Below the pieces are notes generated by a model that saw only the letters and a program-made list of their open reading frames with translations, did no database searches and was not told where the DNA came from. Shown in pieces: positions 1 through 64,000 of a stretch of DNA of 64,000 bases (position 1 is its first letter; each line of letters opens with the position of its first letter). A program made the position numbers and the translations under genes. The stretch comes from an uncultured Pelagibacteraceae bacterium. Its GTDB lineage: Bacteria > Pseudomonadota > Alphaproteobacteria > Pelagibacterales > Pelagibacteraceae. The stretch lies in contig CACJHW010000002.1 in assembly GCA_902593285.1 (NCBI GenBank), positions 62,001-126,000 on the forward strand. The letters are read 5' to 3'.

Positions 1-667
1 GTTTTTTCCTCTACTTCTTCTTGTTTCCCAACCATCTCCCATATTTTTCCCTTTACCAGGTGCTATGATATTTTCAGCTTTGCCGAAATGTTCATTATTA
101 CAACCAATAATTGAAGCGCCATTTAAAACAGATGTAAGGTTAATAGTTTTGTTATTTAAAAAGTTTTTCTCCATTTCAATTTTTCCATAAAGCCTTAGTC
201 TTGCAACTCCACCATCTGGAAAAATGTTTAGTCTTATATAATTAAAAACAGATTTTTTGTTTGATTTGAAGCTATGGTTTTGGCTTGGCCCAAGTTTTTT
301 TTTTGCTCAGTAAGGAAATCCATTTTGTCTTCTTATTAGGCTTTGTTTTACTTAAGCAACCCTCTAAAGAAGCATATGTGGGTTGGTTTCCATTGAAGTG
401 TGTCGTGTCAATGTCTATATCAAATATCTTCCCAGGTTTACCAAGTTTTAAAATTAAATAATCAAAACCTTTTGATCTTCTTCTCCTTGTTTCCCATCCA
501 TCCATCCATTTACCATGTTTGTCAAATAGTCCGTCTTTAAAAACTGGAGTTTCGATGTTTAATATTCTATGAGCAGCTGCAAAAAAATCGTCAGTCTTAA
601 ATATAACTTTAGATCCAATTCTTGGGTCCGCTAAGTTAATCATTTTTGCACTTATAAATTTTTTCAT
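1..667 (-). CDS. alc: Allantoicase, split by an apparent frameshift in a 10-A tract (~295-304); C-terminus runs off the window
   Basis: ORF 272-667 (GKWMDGWETRRRR, FDIDIDTTHFNGNQPTYASLEG) matches the allantoicase N-terminal half. Translation of 1-~294 on the minus strand in the shifted frame gives LGPSQNHSFKSNKKSVFNYIRLNIFPDGGVARLRLYGKIE...GDGWETRRSRGK, the second allantoicase repeat. Confidence 0.85.
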
Positions 668-1161
668 TTTTTATTTATTTCATTCAAACGAAAGGTTGCA
701 ATTTTTTTTACTTGTTTTTTTGCTTCAAGGAATTCACTTTCTACATCACTTTGTATTCTTTGTCTAAAATTATTCAAAATTTCATTTTTATCTTTACCTT
801 TTACGGCAATTATAAAAGGAAAATTAAACTTTTTTTTATATTCTGAATTTAATTTTTTAAATTCTTCATATTCATCATTAGAACATTGGTTTAATTTTGC
901 AGAGGCTTGTTCTGATATAGATTCAGAGGTCATTTTTTTTGCTACAGCAAGCTCAGGATGAGCATTTAAAATCTCTAAAATTTTATTCTTTTCGTAATTT
1001 TCATAAATATCAAGCATTCTAAACATAATATCTTCGAAGTTTTTAAATGGTTTTGACTCAAATGCTTCCACTGCAACTGACTCAGTTTTTTCAAAAACAT
1101 TACCAAATAAAGACAAAAAATCAGACTTGTTAAGATCGTTAATGTTATCTATTGTTCTCAT
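664..1161 (-). CDS. uraD: OHCU decarboxylase
   Basis: 165 aa; FEHRPW-like region, NAHPELA and S..EQ motifs of OHCU decarboxylase; next to uraH and alc. Confidence 0.88.
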   Translation of the reverse strand: MRTIDNINDLNKSDFLSLFGNVFEKTESVAVEAFESKPFKNFEDIMFRMLDIYENYEKNKILEILNAHPELAVAKKMTSESISEQASAKLNQCSNDEYEEFKKLNSEYKKKFNFPFIIAVKGKDKNEILNNFRQRIQSDVESEFLEAKKQVKKIATFRLNEINKK

Positions 1162-1207
1162 AACTTTAAAATAATTTAAGTTTAAAATTAAATGATATTA
1201 TAATTTT

Positions 1208-1558
1208 ATGACAAAGCTCACAACTCATGTTTTAGATGTGTATTCTGGTAAACCTGGCAAAGGTATCCTAGTTGAGTTGTTTTATATTAATAATTCAGAA
1301 CGAAAAAAATTAACGTCAACAAAACTCAATGACGATGGTAGAGCTAATTCACCATTAGCTGAGGGAGATATTTTTATTAAGGGTAAATATGAATTAGTTT
1401 TTCATATTGGTGATTATTTTAAAAATACATCTGCAGCTAGCGATGTTCCATTCCTGGATGATGTTATTATCAGATTTGGTATTTCAGATCCCTCACAGCA
1501 TTATCATGTTCCTTTACTTGTTTCACCTTGGAGTTATTCTACTTATAGAGGTAGTTAA
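1208..1558 (+). CDS. uraH: 5-hydroxyisourate hydrolase (transthyretin-like)
   Basis: TTHVLDVYSGKPG N-terminus and C-terminal YRGS signature. Confidence 0.95.
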   Translation: MTKLTTHVLDVYSGKPGKGILVELFYINNSERKKLTSTKLNDDGRANSPLAEGDIFIKGKYELVFHIGDYFKNTSAASDVPFLDDVIIRFGISDPSQHYHVPLLVSPWSYSTYRGS

Positions 1559-2995
1559 GTGATATCGAGCTCTGTTAAATTTTTATTAAATGATAAACTT
1601 ATAGTAATCAATAATCCTGATCCAAATCAAACCATACTTAATTATATTAGAACCGAATTAAATAAGACTGGAACCAAAGAAGGATGTTCAGAGGGTGGTT
1701 GTGGCGCGTGTACAATTGTTTTAGGTGAATTAGTCGATAATAAGATTATATATAAAGCAATTAATTCCTGTATTTCATTTGTTCCATCATTAAATGGTAA
1801 ACAACTTTTAATTGTAGAAGATTTGGTTTCCAAAGATGGAAAACTTCACCCTGTACAAGATGCGATGGTAAAATTTCATGGTTCCCAATGCGGTTTCTGT
1901 ACACCAGGATTTGTCATGGCTTTATTTTCAATGTTTAAAAATAACAAAAATCTTAATAATGAATTAATAACAGATTCTATATCAGGTAATTTATGTCGTT
2001 GCACTGGATATAGACCTATAATAGATGCTGCAAAAAGTTTAGACAAGAAAAACAGGAATGATCAATTTAGTAAAAATAATAATAAAGTTATTCAATTATT
2101 AAAAAAAATTAAACCAAAAAATATTTATATTAAAAAAGATGATAAAATTTATTTTTCACCAAAGAATATTAAGGATTTAAAAAATATAATTAAAAAATAC
2201 TCTAATTTTAGTTTTCTTGCAGGTGGAACAGACTTATCTTTAAAAGTTACAAAAGAAAGAAAAGAAATTCCTTTTATAATTGATTTAAAAGAAATAAAAG
2301 AATTAGACTTTATAAAAGTAAATAAAAATTACCTTGAAGTTGGCGCCTCTACACCTTTAATAAAATTTGAAAAAGAAATTAAAAAACATTATCCAGATTT
2401 TTATTTAGTTCTTAAAAGATATGGTTCTGTTCAAATTCGAAATGTAGGAACTATAGGTGGTAACATTGCAACAGCATCTCCGATAGGTGATACATTACCA
2501 ATTTTGTTATCTTTAAATGCAGAAATTTTAATTGAAAGCTTCAATCAAAGAAAAGTTATTCCTATAAACAATTTTTTTCTCGATTATAGAAAAACTAAAT
2601 TAAAAAAGAATGAGTTTATTCACTCAATAAAAATACCATTATTTAAGAAAAATATTTTTAAAGCATTTAAAATATCAAAAAGATTTGATGATGATATTTC
2701 ATCTGTTTGTGGATCTTTTAATTTTGAAATTGATAAAAATAAAATTAAAGAGGTTTTTATTGCTTTTGGAGGTATGGCAGCTGTACCAAAAAGAGCTAAA
2801 GCCTGTGAGAAAATTCTTAAGAATAAACCTCTTAATTTAAGTACTTTTAATCAAGCCAAAAATTATCTTGATAAAGACCTAAGTCCTATAGGGGATATGA
2901 GAGCAAGTAAAGAATATAGACTAGAGATAGCAAAAAATTTATTGATGAAATGTTTCGTAGAAATACATTCTAATAAACTAACAAGAGTTAATTAA
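1559..2995 (+). CDS. xdhA: Xanthine dehydrogenase small subunit (2Fe-2S/FAD)
   Basis: GCSEGGCGACTIVLG, CGFCTPGFVMALF, NLCRCTGYRPI; FAD-binding LAGGTDLSLKVT; GTG start directly after uraH stop. Confidence 0.95.
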   Translation: MISSSVKFLLNDKLIVINNPDPNQTILNYIRTELNKTGTKEGCSEGGCGACTIVLGELVDNKIIYKAINSCISFVPSLNGKQLLIVEDLVSKDGKLHPVQDAMVKFHGSQCGFCTPGFVMALFSMFKNNKNLNNELITDSISGNLCRCTGYRPIIDAAKSLDKKNRNDQFSKNNNKVIQLLKKIKPKNIYIKKDDKIYFSPKNIKDLKNIIKKYSNFSFLAGGTDLSLKVTKERKEIPFIIDLKEIKELDFIKVNKNYLEVGASTPLIKFEKEIKKHYPDFYLVLKRYGSVQIRNVGTIGGNIATASPIGDTLPILLSLNAEILIESFNQRKVIPINNFFLDYRKTKLKKNEFIHSIKIPLFKKNIFKAFKISKRFDDDISSVCGSFNFEIDKNKIKEVFIAFGGMAAVPKRAKACEKILKNKPLNLSTFNQAKNYLDKDLSPIGDMRASKEYRLEIAKNLLMKCFVEIHSNKLTRVN

Positions 2996-5311
2996 ATGAG
3001 CAAAGAGAACTATATTAATGATGTAAGACCACATGATAGTGCTTATAAGCATGTAAGTGGATACGCTGAATACACTGACGATATTAATGAACCAAAAAAT
3101 ACAATTTATGGTGCAATTGGTTTAAGTAAAAAAGCTCATGCAATAATCAAAAAAATAGACTTAAGCGATGTAAAAAAAAGTGAAGGGGTGATATCAGTAG
3201 TCACTCAAAGTGATATCTCAGGAAGGAACGATGTAGGCCCTGTTTTTGATGGTGATCCAATATTTCCAGATAAAAAAGTTGAGTTTTTTGGTCAACCATT
3301 GTTTGCTGTAGCTGCCATAACTACTGAACTAGCAAGAAAAGCAGTATTAAAGGCAAAAATCACTTATAAAGATTTAAAACCAGTTATCACAATAAAAGAT
3401 GCTTTAAATAAAAAACAGTTTTTATTTAAGCCTAGAAAAATTAAAAAAGGAAACCCTTCTAAGAAAATTAAAAATTCAAAATATAATTTGAAAGGAAACT
3501 TTACAACCGGAAGTCAAGAACACTTTTATTTAGAGGGTCAGGCAGCGTTTGTTATACCTAAAGAAGATGATAACTTTTTAGTTTACAGTTCAACACAACA
3601 TCCTTCTGAGACACAACAATTAATTGCAAAAATGTTTAATCAGAAAAGTAATTCTATAAATGTTGAAGTAAGAAGAATTGGAGGTGGATTTGGAGGGAAA
3701 GAGACAAATTTTATGACTGCATGTATTTGTGCGTTGTTGGCAAAAAAAACAGGTCAGCCTGTGAAATTAAGACTAGATAGAGATGATGATATAATTTTGA
3801 CTGGTAAAAGGCATGAATTTTTATCTGAATACGAAGTTGGATTTAATGATGAAGGAATTATTGAAGGATTAAAAATTAACTTATCATCAAATTGTGGAAT
3901 GTCGCCTGATTTATCAGCAGCAATAAATGAAAGAGCTCTTCTTCATATAGACAATGCATATTACATATCAGATATCGAGGTAACAAATAATTTATGCAAG
4001 ACAAATATTCCAACTTCAACTGCATTTAGAGGCTTTGGTGGAAATCAAGGAATGATGGCTATAGAAAATGTTATTGATAATATTTCAAGGTATTTAAAAA
4101 TAGATCCTATTCAAGTTCGAAAGAAAAATTTTTATCAAAAAGATAAAAAAAATATAACTCACTATGGAATGACTATTGAAGACAATGTGATTAATGAAAT
4201 ATTTAAAAATTTAGAAAATAAATCTAATTATAAGAAAAGATATTCAGAGATAAAAAAATTCAATGAAAAAAATAAATTTAAAAAGAAGGGTATAGCTATT
4301 ACACCAGTAAAATTTGGGATTTCATTTACAACAATTCATTTAAATCAAGCTGGTGCTTTAGTGCATATTTATACAGATGGAAGTGTGAACTTGAACCATG
4401 GTGGTATAGAAATGGGTCAAGGGACTCATACAAAAATAGCTCAACTAGTGGCCAATTCCTTGGGATTACCATATAATTTAGTACATATTTCATCAACAAA
4501 TACAGCTAAGGTTCCAAATACTTCAGCTAGCGCTGCATCTTCAACCACAGACCTTAATGGTGCTGCAGCATTAAATGCAGTAGCAAAAATTAAATTAAAT
4601 TTAGAAAAATTTATTAAAAAAAAATATAAGATTTACAATCAAGAAGCAATTTATAAGGATCAATATATAATATTTGGAAACAGACAATTTGAATTTAAAA
4701 GTATTATTCAAGAAGCATATTTAAATAGAATTTCTCTTTCATCCTCAGGCTTCTACTCAACGCCAAAAATAAACTTTGATAAAAAAAAATTTAGAGGAAG
4801 ACCATTTTATTATTTTTGTTATGGTGCAGCTGTTTCAGAAGTAACTATAGATACGCTGACAGGTGAAAATATCCTAGAAAGAGTTGATATTTTGCATGAT
4901 GCAGGAAAACCAATAAATCCTGCACTTGAATTAGGTCAGATCGAAGGGGGTTTTGTTCAAGGACAAGGTTGGTTAACTATTGAAGAACTAAATTGGAAAT
5001 CAAATGGTCAAATTACAACTTTCTCTCCATCGACTTACAAAATACCTGCGGTAAGTGATATTCCAAAAAAATTTAATGTAGAAATTTTTAAAGATGGAAT
5101 AAATAAAGAAAAAGTTGTTAATAAAGCAAAGACAACAGGCGAACCTCCTCTAATGTTAGCTATGAGCGTTTTTTATGCAATTAAAGATGCAGTTGCTTCA
5201 GTTGGAAATTATCAGTTTGCACCAGAACTTAATGCGCCAGCAACACCTGAAAGAATTTTAATGAGTATTAACAAAATTAAAAATAAAATAAAAAAAAAAA
5301 ATGGAAGATAA
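2996..5311 (+). CDS. xdhB: Xanthine dehydrogenase large (molybdopterin) subunit
   Basis: RRIGGGFGGKE, TAFRGFGGNQG, GGIEMGQGTHTK, TGEPPLMLAMSV. Confidence 0.95.
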   Translation: MSKENYINDVRPHDSAYKHVSGYAEYTDDINEPKNTIYGAIGLSKKAHAIIKKIDLSDVKKSEGVISVVTQSDISGRNDVGPVFDGDPIFPDKKVEFFGQPLFAVAAITTELARKAVLKAKITYKDLKPVITIKDALNKKQFLFKPRKIKKGNPSKKIKNSKYNLKGNFTTGSQEHFYLEGQAAFVIPKEDDNFLVYSSTQHPSETQQLIAKMFNQKSNSINVEVRRIGGGFGGKETNFMTACICALLAKKTGQPVKLRLDRDDDIILTGKRHEFLSEYEVGFNDEGIIEGLKINLSSNCGMSPDLSAAINERALLHIDNAYYISDIEVTNNLCKTNIPTSTAFRGFGGNQGMMAIENVIDNISRYLKIDPIQVRKKNFYQKDKKNITHYGMTIEDNVINEIFKNLENKSNYKKRYSEIKKFNEKNKFKKKGIAITPVKFGISFTTIHLNQAGALVHIYTDGSVNLNHGGIEMGQGTHTKIAQLVANSLGLPYNLVHISSTNTAKVPNTSASAASSTTDLNGAAALNAVAKIKLNLEKFIKKKYKIYNQEAIYKDQYIIFGNRQFEFKSIIQEAYLNRISLSSSGFYSTPKINFDKKKFRGRPFYYFCYGAAVSEVTIDTLTGENILERVDILHDAGKPINPALELGQIEGGFVQGQGWLTIEELNWKSNGQITTFSPSTYKIPAVSDIPKKFNVEIFKDGINKEKVVNKAKTTGEPPLMLAMSVFYAIKDAVASVGNYQFAPELNAPATPERILMSINKIKNKIKKKNGR

Positions 5312-5771
5312 AAAAAAATTTATGGCAAAAGCCATTGAACTTTCAATAAAAAGTGCGAATACTATAGGTGGTCCCTTTGGAAGTGTTATAGTTAAGGATC
5401 AAAAGATTATTGCAGAGGGCTCTAACAGAGTTACTTCCACAAATGATCCAACTGCTCATGGAGAAATAGTAGCAATTCGAGAAGCTTGTAAAAATTTAAA
5501 TACTTTTGATCTATCTGAATGCGAGATTTATACATCTTGTGAACCTTGCCCGATGTGTCTTTCAGCAATTTATTGGTCAAGATTAGGTAAAATATATTAT
5601 GCTAACACTAGAGAAGATGCAAAAAATATAGATTTTGATGATTCTTTTATTTATACAGAAATTCCAAAAAAAATTGATGATAGAAAAATTAAAATGGTAC
5701 AAATGCTTAGAGAAGAAGCTTTAAAAGCTTTTGAAATTTGGGATAAAAAAATAGATAAAATAAAATACTGA
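5301..5771 (+). CDS. guaD: Guanine deaminase-like (CMP/dCMP deaminase fold)
   Basis: GGPFGSVIV, TAHGEIVAI, PCPMCLSAIYW zinc motifs; position in purine cluster. Confidence 0.85.
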   Translation: MEDKKKFMAKAIELSIKSANTIGGPFGSVIVKDQKIIAEGSNRVTSTNDPTAHGEIVAIREACKNLNTFDLSECEIYTSCEPCPMCLSAIYWSRLGKIYYANTREDAKNIDFDDSFIYTEIPKKIDDRKIKMVQMLREEALKAFEIWDKKIDKIKY

Positions 5772-6679
5772 TGGAATTTTTACCTTATACAATTAAATGG
5801 TTAGAAGTTATTCTAAGATGGGGCCATGTAGTATTTGCAATATTATGGGTAGGTAACAGTTTTTTATTTAATTACTTAGACAATAATTTAAATAAAAATA
5901 TAACAAGCAATGATGTCGATGGAGAAGGATATCTGATGCATTCTGGTTTTTTTTATAAACTTTCAAGGTTAAAAACCTCACCACCACAGGATTATTTAAA
6001 TAGATTAGTAATTTTTAAATGGCAAAGTTACCTAACTTTTGTAACAGGAATGTTGCTCTTAGTTGTAATTTATTATTATAACGCTGGTGTATTAATGGTC
6101 GATAAACGTGTTCTGTTGATGCCTCCTAGTTACGCCATTATTATCTCGCTTTTATCATTAATTATTTTTTGGTTTATATATGATCTATTGTGTAAATCAA
6201 AATTGATTGAGAATAATATTTTATTTATATCTACAGCAATTATTTTATTAGCAGCCGTTTCCTTTGGTTTAACAAAATTGTTTGGACCAAAATTTGCAAT
6301 TTTAAGTGTTGGACTAATTATAGGAACCAATATGTTTGGTAATGTTTTTACAGTAATTATACCCAATCAAATGAACATCATCACCAGTAGTAAAAGAGGT
6401 GAAAAATTTGATATGAGTTTATCTCTAGCAGCTAAACAGAGATCAATTCATAATAATTATTCCACTTTTTTAGTATTGTTTATAATGCTTTCTGGACACT
6501 CAAGTTTCTTAGTTTATCATCAGTATAATTGGTTAATATTATGTGCATTAGCAGTTATTACTGGAGTAGCACGACATTATTTTAATTTAAGAGGAAGAAA
6601 CATTCATAGGTTGTATATCTTAATATCTTCAATAATTGCACTTATCGTTCTTGCAGTTTTAGTTTTATTATTTAAATAA
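5771..6679 (+). CDS. puuD: Urate hydroxylase PuuD-type membrane protein, lacking the C-terminal cytochrome c domain
   Basis: WLEVILRWGHVVFAILWVGNSFLFNYLD, GEGYLMHSGFFYKLSR, FKWQSYLTFVTG; multiple TM segments; no CxxCH motif. Confidence 0.85.
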   Translation: MEFLPYTIKWLEVILRWGHVVFAILWVGNSFLFNYLDNNLNKNITSNDVDGEGYLMHSGFFYKLSRLKTSPPQDYLNRLVIFKWQSYLTFVTGMLLLVVIYYYNAGVLMVDKRVLLMPPSYAIIISLLSLIIFWFIYDLLCKSKLIENNILFISTAIILLAAVSFGLTKLFGPKFAILSVGLIIGTNMFGNVFTVIIPNQMNIITSSKRGEKFDMSLSLAAKQRSIHNNYSTFLVLFIMLSGHSSFLVYHQYNWLILCALAVITGVARHYFNLRGRNIHRLYILISSIIALIVLAVLVLLFK

Positions 6680-6696
6680 ATAGATATTAAAAAATT

Positions 6697-7221
6697 ATGA
6701 CAGAAAAAATGATTGTCAGTTGGGAAGAGTACAACCAGACTGTTGAAAAGTTAGCAATCCAAATTGATGAAAGTGGATATAAACCAACAATACTGATTGG
6801 CATCATGCGTGGCGCAGCACCAATGATAGACGTATTAAGCAGAATATTTAAATTAAAATGTGCATATCTTGCAGTTGAATCTTACAGTGGTAAAGGAGTG
6901 GAGGATGAGCAGGGTGATATTGTGTTCTCAAGGGAAATGAGTTCTATCGCACCTAATATGGGTGGTAAAATACTTTTATGCGATGATTTATCTGATACAG
7001 GAATAACTTTTAACAAAAGTATAGACTGGTTAAAAAAATACGAACCTATTAAAGATAAAATAGAAGACATTAAAACCGCAACATTATTTAAAAAGAAGAA
7101 ATCAACATTTGAGCCAGATTTTTGTGCAAAAAAACTTCCTGATAATCCTTGGATAGTGCAGCCCTTTGAAATTTATGAAGAATTAAGGATTGAAGAAATA
7201 AAAAAAAAACATCAGATATAA
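6697..7221 (+). CDS. Phosphoribosyltransferase (xanthine/hypoxanthine type)
   Basis: PRPP-binding ILLCDDLSDTGITF; purine gene context. Confidence 0.8.
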   Translation: MTEKMIVSWEEYNQTVEKLAIQIDESGYKPTILIGIMRGAAPMIDVLSRIFKLKCAYLAVESYSGKGVEDEQGDIVFSREMSSIAPNMGGKILLCDDLSDTGITFNKSIDWLKKYEPIKDKIEDIKTATLFKKKKSTFEPDFCAKKLPDNPWIVQPFEIYEELRIEEIKKKHQI

Positions 7222-7222
7222 A

Positions 7223-7256
7223 AAAGGCCAGTTAAAAAACCGGCCTTTTAAATTTT
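7223..7256. terminator. Bidirectional intrinsic terminator between convergent genes
   Basis: AAAAGGCC-agttaaaaaacc-GGCCTTTT hairpin flanked by A and T runs. Confidence 0.8.
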
Positions 7257-7271
7257 TAAATTGGAAACTGA

Positions 7272-8342
7272 TTACTTAGGTATATCTCCTTCAACACCTT
7301 TAACGTAAGTCATCATTCCTGCAAGCATTCCATCATCTGCAGTTTTTCCTTCTGCTACCATTAAATTACCTTTCTGGTCATAAATTGGTCCAGTGAAAGA
7401 ATGAACTTTACCAGATGCTAAATCTGCTTGAAGTTTTTTAACTTTTGATCTTAGGTCAGCTGGCATTTGTGAATCTAAATCTGATATCACAACCATGCCG
7501 TCCCCAATACCATGCCAAGTATCTTTTTGATTCCATGTACCGTTCGCAACAGCTTTAACTCTGTCTACGTAATATGGCCCCCAATTGTTTTCAACTGAAG
7601 TTAATACAGCTTTAGGAGCAAACTTGTCCATATCACTTGCTTGCCCAAAAGCATATACTCCAGCCTTTTCAGCCATTTGAACAATAGCAGTACTATCTGT
7701 ATGTTGAGCAATTACATCAGCACCTTGATCGATTAAAGCTTTTGCTGCCTCTGCTTCTTTACCTGGATCGTACCAAGTGAAAGCCCAAACAATTTTAGTT
7801 TTAATATTTGGGTTAACTTTTTGAGCTGCTAAAGTAAATGAATTGATACCTCTGATAACTTCAGGAATTGGAAAAGATGCAACATAACCAATAACATTTG
7901 ATTTTGTCATAGTTCCAGCAATTGTTCCTAAGATAGTTCTACCTTCGTAGAATCTAGCTGCGTACGTTGAAACATTTGGATGTTCTCTTTTGTATCCAGT
8001 AGCATGTTCAAATTTTACATTTGGAAACTCTTTTGCAACTTTGTTTGTTGGATTCATATATCCAAAACTAGTTGTAAAGATAACATCATGACCAGAGTTA
8101 GCTAATTGTCTAAGAACCCTCTCAGCATCGGCACTTTCTGGAACACCTTCTACGTAAGTTGTTTTAAATCCGGCAGCTTCAACAGCTTTTCTACCTACAT
8201 CATGCTGATATGTCCATCCATGGTCACCAGTTGGACCAATATAAACAAATGCTGCTTTAACATCTTTTGCAACTGCAGCTACAGTTAATGTAAATAATAA
8301 AACTAAAGAAGAGACGAAAGAACGAATTAAAAATTTATGCAT
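7272..8342 (-). CDS. BMP-family ABC transporter substrate-binding protein (likely purine nucleoside)
   Basis: Signal peptide; AAFVYIGPTGDHGWTYQHDVGRKAVE; followed by two permeases and a double-domain ATPase. Confidence 0.92.
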   Translation of the reverse strand: MHKFLIRSFVSSLVLLFTLTVAAVAKDVKAAFVYIGPTGDHGWTYQHDVGRKAVEAAGFKTTYVEGVPESADAERVLRQLANSGHDVIFTTSFGYMNPTNKVAKEFPNVKFEHATGYKREHPNVSTYAARFYEGRTILGTIAGTMTKSNVIGYVASFPIPEVIRGINSFTLAAQKVNPNIKTKIVWAFTWYDPGKEAEAAKALIDQGADVIAQHTDSTAIVQMAEKAGVYAFGQASDMDKFAPKAVLTSVENNWGPYYVDRVKAVANGTWNQKDTWHGIGDGMVVISDLDSQMPADLRSKVKKLQADLASGKVHSFTGPIYDQKGNLMVAEGKTADDGMLAGMMTYVKGVEGDIPK

Positions 8343-8419
8343 AAATTTATTTCCCCTTTTGATTTTTTAATTATTTAAATTTAAATTAAATTATCTAAAA
8401 AAAAATGATTATTTTTAAA

Positions 8420-9352
8420 TTAATTGTCTTTATGAAAAGATTTCCCCAACGAACTAGGAGTACTTAGTCTTATTTTTCTACTATCACGAGAAATTACAAC
8501 TAAAACTATTATTGTAACGATGTAAGGTAGAGCTGTTAAAAATTGCACAGGAATTCTTACTCCAATTGCTTGCATATGAAACTGAATAATTGTTAAGCCA
8601 CCAAATATCATAGCACCAATCAAAATTTTAATTGGGTTCCACGTTGAGAAAACCACCAGAGCTAATGCGATCCAGCCTCTTCCTCCTGTCATATTTTCAA
8701 TCCACTGAGGAGTATAAATCATGGATAAATATGCACCAGCAAGTCCACTCATTGCGCCTCCATAAAGTATACAAGCGTAACGAACTAACCTAACATTTAT
8801 TCCTTGATTAGATGCAGACTCAGGCGAATCTCCTACAGCTCTTACAATTAATCCAATTTTCGTTTTTTTTAAAAAATAGCTAGTTATGAAGGGAAGGGCA
8901 AAAGCAAAATAAAAAACAATTGAATGTCCAAATAATATTGGACCTAAAAGCGGTATGGTCTCTTTTAAACTTTCAAATAAAACAGGAAACTCTTTTCCAG
9001 GAATACCTACAAAATTTTTTCCTATCATCGCAGAAATACCAATTCCAAATATGGTAAGCGCCAAACCAGTAGCAACATGATTTGTGATCAATGTTTGCGT
9101 CAGGAATGCAAAAATAGTTGAAATTAAAACTCCAGCTAACATTGCACCAAAAATTGCAATAATTAAACTTCCTGTAACAGTCATTAATGCGAAACCTGAA
9201 ATAGCACCAATGATCATCATTCCTTCAACACCGAGGTTTAAAACTCCAGACCTTTCTGTAATCAGTTCACCACAAGACGCTAGGATTAAAGGAACAGCAG
9301 AGGCCATGATTGATGCAATTATCAGTCCAATAAAATTTATATCGATGATCAT
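8420..9352 (-). CDS. ABC transporter permease (NupQ-like)
   Basis: LGVEGMMIIGAI, ATGLALTIFGIG typical of the BPD_transp_2 family. Confidence 0.9.
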   Translation of the reverse strand: MIIDINFIGLIIASIMASAVPLILASCGELITERSGVLNLGVEGMMIIGAISGFALMTVTGSLIIAIFGAMLAGVLISTIFAFLTQTLITNHVATGLALTIFGIGISAMIGKNFVGIPGKEFPVLFESLKETIPLLGPILFGHSIVFYFAFALPFITSYFLKKTKIGLIVRAVGDSPESASNQGINVRLVRYACILYGGAMSGLAGAYLSMIYTPQWIENMTGGRGWIALALVVFSTWNPIKILIGAMIFGGLTIIQFHMQAIGVRIPVQFLTALPYIVTIIVLVVISRDSRKIRLSTPSSLGKSFHKDN

Positions 9353-10413
9353 TTTTTTAAACCTATAAATTTAATTTTGAAAAAAAGTAAATAATCTGAT
9401 GCAAGAAGAAAAAATAAAATCATTCCTTGAAAAACCTGACCAGTATATTTAGGTATTTGCATAAATATTTGAGCTGTCTCAGCACCCAGATAAGTTATTG
9501 CAACAACTAGAGATGCAAAGATGATACCGACAGGATGTAAACGACCCAAAAACGCTACAATTATAGCAGTGAAACCATAATCTGGAGAAATTTCTCTATG
9601 AAGCTGTCCAATAGGTCCAGTTATTTCTCCAACTCCAGCTAAACCTGCGCAAGCACCACTTATTAGAAAAACAAGGATGATCATTTTTTTACCTTTGTAT
9701 CCGGCATATTTTGCTGTCTTTAAACTCAAACCCGAAACTTTCATTTGGAACCCTAAATACGTTTTATAAAAAACAAACCAACTGATAACCACAGCAGCTA
9801 AAGCTAAAAATATTCCCGCGTGAATTCTCAGTCCTTCAAATAACAACGGAAGTTTAGCAGAGTCACTGAACTGTCTAGTTTCAGGAAAATTAAACCCCTC
9901 TGGATTACTCCAAGGGCCAACAACAAGATAGTCCAAAATTAATTTTGAGACATATACCAACATAAGACTTACTAATATTTCATTTGTATTAAAGTAAGTT
10001 TTTAAGATTGCGGGTATTGATGCATACAGCATACCACCGATTGCACCAGCTAAAATTACTGTTGGAAGAATGTAAAATCCTTCTTGCTCATAAAACAATA
10101 ATGCAACTCCTCCAGAAACTATCGCCCCGAAAGTTAATTGTCCTTCGGCTCCAATATTCCAGTTATTACTTTTAAAACAAAAAGATAAACCAATTGCTAT
10201 TAAACAAAGAGGTGTAGCTTTTAATAGTAATTCACTGAAACCATATTTATCTGCAATTGGAACTATGAAAAAAAATTTAAGAGCTTCAAATGGTTTAAAA
10301 CCTAAAATAAAAAAAATCAAACCTCCCGCTACTAATGTTAGAAAAATAGCTAATACGGGTGTAAAGAAAAAAATAGCTCTTGATGGTTGACCTCTTTTTA
10401 CGATTTTAATCAA
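9349..10413 (-). CDS. ABC transporter permease (NupP-like)
   Basis: NIGAEGQLTFGAI, NTNEILVSLML; overlaps neighbouring permease. Confidence 0.9.
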   Translation of the reverse strand: MIKIVKRGQPSRAIFFFTPVLAIFLTLVAGGLIFFILGFKPFEALKFFFIVPIADKYGFSELLLKATPLCLIAIGLSFCFKSNNWNIGAEGQLTFGAIVSGGVALLFYEQEGFYILPTVILAGAIGGMLYASIPAILKTYFNTNEILVSLMLVYVSKLILDYLVVGPWSNPEGFNFPETRQFSDSAKLPLLFEGLRIHAGIFLALAAVVISWFVFYKTYLGFQMKVSGLSLKTAKYAGYKGKKMIILVFLISGACAGLAGVGEITGPIGQLHREISPDYGFTAIIVAFLGRLHPVGIIFASLVVAITYLGAETAQIFMQIPKYTGQVFQGMILFFLLASDYLLFFKIKFIGLKK

Positions 10414-11900
10414 TCTGCTCCTCCCATTAGTATCCCAAGTTTTTCAGAGGTAACTTCTTCAGAATTCATAATTTTTGACAACTTTCCTTTATGAATTACT
10501 GAAATTTTATCACTTAATTTTAATAACTCATCAGTGTCTGTAGATATTAATATAATTGATTTATTTTGTTCATTGATTTTAATCAATGTTTCGTGGATAT
10601 AATTTATTGCTCCAACATCTAGACCCCAAGTTGGATTAAAACAAATTAATAAATCTGGAGATGTTATTAATTCTCTTCCAATAATTAATTTTTGAAGATT
10701 ACCTCCGGACAAAAATTGGCTTTTTAATTCAATATTGTCCGTATTAACATTAAAATCTGAAATTATTTTTTTGGAATGTTCTTTAATTTTGTTTTCGTTT
10801 ATTAATCCATTATTAAAAAAATTTGATGATTTAAAATTGTTTAGAGCTACATTTTCAAAAATTTTCATTTGTGGAATTGCAGCCTGCTCAAGCCTATCCT
10901 CTGGAGAAAAGGCCATCAAATATTCTCTTCTTTCTTGAGGACTTAAATCTCCTATGTAATTATTGTTAAATTCTATAGAGTTCTTTTCCGAAATAATTTC
11001 ACCACTTAATACTTGAAATAATTCACTTTGTCCGTTTCCTGATATACCAGCAATTCCTAAACACTCCCCTCGATTAACAGAAAAATTAATATCCGTTAAA
11101 TTTGTTTCAAAGGGGTCTTCACTTGTAAAATTAAGGTTTGTTATTTTAATTAATTGATCTGATGAAGTTTTTGCTTTTTTTTTCTTAATTGTTTTTAGGT
11201 TCTGACCCACCATTTTGTTAGCAAGTGACTCAATATTTTCATTCTTTATTTCACTTACAGAAACTAACTTTCCTCTTCTCATTACAGCAACTTCATCACA
11301 AAGCTGCATAACTTCCTTTAGTTTATGTGTAATATAAATAATTAAAATTCCTTCTTCCGAAAATTTTTTCAAAGATTGAAATAATTCAATTGTTTCTTGT
11401 TCAGTTAATACAGATGTTGGCTCATCCATAATTAAAACTTTTGGATTTCTTATAAGGCATCTTATTATTTCTACTTTCTGTTTTTGACCTGCTGACAGAT
11501 TTAGAACAGGAATATCAAGATCAATTGAAAAATTGTATTTTTTCATAATTGTATCAATTTTTCCTCTTAAACCTTCTCTTTGTCCATCAGAGTCTATTAT
11601 TAAGTTTTCAAATACAGACAAAGTTTCAAAAAGATTAAAATGCTGGAATACCATTCCTATGTCATTTTTTTTTGCATCTAATGGTGAATTGAGCTTTAGA
11701 TTATTTTTATTTAAATAAATTTCACCTTGATCAGGAATGATGACGCCTGATAGAATTTTGACTAGTGTAGATTTTCCAGCACCATTTTCACCAAGAAGAG
11801 CATAAATCCTACCACTGTTAAACTCTAGCGAAACATTATCGTTTGCAACACATCCAGGATATATCTTTGTTACATTTGAAATTTTAAGGTTTGTTTTCAT
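10410..11900 (-). CDS. Two-domain ABC transporter ATPase (nucleoside/sugar type)
   Basis: GENGAGKSTLVKIL Walker A; LSAGQKQKVEIIRCL; second domain GISGNGQSELFQVL, LSGGNLQKLIIGREL. Confidence 0.93.
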   Translation of the reverse strand: MKTNLKISNVTKIYPGCVANDNVSLEFNSGRIYALLGENGAGKSTLVKILSGVIIPDQGEIYLNKNNLKLNSPLDAKKNDIGMVFQHFNLFETLSVFENLIIDSDGQREGLRGKIDTIMKKYNFSIDLDIPVLNLSAGQKQKVEIIRCLIRNPKVLIMDEPTSVLTEQETIELFQSLKKFSEEGILIIYITHKLKEVMQLCDEVAVMRRGKLVSVSEIKNENIESLANKMVGQNLKTIKKKKAKTSSDQLIKITNLNFTSEDPFETNLTDINFSVNRGECLGIAGISGNGQSELFQVLSGEIISEKNSIEFNNNYIGDLSPQERREYLMAFSPEDRLEQAAIPQMKIFENVALNNFKSSNFFNNGLINENKIKEHSKKIISDFNVNTDNIELKSQFLSGGNLQKLIIGRELITSPDLLICFNPTWGLDVGAINYIHETLIKINEQNKSIILISTDTDELLKLSDKISVIHKGKLSKIMNSEEVTSEKLGILMGGAD

Positions 11901-11903
11901 TAT

Positions 11904-12494
11904 TTAATTTAATGGTATAGAATTTCCATCCTTATTTTCCTGATATTGATTTGATAATGCTTGATATTTTTTTTTAATTTCGTTTAGTTGATTTAAAATT
12001 TTTTCTTTTTTTGATGTAGGTAAATTTTCAATAAGTAAATTTATATTGTGACTTTTCCAAAAGGAATTTTCTTTATTATACTCTCCATCATTAATTTTAA
12101 ACACTTCTTTCAGTATATTTAAATCGTGTGGAATACTAAATTCATCATTTGTTGCAGTATACGGAAACAAATAATAAAAATTGTCAAATCCAGAAAATGT
12201 AATTCCACTCAAACACATACTGCACGGCTCATGTGAACTTAAGAACATGCAGTCTTTTTCTTTTGGTCTTGTATTTGCATTTAATTCATAAAATTTTTTG
12301 AGAGTATGCATTTCTCCATGCCACAATGGATTTTCAATTTCATTGTTTGTTTCTGCAACTACAAGGGATAAATCATCTTTTTTAATTATTGCGGCACCAA
12401 ATACTTTACTCCCTTTAGCAACACCTTTTTCAGTTAAGGGTAAAACCTCTTTTGAAAATATATTTAGTATCTTTTCTAGGGCTTTTTCATTCAT
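11904..12494 (-). CDS. Cytidine/nucleoside deaminase-superfamily protein of unknown substrate
   Basis: HGEMHTL and SSHEPCSMCLSGITFSGF zinc motifs; 3 nt from the ABC ATPase. Confidence 0.8.
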   Translation of the reverse strand: MNEKALEKILNIFSKEVLPLTEKGVAKGSKVFGAAIIKKDDLSLVVAETNNEIENPLWHGEMHTLKKFYELNANTRPKEKDCMFLSSHEPCSMCLSGITFSGFDNFYYLFPYTATNDEFSIPHDLNILKEVFKINDGEYNKENSFWKSHNINLLIENLPTSKKEKILNQLNEIKKKYQALSNQYQENKDGNSIPLN

Positions 12495-12620
12495 ACGCTT
12501 GAACCATCAAATAAAGAACACAATTGTTACTATAATTAAACTTAAAAGTAATAAGAAATAAATTATTTATACAACTTAAAAGTTAATAATTTATTAAACA
12601 AAGAATGTTAATTTAAACTT

Positions 12621-12926
12621 ATGTCAAAACTTAAATCAGCAATAAGTCTTGTAATTTTATTAATTTTTTTTTCAGGATGTCAAACTGTTAAAGATAAAAC
12701 AGATGCTATTGTTGAAAAGGAAAATGAAAAATTAAGTAAATTTCTTGGAAAATCAGCAAGCGAACTTCAAATGGAACTTGGAAAACCAGACGAAGACTTT
12801 AAAAACGCTAAAGGGAACTTTGAGCTTGTTTATAATAGTAAAAAATACCTTGTTCCATGTGAACGTAGGTTTGAAATAAATTCAGAAAATATAGTCGTAG
12901 GCTTTGTTTCAAACGGTTGCTTTTAA
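12621..12926 (+). CDS. Small lipoprotein
   Basis: Signal peptide with lipobox-like FFSGC. Confidence 0.7.
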   Translation: MSKLKSAISLVILLIFFSGCQTVKDKTDAIVEKENEKLSKFLGKSASELQMELGKPDEDFKNAKGNFELVYNSKKYLVPCERRFEINSENIVVGFVSNGCF

Positions 12927-13020
12927 AATTTATTAATTAAAATAAATCTGCTCATTATAGGTTTTTTTTAGCATCTAAAGTAGAGCTCTTCTAAACTAAT
13001 CATTTTTTTTATATTAATTC

Positions 13021-13064
13021 ATAACTAATAATGTAACGTCGGTTTAGTTAACGACGGAGGTTAT
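13021..13064 (+). promoter_or_regulatory. Candidate structured mRNA leader of the NCS2 permease
   Basis: Nested inverted repeats ATAAC(13021-13025)/GTTAT(13060-13064) and CGTCG(13037-13041)/CGACG(13052-13056); SD GGAGG lies within the outer helix region. Confidence 0.4.
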
Positions 13065-14387
13065 ATGGCTTCAAGAAAAACAAAAGCGGGCTCTACAAAT
13101 AGTCCGGATAAAAAACTTCCATTAAATAAATCCATACCTTTAGGAATTCAGCACGTACTAGCAATGTTTGCTGGTAATATAACGGTTCCTATTATTGTGG
13201 CTGGAGTTTTTGGTCAAACGCCTGAACAAAAAATATTTTTGATTCAAATGGCTTTGTTTGTAGCGGGAGTTGCAACAATCATTCAAACTGTTGGATACAA
13301 AGAAATTGGTGCAAGACTTCCAATTGTTCAAGGAACAAGTTTTGCATTTATACCTATCATGCTACCATTTAAAGCAGCAGGATTAGGTGCGGTATTTACA
13401 GCAGCGTTCATTGGAGGAATTTTTCAAATTTTTATTGGAAAAGTTTTAAAACCAATAAGACATTTATTCCCACCATTAGTTACTGGTATTGTTGTATTAA
13501 TGATCGGATTTAGTTTGCTTAAAGTTGGTTTTATGTATGCTGGTGGAGGTGGATGGTTAATGAATAATAAACCTGAAATCTTTGCAAATGCAAATCATTT
13601 AACGGTTGCTTTCACAGTGTTTATAGTTGCTATCTTTTTTAATCTTAGAGGTAAAGGGATGGCTTCTGCAGGATCAATTTTAATTGGAATAGTAGCAGGC
13701 TTCATAGTTGCAGCTGCACTAGGAATGGTTAACTACGGAAAAATTGCTTCCGCATCATGGTTTGCATTTCCAATGCCACTTCAATATGGAATTGATTTTG
13801 TACCCGGTGCAATAATTCTAATGTTGTTTATGTCAGTTGTTACAACAATTGAAACAATTGGAGATATAAGTGCTACGACAATGGGTGGTGCTAAACGAGA
13901 GGCAACAGATAAAGAAATATCAGGTGGAATTATGGCGGATGGTGTCGGTACTGCATTTGGTGCAATATTTAATGCGATGCCAAATACATCTTACTCACAA
14001 AATGCTGGACTAGTTGCGTTTACAGGAGTTGTAAGTAGACACGTTGGAACTATAGCTGGAATAGTTTTGGTTCTTATGGGATTATTTCCAAAATTAGGTG
14101 GAATAATTGCAGCGATGCCAGAGTCTGTGATAGGTGGAGCAGCAATTATTATGTTTGGTATGATTGTGGCTGCTGGTATTAAATTGATTTCAAGGGCAGA
14201 AATGGATCAAAGAAATTTATTAATCTTAGCTCTCTCTTTGTCTTTTGGAATTGGGATGTCATTGTTACCAGACTTTGTGAAAAATATTCCAGATTTTGGA
14301 ATAAGTTTAAAACTACTGTTAACAACTGGACTTATACCTGCTGGATTATTAGCATTTGCTTTGAATGCTATAATGGCAAAGAAATAA
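13065..14387 (+). CDS. Uracil-xanthine permease (NCS2 family)
   Basis: QHVLAMFAGNITVPIIVAG, Q.TSFAFIP, GAIFNAMPNTSYSQNAGLVAFTGV. Confidence 0.93.
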   Translation: MASRKTKAGSTNSPDKKLPLNKSIPLGIQHVLAMFAGNITVPIIVAGVFGQTPEQKIFLIQMALFVAGVATIIQTVGYKEIGARLPIVQGTSFAFIPIMLPFKAAGLGAVFTAAFIGGIFQIFIGKVLKPIRHLFPPLVTGIVVLMIGFSLLKVGFMYAGGGGWLMNNKPEIFANANHLTVAFTVFIVAIFFNLRGKGMASAGSILIGIVAGFIVAAALGMVNYGKIASASWFAFPMPLQYGIDFVPGAIILMLFMSVVTTIETIGDISATTMGGAKREATDKEISGGIMADGVGTAFGAIFNAMPNTSYSQNAGLVAFTGVVSRHVGTIAGIVLVLMGLFPKLGGIIAAMPESVIGGAAIIMFGMIVAAGIKLISRAEMDQRNLLILALSLSFGIGMSLLPDFVKNIPDFGISLKLLLTTGLIPAGLLAFALNAIMAKK

Positions 14388-14397
14388 TTAATTTAAA

Positions 14398-14421
14398 CTT
14401 GTGGGGAGAAATCCCCACAAG
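14398..14421. terminator. Hairpin between convergent genes, putative terminator
   Basis: Perfect 9-bp stem CTTGTGGGG-agaaat-CCCCACAAG; T-rich tail on the minus-strand side. Confidence 0.65.
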
Positions 14422-14434
14422 CAAGGTTTAAGAC

Positions 14435-14881
14435 TTATTTAATTTCAATAAGCTTCTTTTTTTTATGTTCTGGAATTATTCTCTCACAAGATATTGTTAA
14501 AAGACCATCCTTAAGCTCAGCACCATTAACTTTTACATCATCAGCTATAGTGAATGATCTTGCAAATTGTCTTTGAGAAATACCTTTATGAATAATTTCT
14601 CCATTAACATCACTGTCCTCTGACTTATTAACTTGTTTTGTTCTTACAGTTAATAAATTGTCCTCGAACTCAACCTCAACGTCTTTTTTGCTAAAGCCAG
14701 CCAATGCTACTTCAATTGCGTAGTTGTCTTTACCTGTCTTTCGGATGTTGTAGGGTGGATAATTTGACTGCATTGTCAAATTCCCATTTCCCAACATATT
14801 TTCAAATTGGTCGAACATATCATCAAAACCAATTGAAAAAGGTCTAAGTGAGTTAAATATAGATAGATCCTTACTTGTCAT
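14435..14881 (-). CDS. ibpA: Small heat shock protein Hsp20
   Basis: Alpha-crystallin domain: YPPYNIRKTGKDNYAIEVALAGFSKKDVEV, GISQRQFARSFTIADDV. Confidence 0.95.
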   Translation of the reverse strand: MTSKDLSIFNSLRPFSIGFDDMFDQFENMLGNGNLTMQSNYPPYNIRKTGKDNYAIEVALAGFSKKDVEVEFEDNLLTVRTKQVNKSEDSDVNGEIIHKGISQRQFARSFTIADDVKVNGAELKDGLLTISCERIIPEHKKKKLIEIK

Positions 14882-14887
14882 AATATC

Positions 14888-14934
14888 CTCCTTTGTTAAG
14901 CAAGTTTATTTTTGCAAGCCCCATTAGGCGACTT
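14888..14934 (-). promoter_or_regulatory. ROSE-like RNA thermometer candidate in the hsp20 5'UTR
   Basis: Minus strand: hairpin I AAGTC(G)CC-taat-GGGGCTT (14916-14934); hairpin II CTT(G)CTT-aaca-AAGGAG (14888-14904) pairing the SD with a bulged G. Confidence 0.6.
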
Positions 14935-14943
14935 ACTAGATTT

Positions 14944-14971
14944 ATATGGTAATTAATTTTTTTTTTTCAAG
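14944..14971 (-). promoter_or_regulatory. RpoH (sigma-32)-like promoter of hsp20
   Basis: CTTGAA at 14966-14971 and CCATAT at 14944-14949; 18 nt between CTTG and CCATAT. Confidence 0.55.
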
Positions 14972-14983
14972 ATTTAAAATGCA

Positions 14984-17059
14984 CTAAATTTTTTTAGAAA
15001 TCTTTAATGCAAATGCATAGTCAATAGCAATTTCTTCTATTGCCCCGTCTCTTCCAGATTTTCCACCATGACCAGCATTCATTTCGGTTTTTAAAAGAAG
15101 TAAATTATTATCTGTTTTGTAGTCTCTAAGTTTTGCTGTGAACTTTGCAGGTTCATCAAATAAAACTCTATTGTCACTTAAACTTGTTGTAATAAAAATA
15201 TGTGGATAATCCATTTTTTTAATATTGTTGTAGGGTGCATATGAAAAAATATAATCAAAGTGTTCTTTATTCTCTTTTGCATTTCCAAATTCGTCAAATT
15301 CTCCTACAGTTAAAGGTAAAGAATGGTCAAGATTTGTTGTTAAAGAATCCACAAAAGGAACAGCCATTATAATTCCTAAAAATAATTCAGGAGATTGATT
15401 GACTACAGCTCCCATTAACAATCCTCCAGCTGATCCACCCATTCCAATAATATTTCCTTTTGATGTATAATTCTTTTCGATCAAATATTTTGCTGCGTAA
15501 ATATAATCTTCAAAAGTATTTTTTTTGTTTGTTAATTTTCCCTCTTTCCACCACTTCATACCTTTTTCCATACCACCTCTGATATGGGCTGTGGCCCAAA
15601 TTATATCTCTATTGATAAGACTTAATCTTGTAGAAGAAAAACTTGGTGACATAGAATTTCCATAAGACCCATACCCATACAACAAAACATTTGCAGACCC
15701 ATCAATTTTTGTTTTTTTGTGTCGAGTAATCGTTAATGGAACCATTCTTCCGTCATGAGATTTAAACTCAACTCTCTCAACAATATAGTCATCTTTATTA
15801 TGACCAGATGGGATCTCTTGTTCTTTAACAAGTTCTTTAGATTTTGTTACTAAATTATATTTAAATACTCTAGAAGGAGTTTTAGGTGAGGAGTATCCTA
15901 AATGAACTTCATCAGTATTTCTATCTTTTTGAGTTAAGCTTACTCCTGGAACATAAACAGTTTCATCAGAAAAAATTAATTCTTCTTCTATATTTGTAGA
16001 AATATTTTTGACAAATAATTTATCTAGTGCATCTGATGTTTCACCACGAATAATCCAATTTTTAAGGAATGTTAATCCACCAATTAAAACTTCATCTTTT
16101 GCTGGAATATATGTTTTCCAATTTTGATTTTCTAAATTGTCACAAATATCAATTTTAAAGTCTTCAGCATTTTTATTTGTATGATTATAAAATTTACCAT
16201 CCCATGAATTAACAGAATATAGAACACCTCTTTCTCTTTTAATAAGAAGTTTTGGAGATGGATTTAATTCATCTGATTTAAAGTAATATTGCTCTGAAGT
16301 ATTATGGTCAGAAGTATTTATAAAAAAATATTTTTCATCTGAACTTTTCCCAATTCCTACTGTAAAAGCCTCGCTTTTCTCCTCAAATATTAATTCATCT
16401 TTGCCCTCAAAATCGCCTATTCTGTGCCTGTATATTGTTCTTGCTCTATGATTTTCATCCAGTTTAGAATAAAAAATATATTTATCATCTAAACTAAATG
16501 TTATCCCCCCTGATGTTTCTGCAATTTCTTTTGAAATAATTTTGTTTGTTTTTATATCTCTTAAATAAATTGTATAATATTCAGATCCTTTAAGATCTAA
16601 AGAGTATCCTAGATATTTATCATTGTTACTTACTTCTAAATCTCCAACCCCAAAATATTCAGTTTTAAGTTTTTCTTTTTCTTTATCTCCATTCCATATT
16701 TCCTCAATATTTTCTGAACCAATTTTTTTTCTAAGTTTTATGGAATAATTTCCTTGTGTTGTAGTTTTTGTCCAATACTCATAGGTGTGATCTTTATAGG
16801 GCAAAGATTCATCATCTAATTTAATTCTTGCTTTAATCTCATCAAATAATTTTTTTTGGATATCTTTTGTATCTTTTAAATGATGCTCTGAGTAAGCATT
16901 TTCATCTTCTAAATATTTTTTCACTTCAGGATCTAATTTGTTTTTATCTCTGAGAACTTCCAAAATGTTATCTTGATGAATCCAGCTATAATTGTCTTCC
17001 CAATCAATATTGTGACAAGTTTTTATCTCTAGTTTTTTTTTAAGTTGTGGTACTTTCAT
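14984..17059 (-). CDS. ptrB: Oligopeptidase B / prolyl oligopeptidase family (S9)
   Basis: GYGSYGNSMSPSFSSTRLSL, GMGGSAGGLLMGAVVN catalytic Ser, NAGHGGKSGR. Confidence 0.92.
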   Translation of the reverse strand: MKVPQLKKKLEIKTCHNIDWEDNYSWIHQDNILEVLRDKNKLDPEVKKYLEDENAYSEHHLKDTKDIQKKLFDEIKARIKLDDESLPYKDHTYEYWTKTTTQGNYSIKLRKKIGSENIEEIWNGDKEKEKLKTEYFGVGDLEVSNNDKYLGYSLDLKGSEYYTIYLRDIKTNKIISKEIAETSGGITFSLDDKYIFYSKLDENHRARTIYRHRIGDFEGKDELIFEEKSEAFTVGIGKSSDEKYFFINTSDHNTSEQYYFKSDELNPSPKLLIKRERGVLYSVNSWDGKFYNHTNKNAEDFKIDICDNLENQNWKTYIPAKDEVLIGGLTFLKNWIIRGETSDALDKLFVKNISTNIEEELIFSDETVYVPGVSLTQKDRNTDEVHLGYSSPKTPSRVFKYNLVTKSKELVKEQEIPSGHNKDDYIVERVEFKSHDGRMVPLTITRHKKTKIDGSANVLLYGYGSYGNSMSPSFSSTRLSLINRDIIWATAHIRGGMEKGMKWWKEGKLTNKKNTFEDYIYAAKYLIEKNYTSKGNIIGMGGSAGGLLMGAVVNQSPELFLGIIMAVPFVDSLTTNLDHSLPLTVGEFDEFGNAKENKEHFDYIFSYAPYNNIKKMDYPHIFITTSLSDNRVLFDEPAKFTAKLRDYKTDNNLLLLKTEMNAGHGGKSGRDGAIEEIAIDYAFALKISKKI

Positions 17060-17074
17060 CTAATAAGGAAATAT

Positions 17075-17578
17075 ATGAATATTATTATTTATCTAGTTGT
17101 AATTTTAGTCATCTTATATTTTTTATTAAGATGGTGGTCAAATATTTCTCCAAAAAAAATGTCAAAAGGAGTGAGGCTGATAACAATTTTATTGTTGGCT
17201 TTATTAGCAGTTTTATTTGCTATTGGTGGAAAATTTCTACTCACATTACCATTAACTCTTGCAAGTCTTGCTTTAGTTAAACTTAAAGGTTTGTCATTGA
17301 TACAATTGCTTTCTCTTTATAGACTTATTCAAACTTTGAGGAATTCTGGAAGATTTTCTTTTAATCAGCATCAAAATAATAACTCTTCAACATTATCAAT
17401 ATCTGAGGCGTATAAAATTTTAAATTTAGATATTAATAAAAAACCAACTAAAGAAGCACTAAATAAAGCTTACCAAAAGATTCAAAAAAAAATTCACCCA
17501 GATATTTCTCCAGAGACTTCTAGATTGTCAGCTATAGTCAATGAAGCTAAAGAAATAGTCCTTAAAGATATTTCTTAA
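17075..17578 (+). CDS. Membrane-anchored protein with C-terminal J-domain
   Basis: N-terminal TM segments; SEAYKILNLD...KAYQKIQKKIHPDISPE with HPD; ORF opens at 17045 but MNIIIY at 17075 is the likelier start. Confidence 0.75.
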   Translation: MNIIIYLVVILVILYFLLRWWSNISPKKMSKGVRLITILLLALLAVLFAIGGKFLLTLPLTLASLALVKLKGLSLIQLLSLYRLIQTLRNSGRFSFNQHQNNNSSTLSISEAYKILNLDINKKPTKEALNKAYQKIQKKIHPDISPETSRLSAIVNEAKEIVLKDIS

Positions 17579-18537
17579 TTAATTATTGATAATAGTTTTT
17601 CATAAATCTTATCTGGATTTATTTTATCTTTACCATGAGTGTTGTGAGAAACAGTAGTTTCTCCATCAGGAATTATTGGATGCATATTTGTATTATAAGA
17701 ACCATAAATTAATGGTGTATCTGCCATTAATGTAATTGTTTTAACTCCTAATGCTGATGATAAATGCGAGAAACTTGTATCATTACAAATTGCAACATTA
17801 CAATTTTTTATAATAGGTAATGTTTCTTTTATACTGAGGTTATCTAAAGCAACACACTTTTCTCTAAATTTTGTACTTAATATTTCTATTAAGATTTTTT
17901 GCTCATCTTCATTTTTACCTGTAGCTAAAAAAAATCTACATTTTTTAATATTTTCTAATCTTTCCATTACGTTTAGAAAAGTTTTTGATGGTATTCTTTT
18001 TGTTGGACCTGAACCACCTACACCTAACAAAACATTAAGTTCTTCATTATTTATATTAAAGTTTATTGCCGATTTTTGAACTAGATCATTATCAATTTGA
18101 ATCTCTGGATTATCAATAGTTTCAATATCTAAATATCTTTTTATTAATTTTTTAGCAGATTCTGTAATATGTTGATTTTGTTTCTTAAATAACGGGTATT
18201 GAAATATTTCTTTGATACCTGCCAATCTAGAAATTAAATTATATCTCAAAGAAGAATTGAATATAAAAACTTTATTGAAATTATATTTTTTTATATCGCT
18301 TGCTAATTTGAAAAATCCATTAAAACCATTATGTTTTTGATTTATTTTATTTTCTCTCTCTAAGTGAATTATTTCATCAATATAATTTGTTTGATTTAAA
18401 AATTCGTCAGCTTTTGAATTTTCTTTCACTAGCAAACTAACAGGTGCTCCAAATTTATTTGAAATAGCTTTAATAAAGGGTAGGAAAATAACCGTATCAC
18501 CAATACCCATCTTATTTTGAATAGCTAATATTTTCAT
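17575..18537 (-). CDS. Glycosyltransferase family 9 (heptosyltransferase-like)
   Basis: MKILAIQNKMGIGDTVIFLPFIKAI, LLGVGGSGPTKRIP, CNDTSFSHLSSALGVKTI; ORF opens at 18606, start MKILAIQ at 18537 preferred. Confidence 0.8.
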   Translation of the reverse strand: MKILAIQNKMGIGDTVIFLPFIKAISNKFGAPVSLLVKENSKADEFLNQTNYIDEIIHLERENKINQKHNGFNGFFKLASDIKKYNFNKVFIFNSSLRYNLISRLAGIKEIFQYPLFKKQNQHITESAKKLIKRYLDIETIDNPEIQIDNDLVQKSAINFNINNEELNVLLGVGGSGPTKRIPSKTFLNVMERLENIKKCRFFLATGKNEDEQKILIEILSTKFREKCVALDNLSIKETLPIIKNCNVAICNDTSFSHLSSALGVKTITLMADTPLIYGSYNTNMHPIIPDGETTVSHNTHGKDKINPDKIYEKLLSIIN

Positions 18538-18586
18538 AGTTAATTTATAAACTTTACTAATTAATATTTTTATATAAATTTTTACT

Positions 18587-19471
18587 ATGAGTAAAATTAA
18601 AGGCATTTATGCGGCCTCAATGTCGATCCTAAATGATGATTTGACGCTTGATATCAAAAAAACCATTCTGCACGCAGAAATGGTTATAGACAACGGTTGT
18701 CATGGAGCAGCTATATTTGGAAGTACAGGGCAAGCTCAACTTATACCTGTCTCTGAAAAAATTAATTTGTTAAATCATCTGACTTCAAGCAAATACAAAG
18801 AAAAGTATATTATTGGTACTGGTTTAAATTCTTTAGGTGAAACAATTAATTTAATGAGAGTTTCCAAATCTTTAGGTTTTAATAGATTTTTAATTATGCC
18901 TCCTGCTTATTATAAATATGGAGATAAAGAAGTAATAGAATTTTATAGCAAAATAGTAGAGGTAATTTCTGATTGTGAAATAGTACTATATAATTTTGAA
19001 AAACTCTGTGGTTACAAGTTCAGTATTGAGTGTATTGAAGAGTTAGTAAACAAATATCCAAAAAATATTATTGGAGTAAAAGATAGTTCTTATAATCTTT
19101 TTGAAAACTTAAAAATTGAAAATTTTTCAGTTTTACCTGGATCAGAATCTAAATTATTTAAAGGTCTTCAGTTAGGATGTTCAGGAATTATTACAGCTAC
19201 ATGCAATGCTACTTCTGTACTGGCAAGAAAAGTATACGATGATTTTAATGATGGACATGATCAGACAGTAAACCAAAATCTTTGCGATGTAAGAGCTGAA
19301 TTTGAAAAATATAATTTGATTTCAGGTTTACATACTTACTTTAGTAAAAAAGAAATATATTATAAAAATCTTCTACCACCGCTCAGTATTTTAAATTCTA
19401 AAGATGAAATGGATTTAATAAATAATTTAGAAAAATTAAATTTTTCATTAAAAAATACTGAGGCGGCTTAA
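18587..19471 (+). CDS. Dihydrodipicolinate synthase family aldolase/lyase
   Basis: GAAIFGSTGQAQLIPVSEK, Schiff-base region IIGVKDSSYN; TIM-barrel DapA-like. Confidence 0.82.
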   Translation: MSKIKGIYAASMSILNDDLTLDIKKTILHAEMVIDNGCHGAAIFGSTGQAQLIPVSEKINLLNHLTSSKYKEKYIIGTGLNSLGETINLMRVSKSLGFNRFLIMPPAYYKYGDKEVIEFYSKIVEVISDCEIVLYNFEKLCGYKFSIECIEELVNKYPKNIIGVKDSSYNLFENLKIENFSVLPGSESKLFKGLQLGCSGIITATCNATSVLARKVYDDFNDGHDQTVNQNLCDVRAEFEKYNLISGLHTYFSKKEIYYKNLLPPLSILNSKDEMDLINNLEKLNFSLKNTEAA

Positions 19472-20662
19472 ATGCAATTAGCTAGATTTTTAAATAATGT
19501 TTTTAAAAAAGATGGATTTATTTTAGTTGATGCTAATTCAAAAAGTTACATCATTGGAAATCCAAAAAGTGAAAACCCTATAAAACTAAAAATTTTAAAT
19601 AAAAATCTTCATTATAAGTTGCTGTTTCATCCTGATTTATATTTTGGCGAAGCATATACAGATGGTGAAATAATCATTGAAAATGGAACTCTAACTGATT
19701 TTTTGGATCTTTCTTTAATGAATTTTGGAAGAGGAAACTTAAATTTTTTCAGTTATTTAATAAACAGATTAAGAGGTTCTTATAGATATCTAACTAATTT
19801 TAATTTTATAAAAAAATCAAAAATGAATGTTTCACATCATTATGATATTTCGGATGATCTTTATGACTTATTTTTGGATCCTAAAAGACAATATTCATGT
19901 GCATATTTTAAAAATGAAACAGATACATTAGAAACTGCTCAAAATAATAAAATTCAACATATAATAAAAAAACTTAATATAAAACCAAATCAAAAAGTTT
20001 TAGATATTGGATGTGGATGGGGTTCTCTTGCAATAGATATTGCAAAAAGTGCAAACTGCGAAGTAACAGGTATTACACTTTCAGAAAACCAATTTAATTA
20101 CTGCAAGAAAAGAGCAAAAGAACTTAATTTAGAAAATCAATTAAACTTTAAGTTAATGGATTATAGAGAGCTTGATGAAAAATTTGATAGAATAGTCAGT
20201 GTTGGGATGTTTGAACATGTAGGAAGAAAATTTTATAAAAAATTTTTTTCACAAGTTGAAAAACTTTTAAAAGATGATGGAGTATCATTAATTCATACTA
20301 TAGGATCAGTAAATCCACCAAGAGATCCACATCCATGGATCACTAAGTATATTTTTCCAGGAGGCTATACTCCAAGTTTAAGCGAGGTAACAACACCAAT
20401 TGAAAATGCAGGCTTAATAGTTGCAGATATTGAGGTTTTAAGACTTCATTACTCTCATACACTAAGACATTGGAAAGAAAATTGTATTCGAAATAAAGAC
20501 AAAATAATTGAAATGTTTGATGAAAGATTTTTTAGAATGTGGGAATTTTATCTTGCTGGTTGTGAGATGGCATTTAAATGGGGTGATCAAGTTGTATATC
20601 AATTTCAATTAACAAAGAATTATTCCTCTACGCCTGTTACAAGAGACTATATTTATCAATAA
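19472..20662 (+). CDS. cfa: Cyclopropane-fatty-acyl-phospholipid synthase
   Basis: HHYDISDDLYDLFLDPKRQYSCAYF, VLDIGCGWGSLAIDIA, MFEHVGRKFY. Confidence 0.93.
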   Translation: MQLARFLNNVFKKDGFILVDANSKSYIIGNPKSENPIKLKILNKNLHYKLLFHPDLYFGEAYTDGEIIIENGTLTDFLDLSLMNFGRGNLNFFSYLINRLRGSYRYLTNFNFIKKSKMNVSHHYDISDDLYDLFLDPKRQYSCAYFKNETDTLETAQNNKIQHIIKKLNIKPNQKVLDIGCGWGSLAIDIAKSANCEVTGITLSENQFNYCKKRAKELNLENQLNFKLMDYRELDEKFDRIVSVGMFEHVGRKFYKKFFSQVEKLLKDDGVSLIHTIGSVNPPRDPHPWITKYIFPGGYTPSLSEVTTPIENAGLIVADIEVLRLHYSHTLRHWKENCIRNKDKIIEMFDERFFRMWEFYLAGCEMAFKWGDQVVYQFQLTKNYSSTPVTRDYIYQ

Positions 20663-20690
20663 ATAATTGGTAGAAACTAACTCTCTTAAA

Positions 20691-21903
20691 ATGAAAAAAA
20701 AGAAAAAAAAATTAAAAAAAAGTATTTTTAAAAACCAAAAAAAAAACCAAAAAAAAAGTTAAAAAAATATCTAAAAAGTCAAATAAATTTAAGATTAAAA
20801 ATAAATCTGTAAAAAAAAATAATAATCGAAGAAAACAAAAAAAATCAAAGAAACTAAAACTATCAAAAAAAATTTCAAAAAAATCTAAATCTACTGTACC
20901 AAAGAAAGCAGATTTTCTTTTAAAATTAGTTAACTTTCAAAATTCTTTAAAGCCTGAATTTAAGTTTAGATTAAATTTCGGTTTTGAAAAATATATCCAA
21001 GCATTTTTTGATAAAATAGCAGATACAATTTCACAGTATAAAATTCTAAAAAAAGATGAAGCAAGGAGGTTAAAATTAGAAAAACAAGAAAAAGAAAGAT
21101 TAGAAAAGATTGAAGCTGCAAAAGAAAAGCAAAAAGAGGCTGAATTAAAAGTTAAATTAAAAGAACAAGCCTTAAAAGATGAAATTAGATTAGAAAAACA
21201 AAGAACAAAAGAAATAAAACTATTTTTAAGAAAAGAACAAGCTCTTTTAAGAATTGAACAAGCAGAAAAACAAAAGCAATTTTTACAACAATTAAAACTA
21301 GATAAGCAAATTGAAAAATTTAGAGTTAGAGAGGTTAAAGAATTAGAGAAATTAGAAAAAATTTCTTTAAGAGAAAAGAGAGAGGATTATGCTGGCTTAC
21401 AACAAAGAATAGAAAAACTAAAAGAAAAATACCGAATTATTAGAGATCAAAAGATTAGGGAAAGAGTAGAGGCCTTAGGAGTAAAAATTCAAGGAGATGA
21501 AGATAGAGAAACACTTTTACAAAAAGAAAAAGAATATACTTTAGCTAGACAAAAAATTGAGTTTGCTCTCGAAAGTTTTTATAGAAGTGCTAGTAGCTTA
21601 GTATTTCAATTAAACAAAAGACACATAACAAGGCACATGTCTATCTTCAGATGTATTGATAGAAGGTTTGAAACTGGAGAAATATTTGTTAAGTGGGATG
21701 AAGCATCAGATGATGAATGGCTTTTATTAATTTATATAAAAAATAATTCGCCTGATGAAGGAATAGTTATTGAAGATAAAACTAACCCAGAAAAAAATAT
21801 TTCTCATGAATTTAAAAATAATGAAATATTTAAGGCTTCAGATACCATGGTTGACGCACTTACTCAATTAATCGGAAGAAAAAGAGCCAAAAATATCAAT
21901 TAA
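20691..21903 (+). CDS. Lysine-rich N-terminus plus long coiled coil, hypothetical protein; start codon and body are in different frames (apparent +1 nt in a poly-A region)
   Basis: Frame open from 20716 to 21903 with no ATG/GTG/TTG before ATG 21637; ATG at 20691 encodes MKKKKKKLKKSIFKNQ in the other frame; removing one A (e.g. in the 10-A run 20737-20746) joins them. Confidence 0.7.
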
Positions 21904-21933
21904 ATTATCTTAAATTATTAAGTATCATTTAGA

Positions 21934-22227
21934 ATGTTATTTTCATCTGCGTTAATGATAATTTTATATTTAGTATTTAGATATGTTCTTGCATGGATAA
22001 GATATTTTAACAGTCTTGACTCTAGATTAGGCCAATCAACATGGCGATGGAGTTATGATTATCCAGTTATAGGTGAAAGAGATATCTCAGATCTTGATGA
22101 TAAAACTTTCGTAAGACTGAGAAGAAAAAGAAATAGAGTTATAACTCTAATGTACTCAATTTTATTAATAATGTTTTTATTATCTATGTCTTTACTCAGT
22201 GAATTTTTAATATTCTTCTTAACTTAG
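21934..22227 (+). CDS. Small membrane protein of unknown function
   Basis: 97 aa with N- and C-terminal TM segments. Confidence 0.6.
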   Translation: MLFSSALMIILYLVFRYVLAWIRYFNSLDSRLGQSTWRWSYDYPVIGERDISDLDDKTFVRLRRKRNRVITLMYSILLIMFLLSMSLLSEFLIFFLT

Positions 22228-22571
22228 TTTTTGAGTTGTTTTTTATTTTTCAAATATAAAAAAAAGGCAATCATTTCATACCCATATTTAAAGATTGTGA
22301 AAATTATTGGTAGTTTAAAAAATTTATATAGAAATTTATATTTTGGAATTTTTTTCCAAACATAAAGAAATGCCTCCGCGCCTTCAATAATTTTACCATT
22401 TTCCTTAACATGCAATCTTCTTAATAATTCTTTGTCATTTCTAGATGTTTCATTTTCAGCATCTGAATTATTTGTAATATCTATCCAGTCAATATCTTTA
22501 ATATTTTCTTTTTTATATAAGTTAATTTCTGATCTACAGATTTTACAAGAGTTATTAAAAAATACTTTCAT
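22224..22571 (-). CDS. DCC-family (DUF393) thiol-disulfide-like protein
   Basis: FFNNSCKICRSEINLYK, IDWIDIT, GAEAFLYVWKKIPKY. Confidence 0.8.
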   Translation of the reverse strand: MKVFFNNSCKICRSEINLYKKENIKDIDWIDITNNSDAENETSRNDKELLRRLHVKENGKIIEGAEAFLYVWKKIPKYKFLYKFFKLPIIFTIFKYGYEMIAFFLYLKNKKQLKN

Positions 22572-22656
22572 TTAGTAATAATTAACTTTTAGTATTAAAT
22601 TGTACATGCGTAAAATGATCAGTTGAAAATTATCAACAAACCACTATTTAAGATGA

Positions 22657-24069
22657 ATGAGTAATTTCTTTAACAAATCTGATTTAACAAGACAAGATGC
22701 AGATAAAATAGTATCTGATACACTAAATAATTGTGATGATGGTGAGCTTTATTTAGAGGAGTCTAAATCAGAGTCAATTGTGTTAGATGATAATAAAATA
22801 AAAAGCTCGAACTATAGTTCTGATTTAGGATTTGGCTTCAGAGCTATCTCAAACGAGGTTGTTGCTTATTCATATTCTAACGAAATATCAAAAGATTCAT
22901 TAAAAAATTCCTCAGAAAATCTTAAATCAACTCTTAAATCAATTAAAGGCACATATAATCATGAAATTCCAAAATCTAATAAAAAGTTTTATGAAGATAT
23001 TAATCCAATTGAACAAAAATCTTTAGACTCGAAATTAGAAGTTTTAAATAAAGTAAATGATTTTTTAAGAAAAAAAGATGGATCAGTAAAACAAGTGACT
23101 GCTAGTTTTGCTGGTGAGCAAAAATCAATTGAAATTATTCGATCAGGTGGAGAAGCACTCACCGATGTACGTCCATTAATTAGATTTAATGTTTCTGTAA
23201 TGTTGGAAAAAAATGGAAGAAAAGAAACGGGAGTATATGGAATTGGTGGCAGACAATCTTATGATGATTATTTAAAAAATGATAATTGGAAAAATGTTTG
23301 TGAAGAGGCCTTTAGGATTGCATCAGTAAATTTAGAAAGCAAACCAGCACCTGCTGGTGAGATGAAAGTAGTCTTAGGACCTGGTTGGCCTGCTATATTA
23401 ATTCATGAAGCAATTGGTCATGGTCTAGAAGGAGATTTTAATAGAAAAAAAACATCAGCATTTCATGATCTTATTGGAGAAAAAGTTGCAAGTGAGGGAG
23501 TAACAATTGTTGATGATGGTACAATAGATAATAGAAGAGGCAGTTTAACTATTGATGATGAGGGAACGCCAACTGAGCGAACAGTTCTAATTGAAAATGG
23601 TATTCTCAAAAATTTTATGCAAGACAGACACAATGCAAGATTAATGAATACAAGATCTACCGGATCTGGAAGAAGAGAAAATTATAGACATATTGTTTTG
23701 CCAAGAATGAGAAACACAATGATGTTGAGTGGTAATCAAACTCAAGATGAAATGATCAAATCTGTTGATAAAGGAATTTTTGCAGTAAGTTTTGGAGGTG
23801 GCCAGGTAGATATTACTTCTGGAAAATTTGTATTTAATTGTACAGAAGCTTACGAAATTAATAATGGTAAAATTGGATCTCCAATTAAAGGCGCGACACT
23901 TATTGGTGACGGACCATCAATACTTAAAGAAGTATCGATGGTAGGAAATGATATGATGTTAGACCCAGGCATAGGAACTTGTGGAAAAGCAGGACAAGGA
24001 GTTCCTGTGGGAGTCGCTCAACCTTCAATTTTAATTGATAAAATGACAGTTGGTGGAACAAAACTTTAA
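22657..24069 (+). CDS. tldD: Metalloprotease TldD
   Basis: HEAIGHGLEGDFNRKKTSAF metal site; followed by pmbA. Confidence 0.93.
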   Translation: MSNFFNKSDLTRQDADKIVSDTLNNCDDGELYLEESKSESIVLDDNKIKSSNYSSDLGFGFRAISNEVVAYSYSNEISKDSLKNSSENLKSTLKSIKGTYNHEIPKSNKKFYEDINPIEQKSLDSKLEVLNKVNDFLRKKDGSVKQVTASFAGEQKSIEIIRSGGEALTDVRPLIRFNVSVMLEKNGRKETGVYGIGGRQSYDDYLKNDNWKNVCEEAFRIASVNLESKPAPAGEMKVVLGPGWPAILIHEAIGHGLEGDFNRKKTSAFHDLIGEKVASEGVTIVDDGTIDNRRGSLTIDDEGTPTERTVLIENGILKNFMQDRHNARLMNTRSTGSGRRENYRHIVLPRMRNTMMLSGNQTQDEMIKSVDKGIFAVSFGGGQVDITSGKFVFNCTEAYEINNGKIGSPIKGATLIGDGPSILKEVSMVGNDMMLDPGIGTCGKAGQGVPVGVAQPSILIDKMTVGGTKL

Positions 24070-24075
24070 AATATT

Positions 24076-25392
24076 ATGGTTAAGGATCAAGAATTTCTAA
24101 AATCTAAAGCTTCATATTGTTTAGATTTGGCAAAAAAAATGGGAGCAACTGATGCAAGTGTTACAGTTGGTCACTCAATTTCAGAAACAGTTAATTTTAG
24201 AAATAAGTCCCTAGAAGCCTCAGATAGATCAGATGGATTGGCATTAAGTATAGAAACTTATTTAGGTAAAAGAAGGTCATCAATTTCATCATCAAATTTA
24301 CTAAATGAAAATATAAAAACTTTAATTGAAAAGTGCTTTGAAACTACAAAAATTACACCAGAGGATGAATTTAATTCTTTGCCTGATAAAAATTTATTAG
24401 CTAAACAAATTAGTAGCCTTAATTTGTATGATGAAACAAGATTCGAAAACGATAAAAAAATAAAATATTTAAAAGATTTAGAGGAATCCGCTTCATCTGA
24501 TAAACAAATCATAAATACAGAATCTAGTTTCACTGAAAATAAGTCAAATTTTATATTAGCTAATAGTGATGGTTTCTGTGACGGTTATAAAACTTCTTCT
24601 TTTGCTGCTTCTTGTGTAACAGTTGCAAAAGATGAAAATAGCATGGAAAGAGACTACGAATTTTCTAGCAAACGTCATTTGTCTGATATTAAGCAAGCAA
24701 CAGAACTAGGAAATAAAGCTGCCAAGCAAACTATTAGAAAATTGAGTCCTAAGAAAATTGGAAGTGAGAAGATTAGCATAATTTTTGATAAAAGAATTTC
24801 AAAGGGAATGTTAAGTGCTTTTGCAAGTGCAATATCTGCCTCTGCAATTGCAAGAGGTACCTCATTTTTAAAAGATAAAATTGACCAACAGGTTTTTGCT
24901 AATTCGATAAATGTAATTGATAAACCAGATATAATTAAAGGAATGGGTTCTCAAAATTTTGATTCAGAAGGTGTAAATTCAAATACATTACAACTTATAG
25001 AGAATGGAATACTTAAAAATTATCTTGTAGATACTTACAATGGAAAAAAATTAAATTTAAAATCAAATGGAAGAAGTGGTGGAACTACCAATTTATATTT
25101 TGAAAAAGGAAATATAAGCTACGAAAATATTATGAAAAAAAATTCAAGAAGTCTTTATATTACTGAAACTATTGGCCACGGATCTAATCTTGTAACAGGA
25201 GATTATTCAGTAGGGGCTACTGGTTTTTTAGTTGAAGATGGCGAATTTAAATATCCTGTTAATGAAATAACAATTGCTGGTAATTTTAAGGATATGTTCA
25301 AAAATATAATTTTAGCTAATGATTTAGAATTCGAATATTCAGTCAATTCACCAACTATGATGATAGAGGGTATGACTGTTGCAGGAAAATGA
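24076..25392 (+). CDS. pmbA: Metalloprotease TldE/PmbA
   Basis: PmbA-like C-terminal region LYITETIGHGSNLVTGDYSVGATGF. Confidence 0.92.
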   Translation: MVKDQEFLKSKASYCLDLAKKMGATDASVTVGHSISETVNFRNKSLEASDRSDGLALSIETYLGKRRSSISSSNLLNENIKTLIEKCFETTKITPEDEFNSLPDKNLLAKQISSLNLYDETRFENDKKIKYLKDLEESASSDKQIINTESSFTENKSNFILANSDGFCDGYKTSSFAASCVTVAKDENSMERDYEFSSKRHLSDIKQATELGNKAAKQTIRKLSPKKIGSEKISIIFDKRISKGMLSAFASAISASAIARGTSFLKDKIDQQVFANSINVIDKPDIIKGMGSQNFDSEGVNSNTLQLIENGILKNYLVDTYNGKKLNLKSNGRSGGTTNLYFEKGNISYENIMKKNSRSLYITETIGHGSNLVTGDYSVGATGFLVEDGEFKYPVNEITIAGNFKDMFKNIILANDLEFEYSVNSPTMMIEGMTVAGK

Positions 25393-26360
25393 GTAGTTAT
25401 TGTGTAATTGGCTCTGGAATTTCTGGAGCAACAATAGCTAATTTATTAAGTAAAAAAAATTCTGTACACATTTATGACAAAGCTCGAGGTCCAGGTGGCA
25501 GATCTTCTTTTAAAAGATTAAATAAGTCAAAAGGATTTGACCATGGTGCACAATATATTTCTCCTAAATCAATTAAATTTAAAAAATTTGTTGAAAAATT
25601 ATGTAAAAAAAAAATTTTAAAAAAATGGAGTGGCAAACATATTTTTTTAAACAAATTAAAAAAAGAAAATAAAAATCATGTTAAAATAATTGGCTACAAG
25701 GGTAACAATGATATTAGCAAACATTTAATAAAGAATATAAATTGTAATTTCCAAAGTGAGTTAGAGAAAATTAAATTTGTAAACAAAAAATGGAAGCTAG
25801 TCTTTAAGAACAATAAAACAAAATATTATGATAAATTAGTATTAACTTGCCCATTCCCGCAATTAAAAAAATTATCAGAAAAATTTATTAAGGATCCATT
25901 TATTAAGCAAAAAATCAAAATGGATGCAAATATTACAGTTATGATCGAAATTAAAAAAACAAATAAAAACATATCAAGTTATTTATTTAACGATAAAATT
26001 TTAGGATGGGCCGCTAAAGAAAATAGTAAAAAAAGATTTAAAAGTAATAATGATTTATGGACTTTACAAAGTACAAGCCTATGGGCAAATAACAAAATAA
26101 ATAAAAATAGAGAAAATAAAGAAAAAAATTCAAAGATTTTAATTGATCAATTTTTTAAACTTACTGGAATTAAAAAAACAAAAATATTAACTTCATTAAA
26201 CCATGGTTGGAAATATTCTTCAAATTCTAGATCTTTAAAAATTAAAAGTTATTGGAATAACAAATTAAATTTAGGAGTATGTGCAGATTGGTTTGTAGGT
26301 CCTAGAGTAGAGGCTGGATGGATAAGTGCAAACGATCTTTATAAAAAAATAAATAAATAA
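25389..26360 (+). CDS. FAD-dependent amine oxidase/renalase-like oxidoreductase
   Basis: VIGSGISGATIANLL Rossmann motif, KARGPGGRSSFKR, FDHGAQYIS. Confidence 0.82.
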   Translation: MSSYCVIGSGISGATIANLLSKKNSVHIYDKARGPGGRSSFKRLNKSKGFDHGAQYISPKSIKFKKFVEKLCKKKILKKWSGKHIFLNKLKKENKNHVKIIGYKGNNDISKHLIKNINCNFQSELEKIKFVNKKWKLVFKNNKTKYYDKLVLTCPFPQLKKLSEKFIKDPFIKQKIKMDANITVMIEIKKTNKNISSYLFNDKILGWAAKENSKKRFKSNNDLWTLQSTSLWANNKINKNRENKEKNSKILIDQFFKLTGIKKTKILTSLNHGWKYSSNSRSLKIKSYWNNKLNLGVCADWFVGPRVEAGWISANDLYKKINK

Positions 26361-26362
26361 TT

Positions 26363-27043
26363 TTATTTAAGATTTTTTAAGCGATACTCCCAATTTCCCA
26401 TTCTTTCATATGTAACTTTGACAATAACTGAAGTTTTTTTATCAAGCCAAATATCAAAATTTAATTTTTTATCTTCTGGAAGAGACATATCTTTAGATGT
26501 GAGTTTGAAATGATCTGTTTCGTATTGTTTTCCATCAATTGAAATATTTTCCTTACCAATAAAAGTAACTATTTGTTCTTTTATACTTCCAGAAATAGGA
26601 CTTATTTGGCTTTCTGCTTGTAAAATTTTATGACTCCACCAATTTCCAATAATATTTTTAACAGAAGCTTCACCTGAATATGAAGATCCTTTAATATCAA
26701 ACTTTTCATTATTTTTATCTAGTTTTAAGTTCACAAATTTTTCTTTTTTATTTTGAAGTGTCTTTGATTGAAAAGATATTAATTTATCTTTTAAATAAAT
26801 TTCTTCTCCATATCCCTCTACTTTAAATATTGTTGCAGATAGTAATTTTACCTCAAATTTATATTGATTTTTTACTATCGTTTTTTCATCATCTCTTTTA
26901 AAATAATAATTGTTATATCCAATTACTTCATCATTTCTCAAGATCTCCATTTCTATTTTATCAAATTTGTTATAATGACCTATATGAGCTAGAGAAATTG
27001 ATGAGAAAAATACAACAAGTAAAATAGCTGCAAACTTTTTCAT
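26363..27043 (-). CDS. Periplasmic protein of unknown function (DUF6134-like)
   Basis: Signal peptide; WLDKKTSVIVKVTYERMGNWEYRL. Confidence 0.6.
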   Translation of the reverse strand: MKKFAAILLVVFFSSISLAHIGHYNKFDKIEMEILRNDEVIGYNNYYFKRDDEKTIVKNQYKFEVKLLSATIFKVEGYGEEIYLKDKLISFQSKTLQNKKEKFVNLKLDKNNEKFDIKGSSYSGEASVKNIIGNWWSHKILQAESQISPISGSIKEQIVTFIGKENISIDGKQYETDHFKLTSKDMSLPEDKKLNFDIWLDKKTSVIVKVTYERMGNWEYRLKNLK

Positions 27044-27096
27044 TTGCTGGTTACAATATTAGAATTTTTCATTAATAGATATAGCTTATTACAATT

Positions 27097-27744
27097 ATGT
27101 TTTTAAAAATAAAAAAAATTCCAAAAGTAAAATGGAGCTCAGAAAAACCATTTAATTTTAAACCAAAGTTTTCTACATTTTTTTTCTTATGTTTTGGTTT
27201 GTCTTTATTTGGGTTAGGCGAGGGATTGTTAATTGTTTCATTCACAGGAGCCTCTCCTTGGAGTGTTTTAGCTCAAGGTATTTCCTTAAATGTTAATTTA
27301 AGTATTGGCACTATCACATTATTAATAAGTATTGCTGTTTTAATTTTATGGATACCTCTTGGGCAAAAACCAGGAATGGGCACAATATTTAATGCTTTGA
27401 TTATTGCAATTATGATTGATCTTTGTATCAAGTATGTTCCAACACCATCAAATTATATTCATCAATTATTATTAGCTGTAATTTCTGTTATCACGGTTGG
27501 AATAGGTGGGGGTATTTACTTAGTATCGAATTTAGGAGCCGGTCCTAGAGATGGACTTATGATAGGATTACAAAAATTAACTAATTTTCCTATAGCTGCT
27601 GTAAGAGGAACATTAGAAATTTCAGTTGTTAGTATTGGGTGGTATTTAGGAGGAACAGTAGGGGTTGGAACTTTATTATTTGCATTTGGCATAGGTCCTT
27701 GCGTTGCTTTAGGACTTTATTTAGTTGATAAAACTTTTGATTAG
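27097..27744 (+). CDS. YczE/YitT-like membrane protein
   Basis: GASPWSVLAQGIS, NLGAGPRDGLMIGLQ. Confidence 0.75.
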   Translation: MFLKIKKIPKVKWSSEKPFNFKPKFSTFFFLCFGLSLFGLGEGLLIVSFTGASPWSVLAQGISLNVNLSIGTITLLISIAVLILWIPLGQKPGMGTIFNALIIAIMIDLCIKYVPTPSNYIHQLLLAVISVITVGIGGGIYLVSNLGAGPRDGLMIGLQKLTNFPIAAVRGTLEISVVSIGWYLGGTVGVGTLLFAFGIGPCVALGLYLVDKTFD

Positions 27745-29567
27745 GCTGCAGCTATAGCTTTTTCGCTTTTTTTTCTTTCGTGGGGATCAAGAATCGCTTT
27801 TCTCAATCTACATGAGTCTGGAGTTATCTCTAAAGCTTCATCTGCATTAAGCATACTTAATTGTTCTGCAATTGACATTTTTCTTACAGGTGTAAGTACA
27901 ACATTCTCATCTGTGCCCTGAGTTCTCATATTTGTAAGTTTCTTACCCTTCATTACATTAATGATCATGTCACCTGGTTTTGGTGAAAGACCAACAATCA
28001 TTCCAGGATAAACAGAGTCATTATGTGTAACAAACATTTCTCCTCGTGCCTGTAAGTTGAAGATTGCGAATGCAATAGCTTTTCCTTGTTCCATCGAGAT
28101 TAAAGCTCCATTTCTTCTACCTTCCATTTCTCCTTCAAAAGGACCATAGTTATGGAATATTCTGTTGATCACTCCGTTTCCTTTTGTAAGTGTAAGAAAT
28201 CTACTTGTGTACCCCATTAGGCCTCTAGTAGGTGCATGAAAAATTAATCTTTTTTTGTTAGTACCAGTATCTTTTAATTCAATTAGTTTACCTTTTCTTC
28301 TGTTCATTGAGTCGATTACTTTTGATGAATGTTCTTCATCAAGGTCCATAGTAATTTCTTCAATTGGCTCGAGTTTATTTCCATTCTCATCAGTTTTGTA
28401 CAAAACCTTTGGAGGACTAACTGTCATTTCAAAACCTTCTCTTCTCATTTGAGTTAAAAGAATTTCTAACATTAACTCACCTCTACCACTTACGACAAAG
28501 GAGTCTTTCCCCTCGTTTTCTGAAAATGTAATTCCAACATTATTTTGTGCTTCTTGAACCAATCTATCTCTTATTTGGGTACTGGTTAGTTTTTTACCTT
28601 CAGTACCAGCTAAAGGTGAAGTATTTACAGTAATTGTAATTGACATTGTAGGAGGATCTATCGGAGTAGCATGGATTGGCTCGTTAACCTGTAGGTCACA
28701 TATTGTATCAGCAACGTTTGCTTTTTCTAACCCAGCAACAACTACAATATCTCCAGCCTCGCCAACATCTATTGGTACTTTTTTTGTTCCTTCATATCTA
28801 AAAATTTTTGTTAATTTTCCTTCATCAACTTTTTCACCATTTAAATTGATTGCTTTTATAGATTGATTAGCTTTTGCAGTGCCTTGTGTAATTCTTCCAA
28901 CTAAACTTCTTCCTAAAAAACTATCTGCATAAAGTAATGTTGATAACATTGCAAAAGGTTTAGTTTTATCAAGTTCAGCAGGTTTTACATGATCAACAAT
29001 CAAATTTAACAAAGGATTTAAATTTTCTTTTGGACCATCAACTTCATGATCAGCCCAACCTGACCTTCCACTTGCATACAGAACTGGAAAATCTAATTGC
29101 TCTTCATTTGCATCTAAGCTTACAAATAAATCAAATGTTTCATCTAAAACTTCATTAGCTCTTTGATCTGCTTTGTCTAGTTTATTTATTACAACGATTG
29201 GTTTTAATCCTTGTTTTAAAGCTTTTGATAATACAAACTTTGTTTGAGGCATTACACCTTCAGCAGAGTCAATTAATAACAAGGCTCCATCTGCCATACT
29301 TAAAACCCTTTCAACCTCAGCAGCAAAATCTCTGTGGCCTGGAGTGTCAATTATATTTATTCTTGAATTATTCCAATTAATTGAAGCAGGTTTAGCCAAA
29401 ATTGTAATTCCTCTTTCTTTTTCGAGCTCACCTGAGTCCATTAATCTTTCATCAACTACTTCATTATCTCTAAATGAACCACTTTGTTTCATTAAATTAT
29501 CAATTAGAGTAGTTTTGCCATGATCAACATGGGCTATGATTGTGATGTTTCTGATATTATTGCTCAT
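27741..29567 (-). CDS. typA: Ribosome-associated GTPase TypA/BipA
   Basis: AHVDHGKTTLIDNLMKQSG, DTPGHRDFAAEVER, TRGLMGYTSRFLT. Confidence 0.97.
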   Translation of the reverse strand: MSNNIRNITIIAHVDHGKTTLIDNLMKQSGSFRDNEVVDERLMDSGELEKERGITILAKPASINWNNSRINIIDTPGHRDFAAEVERVLSMADGALLLIDSAEGVMPQTKFVLSKALKQGLKPIVVINKLDKADQRANEVLDETFDLFVSLDANEEQLDFPVLYASGRSGWADHEVDGPKENLNPLLNLIVDHVKPAELDKTKPFAMLSTLLYADSFLGRSLVGRITQGTAKANQSIKAINLNGEKVDEGKLTKIFRYEGTKKVPIDVGEAGDIVVVAGLEKANVADTICDLQVNEPIHATPIDPPTMSITITVNTSPLAGTEGKKLTSTQIRDRLVQEAQNNVGITFSENEGKDSFVVSGRGELMLEILLTQMRREGFEMTVSPPKVLYKTDENGNKLEPIEEITMDLDEEHSSKVIDSMNRRKGKLIELKDTGTNKKRLIFHAPTRGLMGYTSRFLTLTKGNGVINRIFHNYGPFEGEMEGRRNGALISMEQGKAIAFAIFNLQARGEMFVTHNDSVYPGMIVGLSPKPGDMIINVMKGKKLTNMRTQGTDENVVLTPVRKMSIAEQLSMLNADEALEITPDSCRLRKAILDPHERKKSEKAIAAA

Positions 29568-29652
29568 AAATTCTGGCTCTTATACATATTTAAAAGGATA
29601 TTAAAACTCAAAAAAACTCATAACTGGCTTGAATAATTTTCAAAATTCGGGA

Positions 29653-29769
29653 TTAATTTGTCTTTTTTTGCTTGTCTTTTTTAATTTTCCTTTTTTCTTT
29701 AAAGCTCAATTTAGGTTTTTTTTTAACACTTGAGTCTTTAAACGATTTGCCACTATATCTTTTTGACAT
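29653..29769 (-). CDS. 38-aa highly basic small protein
   Basis: MSKRYSGKSFKDSSVKKKPKLSFKEKRKIKKDKQKKTN*; complete ORF in an otherwise empty intergenic gap. Confidence 0.5.
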   Translation of the reverse strand: MSKRYSGKSFKDSSVKKKPKLSFKEKRKIKKDKQKKTN

Positions 29770-29795
29770 AAGTTAGTACTTTTATCATAACTTAT

Positions 29796-30458
29796 ATGAA
29801 AAAAAAATATTTATTAAAATCAAAGTTATTATATTATTTATATCTGTTCTACCTTGGTACTAAGTATAAATATTTTACAAAAAAAAATTCTTATTCTCAA
29901 TTTGGAGAAGACTTAGTAATTGATAACTTCTTTAGTAATTTTGTTGGAACATATGTTGATATAGGATGCTATCATCCGATTAAATATAGCAATACTGCCT
30001 TACTTCACAAAAAAGGTTGGACAGGTATAAATATAGACCTTAATGAGACAAGCATAGATTTTTTTAATGCTTGCAGAAAAGATGATACAAATATTACAGC
30101 CTGCTTATCTGACAAAATTGAAGATATTGAAATATATATGGATTCTAAATTTAGTGCATTAAATTCTGTGAATCCAGATAATGAAAAAATATTTGGTTTT
30201 AAAAAATATAAAATAAAAGTTCAAACGAAACTTTTTCATCAATTAGTAAAAAAAAATTTTGATTTCTTAAATATTGATTGTGAAGGAAATGACTTAAAAA
30301 TTCTTAAAACTATTGATTTAAAAAAATTTACACCAAAAATTATAAATATTGAAGTGTCAAAAGATAATGAAAAGGAAATATACGAATATTTGAATTTTTA
30401 TGGTTATAATATTTATCAAATTAAATCATTGTCACATATTTTTAAAAAAAAAGGATAA
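29796..30458 (+). CDS. FkbM-family methyltransferase
   Basis: SQFGEDLVIDNFF, TYVDIGCYHP, FLNIDCEGNDLKIL. Confidence 0.85.
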   Translation: MKKKYLLKSKLLYYLYLFYLGTKYKYFTKKNSYSQFGEDLVIDNFFSNFVGTYVDIGCYHPIKYSNTALLHKKGWTGINIDLNETSIDFFNACRKDDTNITACLSDKIEDIEIYMDSKFSALNSVNPDNEKIFGFKKYKIKVQTKLFHQLVKKNFDFLNIDCEGNDLKILKTIDLKKFTPKIINIEVSKDNEKEIYEYLNFYGYNIYQIKSLSHIFKKKG

Positions 30459-30462
30459 AAAA

Positions 30463-30488
30463 AAGGGGCAGTAAAAACTGCCCCTTTT
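30463..30488. terminator. Bidirectional intrinsic terminator
   Basis: AAAAGGGGCAGT-aaaa-ACTGCCCCTTTT hairpin between convergent genes. Confidence 0.85.
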
Positions 30489-30513
30489 GAATTTTTTTTG
30501 AGATTAAGGGGGA

Positions 30514-32187
<1,674 letters not shown>

Positions 32188-32197
32188 TTAAATTAAA

Positions 32198-32488
32198 TTA
32201 CTTACCTGAAATACCCATAATGTCAGACTCTTTCATTATGCTGTACTCTTTACCATTAATTTTGACTTCAGTTCCTGACCATTTGCCAAATAAAACTTTA
32301 TCACCAACTTTAACATCCATTGGAATTATCTTTCCATCTTCTGTTTTTGCTCCACCACCTACGGCAACCACTTTACCTTCTTGAGGTTTTTCTTGAGCTG
32401 TGTCAGGGATAATTATTCCTCCAGCAGTTTTCTCACTGCCGTCTAATACTTCGATTAAAACTCTATCATGTAACGGTTTAAACTTCAT
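32198..32488 (-). CDS. groS: Co-chaperonin GroES
   Basis: [34 protein letters not shown] opens at 32527 but MKFKPLHD start has an SD. Confidence 0.97.
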
Positions 32489-32525
32489 AAATTCTCCTTT
32501 ATAAATCTTTATAAATATGAGCTTC

Positions 32526-32553
32526 ATATAGATATTTCAGCGTCTATTTCAAG
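32526..32553 (-). promoter_or_regulatory. RpoH (sigma-32)-like promoter of groESL
   Basis: Minus strand CTTGAAATAGACGCTGAAATATCTATATGAAG: CTTG-N18-CTATAT, same layout as upstream of hsp20. Confidence 0.6.
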
Positions 32554-32620
32554 ATCAGAAAGGCTTAACGATATTAATAATGCTAGTAAATTCGGGATTT
32601 TATGGTTTATACCTTAAAAT

Positions 32621-33439
32621 ATGACCAAAAATTTAGATTCAAATGGCTTACAATCAATTGCTGATAATTATGATCTTTTTTATATAGACTTATGGGGCGT
32701 TGTTCATAATGGGGTTAATCTTCATGAAAAAGCAATATCGGTTTTAAATGAGCTTTTAAAAAAAAAGAAAATGTTCGTACTTTTAACAAATGCCCCAAGA
32801 CCAAATAAAACTGTTCAAAATTTTTTAGAAAAGATGGGCATGGATAAAGTACTCAGAGATCACGTATTTACCTCAGGAGAAGCAGCATTGAATTATTTGA
32901 AAAAATCTTACTTATCGAAAAAGTTTTACCACATAGGTCCACCTAGAGATTTTGATTTATTTTATTTATTTGAAAAAAATAAGTGTGAAAATATTAGTGA
33001 TGGTGAATATTTATTGTGTACGGGGTTATTTGATAATCATAATAAGGATTTAAAATTTTACAAAGATTTACTTGAAAAACATATTACGAAAAAAATGATT
33101 TGTACAAATCCTGACTTAATTGTTGATCGTGGTGAAGTTAGAGAGTTGTGTGCAGGTTCTGTCGCAATGGTTTTTGAAAAAATGGGTGGAGAAGTAGTAT
33201 ATTTTGGAAAACCACATCCAGAGGTTTATAATCAGTCAACTGACAATAAAAATAAAAAAATATTAGCAATTGGCGATAATTTAAATACTGATATCAAAGG
33301 TGCAAATCTTTTAAATTATGATTCTTTATTAATAAGTAACGGAATACATAGAAATGAAATAAAAAATAAAGGTGTCCAGGATGTTTCAAAAGAGTATGAA
33401 GCGATAGTTAATTTTATTCAATCAGATTTAAAATGGTAA
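32621..33439 (+). CDS. HAD-superfamily class IIA hydrolase (TIGR01459-like)
   Basis: FYIDLWGVVHNG, LLTNAPRP, FGKPHPEVY, AIGDNLNTDIKGAN. Confidence 0.88.
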   Translation: MTKNLDSNGLQSIADNYDLFYIDLWGVVHNGVNLHEKAISVLNELLKKKKMFVLLTNAPRPNKTVQNFLEKMGMDKVLRDHVFTSGEAALNYLKKSYLSKKFYHIGPPRDFDLFYLFEKNKCENISDGEYLLCTGLFDNHNKDLKFYKDLLEKHITKKMICTNPDLIVDRGEVRELCAGSVAMVFEKMGGEVVYFGKPHPEVYNQSTDNKNKKILAIGDNLNTDIKGANLLNYDSLLISNGIHRNEIKNKGVQDVSKEYEAIVNFIQSDLKW

Positions 33440-34359
33440 AACATTATACAAATTTTAATATTAAAAAATTACACAGAGGATCGATTATTTTAATTGGTAA
33501 TTTTGATGGTTTGCATATAGGGCATCAAAAATTATTTGAATTAGCACAGTTATATAAGAAAAAATATAATTTAAAGATTGGTGTTGTTAATTTTGATCCA
33601 ATGCCAAAAATGTTTTTTAATAAAAAATTAAAAAATTTCAGACTCTCTAACATTGATCAAAAAATAAAGCTACTTAATAACTTAAAAGTAGATTTTGTTA
33701 TTACAAAAAAATTTGATAAAAAATTTTCAAAAACTAAAGCGCTAAACTTTATATCTCAAATTTTAAATAAAAAATTAGGTTCCAAATTTATTTTTGTAAG
33801 CAATAATTTTAGATTTGGAAATAAAAGAAAAGGAAATGTTAATTTGCTTAAAAAATACGAACAATTGTTTAATTATAAAGTTGTTAAACCCGAGCCATTA
33901 ATTAAAAGTAAAAAGATCGTATCATCATCTTTAATAAGAAATCTTTTAGAAAAAGGTCTTTTGAATAAAGCTAACAATCTTTTAAAAAGAAACTGGGCGA
34001 TACAAGGAGTAGTTAAAAAGGGAAGACAAGTAGGAAAAAAAATTGGTTTTCCAACCTGCAACATAGATATTGATGATTATGTTTTAGCAAAACCAGGAGT
34101 TTATGCCGTCAGAGTTTTGAGAAAAAATAGTGATAAATATTTTAAAGGAATTGCTAATCTTGGATATAGACCAACATTTAATCAAAAAAAAATATTATTA
34201 GAAGTTCATTTATTTAATTTTTCTGGAAATCTTTATAATAAACTTTTATCAGTAGAGTTTTTAAAGTTTATTAGGAAAGAAAAAAAATTTAAAAATGTTA
34301 ATCAATTAAGATTACAAATTAAAAAAGACTTAAATATTGCAAAAAAACCAAATGACTAA
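33433..34359 (+). CDS. ribF: Bifunctional riboflavin kinase/FAD synthetase
   Basis: IGNFDGLHIGHQKL, KGRQVGKKIGFPTCNI, GIANLGYRPTF. Confidence 0.95.
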   Translation: MVKHYTNFNIKKLHRGSIILIGNFDGLHIGHQKLFELAQLYKKKYNLKIGVVNFDPMPKMFFNKKLKNFRLSNIDQKIKLLNNLKVDFVITKKFDKKFSKTKALNFISQILNKKLGSKFIFVSNNFRFGNKRKGNVNLLKKYEQLFNYKVVKPEPLIKSKKIVSSSLIRNLLEKGLLNKANNLLKRNWAIQGVVKKGRQVGKKIGFPTCNIDIDDYVLAKPGVYAVRVLRKNSDKYFKGIANLGYRPTFNQKKILLEVHLFNFSGNLYNKLLSVEFLKFIRKEKKFKNVNQLRLQIKKDLNIAKKPND

Positions 34360-37066
34360 ATCACAAATAAATCTTCCGAAAACAGCTTTTTCTATGAAAG
34401 CTAACTTGCCTACGAGAGAACCAGAAATTCTTGAATATTGGAAAAAAATAAATCTTTACGATGAATTAAGAAATGAAAGTAAAGGAAGAGAAAAATTTGT
34501 CCTACATGACGGCCCTCCATATGCAAATGGAAATATTCATATGGGGACAGCGCTGAATAAAATTCTTAAAGATATAATTGTAAAATTTCATCAAATGGAT
34601 GGTAAAGACTCTATTTATGTTCCAGGCTGGGATTGTCACGGCTTACCAATTGAATGGAAAATTGAGGAACAATATAAAAAAAATAAAAAAAACAAAAACG
34701 AAGTTCCAATAGTTGAGTTTAGAAAAGAATGTAGAACATTTGCTGAGAAGTGGATTGAAGTTCACAAAACTCAATTTAAAAGATTAGGTGTTGTAGGAGA
34801 TTGGGAAAATTATTACTCAACAATGAGCTTTAATGCAGAAGCTCAGATTGTAAGAGAACTTGGTAAATTTTTAAAAGAAGGAAGTTTATATAGAGGTTTT
34901 AAACCTGTGTTATGGTCAACAGTTGAAAAAACTGCCCTTGCAGATGCTGAGGTAGAATATCAAGATCATAAATCAGATACAATTTATACTTCGTTTAAAG
35001 TTAAATCATCTAATTTGAAAGATTTAGTTGGGAGTGAAATAATTATTTGGACGACAACTCCATGGACAATTCCAGCCAATAAAGCTTTAGCCTATAACGA
35101 GTCTCTTGATTATGTACTATTAGAAATAAATGACGAAGGTGATTTTAAAAATAGAAAAATCGTTGTTGCAGATGCTTTGCTAGAATCAGTAGTTAAAGAA
35201 TGTGAATTAAAAAATTATATAAAAACCCATAAATTTAAAGGTAAGGAATTTAACAATACTATTTGTAGCCATCCATTTTTAAATCTTGGTTATGATCATG
35301 ATATTCCAATGCTTGAGGCTAGATTTGTAACTACTGAGCAAGGAACTGGAATAGTTCACTGTGCACCAAGTCACGGACCTGATGACTTTAATCTTTGTTT
35401 GAATAACGGTATCAAAGCAATAGAAACAGTAGATGGAGATGGAAAATATACAAACAATGTGAAATTGTTTGAAGGAGTTCATATTTTTAAAGCAAATCCT
35501 ATTGTAATTGAAAAACTTAGAGAACAAAAAAACTTATTATTTAATAGTGAGCTCATCCATTCCTATCCACACTCATGGAGATCTAAAGCTCCACTTGTTC
35601 ATAGGGCAACTCCACAGTGGTTTATTTCAATGGAAAGTCATAAACTAAGAGATAAAGCTTTAAAGGCTATTGATGAAACAACTTTTTACCCAAGTAAAGG
35701 TAAAGAAAGATTAAAATCAATGATAGAAACAAGACCTGATTGGTGTGTTTCAAGACAAAGAGTTTGGGGTGTTCCTCTTCCAATTTTTGTGAACAAAAAA
35801 ACAAAAGAAATTTTAGTTGATGATGAGGTTATTGAAAATATTGCTTCAATCTATGAAAAAGAAGGTTCGGATTGTTGGTTTTCAGATGATCCTCAAAGAT
35901 TTTTAGGAAATAAATACAAAGCTGAAGATTATGAAAAATTGAGAGATATAGTTGAGGTTTGGTTTGATAGCGGCTCCACTCATTCATTTGTTCTAGAAAA
36001 AAGAGATGATTTACAATGGCCAGCTTCAATGTATTTAGAAGGGTCAGATCAACATAGAGGATGGTTTCATTCATCACTACTTGAGTCTTGTGGCACTAGA
36101 GGCAGGGCACCATTTGAGTCTATTTTATCTCATGGTTTTGTGGTTGATGGCAAAGGCTTGAAAATGTCAAAATCTTTAGGAAATGTAATTGCACCTGATG
36201 ATATTTTACAAAAGTATGGTGCTGATATTTTAAGAATTTGGGTTGCATCATCTAATTATGCTGAAGATTTAAGAATAGACTATTCAATTTTGGATCAACA
36301 TGCAGACTCGTATAGAAAAATTAGAAATACATTTAGATATTTACTCGGAAATATAAATGATGATTTTGAAAATATAAATCTAGATGAATTAGATATGAAT
36401 AAACTACCTGAACTTGAGCAGTTTATGTTACACAAAATTTATGTACTTAACGATAAATTTAAAAAATATTTTAAGAATTATGATTTTCACAATTTATACA
36501 AAGAGCTACTAAATTTTTGTACAGTTGATTTATCTGCTTTCTATTTTGATATCAGAAAAGATAGACTTTATTGTGATGATAAAGAAACAAAAGAAAGAAA
36601 ATCAACAATCAAGATTCTTAATATAATTTTAAATGCTCTTTTAAAGTGGTTTGCACCAATATTGTCTTTCACAACAGAGGAAATTTACATATTATTAATT
36701 AAAGATCAAAAAAGTATTCATTTAGAAAAATTCTTAGAAATTCCTAATAAATTCAAAAATGAAAAAATTAATGAAAAATGGATTGAATTAATTAAAATTC
36801 GGAATATTTGCAACATAAGTATTGAGGAAAAAAGAGTTAGTAAAGAAATTGGATCAAGTTTAGAGGCAGATTTAAAAATACAATTAAATAAAAACTTGAG
36901 AGAGCTAACAGAGAATGTAGATTTCTCTGAACTTTGTATTACATCAAAATCAAAAGTTGATTATAAAGATGATGTTGAGACAAAAGCAATTACTAGTAAA
37001 GCAAAAGGATCCAAATGCCCAATTTGCTGGAAGATAAATGATGGTCCCTGTCCAAGACACCCTTAA
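34352..37066 (+). CDS. ileS: Isoleucyl-tRNA synthetase
   Basis: HDGPPYANGNIHMGTALNK, KMSKSLGN, C-terminal CPICWK..CPRHP; ORF opens at 34337. Confidence 0.98.
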   Translation: MTKSQINLPKTAFSMKANLPTREPEILEYWKKINLYDELRNESKGREKFVLHDGPPYANGNIHMGTALNKILKDIIVKFHQMDGKDSIYVPGWDCHGLPIEWKIEEQYKKNKKNKNEVPIVEFRKECRTFAEKWIEVHKTQFKRLGVVGDWENYYSTMSFNAEAQIVRELGKFLKEGSLYRGFKPVLWSTVEKTALADAEVEYQDHKSDTIYTSFKVKSSNLKDLVGSEIIIWTTTPWTIPANKALAYNESLDYVLLEINDEGDFKNRKIVVADALLESVVKECELKNYIKTHKFKGKEFNNTICSHPFLNLGYDHDIPMLEARFVTTEQGTGIVHCAPSHGPDDFNLCLNNGIKAIETVDGDGKYTNNVKLFEGVHIFKANPIVIEKLREQKNLLFNSELIHSYPHSWRSKAPLVHRATPQWFISMESHKLRDKALKAIDETTFYPSKGKERLKSMIETRPDWCVSRQRVWGVPLPIFVNKKTKEILVDDEVIENIASIYEKEGSDCWFSDDPQRFLGNKYKAEDYEKLRDIVEVWFDSGSTHSFVLEKRDDLQWPASMYLEGSDQHRGWFHSSLLESCGTRGRAPFESILSHGFVVDGKGLKMSKSLGNVIAPDDILQKYGADILRIWVASSNYAEDLRIDYSILDQHADSYRKIRNTFRYLLGNINDDFENINLDELDMNKLPELEQFMLHKIYVLNDKFKKYFKNYDFHNLYKELLNFCTVDLSAFYFDIRKDRLYCDDKETKERKSTIKILNIILNALLKWFAPILSFTTEEIYILLIKDQKSIHLEKFLEIPNKFKNEKINEKWIELIKIRNICNISIEEKRVSKEIGSSLEADLKIQLNKNLRELTENVDFSELCITSKSKVDYKDDVETKAITSKAKGSKCPICWKINDGPCPRHP

Positions 37067-37569
37067 TGACTTTAAAGAATTTAAATAAAAATTTTTTGAT
37101 TAACTTAATATTTGTTTTATCAATTTTTTTATTTGATAGATTATCTAAATTATATGTAATTTATTTAGATAAAAAATTTTTTACTTCAGAAATATTTTCC
37201 TCAAAGTTCTTAAATATTAATTTGATTTGGAACGAAGGAATTGCTTTTGGTCTTTTATCTTTGAAAGAGGATAGATTTTACAATATCTTAACTTTGATTA
37301 TTGCTTTGGTAATATTTATAATTTTTTTTATGCTTAGGAGTAGCGAAGGCTTTAAAAAGTATTCTCTTTTAATGATTTTAGGTGGAGCGTTAGGAAATAT
37401 ATATGATCGAATATTTTATAAAGCGGTACCAGATTTTATAGATTTTCACGTGGGAAATTTTCATTGGTTTATTTTCAATATTGCAGATATATTTATAACA
37501 ATTGGAGTAGTGCTAATGATTTTGATAGAACTATTTGAAGATAAAAATGAAAAATATGAAAATTTATAA
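37066..37569 (+). CDS. lspA: Lipoprotein signal peptidase
   Basis: NEGIAFGLL, GGALGNIYDRI, VPDFIDFH, FNIADIFITIG. Confidence 0.95.
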   Translation: MTLKNLNKNFLINLIFVLSIFLFDRLSKLYVIYLDKKFFTSEIFSSKFLNINLIWNEGIAFGLLSLKEDRFYNILTLIIALVIFIIFFMLRSSEGFKKYSLLMILGGALGNIYDRIFYKAVPDFIDFHVGNFHWFIFNIADIFITIGVVLMILIELFEDKNEKYENL

Positions 37570-37873
37570 ACTAATTTTATTACTAGTTTTTGCTCAATTT
37601 TTATATTCTTGTGGCGTTGTTAAACAAGGTTTTACAAATGAAAGAAAAAATAGTAGTGATGAATTTTTTGTCCAAAAAAAATCACCGCTCGTAATGCCGC
37701 CAAATTATAATGAGCTGCCTTTGCCCAAAACTGAAAATGAACAAACAGACTCAGAAGAGAGTAAAATAAAAGAATTATTAACAAAAGAAAAAAATGAAAA
37801 TAACATAAAAAATACTAAAGATTTAAATAAAAGTTTTGAAGATATGTTATTAGAAAAAATCAAAAAAAATTAA
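37535..37873 (+). CDS. Small lipoprotein (DUF3035-like)
   Basis: Lipobox LYSC; DEFFVQKKSPLVMPPNYNELPLP; true start probably 37547 or 37556. Confidence 0.7.
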   Translation: MKIKMKNMKIYKLILLLVFAQFLYSCGVVKQGFTNERKNSSDEFFVQKKSPLVMPPNYNELPLPKTENEQTDSEESKIKELLTKEKNENNIKNTKDLNKSFEDMLLEKIKKN

Positions 37874-39027
37874 TGCTTACAAAAGGTATTAATTTTAAAA
37901 ATTACAAATTAAAAATTAAATCATCAAACCTTGTTTTTAAGTTAAATACAATTTTAAAAGAAAAAAATGAAGTACTTAATTCTTTAAGTAGAAATTATAA
38001 AAATAATTTTTCAAAAAAAAAAATTAAAAAGTATAAAAATTATACAAATATTAAATTGATTGGCATGGGTGGCTCAACACTTGGAACCCAAGCAATTTAT
38101 GAGTTTTTAAAAAAAAAAATTAAAAAAAATTTTATTTTTGTCGACAATCTTCAATCAACACAAACAAGACACGCTAGAAAAAAATTTTTAAATATAATTA
38201 TTTCAAAGTCGGGAAATACAATAGAAACTATAGCAAATGTAAATGTTCATGTTAAAAAGAATGAAAAGAATTTATTTATTACAGAAAACAAAAAAAATAG
38301 TCTTTTTCTTTTAGCTGAGAAGTTAAAGAGTGAAATAATACATCATAATAATTATATTGGTGGCCGTTATTCAGTTTTATCAGAAGTTGGAATGTTACCA
38401 GCTGAATTAATGGGTTTAAAAACAAGCCAATTTAAACAATTCAATTTATTAATAAAAAATAAAAAATTTATTAATTCATTGATATTAAATGTAAATGCAA
38501 CGTACGCATTAATTAAAAAAAAAAAATTCAATTCTATAATTATTAATTATGATGAAAATTCTGAAAATTTATTTAAGTGGTATCAGCAATTAATAGCTGA
38601 AAGTCTTGGTAAGAAAAAAAAGGGTTTATTGCCTATTGTTTCCAATATGCCAAAAGACAATCATAGTCTTATGCAACTTTATCTGGATGGATTTCAAAAT
38701 AATTTTTTTACGTTTTATTATGTCAATGAAGACAGTTCACTAAAAATAAAAAATAATCTTTTATTAAAATCTCAAAAATTTTTAAAAAATAAAAATTTAT
38801 CAGATATTATTTACTCACAAAAAAAAGCAACAGAAAATGTTTTTTCAAAAAAAAATATTCCTTTTAGAAGTTTTGAAATTAAAAAACGAGATGAAAAAAC
38901 TTTAGGAGAATTATTCTCTTTTTTTATTTTAGAAACTATTTTGCTTGGAAAATTACTCAACGTAAACCCTTATGATCAACCTGCAGTAGAGTTAATTAAG
39001 CAAGAGACTAAAAAAATATTAATTTAG
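37873..39027 (+). CDS. pgi: Glucose-6-phosphate isomerase (short form)
   Basis: GMGGSTLGTQAIYEF, ISKSGNTIET, GGRYSVLSEVGMLPAELMG, NPYDQPAVELIK. Confidence 0.9.
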   Translation: MLTKGINFKNYKLKIKSSNLVFKLNTILKEKNEVLNSLSRNYKNNFSKKKIKKYKNYTNIKLIGMGGSTLGTQAIYEFLKKKIKKNFIFVDNLQSTQTRHARKKFLNIIISKSGNTIETIANVNVHVKKNEKNLFITENKKNSLFLLAEKLKSEIIHHNNYIGGRYSVLSEVGMLPAELMGLKTSQFKQFNLLIKNKKFINSLILNVNATYALIKKKKFNSIIINYDENSENLFKWYQQLIAESLGKKKKGLLPIVSNMPKDNHSLMQLYLDGFQNNFFTFYYVNEDSSLKIKNNLLLKSQKFLKNKNLSDIIYSQKKATENVFSKKNIPFRSFEIKKRDEKTLGELFSFFILETILLGKLLNVNPYDQPAVELIKQETKKILI

Positions 39028-39585
39028 ATAAGTTGTAAAAATTATTTTTGAAATACCATATTTTTTTTCCTCAATAATTTTGAAATCTGATGGTATTAAA
39101 TCCTGTTCACTTTTGTGTCTGTGAATAATAATTATCCCATTTTTATTAAGTAATTTATTATTTTTTATTTTATTTAACAATTCATATAAATATTTGTCTT
39201 TATAAGGGGGGTCTAAAAAAATTATATCAAATTTTGTTTCTAAATTAAAAAAAAGATTTTCGTTATAAATATCTTTTTCTAATATTTTGTAATTATTTTT
39301 AGATTTTAAATTTAATAAATTTCTTTTTAAAATAGGTATAACTTTTTCATAATTTTCCACAAAAATAACTTTTTTTACACCTCTTGATAAACAATCTATA
39401 CCAAATGATCCTACTCCTGAAAATAAATCAAGAACATAAGAATCGTCGATATTAATCTTAAATTTATTAGAGTGATTAATAATATTAAAAATAGACTCTT
39501 TGGTTAAATCCTTTAGGGGTCGTGTGTTTTTATCTTTTGGTTGTAAAATTTTTTTACCTTTAAATTGACCAGATATTATTCTCAT
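39019..39585 (-). CDS. rsmD: 16S rRNA m2G966 methyltransferase
   Basis: MRIISGQFKGKKI, VLDLFSGVGSFGIDCLSRG, IIFLDPPYKD. Confidence 0.93.
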   Translation of the reverse strand: MRIISGQFKGKKILQPKDKNTRPLKDLTKESIFNIINHSNKFKINIDDSYVLDLFSGVGSFGIDCLSRGVKKVIFVENYEKVIPILKRNLLNLKSKNNYKILEKDIYNENLFFNLETKFDIIFLDPPYKDKYLYELLNKIKNNKLLNKNGIIIIHRHKSEQDLIPSDFKIIEEKKYGISKIIFTTYLN

Positions 39586-40847
39586 TGTTTTATTACTTTG
39601 TAACCAATATCTTTTCTATAAAATCCATTTACCCAATTTAGTTTTGTTAGCCTATTAATAATATTTTCTTTTGCAGTCTTGAAATCTTCAGAAAGACAAA
39701 CATAATTTAAAACTCTTCCTCCAATTGCATAAATTTCACCATTTTGTTTTACCGTACCGGCATGAAATAAAAATTCATTTTTTTTAAGTTTTGTTTGATC
39801 AAAATTTTTAATTTTTACATTTTTTTGATATTTGTCTGGATATCCATTAGAACATAGAACGATACATAAACTTTTCTTATCATACCATTCGATATCAATC
39901 TTATGCAGTTTGTTTTCACAGCAAGCAATTAAAATATCAATTAGATTAGTTTTTAATTTTGGAAGTATAGTTTGACACTCTGGATCACCCATTCTCACAT
40001 TATACTCAATTAAATAAGGTTCATTCTTTACAATCATTAATCCAGCATAAAGAAAACCTTTATAAGAGCAACCAAGTTCAGTCAAACCTTTAAGAGTTGG
40101 GTTTATAATTTTATTTATAATTTTTTTTTCTAAGTCATTGTTAATTAATCTTGATGGAGAATAAGCACCCATGCCCCCTGTATTTTTCCCCTGATCTCCT
40201 TCCAAAACTCTTTTGTGATCTTGCGCAGTACCAAAATTTTTAAAAATTTTTCCATCATGGATAGTGAAAAAACTCATTTCTTCTCCATCCAAAAATTCTT
40301 CTATTAATAAATTTTCTGCTTTACCAAATTTCCCATCAAATATTTCCTCTATTGCAGAATGAGCTTCATTTTCATTGTTGCATATATAGACGCCTTTACC
40401 AGATGCTAAATTATCAGCTTTAATTACTATTGGATAATTTGATTTTTTTAAAAATTGTTTAGAATCTGATTTATTTTTAAATATTCCAAAATTTGCTGTT
40501 GGAATATTAAACTTTTGACATAGTTTTTTAGTAAATATTTTTGAACCCTCAAGTTGAGAAGCAACCTTATTTGGGCCAAATACTTTAATTTTATATTTTT
40601 CTAAATAATCAACCAAACCATTTACTAATGGATTTTCTGGACCAACAACAATCAAATCTATTTCATTTTCTAAAATAAATTTTTTAATATTTTCAAAATT
40701 GTCCAAATCAAGATCTATATTTCTTGCAATATCCTCTGTACCTGCATTACCTGGAAAACAAAAAATTTCATTAATTTTTTTAGAATTTTTAATCATTTGG
40801 CAAATTGAATGTTCTCTTCCACCACTTCCTATTATTCCAACTTTCAT
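39582..40847 (-). CDS. purD: Phosphoribosylamine-glycine ligase
   Basis: GSGGREHSI, GPENPLVNGLVD, ADNLASGKGVYI, DHKRVLEGDQGKNTGGMGAYSP. Confidence 0.97.
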   Translation of the reverse strand: MKVGIIGSGGREHSICQMIKNSKKINEIFCFPGNAGTEDIARNIDLDLDNFENIKKFILENEIDLIVVGPENPLVNGLVDYLEKYKIKVFGPNKVASQLEGSKIFTKKLCQKFNIPTANFGIFKNKSDSKQFLKKSNYPIVIKADNLASGKGVYICNNENEAHSAIEEIFDGKFGKAENLLIEEFLDGEEMSFFTIHDGKIFKNFGTAQDHKRVLEGDQGKNTGGMGAYSPSRLINNDLEKKIINKIINPTLKGLTELGCSYKGFLYAGLMIVKNEPYLIEYNVRMGDPECQTILPKLKTNLIDILIACCENKLHKIDIEWYDKKSLCIVLCSNGYPDKYQKNVKIKNFDQTKLKKNEFLFHAGTVKQNGEIYAIGGRVLNYVCLSEDFKTAKENIINRLTKLNWVNGFYRKDIGYKVIKQ

Positions 40848-40868
40848 ATAAAACTATATAAACTAAAA

Positions 40869-41066
40869 ATGAAAAAAAAATTAGCAAAAATAAAATATTT
40901 ACCTAATAATTTTCAAATTTTGGATCCAGGTGATTACGTGGAGTGTGCAGTTTCAGGAAAAAAAATTTATCTTAATGATTTAACCTATTGGAATGTTGAG
41001 TTACAAGAAGCATATTTTTCTTATAAAGAAGCTTACGAAAAAAGAGAAATCATTAACAAAAAGTAA
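40869..41066 (+). CDS. DUF2093-like small protein
   Basis: AKIKYLPNNFQILDPGDYVECAVSGKKIYLNDLTYWNVELQEAY; ORF opens at 40809 inside purD. Confidence 0.75.
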   Translation: MKKKLAKIKYLPNNFQILDPGDYVECAVSGKKIYLNDLTYWNVELQEAYFSYKEAYEKREIINKK

Positions 41067-41069
41067 TTT

Positions 41070-41930
41070 TTATTTCCAACGGTTATGTGACCAAATCCAT
41101 TGATCTGGTTTTTTTAGTATCATTTTTTCAAGTATTTTATTTAATTCATCTGTTATATTTTGAACAGTAAAATTATCATCGAAATTTATAGGTTGGTTGA
41201 TAATTATTTTATATTCAGTACCGCTTATTCTCTCAATATATACAGGTACAATCGGAATTTTAAATTTTTTGACCAATTGAGCGGGTATAGTTGTTGTTAA
41301 TGCTTTGTGACCAAAGAAGTTTGACATTGTTCCTTCCGAAACTCTTTGATCAATCATTAGTGCAGTGGAATAATTTTTTTTCATTAAATTAATTAATTTT
41401 TTTAATCCGCCAATTCCTTTTTTAATTTGATTTTTACAAATATATTTTTCTCTTATTTTTTCCATAATTTTATTTAAAAAGATATTATTTAGAGGTCTGT
41501 AAATTGCTGATAAGTTAATCCCAGTTTTATCTAAATGCATTGCCATTAATTCAAAATTACTTAAATGTCCCGAAATAAAAATAACTTGTTTGTTTGATTT
41601 TTTTATTTCCTCAAGAATATTTTGACCATCAATATGAATATTCTTTTTAAGTTTTCCAAATCTGAAATCTTTAATAAATATGTATTCTGCAAATATTCTT
41701 CCATAATTATTCCACATTAAACTTGTAATTTTATTTATTTCTTTATTATTAAAATTAGGGAATGCTTTCTTTATATTTGAGTGAATTATTTTTTTTGATC
41801 TAAAATAGGGACCAACTATTTCAAAAATTTTTCCACTTAATTTTGCAGATAAATTTACTCCTAAAAATTTAAAAATAACAAAACATATAATAATTAATAA
41901 AAATTGGAAAAAATATTTCAAATTATTCAT
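41070..41930 (-). CDS. Lipid A biosynthesis acyltransferase (LpxL/HtrB family)
   Basis: SGHLSNFELMA, YRPLNN, MIDQRVSEG..NFFGHKALTT. Confidence 0.88.
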   Translation of the reverse strand: MNNLKYFFQFLLIIICFVIFKFLGVNLSAKLSGKIFEIVGPYFRSKKIIHSNIKKAFPNFNNKEINKITSLMWNNYGRIFAEYIFIKDFRFGKLKKNIHIDGQNILEEIKKSNKQVIFISGHLSNFELMAMHLDKTGINLSAIYRPLNNIFLNKIMEKIREKYICKNQIKKGIGGLKKLINLMKKNYSTALMIDQRVSEGTMSNFFGHKALTTTIPAQLVKKFKIPIVPVYIERISGTEYKIIINQPINFDDNFTVQNITDELNKILEKMILKKPDQWIWSHNRWK

Positions 41931-41933
41931 ATT

Positions 41934-42863
41934 TTATAAAATTGCTTTTAAAAATTTTTGTTCATCTAAAATGTTAAGTTCAGATTTTATATATTTAATA
42001 TTATGATAATTTAATTTATCAAATCTTAGAAAATCTTTTTCTGTCGTTATTAATTTACAATTTAAATTTTTTGCTTCATTAACAATTTTATTTATATCAT
42101 TTTCTCTGTATGAAAAATGATCAGGAAACTCAATATCTTTTAAAATATTTAAACCATGTTTCTTTAACATTGAAATAAATGTTTTGTGATTTCCTATTCC
42201 AGAAAAAACTAAGTAATTATCATTCTTATTAAATTCATCTAAATTTATTGGTTCGTATGTCCCAACATGAATACTTATTTTTGAATTAATATTTGTTATT
42301 TCTTTTTTTAAATTATCTAAGTTTTCTAAGTTTCCATTTAGAAAAACATGATCGTATTGTTTAAGTTTGTTAATATTTTCCCTAAGAGGACCTGATGGTA
42401 TAGTCATTCCGTTTCCAATCCAATTCACGTTGTTGAAACAAACAAACCTAACATCATAATAAATAGTTTTATCTTGAAGACCATCATCAATAATTGCAAT
42501 CTCATAATTTTCAATTTCAGCATTATTAATTGCCTTTGCTCTGTTTTTGGAAAGGAAAAGTTTCCCATTTTGCTCGAGTATTTTTTGCTCATCTTTTTGA
42601 TTCTTGTAAAATTTTTTAACAAAACATGATTTGATATTTTTTTTTTTAAAAATATTATTTAATTTTATGCATAAAGACGTTTTCCCTGTTCCACCAACAT
42701 AAAAATTTCCAAAACAGATTGTTTTTATTTTAAATTTATTTTTTTTATTAATTTTGTTTTTGATAAAACTTAATATTTGTATGAATATTGAAACAGGATA
42801 TAGAACAATTGCAAATAAATTTGGTTTTTTATAGCTCCAAAATTTAGGTCTTTTAAGTTTCAT
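41934..42863 (-). CDS. lpxK: Tetraacyldisaccharide 4'-kinase
   Basis: GNFYVGGTGKTSLCI, DDGLQDKTI, GIGNHKTFI. Confidence 0.92.
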   Translation of the reverse strand: MKLKRPKFWSYKKPNLFAIVLYPVSIFIQILSFIKNKINKKNKFKIKTICFGNFYVGGTGKTSLCIKLNNIFKKKNIKSCFVKKFYKNQKDEQKILEQNGKLFLSKNRAKAINNAEIENYEIAIIDDGLQDKTIYYDVRFVCFNNVNWIGNGMTIPSGPLRENINKLKQYDHVFLNGNLENLDNLKKEITNINSKISIHVGTYEPINLDEFNKNDNYLVFSGIGNHKTFISMLKKHGLNILKDIEFPDHFSYRENDINKIVNEAKNLNCKLITTEKDFLRFDKLNYHNIKYIKSELNILDEQKFLKAIL

Positions 42864-44094
42864 TACTAATAATAATATTTAATTCTTTAATAGTTTTTTT
42901 TAAAATTTTTTCTCCAATAAACTTTATTTTGTTTCCTATATTTGTAGTTTTTTTAAACCTAATAAGTGAAGCAAGTTTATCACTAGAATTTATTTTTTTT
43001 GAAGCCTTAAGTGAATTTAGCAGTTTATATACATCCTTAAAATTATCTACGTATGGACCATGTAAAATTTGTGCTCCACAACGTGCAGCTTCAAGAGGAT
43101 TTTGACCACCTCTTTTGATAATTGATCCACCCAAAAAAACTGAACATGCAATTTTATGAAATTTTTTTGTTTCTCCAAATGTATCTACAATATAAAAATC
43201 AATATTTTTAATTTTTTTGGGTTTTAAACTGTGCAAAGTATATTTTAAATTATTTTCTTCGATATCCGTAATTATTTCGTTTGTTCTATGTATATGTCTT
43301 GGAATAATTATTGTAATTAAATTTTTAATTCTTTTTTTAAGTTTAAGGTGAGCTTTGATACAAAATAATTCTTCTGTTGAATGTGTACTAGATGCTACCC
43401 ATACATTTTTTTTTTTGAATTCATATTTTAAACTTTTATTAATATTAGATAAATTTTCATCTTGATTTTCAGCAAACTTTAAATTTCCGATTAAATTTAT
43501 TTTTTTTACACTAAGTTTTTTTAAAAAGTTTCTTGTTTCAAGATTTTGTGGCAAGGCTACTGAAATTTTGTTAAATACTGAACTTGAAAATTGTTTAATT
43601 TTTATCCATCTTTTAAAAGTCTTTTTAGTAATTCTTGCATTTAATAATATAAGAGGAATATTTTTATCATTAATTTTTTTAAACATGTGTGGCCAAATTT
43701 CTGAGTCAATAAACATAGCTAAACTTGGTTTCCAATATTGTAAAAATTTATTTGTGAATAAAAAATGATCAACAGGATAAAATTGATGTACTGTTTTATT
43801 AAATTTAAATTTTTTAATAATTTTTGATGAGCTAAGAGTACTACTTGTAATAAGTATCTGATTTATTGATTTTTTTTTTTCATAATATTGTATTAAGGGA
43901 ATCACACTTAATATTTCTCCCACACTCGCTCCATGAAACCATATTAATTTGCCTTTAACTCTTTTTTTTGTATGAAAACTAAATTTTTCTATAAATCTAT
44001 AATTATCTTCTTTGTTTTTTAAAATTCTAAAAATAATTATTAATGGTGAGAATATAAGTATTATAGAAACAATTAATTGATATAATAAAAACAT
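42853..44094 (-). CDS. waaA: Kdo transferase
   Basis: WFHGASVGEILSVIPLI, FIDSEIWPHM, NARIT, GGSIIKRGGQNPLEAA. Confidence 0.92.
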   Translation of the reverse strand: MFLLYQLIVSIILIFSPLIIIFRILKNKEDNYRFIEKFSFHTKKRVKGKLIWFHGASVGEILSVIPLIQYYEKKKSINQILITSSTLSSSKIIKKFKFNKTVHQFYPVDHFLFTNKFLQYWKPSLAMFIDSEIWPHMFKKINDKNIPLILLNARITKKTFKRWIKIKQFSSSVFNKISVALPQNLETRNFLKKLSVKKINLIGNLKFAENQDENLSNINKSLKYEFKKKNVWVASSTHSTEELFCIKAHLKLKKRIKNLITIIIPRHIHRTNEIITDIEENNLKYTLHSLKPKKIKNIDFYIVDTFGETKKFHKIACSVFLGGSIIKRGGQNPLEAARCGAQILHGPYVDNFKDVYKLLNSLKASKKINSSDKLASLIRFKKTTNIGNKIKFIGEKILKKTIKELNIIISNET

Positions 44095-44096
44095 AT

Positions 44097-45836
44097 TTAT
44101 TTTTGAATTTGTTTTTCATAAAAACTTCTATAAAGTTTAGATTTTTTCATCAAAATTTCATGCTTACCGTTATCAACTACTTCTCCAGTGTCTATTAAAT
44201 AAATATTATTTGAATTTAATATTGTCGATAACCTATGAGCTATAACAATTGTAGTTTTATTTTTAGTTAAAATTTTAAGCGCTTCCTGAATTTTTGCTTC
44301 AGTTTCTGAATCTAAGGATGAAGTAGCTTCATCTAATAATATTATCGAGCTTTTTTTCAGCATTGCTCTTGCTATTGATAATCTTTGTTTCTCACCACCT
44401 GATAATCTTACTCCATTTTCACCTATTAATGTTTCAAATTTATTAGGAAGTTTAGAAATGAACTCGTCGCAGAATGATAACTTAGCAACTTCTAGAACTT
44501 CATCATCTGAAGCTGTTTGATTAGCATATTTTATGTTATTTTTTATTGTATCATCGAATAATGTTGTTTCTTGACTAACTAGTGAAATCTCAGATCTTAA
44601 CGAACTTAGCTTAGTTTTGTAAATTGATTGATTATCAATTGTGATATCTCCTGATTGAGCATCATAAAATCTTGGAATTAGATTTAATATCGTAGATTTT
44701 CCAGAACCACTATGACCTACTAAAGAAGTCATCTTTCCTCCTTCAAATTCTAGGTTTACTGATTTTAATGTTTTAACTTCATTAATCTCATAGGAAAAAT
44801 TTACATTTTTGAAATGTATATCTGAATTTTTTAAATAGATAGATTTTGCATCTTTGGCGTCTTTAATTAAATTTTCTTGATCAATAATTGGCAAAATCCT
44901 TGAAGCAGCTGATAGCCCTTGATTCAAAACCATATTAAGTGTGGATAAAGATCTTACAGGCTGGTAAGCAAGCATCATTGCAGCTAAGAAAGAGAAAAAG
45001 TTATTAATATCAAGTTCACCAGCAGACATTAATATACCAGAATAAAAAATTAAAATTGCGATCATTATTCCAGTTAGAACTTCCATAATTGGCGACATTC
45101 TCACAAAAACAGTTTGAATTTTTTGACTTTTTTCTTTCAATTGTTTTAGATACTTATCTGCACGGTCTTTTTCATAATTTTCTTTTTGAAAAATTTTTAC
45201 TAATTTATGATTTTTGAATAATTCAACTAAATATGTTGTTAAAAAACCAGATTTTTGTTGTGCTTCAGTTGTAACCTTACTGATTCTTTTTCCTAAAGTT
45301 TTTGCACTAATACTTGCAAGAGGAATCATGACGATAGATATAAGTGCAAGTTTCCAATTTTGAAAAAACATGACAAATAGCAAACCAATTAATGTTAGAG
45401 AGTCTTTGAAAAGTGTTAATATCGCATTACTTAATAAATTTGTAATATGCGTTACATCATAAGTAAGATTTGAAATAAATTTACCTGAATGTTTTTTATC
45501 AATTATTTGGGTATCAGTATCAATTAAATTATTGACCATATCATACTGAAGTTTTTTTTTTACCGACTCTCCGACACCAATCATTGTTGCTTTTGCGAAA
45601 TATAAAGAAAGTCCTTTTGTAGCAAATGCTAATATAATCATTAATGGAATGAAGATCAGTAAAGACTGGTCCTTTTCAATAAACAATTTTTTTATTGCAG
45701 GATCTAATAACCAAGCAATTGAGGATGTGCTACCAGCAACCAAAACTGAGAAAAAGATAGATAAAATAATTTTATCTATATACTTTTTTGAGTAATCTCT
45801 AAATAATCTTTTGTAAATTTCAGTTTTATTGATCAT
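44097..45836 (-). CDS. msbA: ABC transporter, MsbA-like lipid flippase (fused TM-ATPase)
   Basis: GHSGSGKSTILNLIPRFYD, LSGGEKQRLSIARAML; adjacent to waaA/lpxK. Confidence 0.9.
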   Translation of the reverse strand: MINKTEIYKRLFRDYSKKYIDKIILSIFFSVLVAGSTSSIAWLLDPAIKKLFIEKDQSLLIFIPLMIILAFATKGLSLYFAKATMIGVGESVKKKLQYDMVNNLIDTDTQIIDKKHSGKFISNLTYDVTHITNLLSNAILTLFKDSLTLIGLLFVMFFQNWKLALISIVMIPLASISAKTLGKRISKVTTEAQQKSGFLTTYLVELFKNHKLVKIFQKENYEKDRADKYLKQLKEKSQKIQTVFVRMSPIMEVLTGIMIAILIFYSGILMSAGELDINNFFSFLAAMMLAYQPVRSLSTLNMVLNQGLSAASRILPIIDQENLIKDAKDAKSIYLKNSDIHFKNVNFSYEINEVKTLKSVNLEFEGGKMTSLVGHSGSGKSTILNLIPRFYDAQSGDITIDNQSIYKTKLSSLRSEISLVSQETTLFDDTIKNNIKYANQTASDDEVLEVAKLSFCDEFISKLPNKFETLIGENGVRLSGGEKQRLSIARAMLKKSSIILLDEATSSLDSETEAKIQEALKILTKNKTTIVIAHRLSTILNSNNIYLIDTGEVVDNGKHEILMKKSKLYRSFYEKQIQK

Positions 45837-46696
45837 AAAATTTTTACAATTAAAATATTTAAAAAAATAATTAATCCAAAAAAATTGTTGCTTTTAAATG
45901 CCTTCAAACAACTAGAAGGATTTTTTAAATCGAATATTTTAATTTGATAAAATAAATGTAATATTGGAAAAATGAATAAAATAAAATAAAGGTAATTAAA
46001 TTTCATATAAACCCCCCCAATACAAAAAAAAGATATAAAAATTATATAGCATGAGAATAAAAATTTTTTTGCTTTTCCTTTAAATTTAATTGACGTTGAT
46101 TTTAATCCAATTATTTCATCATCTTTAATATCTTGATATCCATAAATGGTGTCATATCCCAGTGTCCAAAATATGGCTCCCAAATAGAACAGAATTGGCA
46201 TCAAATCCATTTGACCTTTAATTGAAGTCCATCCAAGAATTAATCCATAGTTGAAAGTAATCCCTAAAAATAGTTGAGGCCAATAAGTATATCTTTTCAT
46301 CAGTGGGTATGTAAATGCAAGTGGCATTGAGCCTAAAGCTAAAATTATAGTAAAGAAATTAAAATTTATTAAAACCATCAAAGCCATTAAACATATTAAT
46401 ACTGAATAAATAATCCCAAGTTTTACAGATATTTTGCCTGAAGCTATTGGACGATCTTTTGTACGAAATACTTTTGCATCGAATTCTTTATCTAAAATAT
46501 CATTTACTATACATCCAGCTGATCTCATTAGCACAGACCCTAAAAAAAATAAAATTATGTAAAAGAAATACAAATTTAAATTTTCATTAAAATCATAAGC
46601 TAAAGTTAAACCCCATACACAGGGCCAAAATAACAACATAAAGCCAATTGGTTTTTTTAGCCTGGTTAAATGAATAAAAAGTTTTAATTGGTTCAT
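45833..46696 (-). CDS. ubiA: 4-hydroxybenzoate polyprenyltransferase
   Basis: RSAGCIVNDILDKEFDAKVFRTKDRPIASG, DTIYGYQDIKDDE. Confidence 0.93.
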   Translation of the reverse strand: MNQLKLFIHLTRLKKPIGFMLLFWPCVWGLTLAYDFNENLNLYFFYIILFFLGSVLMRSAGCIVNDILDKEFDAKVFRTKDRPIASGKISVKLGIIYSVLICLMALMVLINFNFFTIILALGSMPLAFTYPLMKRYTYWPQLFLGITFNYGLILGWTSIKGQMDLMPILFYLGAIFWTLGYDTIYGYQDIKDDEIIGLKSTSIKFKGKAKKFLFSCYIIFISFFCIGGVYMKFNYLYFILFIFPILHLFYQIKIFDLKNPSSCLKAFKSNNFFGLIIFLNILIVKIL

Positions 46697-46739
46697 AATA
46701 TTTTACTTGTAAATAACAAAGCCTAGATTCATAATCAAA

Positions 46740-47153
46740 TTGATTCGTATGAATATAGATTACACAGTCACGGCATTAATGTTTCCAGCAATTCCTTTGA
46801 TGATGGCTGTTTATAGTAATAGATTTCATTCTTTGAGTATATTAGTTAGACAGCTCCACGATGAACATGTTTATGAAAAACATATTCCCCCAGAATGGAA
46901 AAAACAGTTTATCAATCTTAGTGGCAGGATAACTCTTTTAAGATGGACAATACTTTTTGCCTCATTTGGATTTCTTTTTAATATGTTGACTGTATTTGCA
47001 CTCTACTTAGATGAGGTTTTTTTGGCTCGAGTAATTTTTGGTTCATGTTGCTTATCAATGATTATTTCAATAATATTTTTTATCAGAGAGATACAAATAT
47101 CAACTAACGCACTTAAGCTTCATATGTCAGATATGGATGTTGATGTTAATTAG
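46740..47153 (+). CDS. DUF2721-like membrane protein
   Basis: ALMFPAIPLMMAVYSNRFHSLSILVRQLHDE; two further TM segments. Confidence 0.7.
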   Translation: MIRMNIDYTVTALMFPAIPLMMAVYSNRFHSLSILVRQLHDEHVYEKHIPPEWKKQFINLSGRITLLRWTILFASFGFLFNMLTVFALYLDEVFLARVIFGSCCLSMIISIIFFIREIQISTNALKLHMSDMDVDVN

Positions 47154-48120
47154 GAACAATTATAGCTGGTCCTAGAATTTTTCTTCCTTCCAGATCTTGA
47201 TGAGCTTGTATAACGTCTTCTAATTTATATTTTTTAAATATTTTAATTTTAACTTTACCAGAGCTAATTTTTTCAAACATTATTTTTGAAGCTTCATTTA
47301 ATTCCTCTCTAGTTGATAGGTATTGTTGCATTGATGGTCTTACAAGATAAAGTCCTTTTGGCTGAAGAACCTTTGGAACATTTATATCTGACAATGGTCC
47401 AGATGCATTTCCAAATGAAACCATCATTCCTCTAACTGCTAAGCATTGAATAGATCTATCCAATGTATCTTTACCCACACCATCGTATATAACAGGCACA
47501 CCTTTACCATTTGTAATTTCTAAAACTCTATTAGCAAAATCTTCTTTATTATAATTTATTACATGATCGTAACCATTTTCTTTTGCTATATTTAATTTTT
47601 CATCTGATCCAACTGTACCAATAACAGTACAACCTAAACTTTTTGCCCACTGTCCAAAAATCTGGCCAACACCGCCAGCAGCTGCGTGGAATAAAATTGT
47701 TTCTCCTGATTTAACAGGATAAGTTTTATGCAAAAGATAAAAAGTTGTTAATCCTTTTGTCATTAAAGTTGCTGCTATTTCAAGATCAACACCATCTGGT
47801 ACCTTTACCAAATTCTTAATTGGGTAATTTCTATGTGAACAATAAGATCCTAAAGGAATACCTGCATAGGAAATTTTATCTCCAACTTTAAAGCCTTTTA
47901 CGTTATCTCCAACATCAGTAATAACTCCAGCACCTTCCAAACCCAAGCCAATCGGTAGTTTTAATGGGTACAAACCCGATCTATGGTAAGTATCAATATA
48001 GTTAAGACCAATTGCTTTTTGTTCAATAGTTACTTGATCTGGGCCAGGCTTATCTAAAGATATTTCTTTAACTTCTAAAACTTCAGGTCCACCAGTTTTA
48101 TTAATTTCTACAGCTTTCAT
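47146..48120 (-). CDS. qor: NADPH:quinone reductase (zinc-type alcohol dehydrogenase superfamily)
   Basis: GPEVLEVKEI, GLNYIDTYHRSGLY, HAAAGGVGQIFGQWAK. Confidence 0.92.
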   Translation of the reverse strand: MKAVEINKTGGPEVLEVKEISLDKPGPDQVTIEQKAIGLNYIDTYHRSGLYPLKLPIGLGLEGAGVITDVGDNVKGFKVGDKISYAGIPLGSYCSHRNYPIKNLVKVPDGVDLEIAATLMTKGLTTFYLLHKTYPVKSGETILFHAAAGGVGQIFGQWAKSLGCTVIGTVGSDEKLNIAKENGYDHVINYNKEDFANRVLEITNGKGVPVIYDGVGKDTLDRSIQCLAVRGMMVSFGNASGPLSDINVPKVLQPKGLYLVRPSMQQYLSTREELNEASKIMFEKISSGKVKIKIFKKYKLEDVIQAHQDLEGRKILGPAIIVPN

Positions 48121-48123
48121 AAT

Positions 48124-48960
48124 TTATTTTACAAACGTACCATTATGATAATCTTGAACTGCTTGCAAGATCTCTGCTTTAGTATTCATTACAAAGGGTC
48201 CACCTCTAGCTATTTCCTCATTTATTGGCTTACCCGAAATCATTAAAAACTTAGCATTTGATTTAGCTTTAACGTTTAAATTTTCACCCTTAGTTAATAA
48301 TATTAAAGTACTATCTGTTATTTTATTGTGTTTATCTTTTCCAATTTCTATTTCACCATTAATCAAATAAATAAACGTATTGTGAGTAGATGGTAATTTA
48401 AAATTAAACTCTTTATCTTTATTTAATTCTACATCAAAATAAATTGGCTCAACGTTATGACCTTTTACTGGTCCTTCAGCTGTTTCAAATTTTCCAGCTA
48501 TTACTTTAACTTGTTTATCATCCTCTTTGTGAACACTCATTTTATCTGCATCAATATAAATGTATTCAGGTTTACTCATTTTTAATTTAGCAGGCATGTT
48601 AATCCATAATTGAAAACCATGAAGTTTTCCTTCTTTCATAGCAGGCATTTCAGAATGAATAATTCCACTCCCAGTTTTCATCCATTGAACGTCTCCTGAA
48701 GTCATTCTACCTTCACCACCTGTACTATCTTTATGTTCAAAATCTCCAGCTAACATATAAGTAACCGTTTCAATTCCTCGATGAGGGTGGGGTGGAAAAC
48801 CTGCAATATAATCCTCACTATTTTCTGATCCAAATTCATCAAGCATCAAGAAAGGATCAAAGTAATTTGGTTCAACACCAATACTTCTTTTCAATTTAAC
48901 TCCAGCACCATCAGAAGCTGGGATAGGCTTAATAATTTTACTGACTTCAATATTTTTCAT
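48124..48960 (-). CDS. Pirin family protein
   Basis: FPPHPHRGIETVTYMLAG, WMKTGSGIIHSEMP, HGFQLWINMPAKLKM. Confidence 0.93.
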   Translation of the reverse strand: MKNIEVSKIIKPIPASDGAGVKLKRSIGVEPNYFDPFLMLDEFGSENSEDYIAGFPPHPHRGIETVTYMLAGDFEHKDSTGGEGRMTSGDVQWMKTGSGIIHSEMPAMKEGKLHGFQLWINMPAKLKMSKPEYIYIDADKMSVHKEDDKQVKVIAGKFETAEGPVKGHNVEPIYFDVELNKDKEFNFKLPSTHNTFIYLINGEIEIGKDKHNKITDSTLILLTKGENLNVKAKSNAKFLMISGKPINEEIARGGPFVMNTKAEILQAVQDYHNGTFVK

Positions 48961-48980
48961 ACTTCGTAAATAAGAATTTT

Positions 48981-49643
48981 TTATATTATATCAAGTATCT
49001 TACTAAGATCCTCGATTTGATGTTTTGGCACATAATCTAGATTGTCAAAAATAATATTATTTCTATTAACCCAAATAGAATTATAACCATAGTTTCCACC
49101 CCCCGAAACATCCCAAGTGTTCGCGCTCAAAAATACTACTTCCTGTTTTTTAATTTGATATTTCTTAATCGGTATATCATAGACCCTAGCGTCTGGTTTA
49201 TAAATTCCTACTTCTTCAATAGAAAAAAGATCATCAAAAATATTTTCTAAATTATTACTCTCTACTAATTTAGCAAGAAGGGTGGGAGTACCATTTGAAA
49301 GAATAGAGATTTTTAAGTTTTTTTCTTTAAGTGATTTTAAAACTTCAGGTACTTCTTTAAATGGTGACAGAATTCTATAAAGATCTAATAACTCATTTCT
49401 CATAGAAGAGTCTATTTGATAAACTTTCATTGATTTATCTAAACTATCCCCTGTCACTTGCCAAAAGTCTTGATGTCTTTTCATCAAACTTCGAAGCCAG
49501 GTATATTCTAATTGTGTAGTTCTCCAATAATTAGCAAAACCTTCCCACTTATCACCAATTTTATTTTTGCATTTTTCAGCAGCTGAATTGACATCAAATA
49601 AAGTGCCATAAGCATCAAAAATTATTGCTTTAATATTTTTCAT
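48981..49643 (-). CDS. Haloacid dehalogenase type II
   Basis: IIFDAYGTLFDVNSAAEK, ILSNGTPTLL, FLSANTWDVSGGGNYG. Confidence 0.93.
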   Translation of the reverse strand: MKNIKAIIFDAYGTLFDVNSAAEKCKNKIGDKWEGFANYWRTTQLEYTWLRSLMKRHQDFWQVTGDSLDKSMKVYQIDSSMRNELLDLYRILSPFKEVPEVLKSLKEKNLKISILSNGTPTLLAKLVESNNLENIFDDLFSIEEVGIYKPDARVYDIPIKKYQIKKQEVVFLSANTWDVSGGGNYGYNSIWVNRNNIIFDNLDYVPKHQIEDLSKILDII

Positions 49644-49659
49644 AAATTAACTTATCAAT

Positions 49660-50358
49660 ATGAGTAATATTAGATTATTTTATCCAAAAAGTTTATATCT
49701 TAATTTGATTGACAAACTTGGTAAATCTCAATCTCACTATGTTTCAAAAGTTATGAGACTTAAAGAGAAAGAAGTTTTTTCTCTGTTTAATAGTAGTGGA
49801 GAATGGGAAGCGAAAATCTTAAATATCACAAAAAGTATAGTTGAATTTAATGTTACGAAAAAATTAAGACAGAAAGAAAATGCCAAAGATCTCTGGCTAG
49901 CTTTCTCTCCAATCAAATCAAATTACTTTAATTTTATGATCCAAAAAGCTACAGAGCTTGGTGTAACTAAGTTTATACCAGTCATTTTTGAAAGAACAAT
50001 TGTTAGAAAGATAAATAAAGAGAGATTGGAAAAAGTAATCATAGAAGCTGCCGAACAATCAAATAGAATAACAGTTCCATCAATTGAGAATCCTCAAAAA
50101 TTAAAAAGCTTTCTGAATAATGATATGGATTTAATATTTACTGATCTCAACACTACTAATACAAAAATTGACATTAAAAAGTTAACTACAAAACCTACTT
50201 GTGTAATAATAGGACCAGAGGGAGATTTTTCTGAGGGGGAAAGGGATGAGATTCTTAAATTTAGTGGTGTTCAGTCTATTAAAATCAATGAAAACATATT
50301 GAGATCTGAAACGGCTGTAATTTCTGCTTTATCGATCATAAATTACGCCATTAATTGA
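49660..50358 (+). CDS. rsmE: 16S rRNA m3U1498 methyltransferase
   Basis: HYVSKVMRLK, QKATELGVTKFIPV, IGPEGDFSEGE, LRSETAVISAL. Confidence 0.93.
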   Translation: MSNIRLFYPKSLYLNLIDKLGKSQSHYVSKVMRLKEKEVFSLFNSSGEWEAKILNITKSIVEFNVTKKLRQKENAKDLWLAFSPIKSNYFNFMIQKATELGVTKFIPVIFERTIVRKINKERLEKVIIEAAEQSNRITVPSIENPQKLKSFLNNDMDLIFTDLNTTNTKIDIKKLTTKPTCVIIGPEGDFSEGERDEILKFSGVQSIKINENILRSETAVISALSIINYAIN

Positions 50359-50419
50359 TATTTTGTCGCTAAAAGTAAAAGTGTATTTTTTTAAAAGACG
50401 CTCTATATAGGGTAAAAAA

Positions 50420-52872
<2,453 letters not shown>

Positions 52873-52905
52873 ATATAGCAAACAAGATTTTTTAACTTTA
52901 AATTA

Positions 52906-53817
52906 ATGATTAAGTCTAAATTAAAAAATAGAAACTTATCTCAAGAAGACGCCTTTAATTTATCTGAATTATTTAAATTAATGAAACCAAGAGTAATGTC
53001 TTTGGTTATCTTTACATGCGCAGTTGGATTGTTAATGGCTCCAAATATAATTCCAACAAAAGATGCAATTCTTGGTATAATTTTAGTTTCAATTGGGGCA
53101 GGAGCAGCAGGAGCCTTAAATATGTGGTACGAGTCAGATTTAGATGCTCTTATGACAAGAACTTGTTTGAGACCAATTCCGACAGGCAAGGTAAACAGAA
53201 ATCAAGCATTAGTATTCGGAATTTCTCTTTCAATTTTTTCTGTAATTGCACTTGATTATTATTCAAACAGAATATCAGCTAGTTTATTACTTTTCACTAT
53301 TTTGTTTTACGTGTTTGTCTATACAATTTGGTTAAAGAGAAAAACTCCTCAAAATATAGTTATTGGAGGAGCCGCTGGAGCATTACCACCAGTTATTGGT
53401 TGGACTATAGCTACAAATTCTCTAACTTTTGAGCCAATTACATTCTTTTTAATTATATTCTTTTGGACGCCTTCACATTTTTGGGCTTTAAGTTTGTATA
53501 AATCAGATGATTACAAAAAAGCGAAGATTCCAATGCTTCCACTAACAAGTGGTATAGAGAGTACAAAATTAAATATATTTGTCTATTCTTTAACAATGTT
53601 GCCAGTAATTGTTTTACCTTATGCTATTGGCTTTGTGGGCATAACTTTTTTAATCCCATCATTAATTTTGACAATTTATTATAATTATTTATGTTTCGAA
53701 CTTTATAAATTTAAAAAAAATAAATTTGACGCAAAAAAAGCAAAATCTATTTTTGGATATTCAATTTTGTATCTATTTTTAATTTTTGTTCTTTTTTTAA
53801 TTGATAAAATTTTATGA
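52906..53817 (+). CDS. ctaB: Protoheme IX farnesyltransferase
   Basis: NMWYESDLDALMTRTCLRPIPTG, FFWTPSHFWALSL. Confidence 0.96.
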   Translation: MIKSKLKNRNLSQEDAFNLSELFKLMKPRVMSLVIFTCAVGLLMAPNIIPTKDAILGIILVSIGAGAAGALNMWYESDLDALMTRTCLRPIPTGKVNRNQALVFGISLSIFSVIALDYYSNRISASLLLFTILFYVFVYTIWLKRKTPQNIVIGGAAGALPPVIGWTIATNSLTFEPITFFLIIFFWTPSHFWALSLYKSDDYKKAKIPMLPLTSGIESTKLNIFVYSLTMLPVIVLPYAIGFVGITFLIPSLILTIYYNYLCFELYKFKKNKFDAKKAKSIFGYSILYLFLIFVLFLIDKIL

Positions 53818-53939
53818 TAACGCCTGACAAGAAAACAAAGAAAAAAAATATCATAACTGCAATAGCAATTTTAGCTTTTATGGTATTTTTATTTGTATTT
53901 ACTTTATACAACGTTGGAGTATTTGATAGACAAATATGA
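53814..53939 (+). CDS. 41-aa single-TM protein in cox operon (CoxF-like)
   Basis: MITPDKKTKKKNIITAIAILAFMVFLFVFTLYNVGVFDRQI*; ATGA overlaps with both ctaB and ctaG; below ORF-track size cutoff. Confidence 0.8.
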   Translation: MITPDKKTKKKNIITAIAILAFMVFLFVFTLYNVGVFDRQI

Positions 53940-54469
53940 TTAAAAGTAAAACATTAACTCCTTTACTTTTGGCTGGGATTTTTGTCCTTATGTTGGGATT
54001 GTCTTTTGCGGCAGTGCCTTTGTATGATCTGTTTTGTAGAGTTACAGGCTTTGGTGGAACAACTCAGGTATCTAAAGAGGCTCCAAAAATAGTTTTAGAT
54101 AAGGTAGTTAGCGTGAGGTTTGATACAAATGTAAACAATCTTAATTGGAATTTCAAAGCAAAATCAAACGTAATTGATGTGAAAGTTGGCCAGGTCAACA
54201 GAATAGAGTTTGAAGTTGAGAATATTGGAGACGAAACGACTTATGGTGTAGCAAGTTTTAACGTTTCACCAGCAAGTTTTGGTAAATATTATAGTAAATT
54301 AGGATGTTTTTGCTTTGAAAAACAAGAGTTGAAGGCTGGTGAGAAGGCTACTTATGTAATGACTTTTTATTTAGACCCTGAACTTGTAAACGATCCAACA
54401 ACGAAAAATCTACAAGATGTAACCATGTCGTATACTTTTTTCTCGACAGATTACTATAAACAATCATAA
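53936..54469 (+). CDS. ctaG: Cytochrome c oxidase assembly protein CtaG/Cox11
   Basis: FAAVPLYDLFCRVTGFGGTTQ, KLGCFCFEKQELKAGE. Confidence 0.97.
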   Translation: MIKSKTLTPLLLAGIFVLMLGLSFAAVPLYDLFCRVTGFGGTTQVSKEAPKIVLDKVVSVRFDTNVNNLNWNFKAKSNVIDVKVGQVNRIEFEVENIGDETTYGVASFNVSPASFGKYYSKLGCFCFEKQELKAGEKATYVMTFYLDPELVNDPTTKNLQDVTMSYTFFSTDYYKQS

Positions 54470-54478
54470 TCACGAAAA

Positions 54479-55267
54479 ATGTCAGCAGAAAAAAAACACG
54501 ATTACCACTTAGTTGATCCAAGCCCTTGGCCAATCTATACATCCTTTGCATGCTTAGTATTAGCTATAGGTGCAATTTTTTATATGCATAACGGTATTTC
54601 ATGGGGAATGTATCTTGGTTTAGCTTTATTAATTTATGGTGCATATATGTGGTTTAGAGATGTAGTAATCGAAGCTGAACATCAAGGTCATCATACTCCA
54701 GTTGTTCAAATTCATCATAGATATGGAATGACTTTATTTATTGCTTCAGAGGTAATGTTCTTTGTTGCATGGTTCTGGGCTTATTTTGATATAAGTTTGT
54801 TTCCAAATGAATTTGTTGGAAATGTATGGCCACCAAAAGACATTGAAACATTTGATCCTTGGGATATCCCTTTAATAAATACTTTAGTTTTATTATTATC
54901 AGGAACAACTGTTACTTGGGCTCATCACGCTTTATTAGAAGATGATAGAAAAGGATTTATACAAGGTTTAACACTAACTGTTATTCTTGGCTTCTTTTTT
55001 ACATTATTGCAAGCATATGAATACCATCATGCAACTTTTACCTACTCGGGCCATATTTATGGAGCAGTTTTTTACATGGCAACAGGTTTTCATGGTTTTC
55101 ACGTCATAATTGGAACGATATTTTTGGCAGTATGTTTGTGGAGAGGAAGACTTGGTCATTTCACAAAGGATCATCATTTTGGATTTGAAGCAGCTGCTTG
55201 GTACTGGCATTTTGTTGACGTAGTGTGGCTATTCTTATTTGCTGCAATTTATATTTGGGGAAGTTAA
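54479..55267 (+). CDS. coxC: Cytochrome c oxidase subunit III
   Basis: HHRYGMTLFIASEVMFFVAWFWAYF, WAHHALLEDDR, GFHGFHVIIGT, WYWHFVDVVWLFLF. Confidence 0.97.
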   Translation: MSAEKKHDYHLVDPSPWPIYTSFACLVLAIGAIFYMHNGISWGMYLGLALLIYGAYMWFRDVVIEAEHQGHHTPVVQIHHRYGMTLFIASEVMFFVAWFWAYFDISLFPNEFVGNVWPPKDIETFDPWDIPLINTLVLLLSGTTVTWAHHALLEDDRKGFIQGLTLTVILGFFFTLLQAYEYHHATFTYSGHIYGAVFYMATGFHGFHVIIGTIFLAVCLWRGRLGHFTKDHHFGFEAAAWYWHFVDVVWLFLFAAIYIWGS

Positions 55268-55276
55268 TATTTATCC

Positions 55277-55930
55277 TTGAAGAATAAATTACTATTTTCA
55301 GTTTTTGTTTATTTTATTATTTTAACTCTTATCTCTCTTGGGTTCTGGCAAATTTATAGATTAAATTGGAAATTAGAGTTAATTGAGCAAATAGAAAATT
55401 CCCTAAAAAATGATCCTGTAGAATTGACTAGTATTGAAAAAAAAAATTATCTTAGAATAAAAACAAGTGGAGAAATTGATTTTGATAAACAAATTTACTT
55501 ATATAATTTAAATGATACAGGTAAACCTGGATTTGAAGTAATTAATCCAATAAAAATTGGTGATGAAAACTACTTAATAAATAGGGGATGGATACCTTTT
55601 GAAAAAAAAGACTTACCTGAAATAAAATTAGTTGATCAAAATCAAATAGTTGGCACTCTTATGCTGCAAACAAAACCAAGCACATTTAAGCCAGAAAACG
55701 ATATTGAGAAAAATTATTGGTTTACTTTGAACAGAGAAGATATTTTAAAATTCACTGGAAGAAATTTTTCAGAGTATGTGATTTATTTAAACGGTGAATA
55801 CAAAACTCCAAAACCAAGAGTGATCACTGCTAAAATTTCAAATAATCACAAGAAGTATGCAATTACTTGGTTTTCTATGGCGATTTCAATCCTTTTAATA
55901 TATTTATATTTTAGAAAAAAAAATTATTAA
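55277..55930 (+). CDS. surf1: SURF1 family protein
   Basis: LGFWQIYRLNWKLELI, YLINRGWIPF, two TM ends; TTG start. Confidence 0.88.
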   Translation: MKNKLLFSVFVYFIILTLISLGFWQIYRLNWKLELIEQIENSLKNDPVELTSIEKKNYLRIKTSGEIDFDKQIYLYNLNDTGKPGFEVINPIKIGDENYLINRGWIPFEKKDLPEIKLVDQNQIVGTLMLQTKPSTFKPENDIEKNYWFTLNREDILKFTGRNFSEYVIYLNGEYKTPKPRVITAKISNNHKKYAITWFSMAISILLIYLYFRKKNY

Positions 55931-57313
55931 ATGAGATACGTAAGTACAAGAGACACATCAAAAACCTTTGAATTTAAAGACGTTTTTATCAAAGGTCTTG
56001 CCGATGATGGAGGCTTATTTATTCCAGAAACAGTAGTGAAATATGATGAAAATGAAATTAGAGATTTAAAAAAACTTAGTTATTCAGAATTAGCTAATAA
56101 AATTGTTTATCCATTTATTGGTAATTTTATGTCTGAGGCTGAATTAAGTAACATTATTGATAAATCTTACTCTACGTTTAGAAAAGATAACGTTGTGGAT
56201 TTAATGAACCTTGGAGACAAAACGGTATTAGAGCTATTCCATGGTCCTACTTTAGCTTTTAAAGATGTTGCCATGCAACTTTTAGGTAACTTTTACGAAT
56301 ATTATCTAAACAATGAAAATCAGAAGATTAATATTGTTGTTGCCACATCTGGAGACACTGGTGCTGCAGCAATTGATGCAATTAAAGGTAAAAAAAATGT
56401 TAATATTTTTGTGCTTCATCCATATAATCGTATTTCACCAGTTCAAAGAAAATTAATGACAACAGTTAAAGATGAAAACGTATTTAACATAGCCATAAAG
56501 GGAAATTTTGATGATTGCCAAAACCTAGTTAAATCTATGTTTGCAGATAAGAAGTTTTCAAATGATATCAAAATGTCAGGGGTAAATTCTATTAATTGGG
56601 CAAGGATTATTGCTCAAAGTGTTTATTATTTTTATAGTTATTTATTAGTTGAACATAAAGATGAACCAACAAATTTTTCAGTACCAACAGGAAATTTTGG
56701 AGATGTTTACGCTGGATATTTATCCAAAAAAATGGGCTTGCCAATTAATAAACTAATTGTTGCAACTAATCAAAATGATATTTTGCATAGAGCAATCTCA
56801 AAAGGTAGTTATGAAGCAGAAAAGGTTTCAGAAACTATTTCTCCAAGTATGGATATACAAATAGCTAGTAATTTTGAAAGACTTATATTTGATCTTAATA
56901 ATGAAGATGATCAACAGACTTCTCTAGATATGAAAAATATTAAAGAGAAGGGGCAGTATTTAATAAATGACGATAAATTAAATAAAATTAGTGAAAACTT
57001 TTTATCAGCTAGAATGAGTGAGGATGAAACTTTAGAAGTTATTAAAAAGGTGTATGAAAAATATTCTGTAGTTTTAGACCCACACACAGCTATTGGATAT
57101 GGTGCTTTCGACAAACATAACTTAAAAGGAAATAATATTGTACTAGCAACTGCACATCCTTGTAAATTTCCTGATGCCGTTTCCAAAGCTATAAATTTTA
57201 AATCTGATTTACCAAAAGAACTTGAGTTTATTTTGAATGAAAAAGAAGATTATGATATAGTTGAAAATAATTTAGAAAAAATTAAAAACTACATTACAGG
57301 TAAAACAAAATGA
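55931..57313 (+). CDS. thrC: Threonine synthase
   Basis: YVSTRDTS, LFHGPTLAFKDVAMQLLGN, VATSGDTGAAAI, VPTGNFGDVYAGY. Confidence 0.97.
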   Translation: MRYVSTRDTSKTFEFKDVFIKGLADDGGLFIPETVVKYDENEIRDLKKLSYSELANKIVYPFIGNFMSEAELSNIIDKSYSTFRKDNVVDLMNLGDKTVLELFHGPTLAFKDVAMQLLGNFYEYYLNNENQKINIVVATSGDTGAAAIDAIKGKKNVNIFVLHPYNRISPVQRKLMTTVKDENVFNIAIKGNFDDCQNLVKSMFADKKFSNDIKMSGVNSINWARIIAQSVYYFYSYLLVEHKDEPTNFSVPTGNFGDVYAGYLSKKMGLPINKLIVATNQNDILHRAISKGSYEAEKVSETISPSMDIQIASNFERLIFDLNNEDDQQTSLDMKNIKEKGQYLINDDKLNKISENFLSARMSEDETLEVIKKVYEKYSVVLDPHTAIGYGAFDKHNLKGNNIVLATAHPCKFPDAVSKAINFKSDLPKELEFILNEKEDYDIVENNLEKIKNYITGKTK

Positions 57314-57798
57314 AAATTAAAGAAGGGGAACAACTTCCAAATTCAGAATTTTATTATTTAGACTCAAGTGGAGCAGCAAAAAAAATAACTACAACGAAAG
57401 TATTTAAAAATCATAAAACAATTGTGATTGGTGTACCTGGAGCATTTACAAAAGTTTGTTCCGCAAAACATCTACCAGGGTATGTTAATAATTATGAGGA
57501 AGCAAAGAATAAAGGGGTTACAAAAATTATTTGTGTTTCAGTTAATGATCCAAATGTGATGAAAGCATGGGGTGAAAGTCAAAAAGTTGAAGATAAAATA
57601 TTTATGGCTGCAGACCCATATTGTGAATTTACTAAATCAATTGGAGCAGAAATAGATAGACACAATCGGGGTCAGGGAATGAGGTCAGCAAGATATACAA
57701 TGTTAATTGACGACAATGTTGTGAAGAAAATACAAGCAGAAGAAGATACCGCCACTTGTGAAATTTCAGCAGCTCAAAATTTTTTAAAATTAATCTAA
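57310..57798 (+). CDS. Peroxiredoxin (Prx5/AhpE-type)
   Basis: GVPGAFTKVCSAKHLPGYV, ARYTMLIDD. Confidence 0.93.
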   Translation: MKIKEGEQLPNSEFYYLDSSGAAKKITTTKVFKNHKTIVIGVPGAFTKVCSAKHLPGYVNNYEEAKNKGVTKIICVSVNDPNVMKAWGESQKVEDKIFMAADPYCEFTKSIGAEIDRHNRGQGMRSARYTMLIDDNVVKKIQAEEDTATCEISAAQNFLKLI

Positions 57799-58215
57799 AT
57801 TTGCTGCTTTTCTAGCTAGTAAGTCCACCTCTTCATTTAAAGGGTTTCCATCATGAGCTTTAACCCAATTCCATTGAATATTAAGCGATTTATTTAAATT
57901 ATATAGATCAATCCATAAATCTTTATTTTTAACATCTTCTTTTTTTGAGGTTTTCCAATTATTAGCTAGCCAAGAATTAATCCAGTCAGTTATTCCATTT
58001 TTTACATATTGAGAGTCAGTATATATTTTTATTTCAACACCAGGCTTCATATCTTTCAATGCATTAATTGGTGCTAACAACTCCATTCTATTGTTTGTTG
58101 TATTTTTTTCTTTACCACTAATTTTTTTTATTTCTTTTCCATCATTTATAATTGCAGCCCATCCACCATTACCTGGATTTGTTAAACAAGAACCGTCTGT
58201 ATAAATTGTAATCAT
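57790..58215 (-). CDS. rnhA: Ribonuclease HI
   Basis: IYTDGSCLTNPGNGGWAAII, NRMELLAPINAL, YTDSQYVKNGI, WNWVKAHDGNPLNEEVD. Confidence 0.97.
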   Translation of the reverse strand: MITIYTDGSCLTNPGNGGWAAIINDGKEIKKISGKEKNTTNNRMELLAPINALKDMKPGVEIKIYTDSQYVKNGITDWINSWLANNWKTSKKEDVKNKDLWIDLYNLNKSLNIQWNWVKAHDGNPLNEEVDLLARKAANLD

Positions 58216-59180
58216 TAATTTAAATAATCTTTAAATGAACTTAAATTATTGTGAGAAAGTAATTTTTGATAATATTCATTAGGGTCTTTAATTTTAATCA
58301 ATGCTGTTTTTGGTGTATTTGAGTAGTCATACAATCTTGTTAATAAATATCTTAATGCTGCACCTCTACACAAAATATTTATAGATTTTTTTTCTTTCAT
58401 TGAAAGCTTTTTAACGCTTTCGTACCCTTTGATTAAATTTTTAATTTTTTTGTTATTTAAATAGAATTTACTCTTTTTATGATCAAAACAAAGAGCATTG
58501 ATGCATATAGCAATTTCATACATAAAATAATCATTAGCAGCAAAATAGAAATCAATAATTCCAGAAAGTTTATTTTTTTTGAAGAAGATATTATCTATAA
58601 ATAAGTCACCATGGATAACACCTTTGGGCAATTGTTTAGGCCAATTTTTATTAATATTTTTCAGGTTGTTGTTTAAGAATAATTTTAAATTTGAAAACTT
58701 TTTTGACTTAAATTTAATACTTTCCAACAAAGGTTTTAAATTCTTAATACCCATCGAATTTTTTCTATTAAGTTTCATTGTATTTGTGACCACATGCATT
58801 CGAGCAATCATTTTACCAACTGCATAACAATCATTTATATTTAATATTTTTTTATCTTTACCTTCTAAGAATGATACAATACATGCGGTTTTATTTTTTA
58901 ATTTAATAAGATATTTATTATCTCTAGTTTTCAAAGGCTTAGGACAATTTATTTTTGAATTATTTAAATTATCCATCAATTTCATAAAAAAAGGTATTTC
59001 TTTTTGTAAAACTCTTTTTTCAAATATAGTTAAAATATATTTTTTCTTTTTTGATTTAAGAAGATAGTTTGTGTTTTCTATTCCTTGCTTAATACCTTTA
59101 AAATTTATTACTTTATCAATATTAAAATTTTTATTAATGATATTAATTTCTTTTTGATTTATTTTTGTATATACAGCCAT
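58215..59180 (-). CDS. thrB: Homoserine kinase (ThrB, APH-fold)
   Basis: GIENTNYLL, LPKGVIHGDLFIDNIFF, IIDFYFAANDYFMYEIAI. Confidence 0.92.
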   Translation of the reverse strand: MAVYTKINQKEINIINKNFNIDKVINFKGIKQGIENTNYLLKSKKKKYILTIFEKRVLQKEIPFFMKLMDNLNNSKINCPKPLKTRDNKYLIKLKNKTACIVSFLEGKDKKILNINDCYAVGKMIARMHVVTNTMKLNRKNSMGIKNLKPLLESIKFKSKKFSNLKLFLNNNLKNINKNWPKQLPKGVIHGDLFIDNIFFKKNKLSGIIDFYFAANDYFMYEIAICINALCFDHKKSKFYLNNKKIKNLIKGYESVKKLSMKEKKSINILCRGAALRYLLTRLYDYSNTPKTALIKIKDPNEYYQKLLSHNNLSSFKDYLN

Positions 59181-59182
59181 TT

Positions 59183-60127
59183 TTAGTTTAATTTTTTGGG
59201 AACTTTAAATACCACATCTTCTTTGATTATTTCAACTTCATGGATACTTATAGAAAATTTATTTTTTAAATCATTAATAAAATTTTCTACTAATATTTCT
59301 GGTGCAGATGCTCCTGAAGATATACCTATAGTATTGCAATTTTCTATTTGATCAAAAGGTATTGAGCTTTCTGAGTGAATAAGTTGTGAATTTTCACAGC
59401 CAGATTTTTTTGCTACCTCAACTAGCCTAACAGAATTTGAGGAGTTTCTACTTCCAATAACAAAAAACATATCACAATTTTTTGCAATATTTTTTACTGC
59501 CATTTGACGGTTAGTAGTTGCATAACAAATATCTTCTTTCATTGGTTCTTTTATATTAGGAAAATTGGTTTTTAAAATTTTGATTATTTCTTTTGTATCT
59601 TCAACTGACAAAGTGGTCTGAGTAATATATGCTAATTTTTTGTCTAGTTTATTTTGATAGTTTAAAGCATCTTCCTCATTTTGGATTAGATCTATAGAAC
59701 CTTCATTTAATTGACCCATAGTTCCAATTACTTCAGGATGATTTTCATGACCAATTAATATTATATGGTAGCCAGCTTTATTAAGATTTTCTGCTTCTCT
59801 ATGAACCTTAGAAACAAGTGGACATGTGGCATCCACATAAGTCATTTTATAATTTTTTGCATCTTCAGGTATTGTTTTTGGAACACCATGTGCTGAAAAA
59901 ATTACTGGTCTTGATTTATCTTTTATCTCCTCCAGCTCTTCAACAAATATTGCTCCTTTATTTTTTAAATCATCTACAACATATTTATTATGCACTATTT
60001 CATGACGCACATAAACTGGAGCTCCAAATTTTTGTATAGATTTTTCTACTATTTCAATTGCTCTTTCTACCCCAGCACAAAACCCACGAGGTGCAGATAA
60101 TAATATTTTTAATTCTTTATTTTTCAT
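59183..60127 (-). CDS. ispH: 4-hydroxy-3-methylbut-2-enyl diphosphate reductase
   Basis: PRGFCAGVERAIEIVE, VRHEIVHNKYVV, DATCPLVSKVH, TQTTLSV. Confidence 0.97.
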   Translation of the reverse strand: MKNKELKILLSAPRGFCAGVERAIEIVEKSIQKFGAPVYVRHEIVHNKYVVDDLKNKGAIFVEELEEIKDKSRPVIFSAHGVPKTIPEDAKNYKMTYVDATCPLVSKVHREAENLNKAGYHIILIGHENHPEVIGTMGQLNEGSIDLIQNEEDALNYQNKLDKKLAYITQTTLSVEDTKEIIKILKTNFPNIKEPMKEDICYATTNRQMAVKNIAKNCDMFFVIGSRNSSNSVRLVEVAKKSGCENSQLIHSESSIPFDQIENCNTIGISSGASAPEILVENFINDLKNKFSISIHEVEIIKEDVVFKVPKKLN

Positions 60128-61052
60128 TTTTTTCTAAAAAATATTCCAGCAATATATGTGGAAAGGTTAAAGACGCCAAACCTATAAATATTAATTTTAA
60201 AATTGCACTATCCAAATTGTATGAATTTTCTAGCAGATATAGAGCAATAAAAGAAAAAATAGCTGTCAAAATTGTTAATGGTAAAGCTTTTTTAACAAAC
60301 AATCTAAATCCATTAACTAAACTATTTGGATCAAGATCAATAGCTAGTGAAATTGAGTGTCTGATCGAGTGTAAAAAACAGAAATAAACAGTAAAAGCTA
60401 TTAGTGGAGATAAATAGTAATTTAAAATTAAAATTGAAAAATAATCTAAAAAAACTACAAATTTTTTGATTTCAAAATTCTTTAGAAAAAGAAAAATACT
60501 AGACAAGGTGCTACAGAATATTCCTATTTGAATTACATTATTTGTCTCAATAAAATTTAAACTTGAATAAAATGCCTCATTATCAATTAATAATAATTTA
60601 AAAATCGCTATTGTTTCTTGAAAATGAAAATATAAAGGAGCAAGTATAATTAAAAATCCCTTAAAAAAATAAAGTATTTGTATGAAATAAGATCTATCAT
60701 TAATCAAAAATTGTGTATCTTCTTTTCCAAAGTGATAGGAGGCAATCATTAAAAAAACAATTAAAGTTATTGATGGCAATATTATCCAAGTTAGTATTAC
60801 TATTCCTGCAATTAAAATATACGTTATATAGAATATATAAGTTGATTTTATATTAAATAATCTTAGCAGCTTTTTTCCTTTTATATGATCTAAAGACCCA
60901 TGGGAAATACCTATAATTAAAATTAAAAGTAAACACAAAATTGATGAAATATTTAAATTATTAAACTTAAATAGCAAAATACAAAAAAGGTTTACAATAA
61001 AGAAAAAAATAAATGAATGATTTAGATTTATTTTTTTTATTTTATTGATCAT
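60117..61052 (-). CDS. blh: Brp/Blh family beta-carotene 15,15'-dioxygenase
   Basis: GISHGSLDHIKGKKLL, ASYHFGKEDTQF, FLHSIRHSISLA, multi-TM; beside crtY. Confidence 0.9.
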   Translation of the reverse strand: MINKIKKINLNHSFIFFFIVNLFCILLFKFNNLNISSILCLLLILIIGISHGSLDHIKGKKLLRLFNIKSTYIFYITYILIAGIVILTWIILPSITLIVFLMIASYHFGKEDTQFLINDRSYFIQILYFFKGFLIILAPLYFHFQETIAIFKLLLIDNEAFYSSLNFIETNNVIQIGIFCSTLSSIFLFLKNFEIKKFVVFLDYFSILILNYYLSPLIAFTVYFCFLHSIRHSISLAIDLDPNSLVNGFRLFVKKALPLTILTAIFSFIALYLLENSYNLDSAILKLIFIGLASLTFPHILLEYFLEKNEK

Positions 61053-61053
61053 C

Positions 61054-62118
61054 TTAAATTAATTCTTTTAAAAATTTCCACTTTGGCATTTTTAGAATTA
61101 CTTCTAAATCTTCAAAAAAACTGCTTTTATTTGATAAAAAATTGATAGCTGTTTTAGGTTTTGAATTAAAAACTTTGAAAAATATATTTCCCATTTCATT
61201 GGAATTGTTTTTAAGAACCCTCAACAAGATTTTATCTAAAAAATCATATTTCGAATTAATTTTAAATAGATTTACATTTTTTATATTTTCTATGTTTTCT
61301 CTTATATATCTGCTTTGTTCTTGAATATTTAGGAAAGTATAGCCAGTACTTAATCTAGTCATTCCACCTGCTGAGCCTATATAAATTTCATTTAAATTTT
61401 TTACATTTTTTTGTCTAAAAAGTGGGATTGCTCCAGTTTCTTTGAAATTGATTTTACAGTTTCTGATATTTAGGTGGTTACTTAAATAATTATCAATTTG
61501 TTCATCATAATCTTTTAGTTTTTCATTATTTAGTTCAGATATCCAAGTAGTTTCAACTAAGGCGTTTCTTTTTGTAAATGGTAGCGTATAAAAAAAATGA
61601 ACCTTATTTCTTTGATCACAAGCAAAGTCCATCAAATTGAATATTTCTTCATCAAAGAAGTCTTTATCTGTTTCTATCTCAACCCCACAAAAGTGTTGCC
61701 ATAACTCACTCTGTTTATTCTCAAAACTAGGTACACTATTAAATATAATTGAATTTGATTTATCTATTTGATCAATACTTTTAAAAAACTGAATATTTTT
61801 ATTTAATTTAAGTTTTGAAAGTATTTTTTCGTAGAACATACCACTATCTATCGTCTGATATGGTGTAGGTTCGCAATCTACATATTTTGTATTATTGGGT
61901 GTATTTATTGTAAAATTATTCCAACTCTTTTTGACACAGTCATCGAAGTTATGTGAAAAAACCTTCCAAAATGACCAAGTTTTATCTCTTTTGTAATTTT
62001 CTCTTGGCTCAATGATTGCTAACGTTTTATCTTTTAATTTTTCATAAAATTCCAGTTCATATGCTAATGAAAGACCAGCGCAACCTCCACCTATAATTAT
62101 GTAATCAAATTCTTTCAT
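61054..62118 (-). CDS. crtY: Lycopene beta-cyclase
   Basis: YIIIGGGCAGLSLAYEL, ETTWIS, GSAGGMTRLSTGYTFLNIQEQS. Confidence 0.93.
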   Translation of the reverse strand: MKEFDYIIIGGGCAGLSLAYELEFYEKLKDKTLAIIEPRENYKRDKTWSFWKVFSHNFDDCVKKSWNNFTINTPNNTKYVDCEPTPYQTIDSGMFYEKILSKLKLNKNIQFFKSIDQIDKSNSIIFNSVPSFENKQSELWQHFCGVEIETDKDFFDEEIFNLMDFACDQRNKVHFFYTLPFTKRNALVETTWISELNNEKLKDYDEQIDNYLSNHLNIRNCKINFKETGAIPLFRQKNVKNLNEIYIGSAGGMTRLSTGYTFLNIQEQSRYIRENIENIKNVNLFKINSKYDFLDKILLRVLKNNSNEMGNIFFKVFNSKPKTAINFLSNKSSFFEDLEVILKMPKWKFLKELI

Positions 62119-62956
62119 TTAAATTTATTTCTTCATTAATTAAATTATGATCATGATTAATATTATCATCGTTTTTACTTATAAGTGATAACTTAATTAA
62201 GTCAAAAATAGATAAAAAAGTTTCAATAATTTTTTCAATATTTGAAACATAAATTTTTCCTGACTTTTTATAATTTTCTATATTCTGTTTATTTAAAATT
62301 TTATATCCTATTTTTCTATAAACCCTTCTTGCAACTAAAATAGAAAATCTGAAACTTAATGGTATTTCTTTTATTGAATAAAATGAGTTTTCATAAAACT
62401 TTTCTGAAAGCTCGATTGTAGTCTTTATGTCCTCAAAACTTTCATTTATATAAAATCTATTATTTTTTTTATCTTCAATAACATCCCTAGAAATATTTGT
62501 TAATTGCATAGCAATCCCAAGATCAATTGCTGATTTTAGAGATTGTTCTTTGTGAACATTCAATATTTTAGCCATCATCAATCCAACTGTTCCAGCCACC
62601 CTATAGGAATAAATTAATAATTCTTTTTTTGAATTAATTTTAACATTTTCTTTTATATCAGAATTAATACCCTCAAATAAATCGTCTACAATTTTAGTTG
62701 AAATACTAAATTCATTAATAAGATCCCACATGTTTTTAATAACTGGATCGTCATAATTTTTATTAACAAAATTATTCCTAAATTTGATAAAATTATCCTT
62801 TTTTAATTCAATCTTATTTGCATCATCAGCAATATTATCTGCTTCTCTACAAAAATCATAAAGTGCAGAGCATTTTTCATAGGTTTTTTTTGGTAAAAAA
62901 AAACCTGCCCAATTAAAAGATTTTGCGTAAATAGCTAAATAATTCTTTGTTAACAT
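62105..62956 (-). CDS. crtB: Phytoene synthase
   Basis: SALYDFCREADNIADD, VAGTVGLMMAKIL, AMQLTNISRDVIEDKKNNRFYI. Confidence 0.94.
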   Translation of the reverse strand: MLTKNYLAIYAKSFNWAGFFLPKKTYEKCSALYDFCREADNIADDANKIELKKDNFIKFRNNFVNKNYDDPVIKNMWDLINEFSISTKIVDDLFEGINSDIKENVKINSKKELLIYSYRVAGTVGLMMAKILNVHKEQSLKSAIDLGIAMQLTNISRDVIEDKKNNRFYINESFEDIKTTIELSEKFYENSFYSIKEIPLSFRFSILVARRVYRKIGYKILNKQNIENYKKSGKIYVSNIEKIIETFLSIFDLIKLSLISKNDDNINHDHNLINEEINLNERI

Positions 62957-64000
62957 TAAAATAATTTATCTAAAACCTTCGCTGAAGATAGAACACCTGG
63001 AACACCGGCCCCTGGATGTGTGCCCGCACCAACAAAGTATAAACCATCATATATTTCTGATTTATTATGAAACCTAAAGTATGCGGATTGTGTAAATTTA
63101 GGTTGAATTGAAAACCCAGATCCAAATTTTGTATTTAATTCCCTTTCAAAGTAATCAGGTGTTAAATAAAAATCCTCAACTATATTATTCTTAAGATCCG
63201 GCATTAAGTCTTTTTCCATTTTTTCAATTACAAGATTTTTCATTATCTCACCTTCAGTTTCCCAATTTATTTTTGACTGATTGTTAGGAACAGGCACTAA
63301 TACATAAAAACAATCATTCCCTTCTGGGGCCATAGTTTTATCAGTTGCAGTAGGTCTGTGAAGGTAATAGCTAATATCATTATTTAATTTTTTCTTATCA
63401 AATATGTCATCAAGATGTTCTTGATACTTGTTTCCAAACTTTATCGTATGATGTTCAACATTCTCATAAATTTTTTTTGTTCCAAAATAATAAACAAATA
63501 AACCCATAGAATATTCCATTCGATTTTTTTTCCAATTAAACAACATGGAATTCTTGTTGCTTTTGCTTAACATTTTTTCATAAAATGCAGGTGGATCAGC
63601 ATTACAAACAACATTATCTGCAACAATTTCATTTCTATTATTTAATTTTACACCACTTATTTTATTATTTTTTGTTATAATTTCGGTTACTTCACTGTTT
63701 TTTATTATTTCAATACCAACCTCATTCATTAACTTTTCAAAACCTTTAATTATATTTCCTGTTCCTCCAACCGAATAATGTATTCCCCATTTTTTTTCTA
63801 AATAAAGAATTAATCCATAAATAGAAGTGGTGGTAAAAGGATTTCCCCCAACTAGTAAAGGATGCATGCTAAGCATTCTTCTTAATTTCTCATTTTTAAT
63901 ATAAGATGAAACAAGTGAGTAAACTGATTTATAACTTTTAAGTTTTAAAAGAGCAGGCAATTGTTGCATCATTACAAAAGGTTTATCAAATGGTACATCT
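62956..64000 (-). CDS. crtI: Phytoene desaturase, N-terminus beyond the window
   Basis: HPLLVGGNPFTTTSIYGLI, WGIHYSVGGTGNIIKGFEKLM, FVGAGTHPGAGVPGVLSSAKV. Confidence 0.95.
   Translation of the reverse strand, partial: DVPFDKPFVMMQQLPALLKLKSYKSVYSLVSSYIKNEKLRRMLSMHPLLVGGNPFTTTSIYGLILYLEKKWGIHYSVGGTGNIIKGFEKLMNEVGIEIIKNSEVTEIITKNNKISGVKLNNRNEIVADNVVCNADPPAFYEKMLSKSNKNSMLFNWKKNRMEYSMGLFVYYFGTKKIYENVEHHTIKFGNKYQEHLDDIFDKKKLNNDISYYLHRPTATDKTMAPEGNDCFYVLVPVPNNQSKINWETEGEIMKNLVIEKMEKDLMPDLKNNIVEDFYLTPDYFERELNTKFGSGFSIQPKFTQSAYFRFHNKSEIYDGLYFVGAGTHPGAGVPGVLSSAKVLDKLF

Follow-up and report, generated by a model that had tools for sequence, protein, structure and literature searches.

The leader of hsp20 in the window, which is the whole stretch of 64,000 nucleotides of Pelagibacteraceae DNA analysed here, is very likely a short RNA thermometer of the ROSE type; its homology and its structure are well supported, and from homology we infer the temperature-dependent step. 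The gene itself (14435–14881, minus strand) encodes an IbpA-type small heat-shock protein of 148 amino acids (PF00011, 61.6 bits, 8.5e-17), with 37% identity to Escherichia coli IbpA. It is flanked by a prolyl oligopeptidase gene upstream on the same strand and by a convergent permease gene downstream, and a search of the whole genome, in an assembly that is 79%-complete, found no second hsp20. Elsewhere, one contig (G098:C13) holds 2 hsp20 copies with equal scores, 5.4 kb apart, possibly through duplication in the assembly. The leader contains two hairpins directly 5′ of the gene (start codon at 14881–14879), which is the placement of a ROSE-like thermometer before a small heat-shock gene. 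Its sequence, as quoted in the first-pass annotation that had proposed a ROSE-like element here, is present between 14934 and the start codon on the minus strand, the quoted string extending 3 bases beyond the interval assigned to it.

Hairpin II (14888–14904, minus strand; CUU(G)CUU-AACA-AAGGAG) is predicted to occlude the Shine-Dalgarno sequence AAGGAGG (14887–14893, minus strand), and its base pairs are those that the annotation had described, with a bulged G, an AACA loop and a buried Shine-Dalgarno. Three outer pairs (C14904-G14888, U14903-A14889 and U14902-G14890) are followed by the bulged G14901 and then by three inner pairs (C14900-G14891, U14899-A14892 and U14898-A14893) below the loop. 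This 3′-proximal hairpin carries UUGCU (14899–14903, minus strand) in imperfect pairing with AGGA, matching the U(U/C)GCU motif of the ROSE literature (PMC3669281); its anti-Shine-Dalgarno strand reads CUUGCUU and does not present the four U of a fourU thermometer. Each of the 89 Pelagibacteraceae leaders that were parsed has the UUGCU and AGGA core with its four pairs intact, the bulged G and the closing C-G pair, and this invariance means that covariation cannot test the core pairs. The flanks do vary, from CC...GG without an apical U-A, through AC...GG with an apical U-A and AC...GU, to UC...GA in other families. The comparison of SAR11 leaders that had been proposed as a check returned conservation, together with covariation in hairpin I. 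In a wider alignment of 80 sequences (A4) that was fitted to the model, the flanking pair of hairpin II is CG in 29, AU in 9 and UA in 3 of the rows, and the core pairs almost never vary. Three sister-family rows of this alignment (L037, L039 and L061) are out of register, matching on upstream hairpins and not on the ROSE hairpin.

Hairpin I (14914–14936, minus strand; GUAAGUC(G)CC-UAAU-GGGGCUUGC) has the described form with the bulged G14929, and at 9 pairs it is 2 pairs longer than in the annotation. ROSE-like thermometers have at least one additional 5′ hairpin, and covariation shows this one to be a genuine, structurally selected RNA element. Among 85 distinct Pelagibacteraceae leaders from six genera, two-sided changes occur at 7 of the 9 pairs, and 97% of the helix cells are paired. 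The covariation score is reached by none of 500 shuffles and collapses when the partners are slid by one to three columns; RNAalifold, unprompted, returns exactly this helix, and the bulged G is invariant.

Upstream of the leader, a sigma-32 (RpoH) promoter is predicted at 14944–14971 on the minus strand, with CTTGAA at 14966–14971 and CCATAT at 14944–14949; the published RpoH1 consensus is CTTGAA-N15-16-CCTATAT (PMC4843759). A box of the CTTGAA-N16-CCATAT type precedes 88 of the 89 leaders, 86 of them with identical spacing, and the genome encodes its own rpoH (364.5 bits). The −10 part ends 7 nt 5′ of hairpin I in 77 of the 89 parsed leaders, and about 7 nt in the window. From this geometry a transcription start is predicted near 14936, and transcription of hsp20 thus probably begins at the foot of hairpin I. 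A start inside the hairpins would have told against the earlier proposal, and the answer on that point comes from promoter prediction. The sole leader lacking a sigma-32 box is that of L119 (genome G057), a divergent hsp20 in a genome of the genus, in which both ROSE hairpins are kept and a sigma-70-like promoter, TTGACA...TATAAT, replaces the box.

Homology extends well beyond the family. Searched against its own genome, the leader model gives one match, at 95 bits, with the runner-up at 13.9 bits, and in other alphaproteobacterial families it matches hsp20 leaders at 33–47 bits. Its good matches outside the order, in a sample of 241 genomes of the class, are hsp20-like leaders (L129–L134); further matches (L135–L137) are not hsp20 and were discarded as false positives. 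Of the 80 alphaproteobacterial hsp20 leaders in the class sample (L178–L257), 63 have U(U/C)GCU beside the Shine-Dalgarno, which places the SAR11 leader within an already known kind of ROSE element. An Rfam search of the window at gathering thresholds (43 bits for ROSE_3, RF02523; 45 bits for ROSE, RF00435) gave no match, and the leader is not filed as a member of either family. Run below threshold, the cmsearch that the annotation had called for does find both models at the leader, end to end, at 22.2 bits (E 0.0083) for RF02523 and 17.9 bits (E 1) for RF00435. We judge the threshold miss to be uninformative, because in a calibration on 144 genomes of the class neither model reached its threshold in any of them. 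Most of the sub-threshold matches in the class are clear ROSE leaders that carry UUGCU and RpoH-like boxes and share the signature of hairpin I. Set against the frequency of the motif in the class, the empty calibration suggests that the Rfam ROSE models are too narrow.

With the canonical alphaproteobacterial ROSE elements (RF00435; Bradyrhizobium ROSE1 and relatives), the leader shares the hsp20 target, U(U/C)GCU facing the Shine-Dalgarno with a bulged G, the (U/C)GCC...GGG 5′ hairpin and an upstream RpoH-like promoter, and the ROSE-type reading thus fits by anatomy as well as by homology. It differs in having two hairpins where those elements have three to four (PMC3669281), in lacking a long middle hairpin, in being very AT-rich and in scoring below the Rfam threshold. 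ROSE_3 has the same two-hairpin layout and matches end to end, whereas the SAR11 sequence has diverged to below its 43 bits. The two-hairpin form, which the annotation called minimal, is not new, as there is precedent in the short ROSE-like thermometers of Pseudomonas ibpA, which likewise have a 5′UTR of ~60 nt, two hairpins, the Shine-Dalgarno in hairpin II facing U(U/C)GCU and an unpaired AUG (PMC3669281). Those elements are gammaproteobacterial and have a GC-rich hairpin I, and their function is established by experiment, whereas the SAR11 leader is known from sequence. A sister family (f2, L032–L061) has two upstream hairpins and then a long ROSE hairpin, UUUAAUC(G)CU...AGGAUUAAA, and the order thus contains two- and three-hairpin forms alike. 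As for priority, a 2009 survey of structured RNAs in P. ubique has no heat-shock leader or thermometer entry (PMC2704228), and the main text of a 2019 survey of SAR11 strain HIMB5 lists 'a possible RNA thermometer' among intergenic regions, with the gene unnamed there (PMC6429828); on that text, priority for the bare claim of a SAR11 thermometer may lie with the 2019 survey.

A second feature of this mRNA lies within the gene. Codons 2–5 of hsp20 (ACAAGUAAGG; 14869–14878, minus strand) are synonymously frozen and are complementary both to the ROSE strand and to a motif in the 3′UTR. Across 30 genomes, codons 2–4 (ACA AGU AAG) show zero synonymous variation and are the only run of 3 frozen codons among 349 conserved columns. 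Codon 4 is AAG in 30 of 30 genomes, as against a fraction of at most 0.45 across 38 other conserved lysine columns, and AAG makes up 12% of lysine codons, with usage counted within the window. The 3′UTR motif, CCUUGCUUGU (14417–14426, minus strand), stands directly after the stop codon. In 43 genomes, this CCUURCUUG sequence is complementary to codons 2–5 over 9–10 bp, with a mean duplex energy of −14.1 kcal/mol. A terminator-like hairpin, CUUGUGGGGA...UCCCCACAAG (14398–14421, minus strand), overlaps the 3′ half of the motif, and as a caveat on any coupling, the CUUG half also pairs within the terminator.

The distribution of the two sequences and their changes suggest a connection between them. 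The 3′UTR motif is present in 30 of 30 full loci of the genus (L030 differs at the first base of the motif), in all 8 loci of genus g5 and also in g6; it was not found in genera g2, g4 and g7, in L119 or in the sister family, all of which are without the full codon motif, and this co-occurrence across genera may reflect a single event. One locus of g4 (L065) has AGU AAG at the hsp20 start and no 3′UTR motif, a pattern in which the codon motif may predate its 3′UTR partner. Codon 4 is AAA in 5 of 399 genomes of the genus and in one more from a public scan. With a cut-off of 1 kcal/mol, which was set after the data were seen, the 3′UTR preference for AAG is lost in 4 of these 6 variants, compared with 0 of 43 other genomes. 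One variant (L278) carries the exact C-to-U compensation in its 3′UTR; in two (L281 and L279) a U stands opposite the altered position provided that a single base bulges out, in L294 the pair is lost, and in L280 and L282 the 3′UTR is uncompensated. The ROSE strand is unchanged in all six. At least 4 changes are needed to account for AAA on a tree of 36 hsp20 genes, and the chance of four losses landing on AAA branches is p ~0.006. Mutational drift towards AT was considered as a source of the coupled 3′UTR changes and is thought unlikely, though not formally excluded, because the terminator stems of the same genomes stay GC-rich.

This apparent coupled evolution suggests, as a still unproven proposal, that the start and the end of the hsp20 mRNA pair. 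We give an even chance to a two-part lock in Pelagibacteraceae, in which the anti-Shine-Dalgarno strand would hold the Shine-Dalgarno while CCUURCUUG would pair with codons 2–5 (CAAGUAAGG), thus clamping the start region from both sides, acting either in cis or, as a short fragment of the 3′UTR, in trans. In full-length mRNA folding, the clamp has a pairing probability of 0.12–0.14 on average and is high in four genomes. The closest precedent that we found for end-to-end pairing within one bacterial mRNA is icaR of Staphylococcus aureus, which also carries, in its own 3′UTR, a motif complementary to its translation start region (PMC3868564). The icaR motif pairs with the Shine-Dalgarno itself, as proven by mutation (PMC3868564), whereas the hsp20 mRNA, which shows both the complementarity to the start region and the apparent coupled evolution, would be targeted at codons 2–5, has comparative support and contains a ROSE element as well. 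A search of the accessible literature found no heat-sensing mRNA that joins an RNA thermometer with a 3′UTR clamp, and the coupling of the first hsp20 codons with the mRNA end, if real, would be a new twist on ROSE.

How might such a leader work? By the promoter prediction, RpoH-directed RNA polymerase would initiate at the base of hairpin I, giving a 5′UTR of barely more than the two hairpins. By homology, at normal sea temperature hairpin II would keep the Shine-Dalgarno paired, with UUGCU against AGGA and the bulged G weakening the helix, and on warming it would melt and permit Hsp20 to be made. Hairpin I would serve as a stable 5′ element that probably aids folding or mRNA stability. A different use of the same leader, which we consider possible at rather less than even chances and which may act alongside the thermometer, is that its chief role is to bind Hsp20, through IbpA-like self-repression in which temperature would titrate the protein onto aggregates. 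E. coli IbpA represses its own translation via the 5′UTR and requires Arg93 to do so, and R93 and Y34 are conserved in alphaproteobacterial IbpAs (PMC10474464). The Hsp20 of the window carries Arg and Tyr at the corresponding positions (ISQRQF for IAERNF and NYPPYN for GYPPYN), and with the required arginine conserved, self-repression is a plausible partner mechanism. By itself, however, self-binding leaves unexplained why a UUGCU strand with a bulged G faces the Shine-Dalgarno across the class.

Folding calculations bear on the remaining alternatives. The single-sequence fold z is −0.19 for 131 nt and −2.25 for 71 nt, which is weak evidence, and ViennaRNA temperature scans show no sharp opening of the Shine-Dalgarno, with other pairings often preferred once codons are included. 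For 28 of 57 ROSE leaders of the class the same calculation does not recover the ROSE register either, and the scans are thus not decisive either way. As codons 2–5 are complementary to the ROSE strand, single-sequence folds pair them, and the minimum-energy fold places CUUGCUU on AAGUAAG instead of on the Shine-Dalgarno. A two-state switch between these partners, with Shine-Dalgarno pairing as the off state, is unlikely. It is favoured by these folds and by the Pelagibacteraceae sequences, in which the first codons are the best match to the ROSE strand in the entire coding sequence in 29 of 30 genomes, but the complementarity is absent from genera g2, g7, G057 and the sister family, the pairing is almost gone once 45 nt of coding sequence are included, and when codon 4 becomes AAA it is usually the 3′UTR that changes, and not the ROSE strand. 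Such pairing was also tried as a general trait of ROSE elements and rejected, since in 63 genes of the class the own coding sequence pairs no better than a swapped one. Least probable of all is a temperature-independent leader whose hairpins shield the mRNA or fix a constant low translation rate, for although hairpin I is stable at every modelled temperature and the computed Shine-Dalgarno opening shifts little, the model with this flat response fails equally on other ROSE leaders, and the exact ROSE motif, its hsp20-only placement and the sigma-32 promoter all fit heat control.

The reading of the leader as a ROSE-type thermometer matters in several respects. The SAR11 element and its wider alphaproteobacterial relatives escape current Rfam thresholds. 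Should the 3′UTR coupling be true, RNA thermometers of the best-known class would gain a further layer; synonymous mutations could test the coupling directly. The SAR11 leader also offers a ready test of the sensing of surface warming, at much lower temperatures than those of rhizobia. SAR11 cells are among the most abundant in the ocean and have few regulators, and a heat sensor in nearly every sampled genome that bears hsp20 would reveal a form of stress control that has survived extreme genome reduction.
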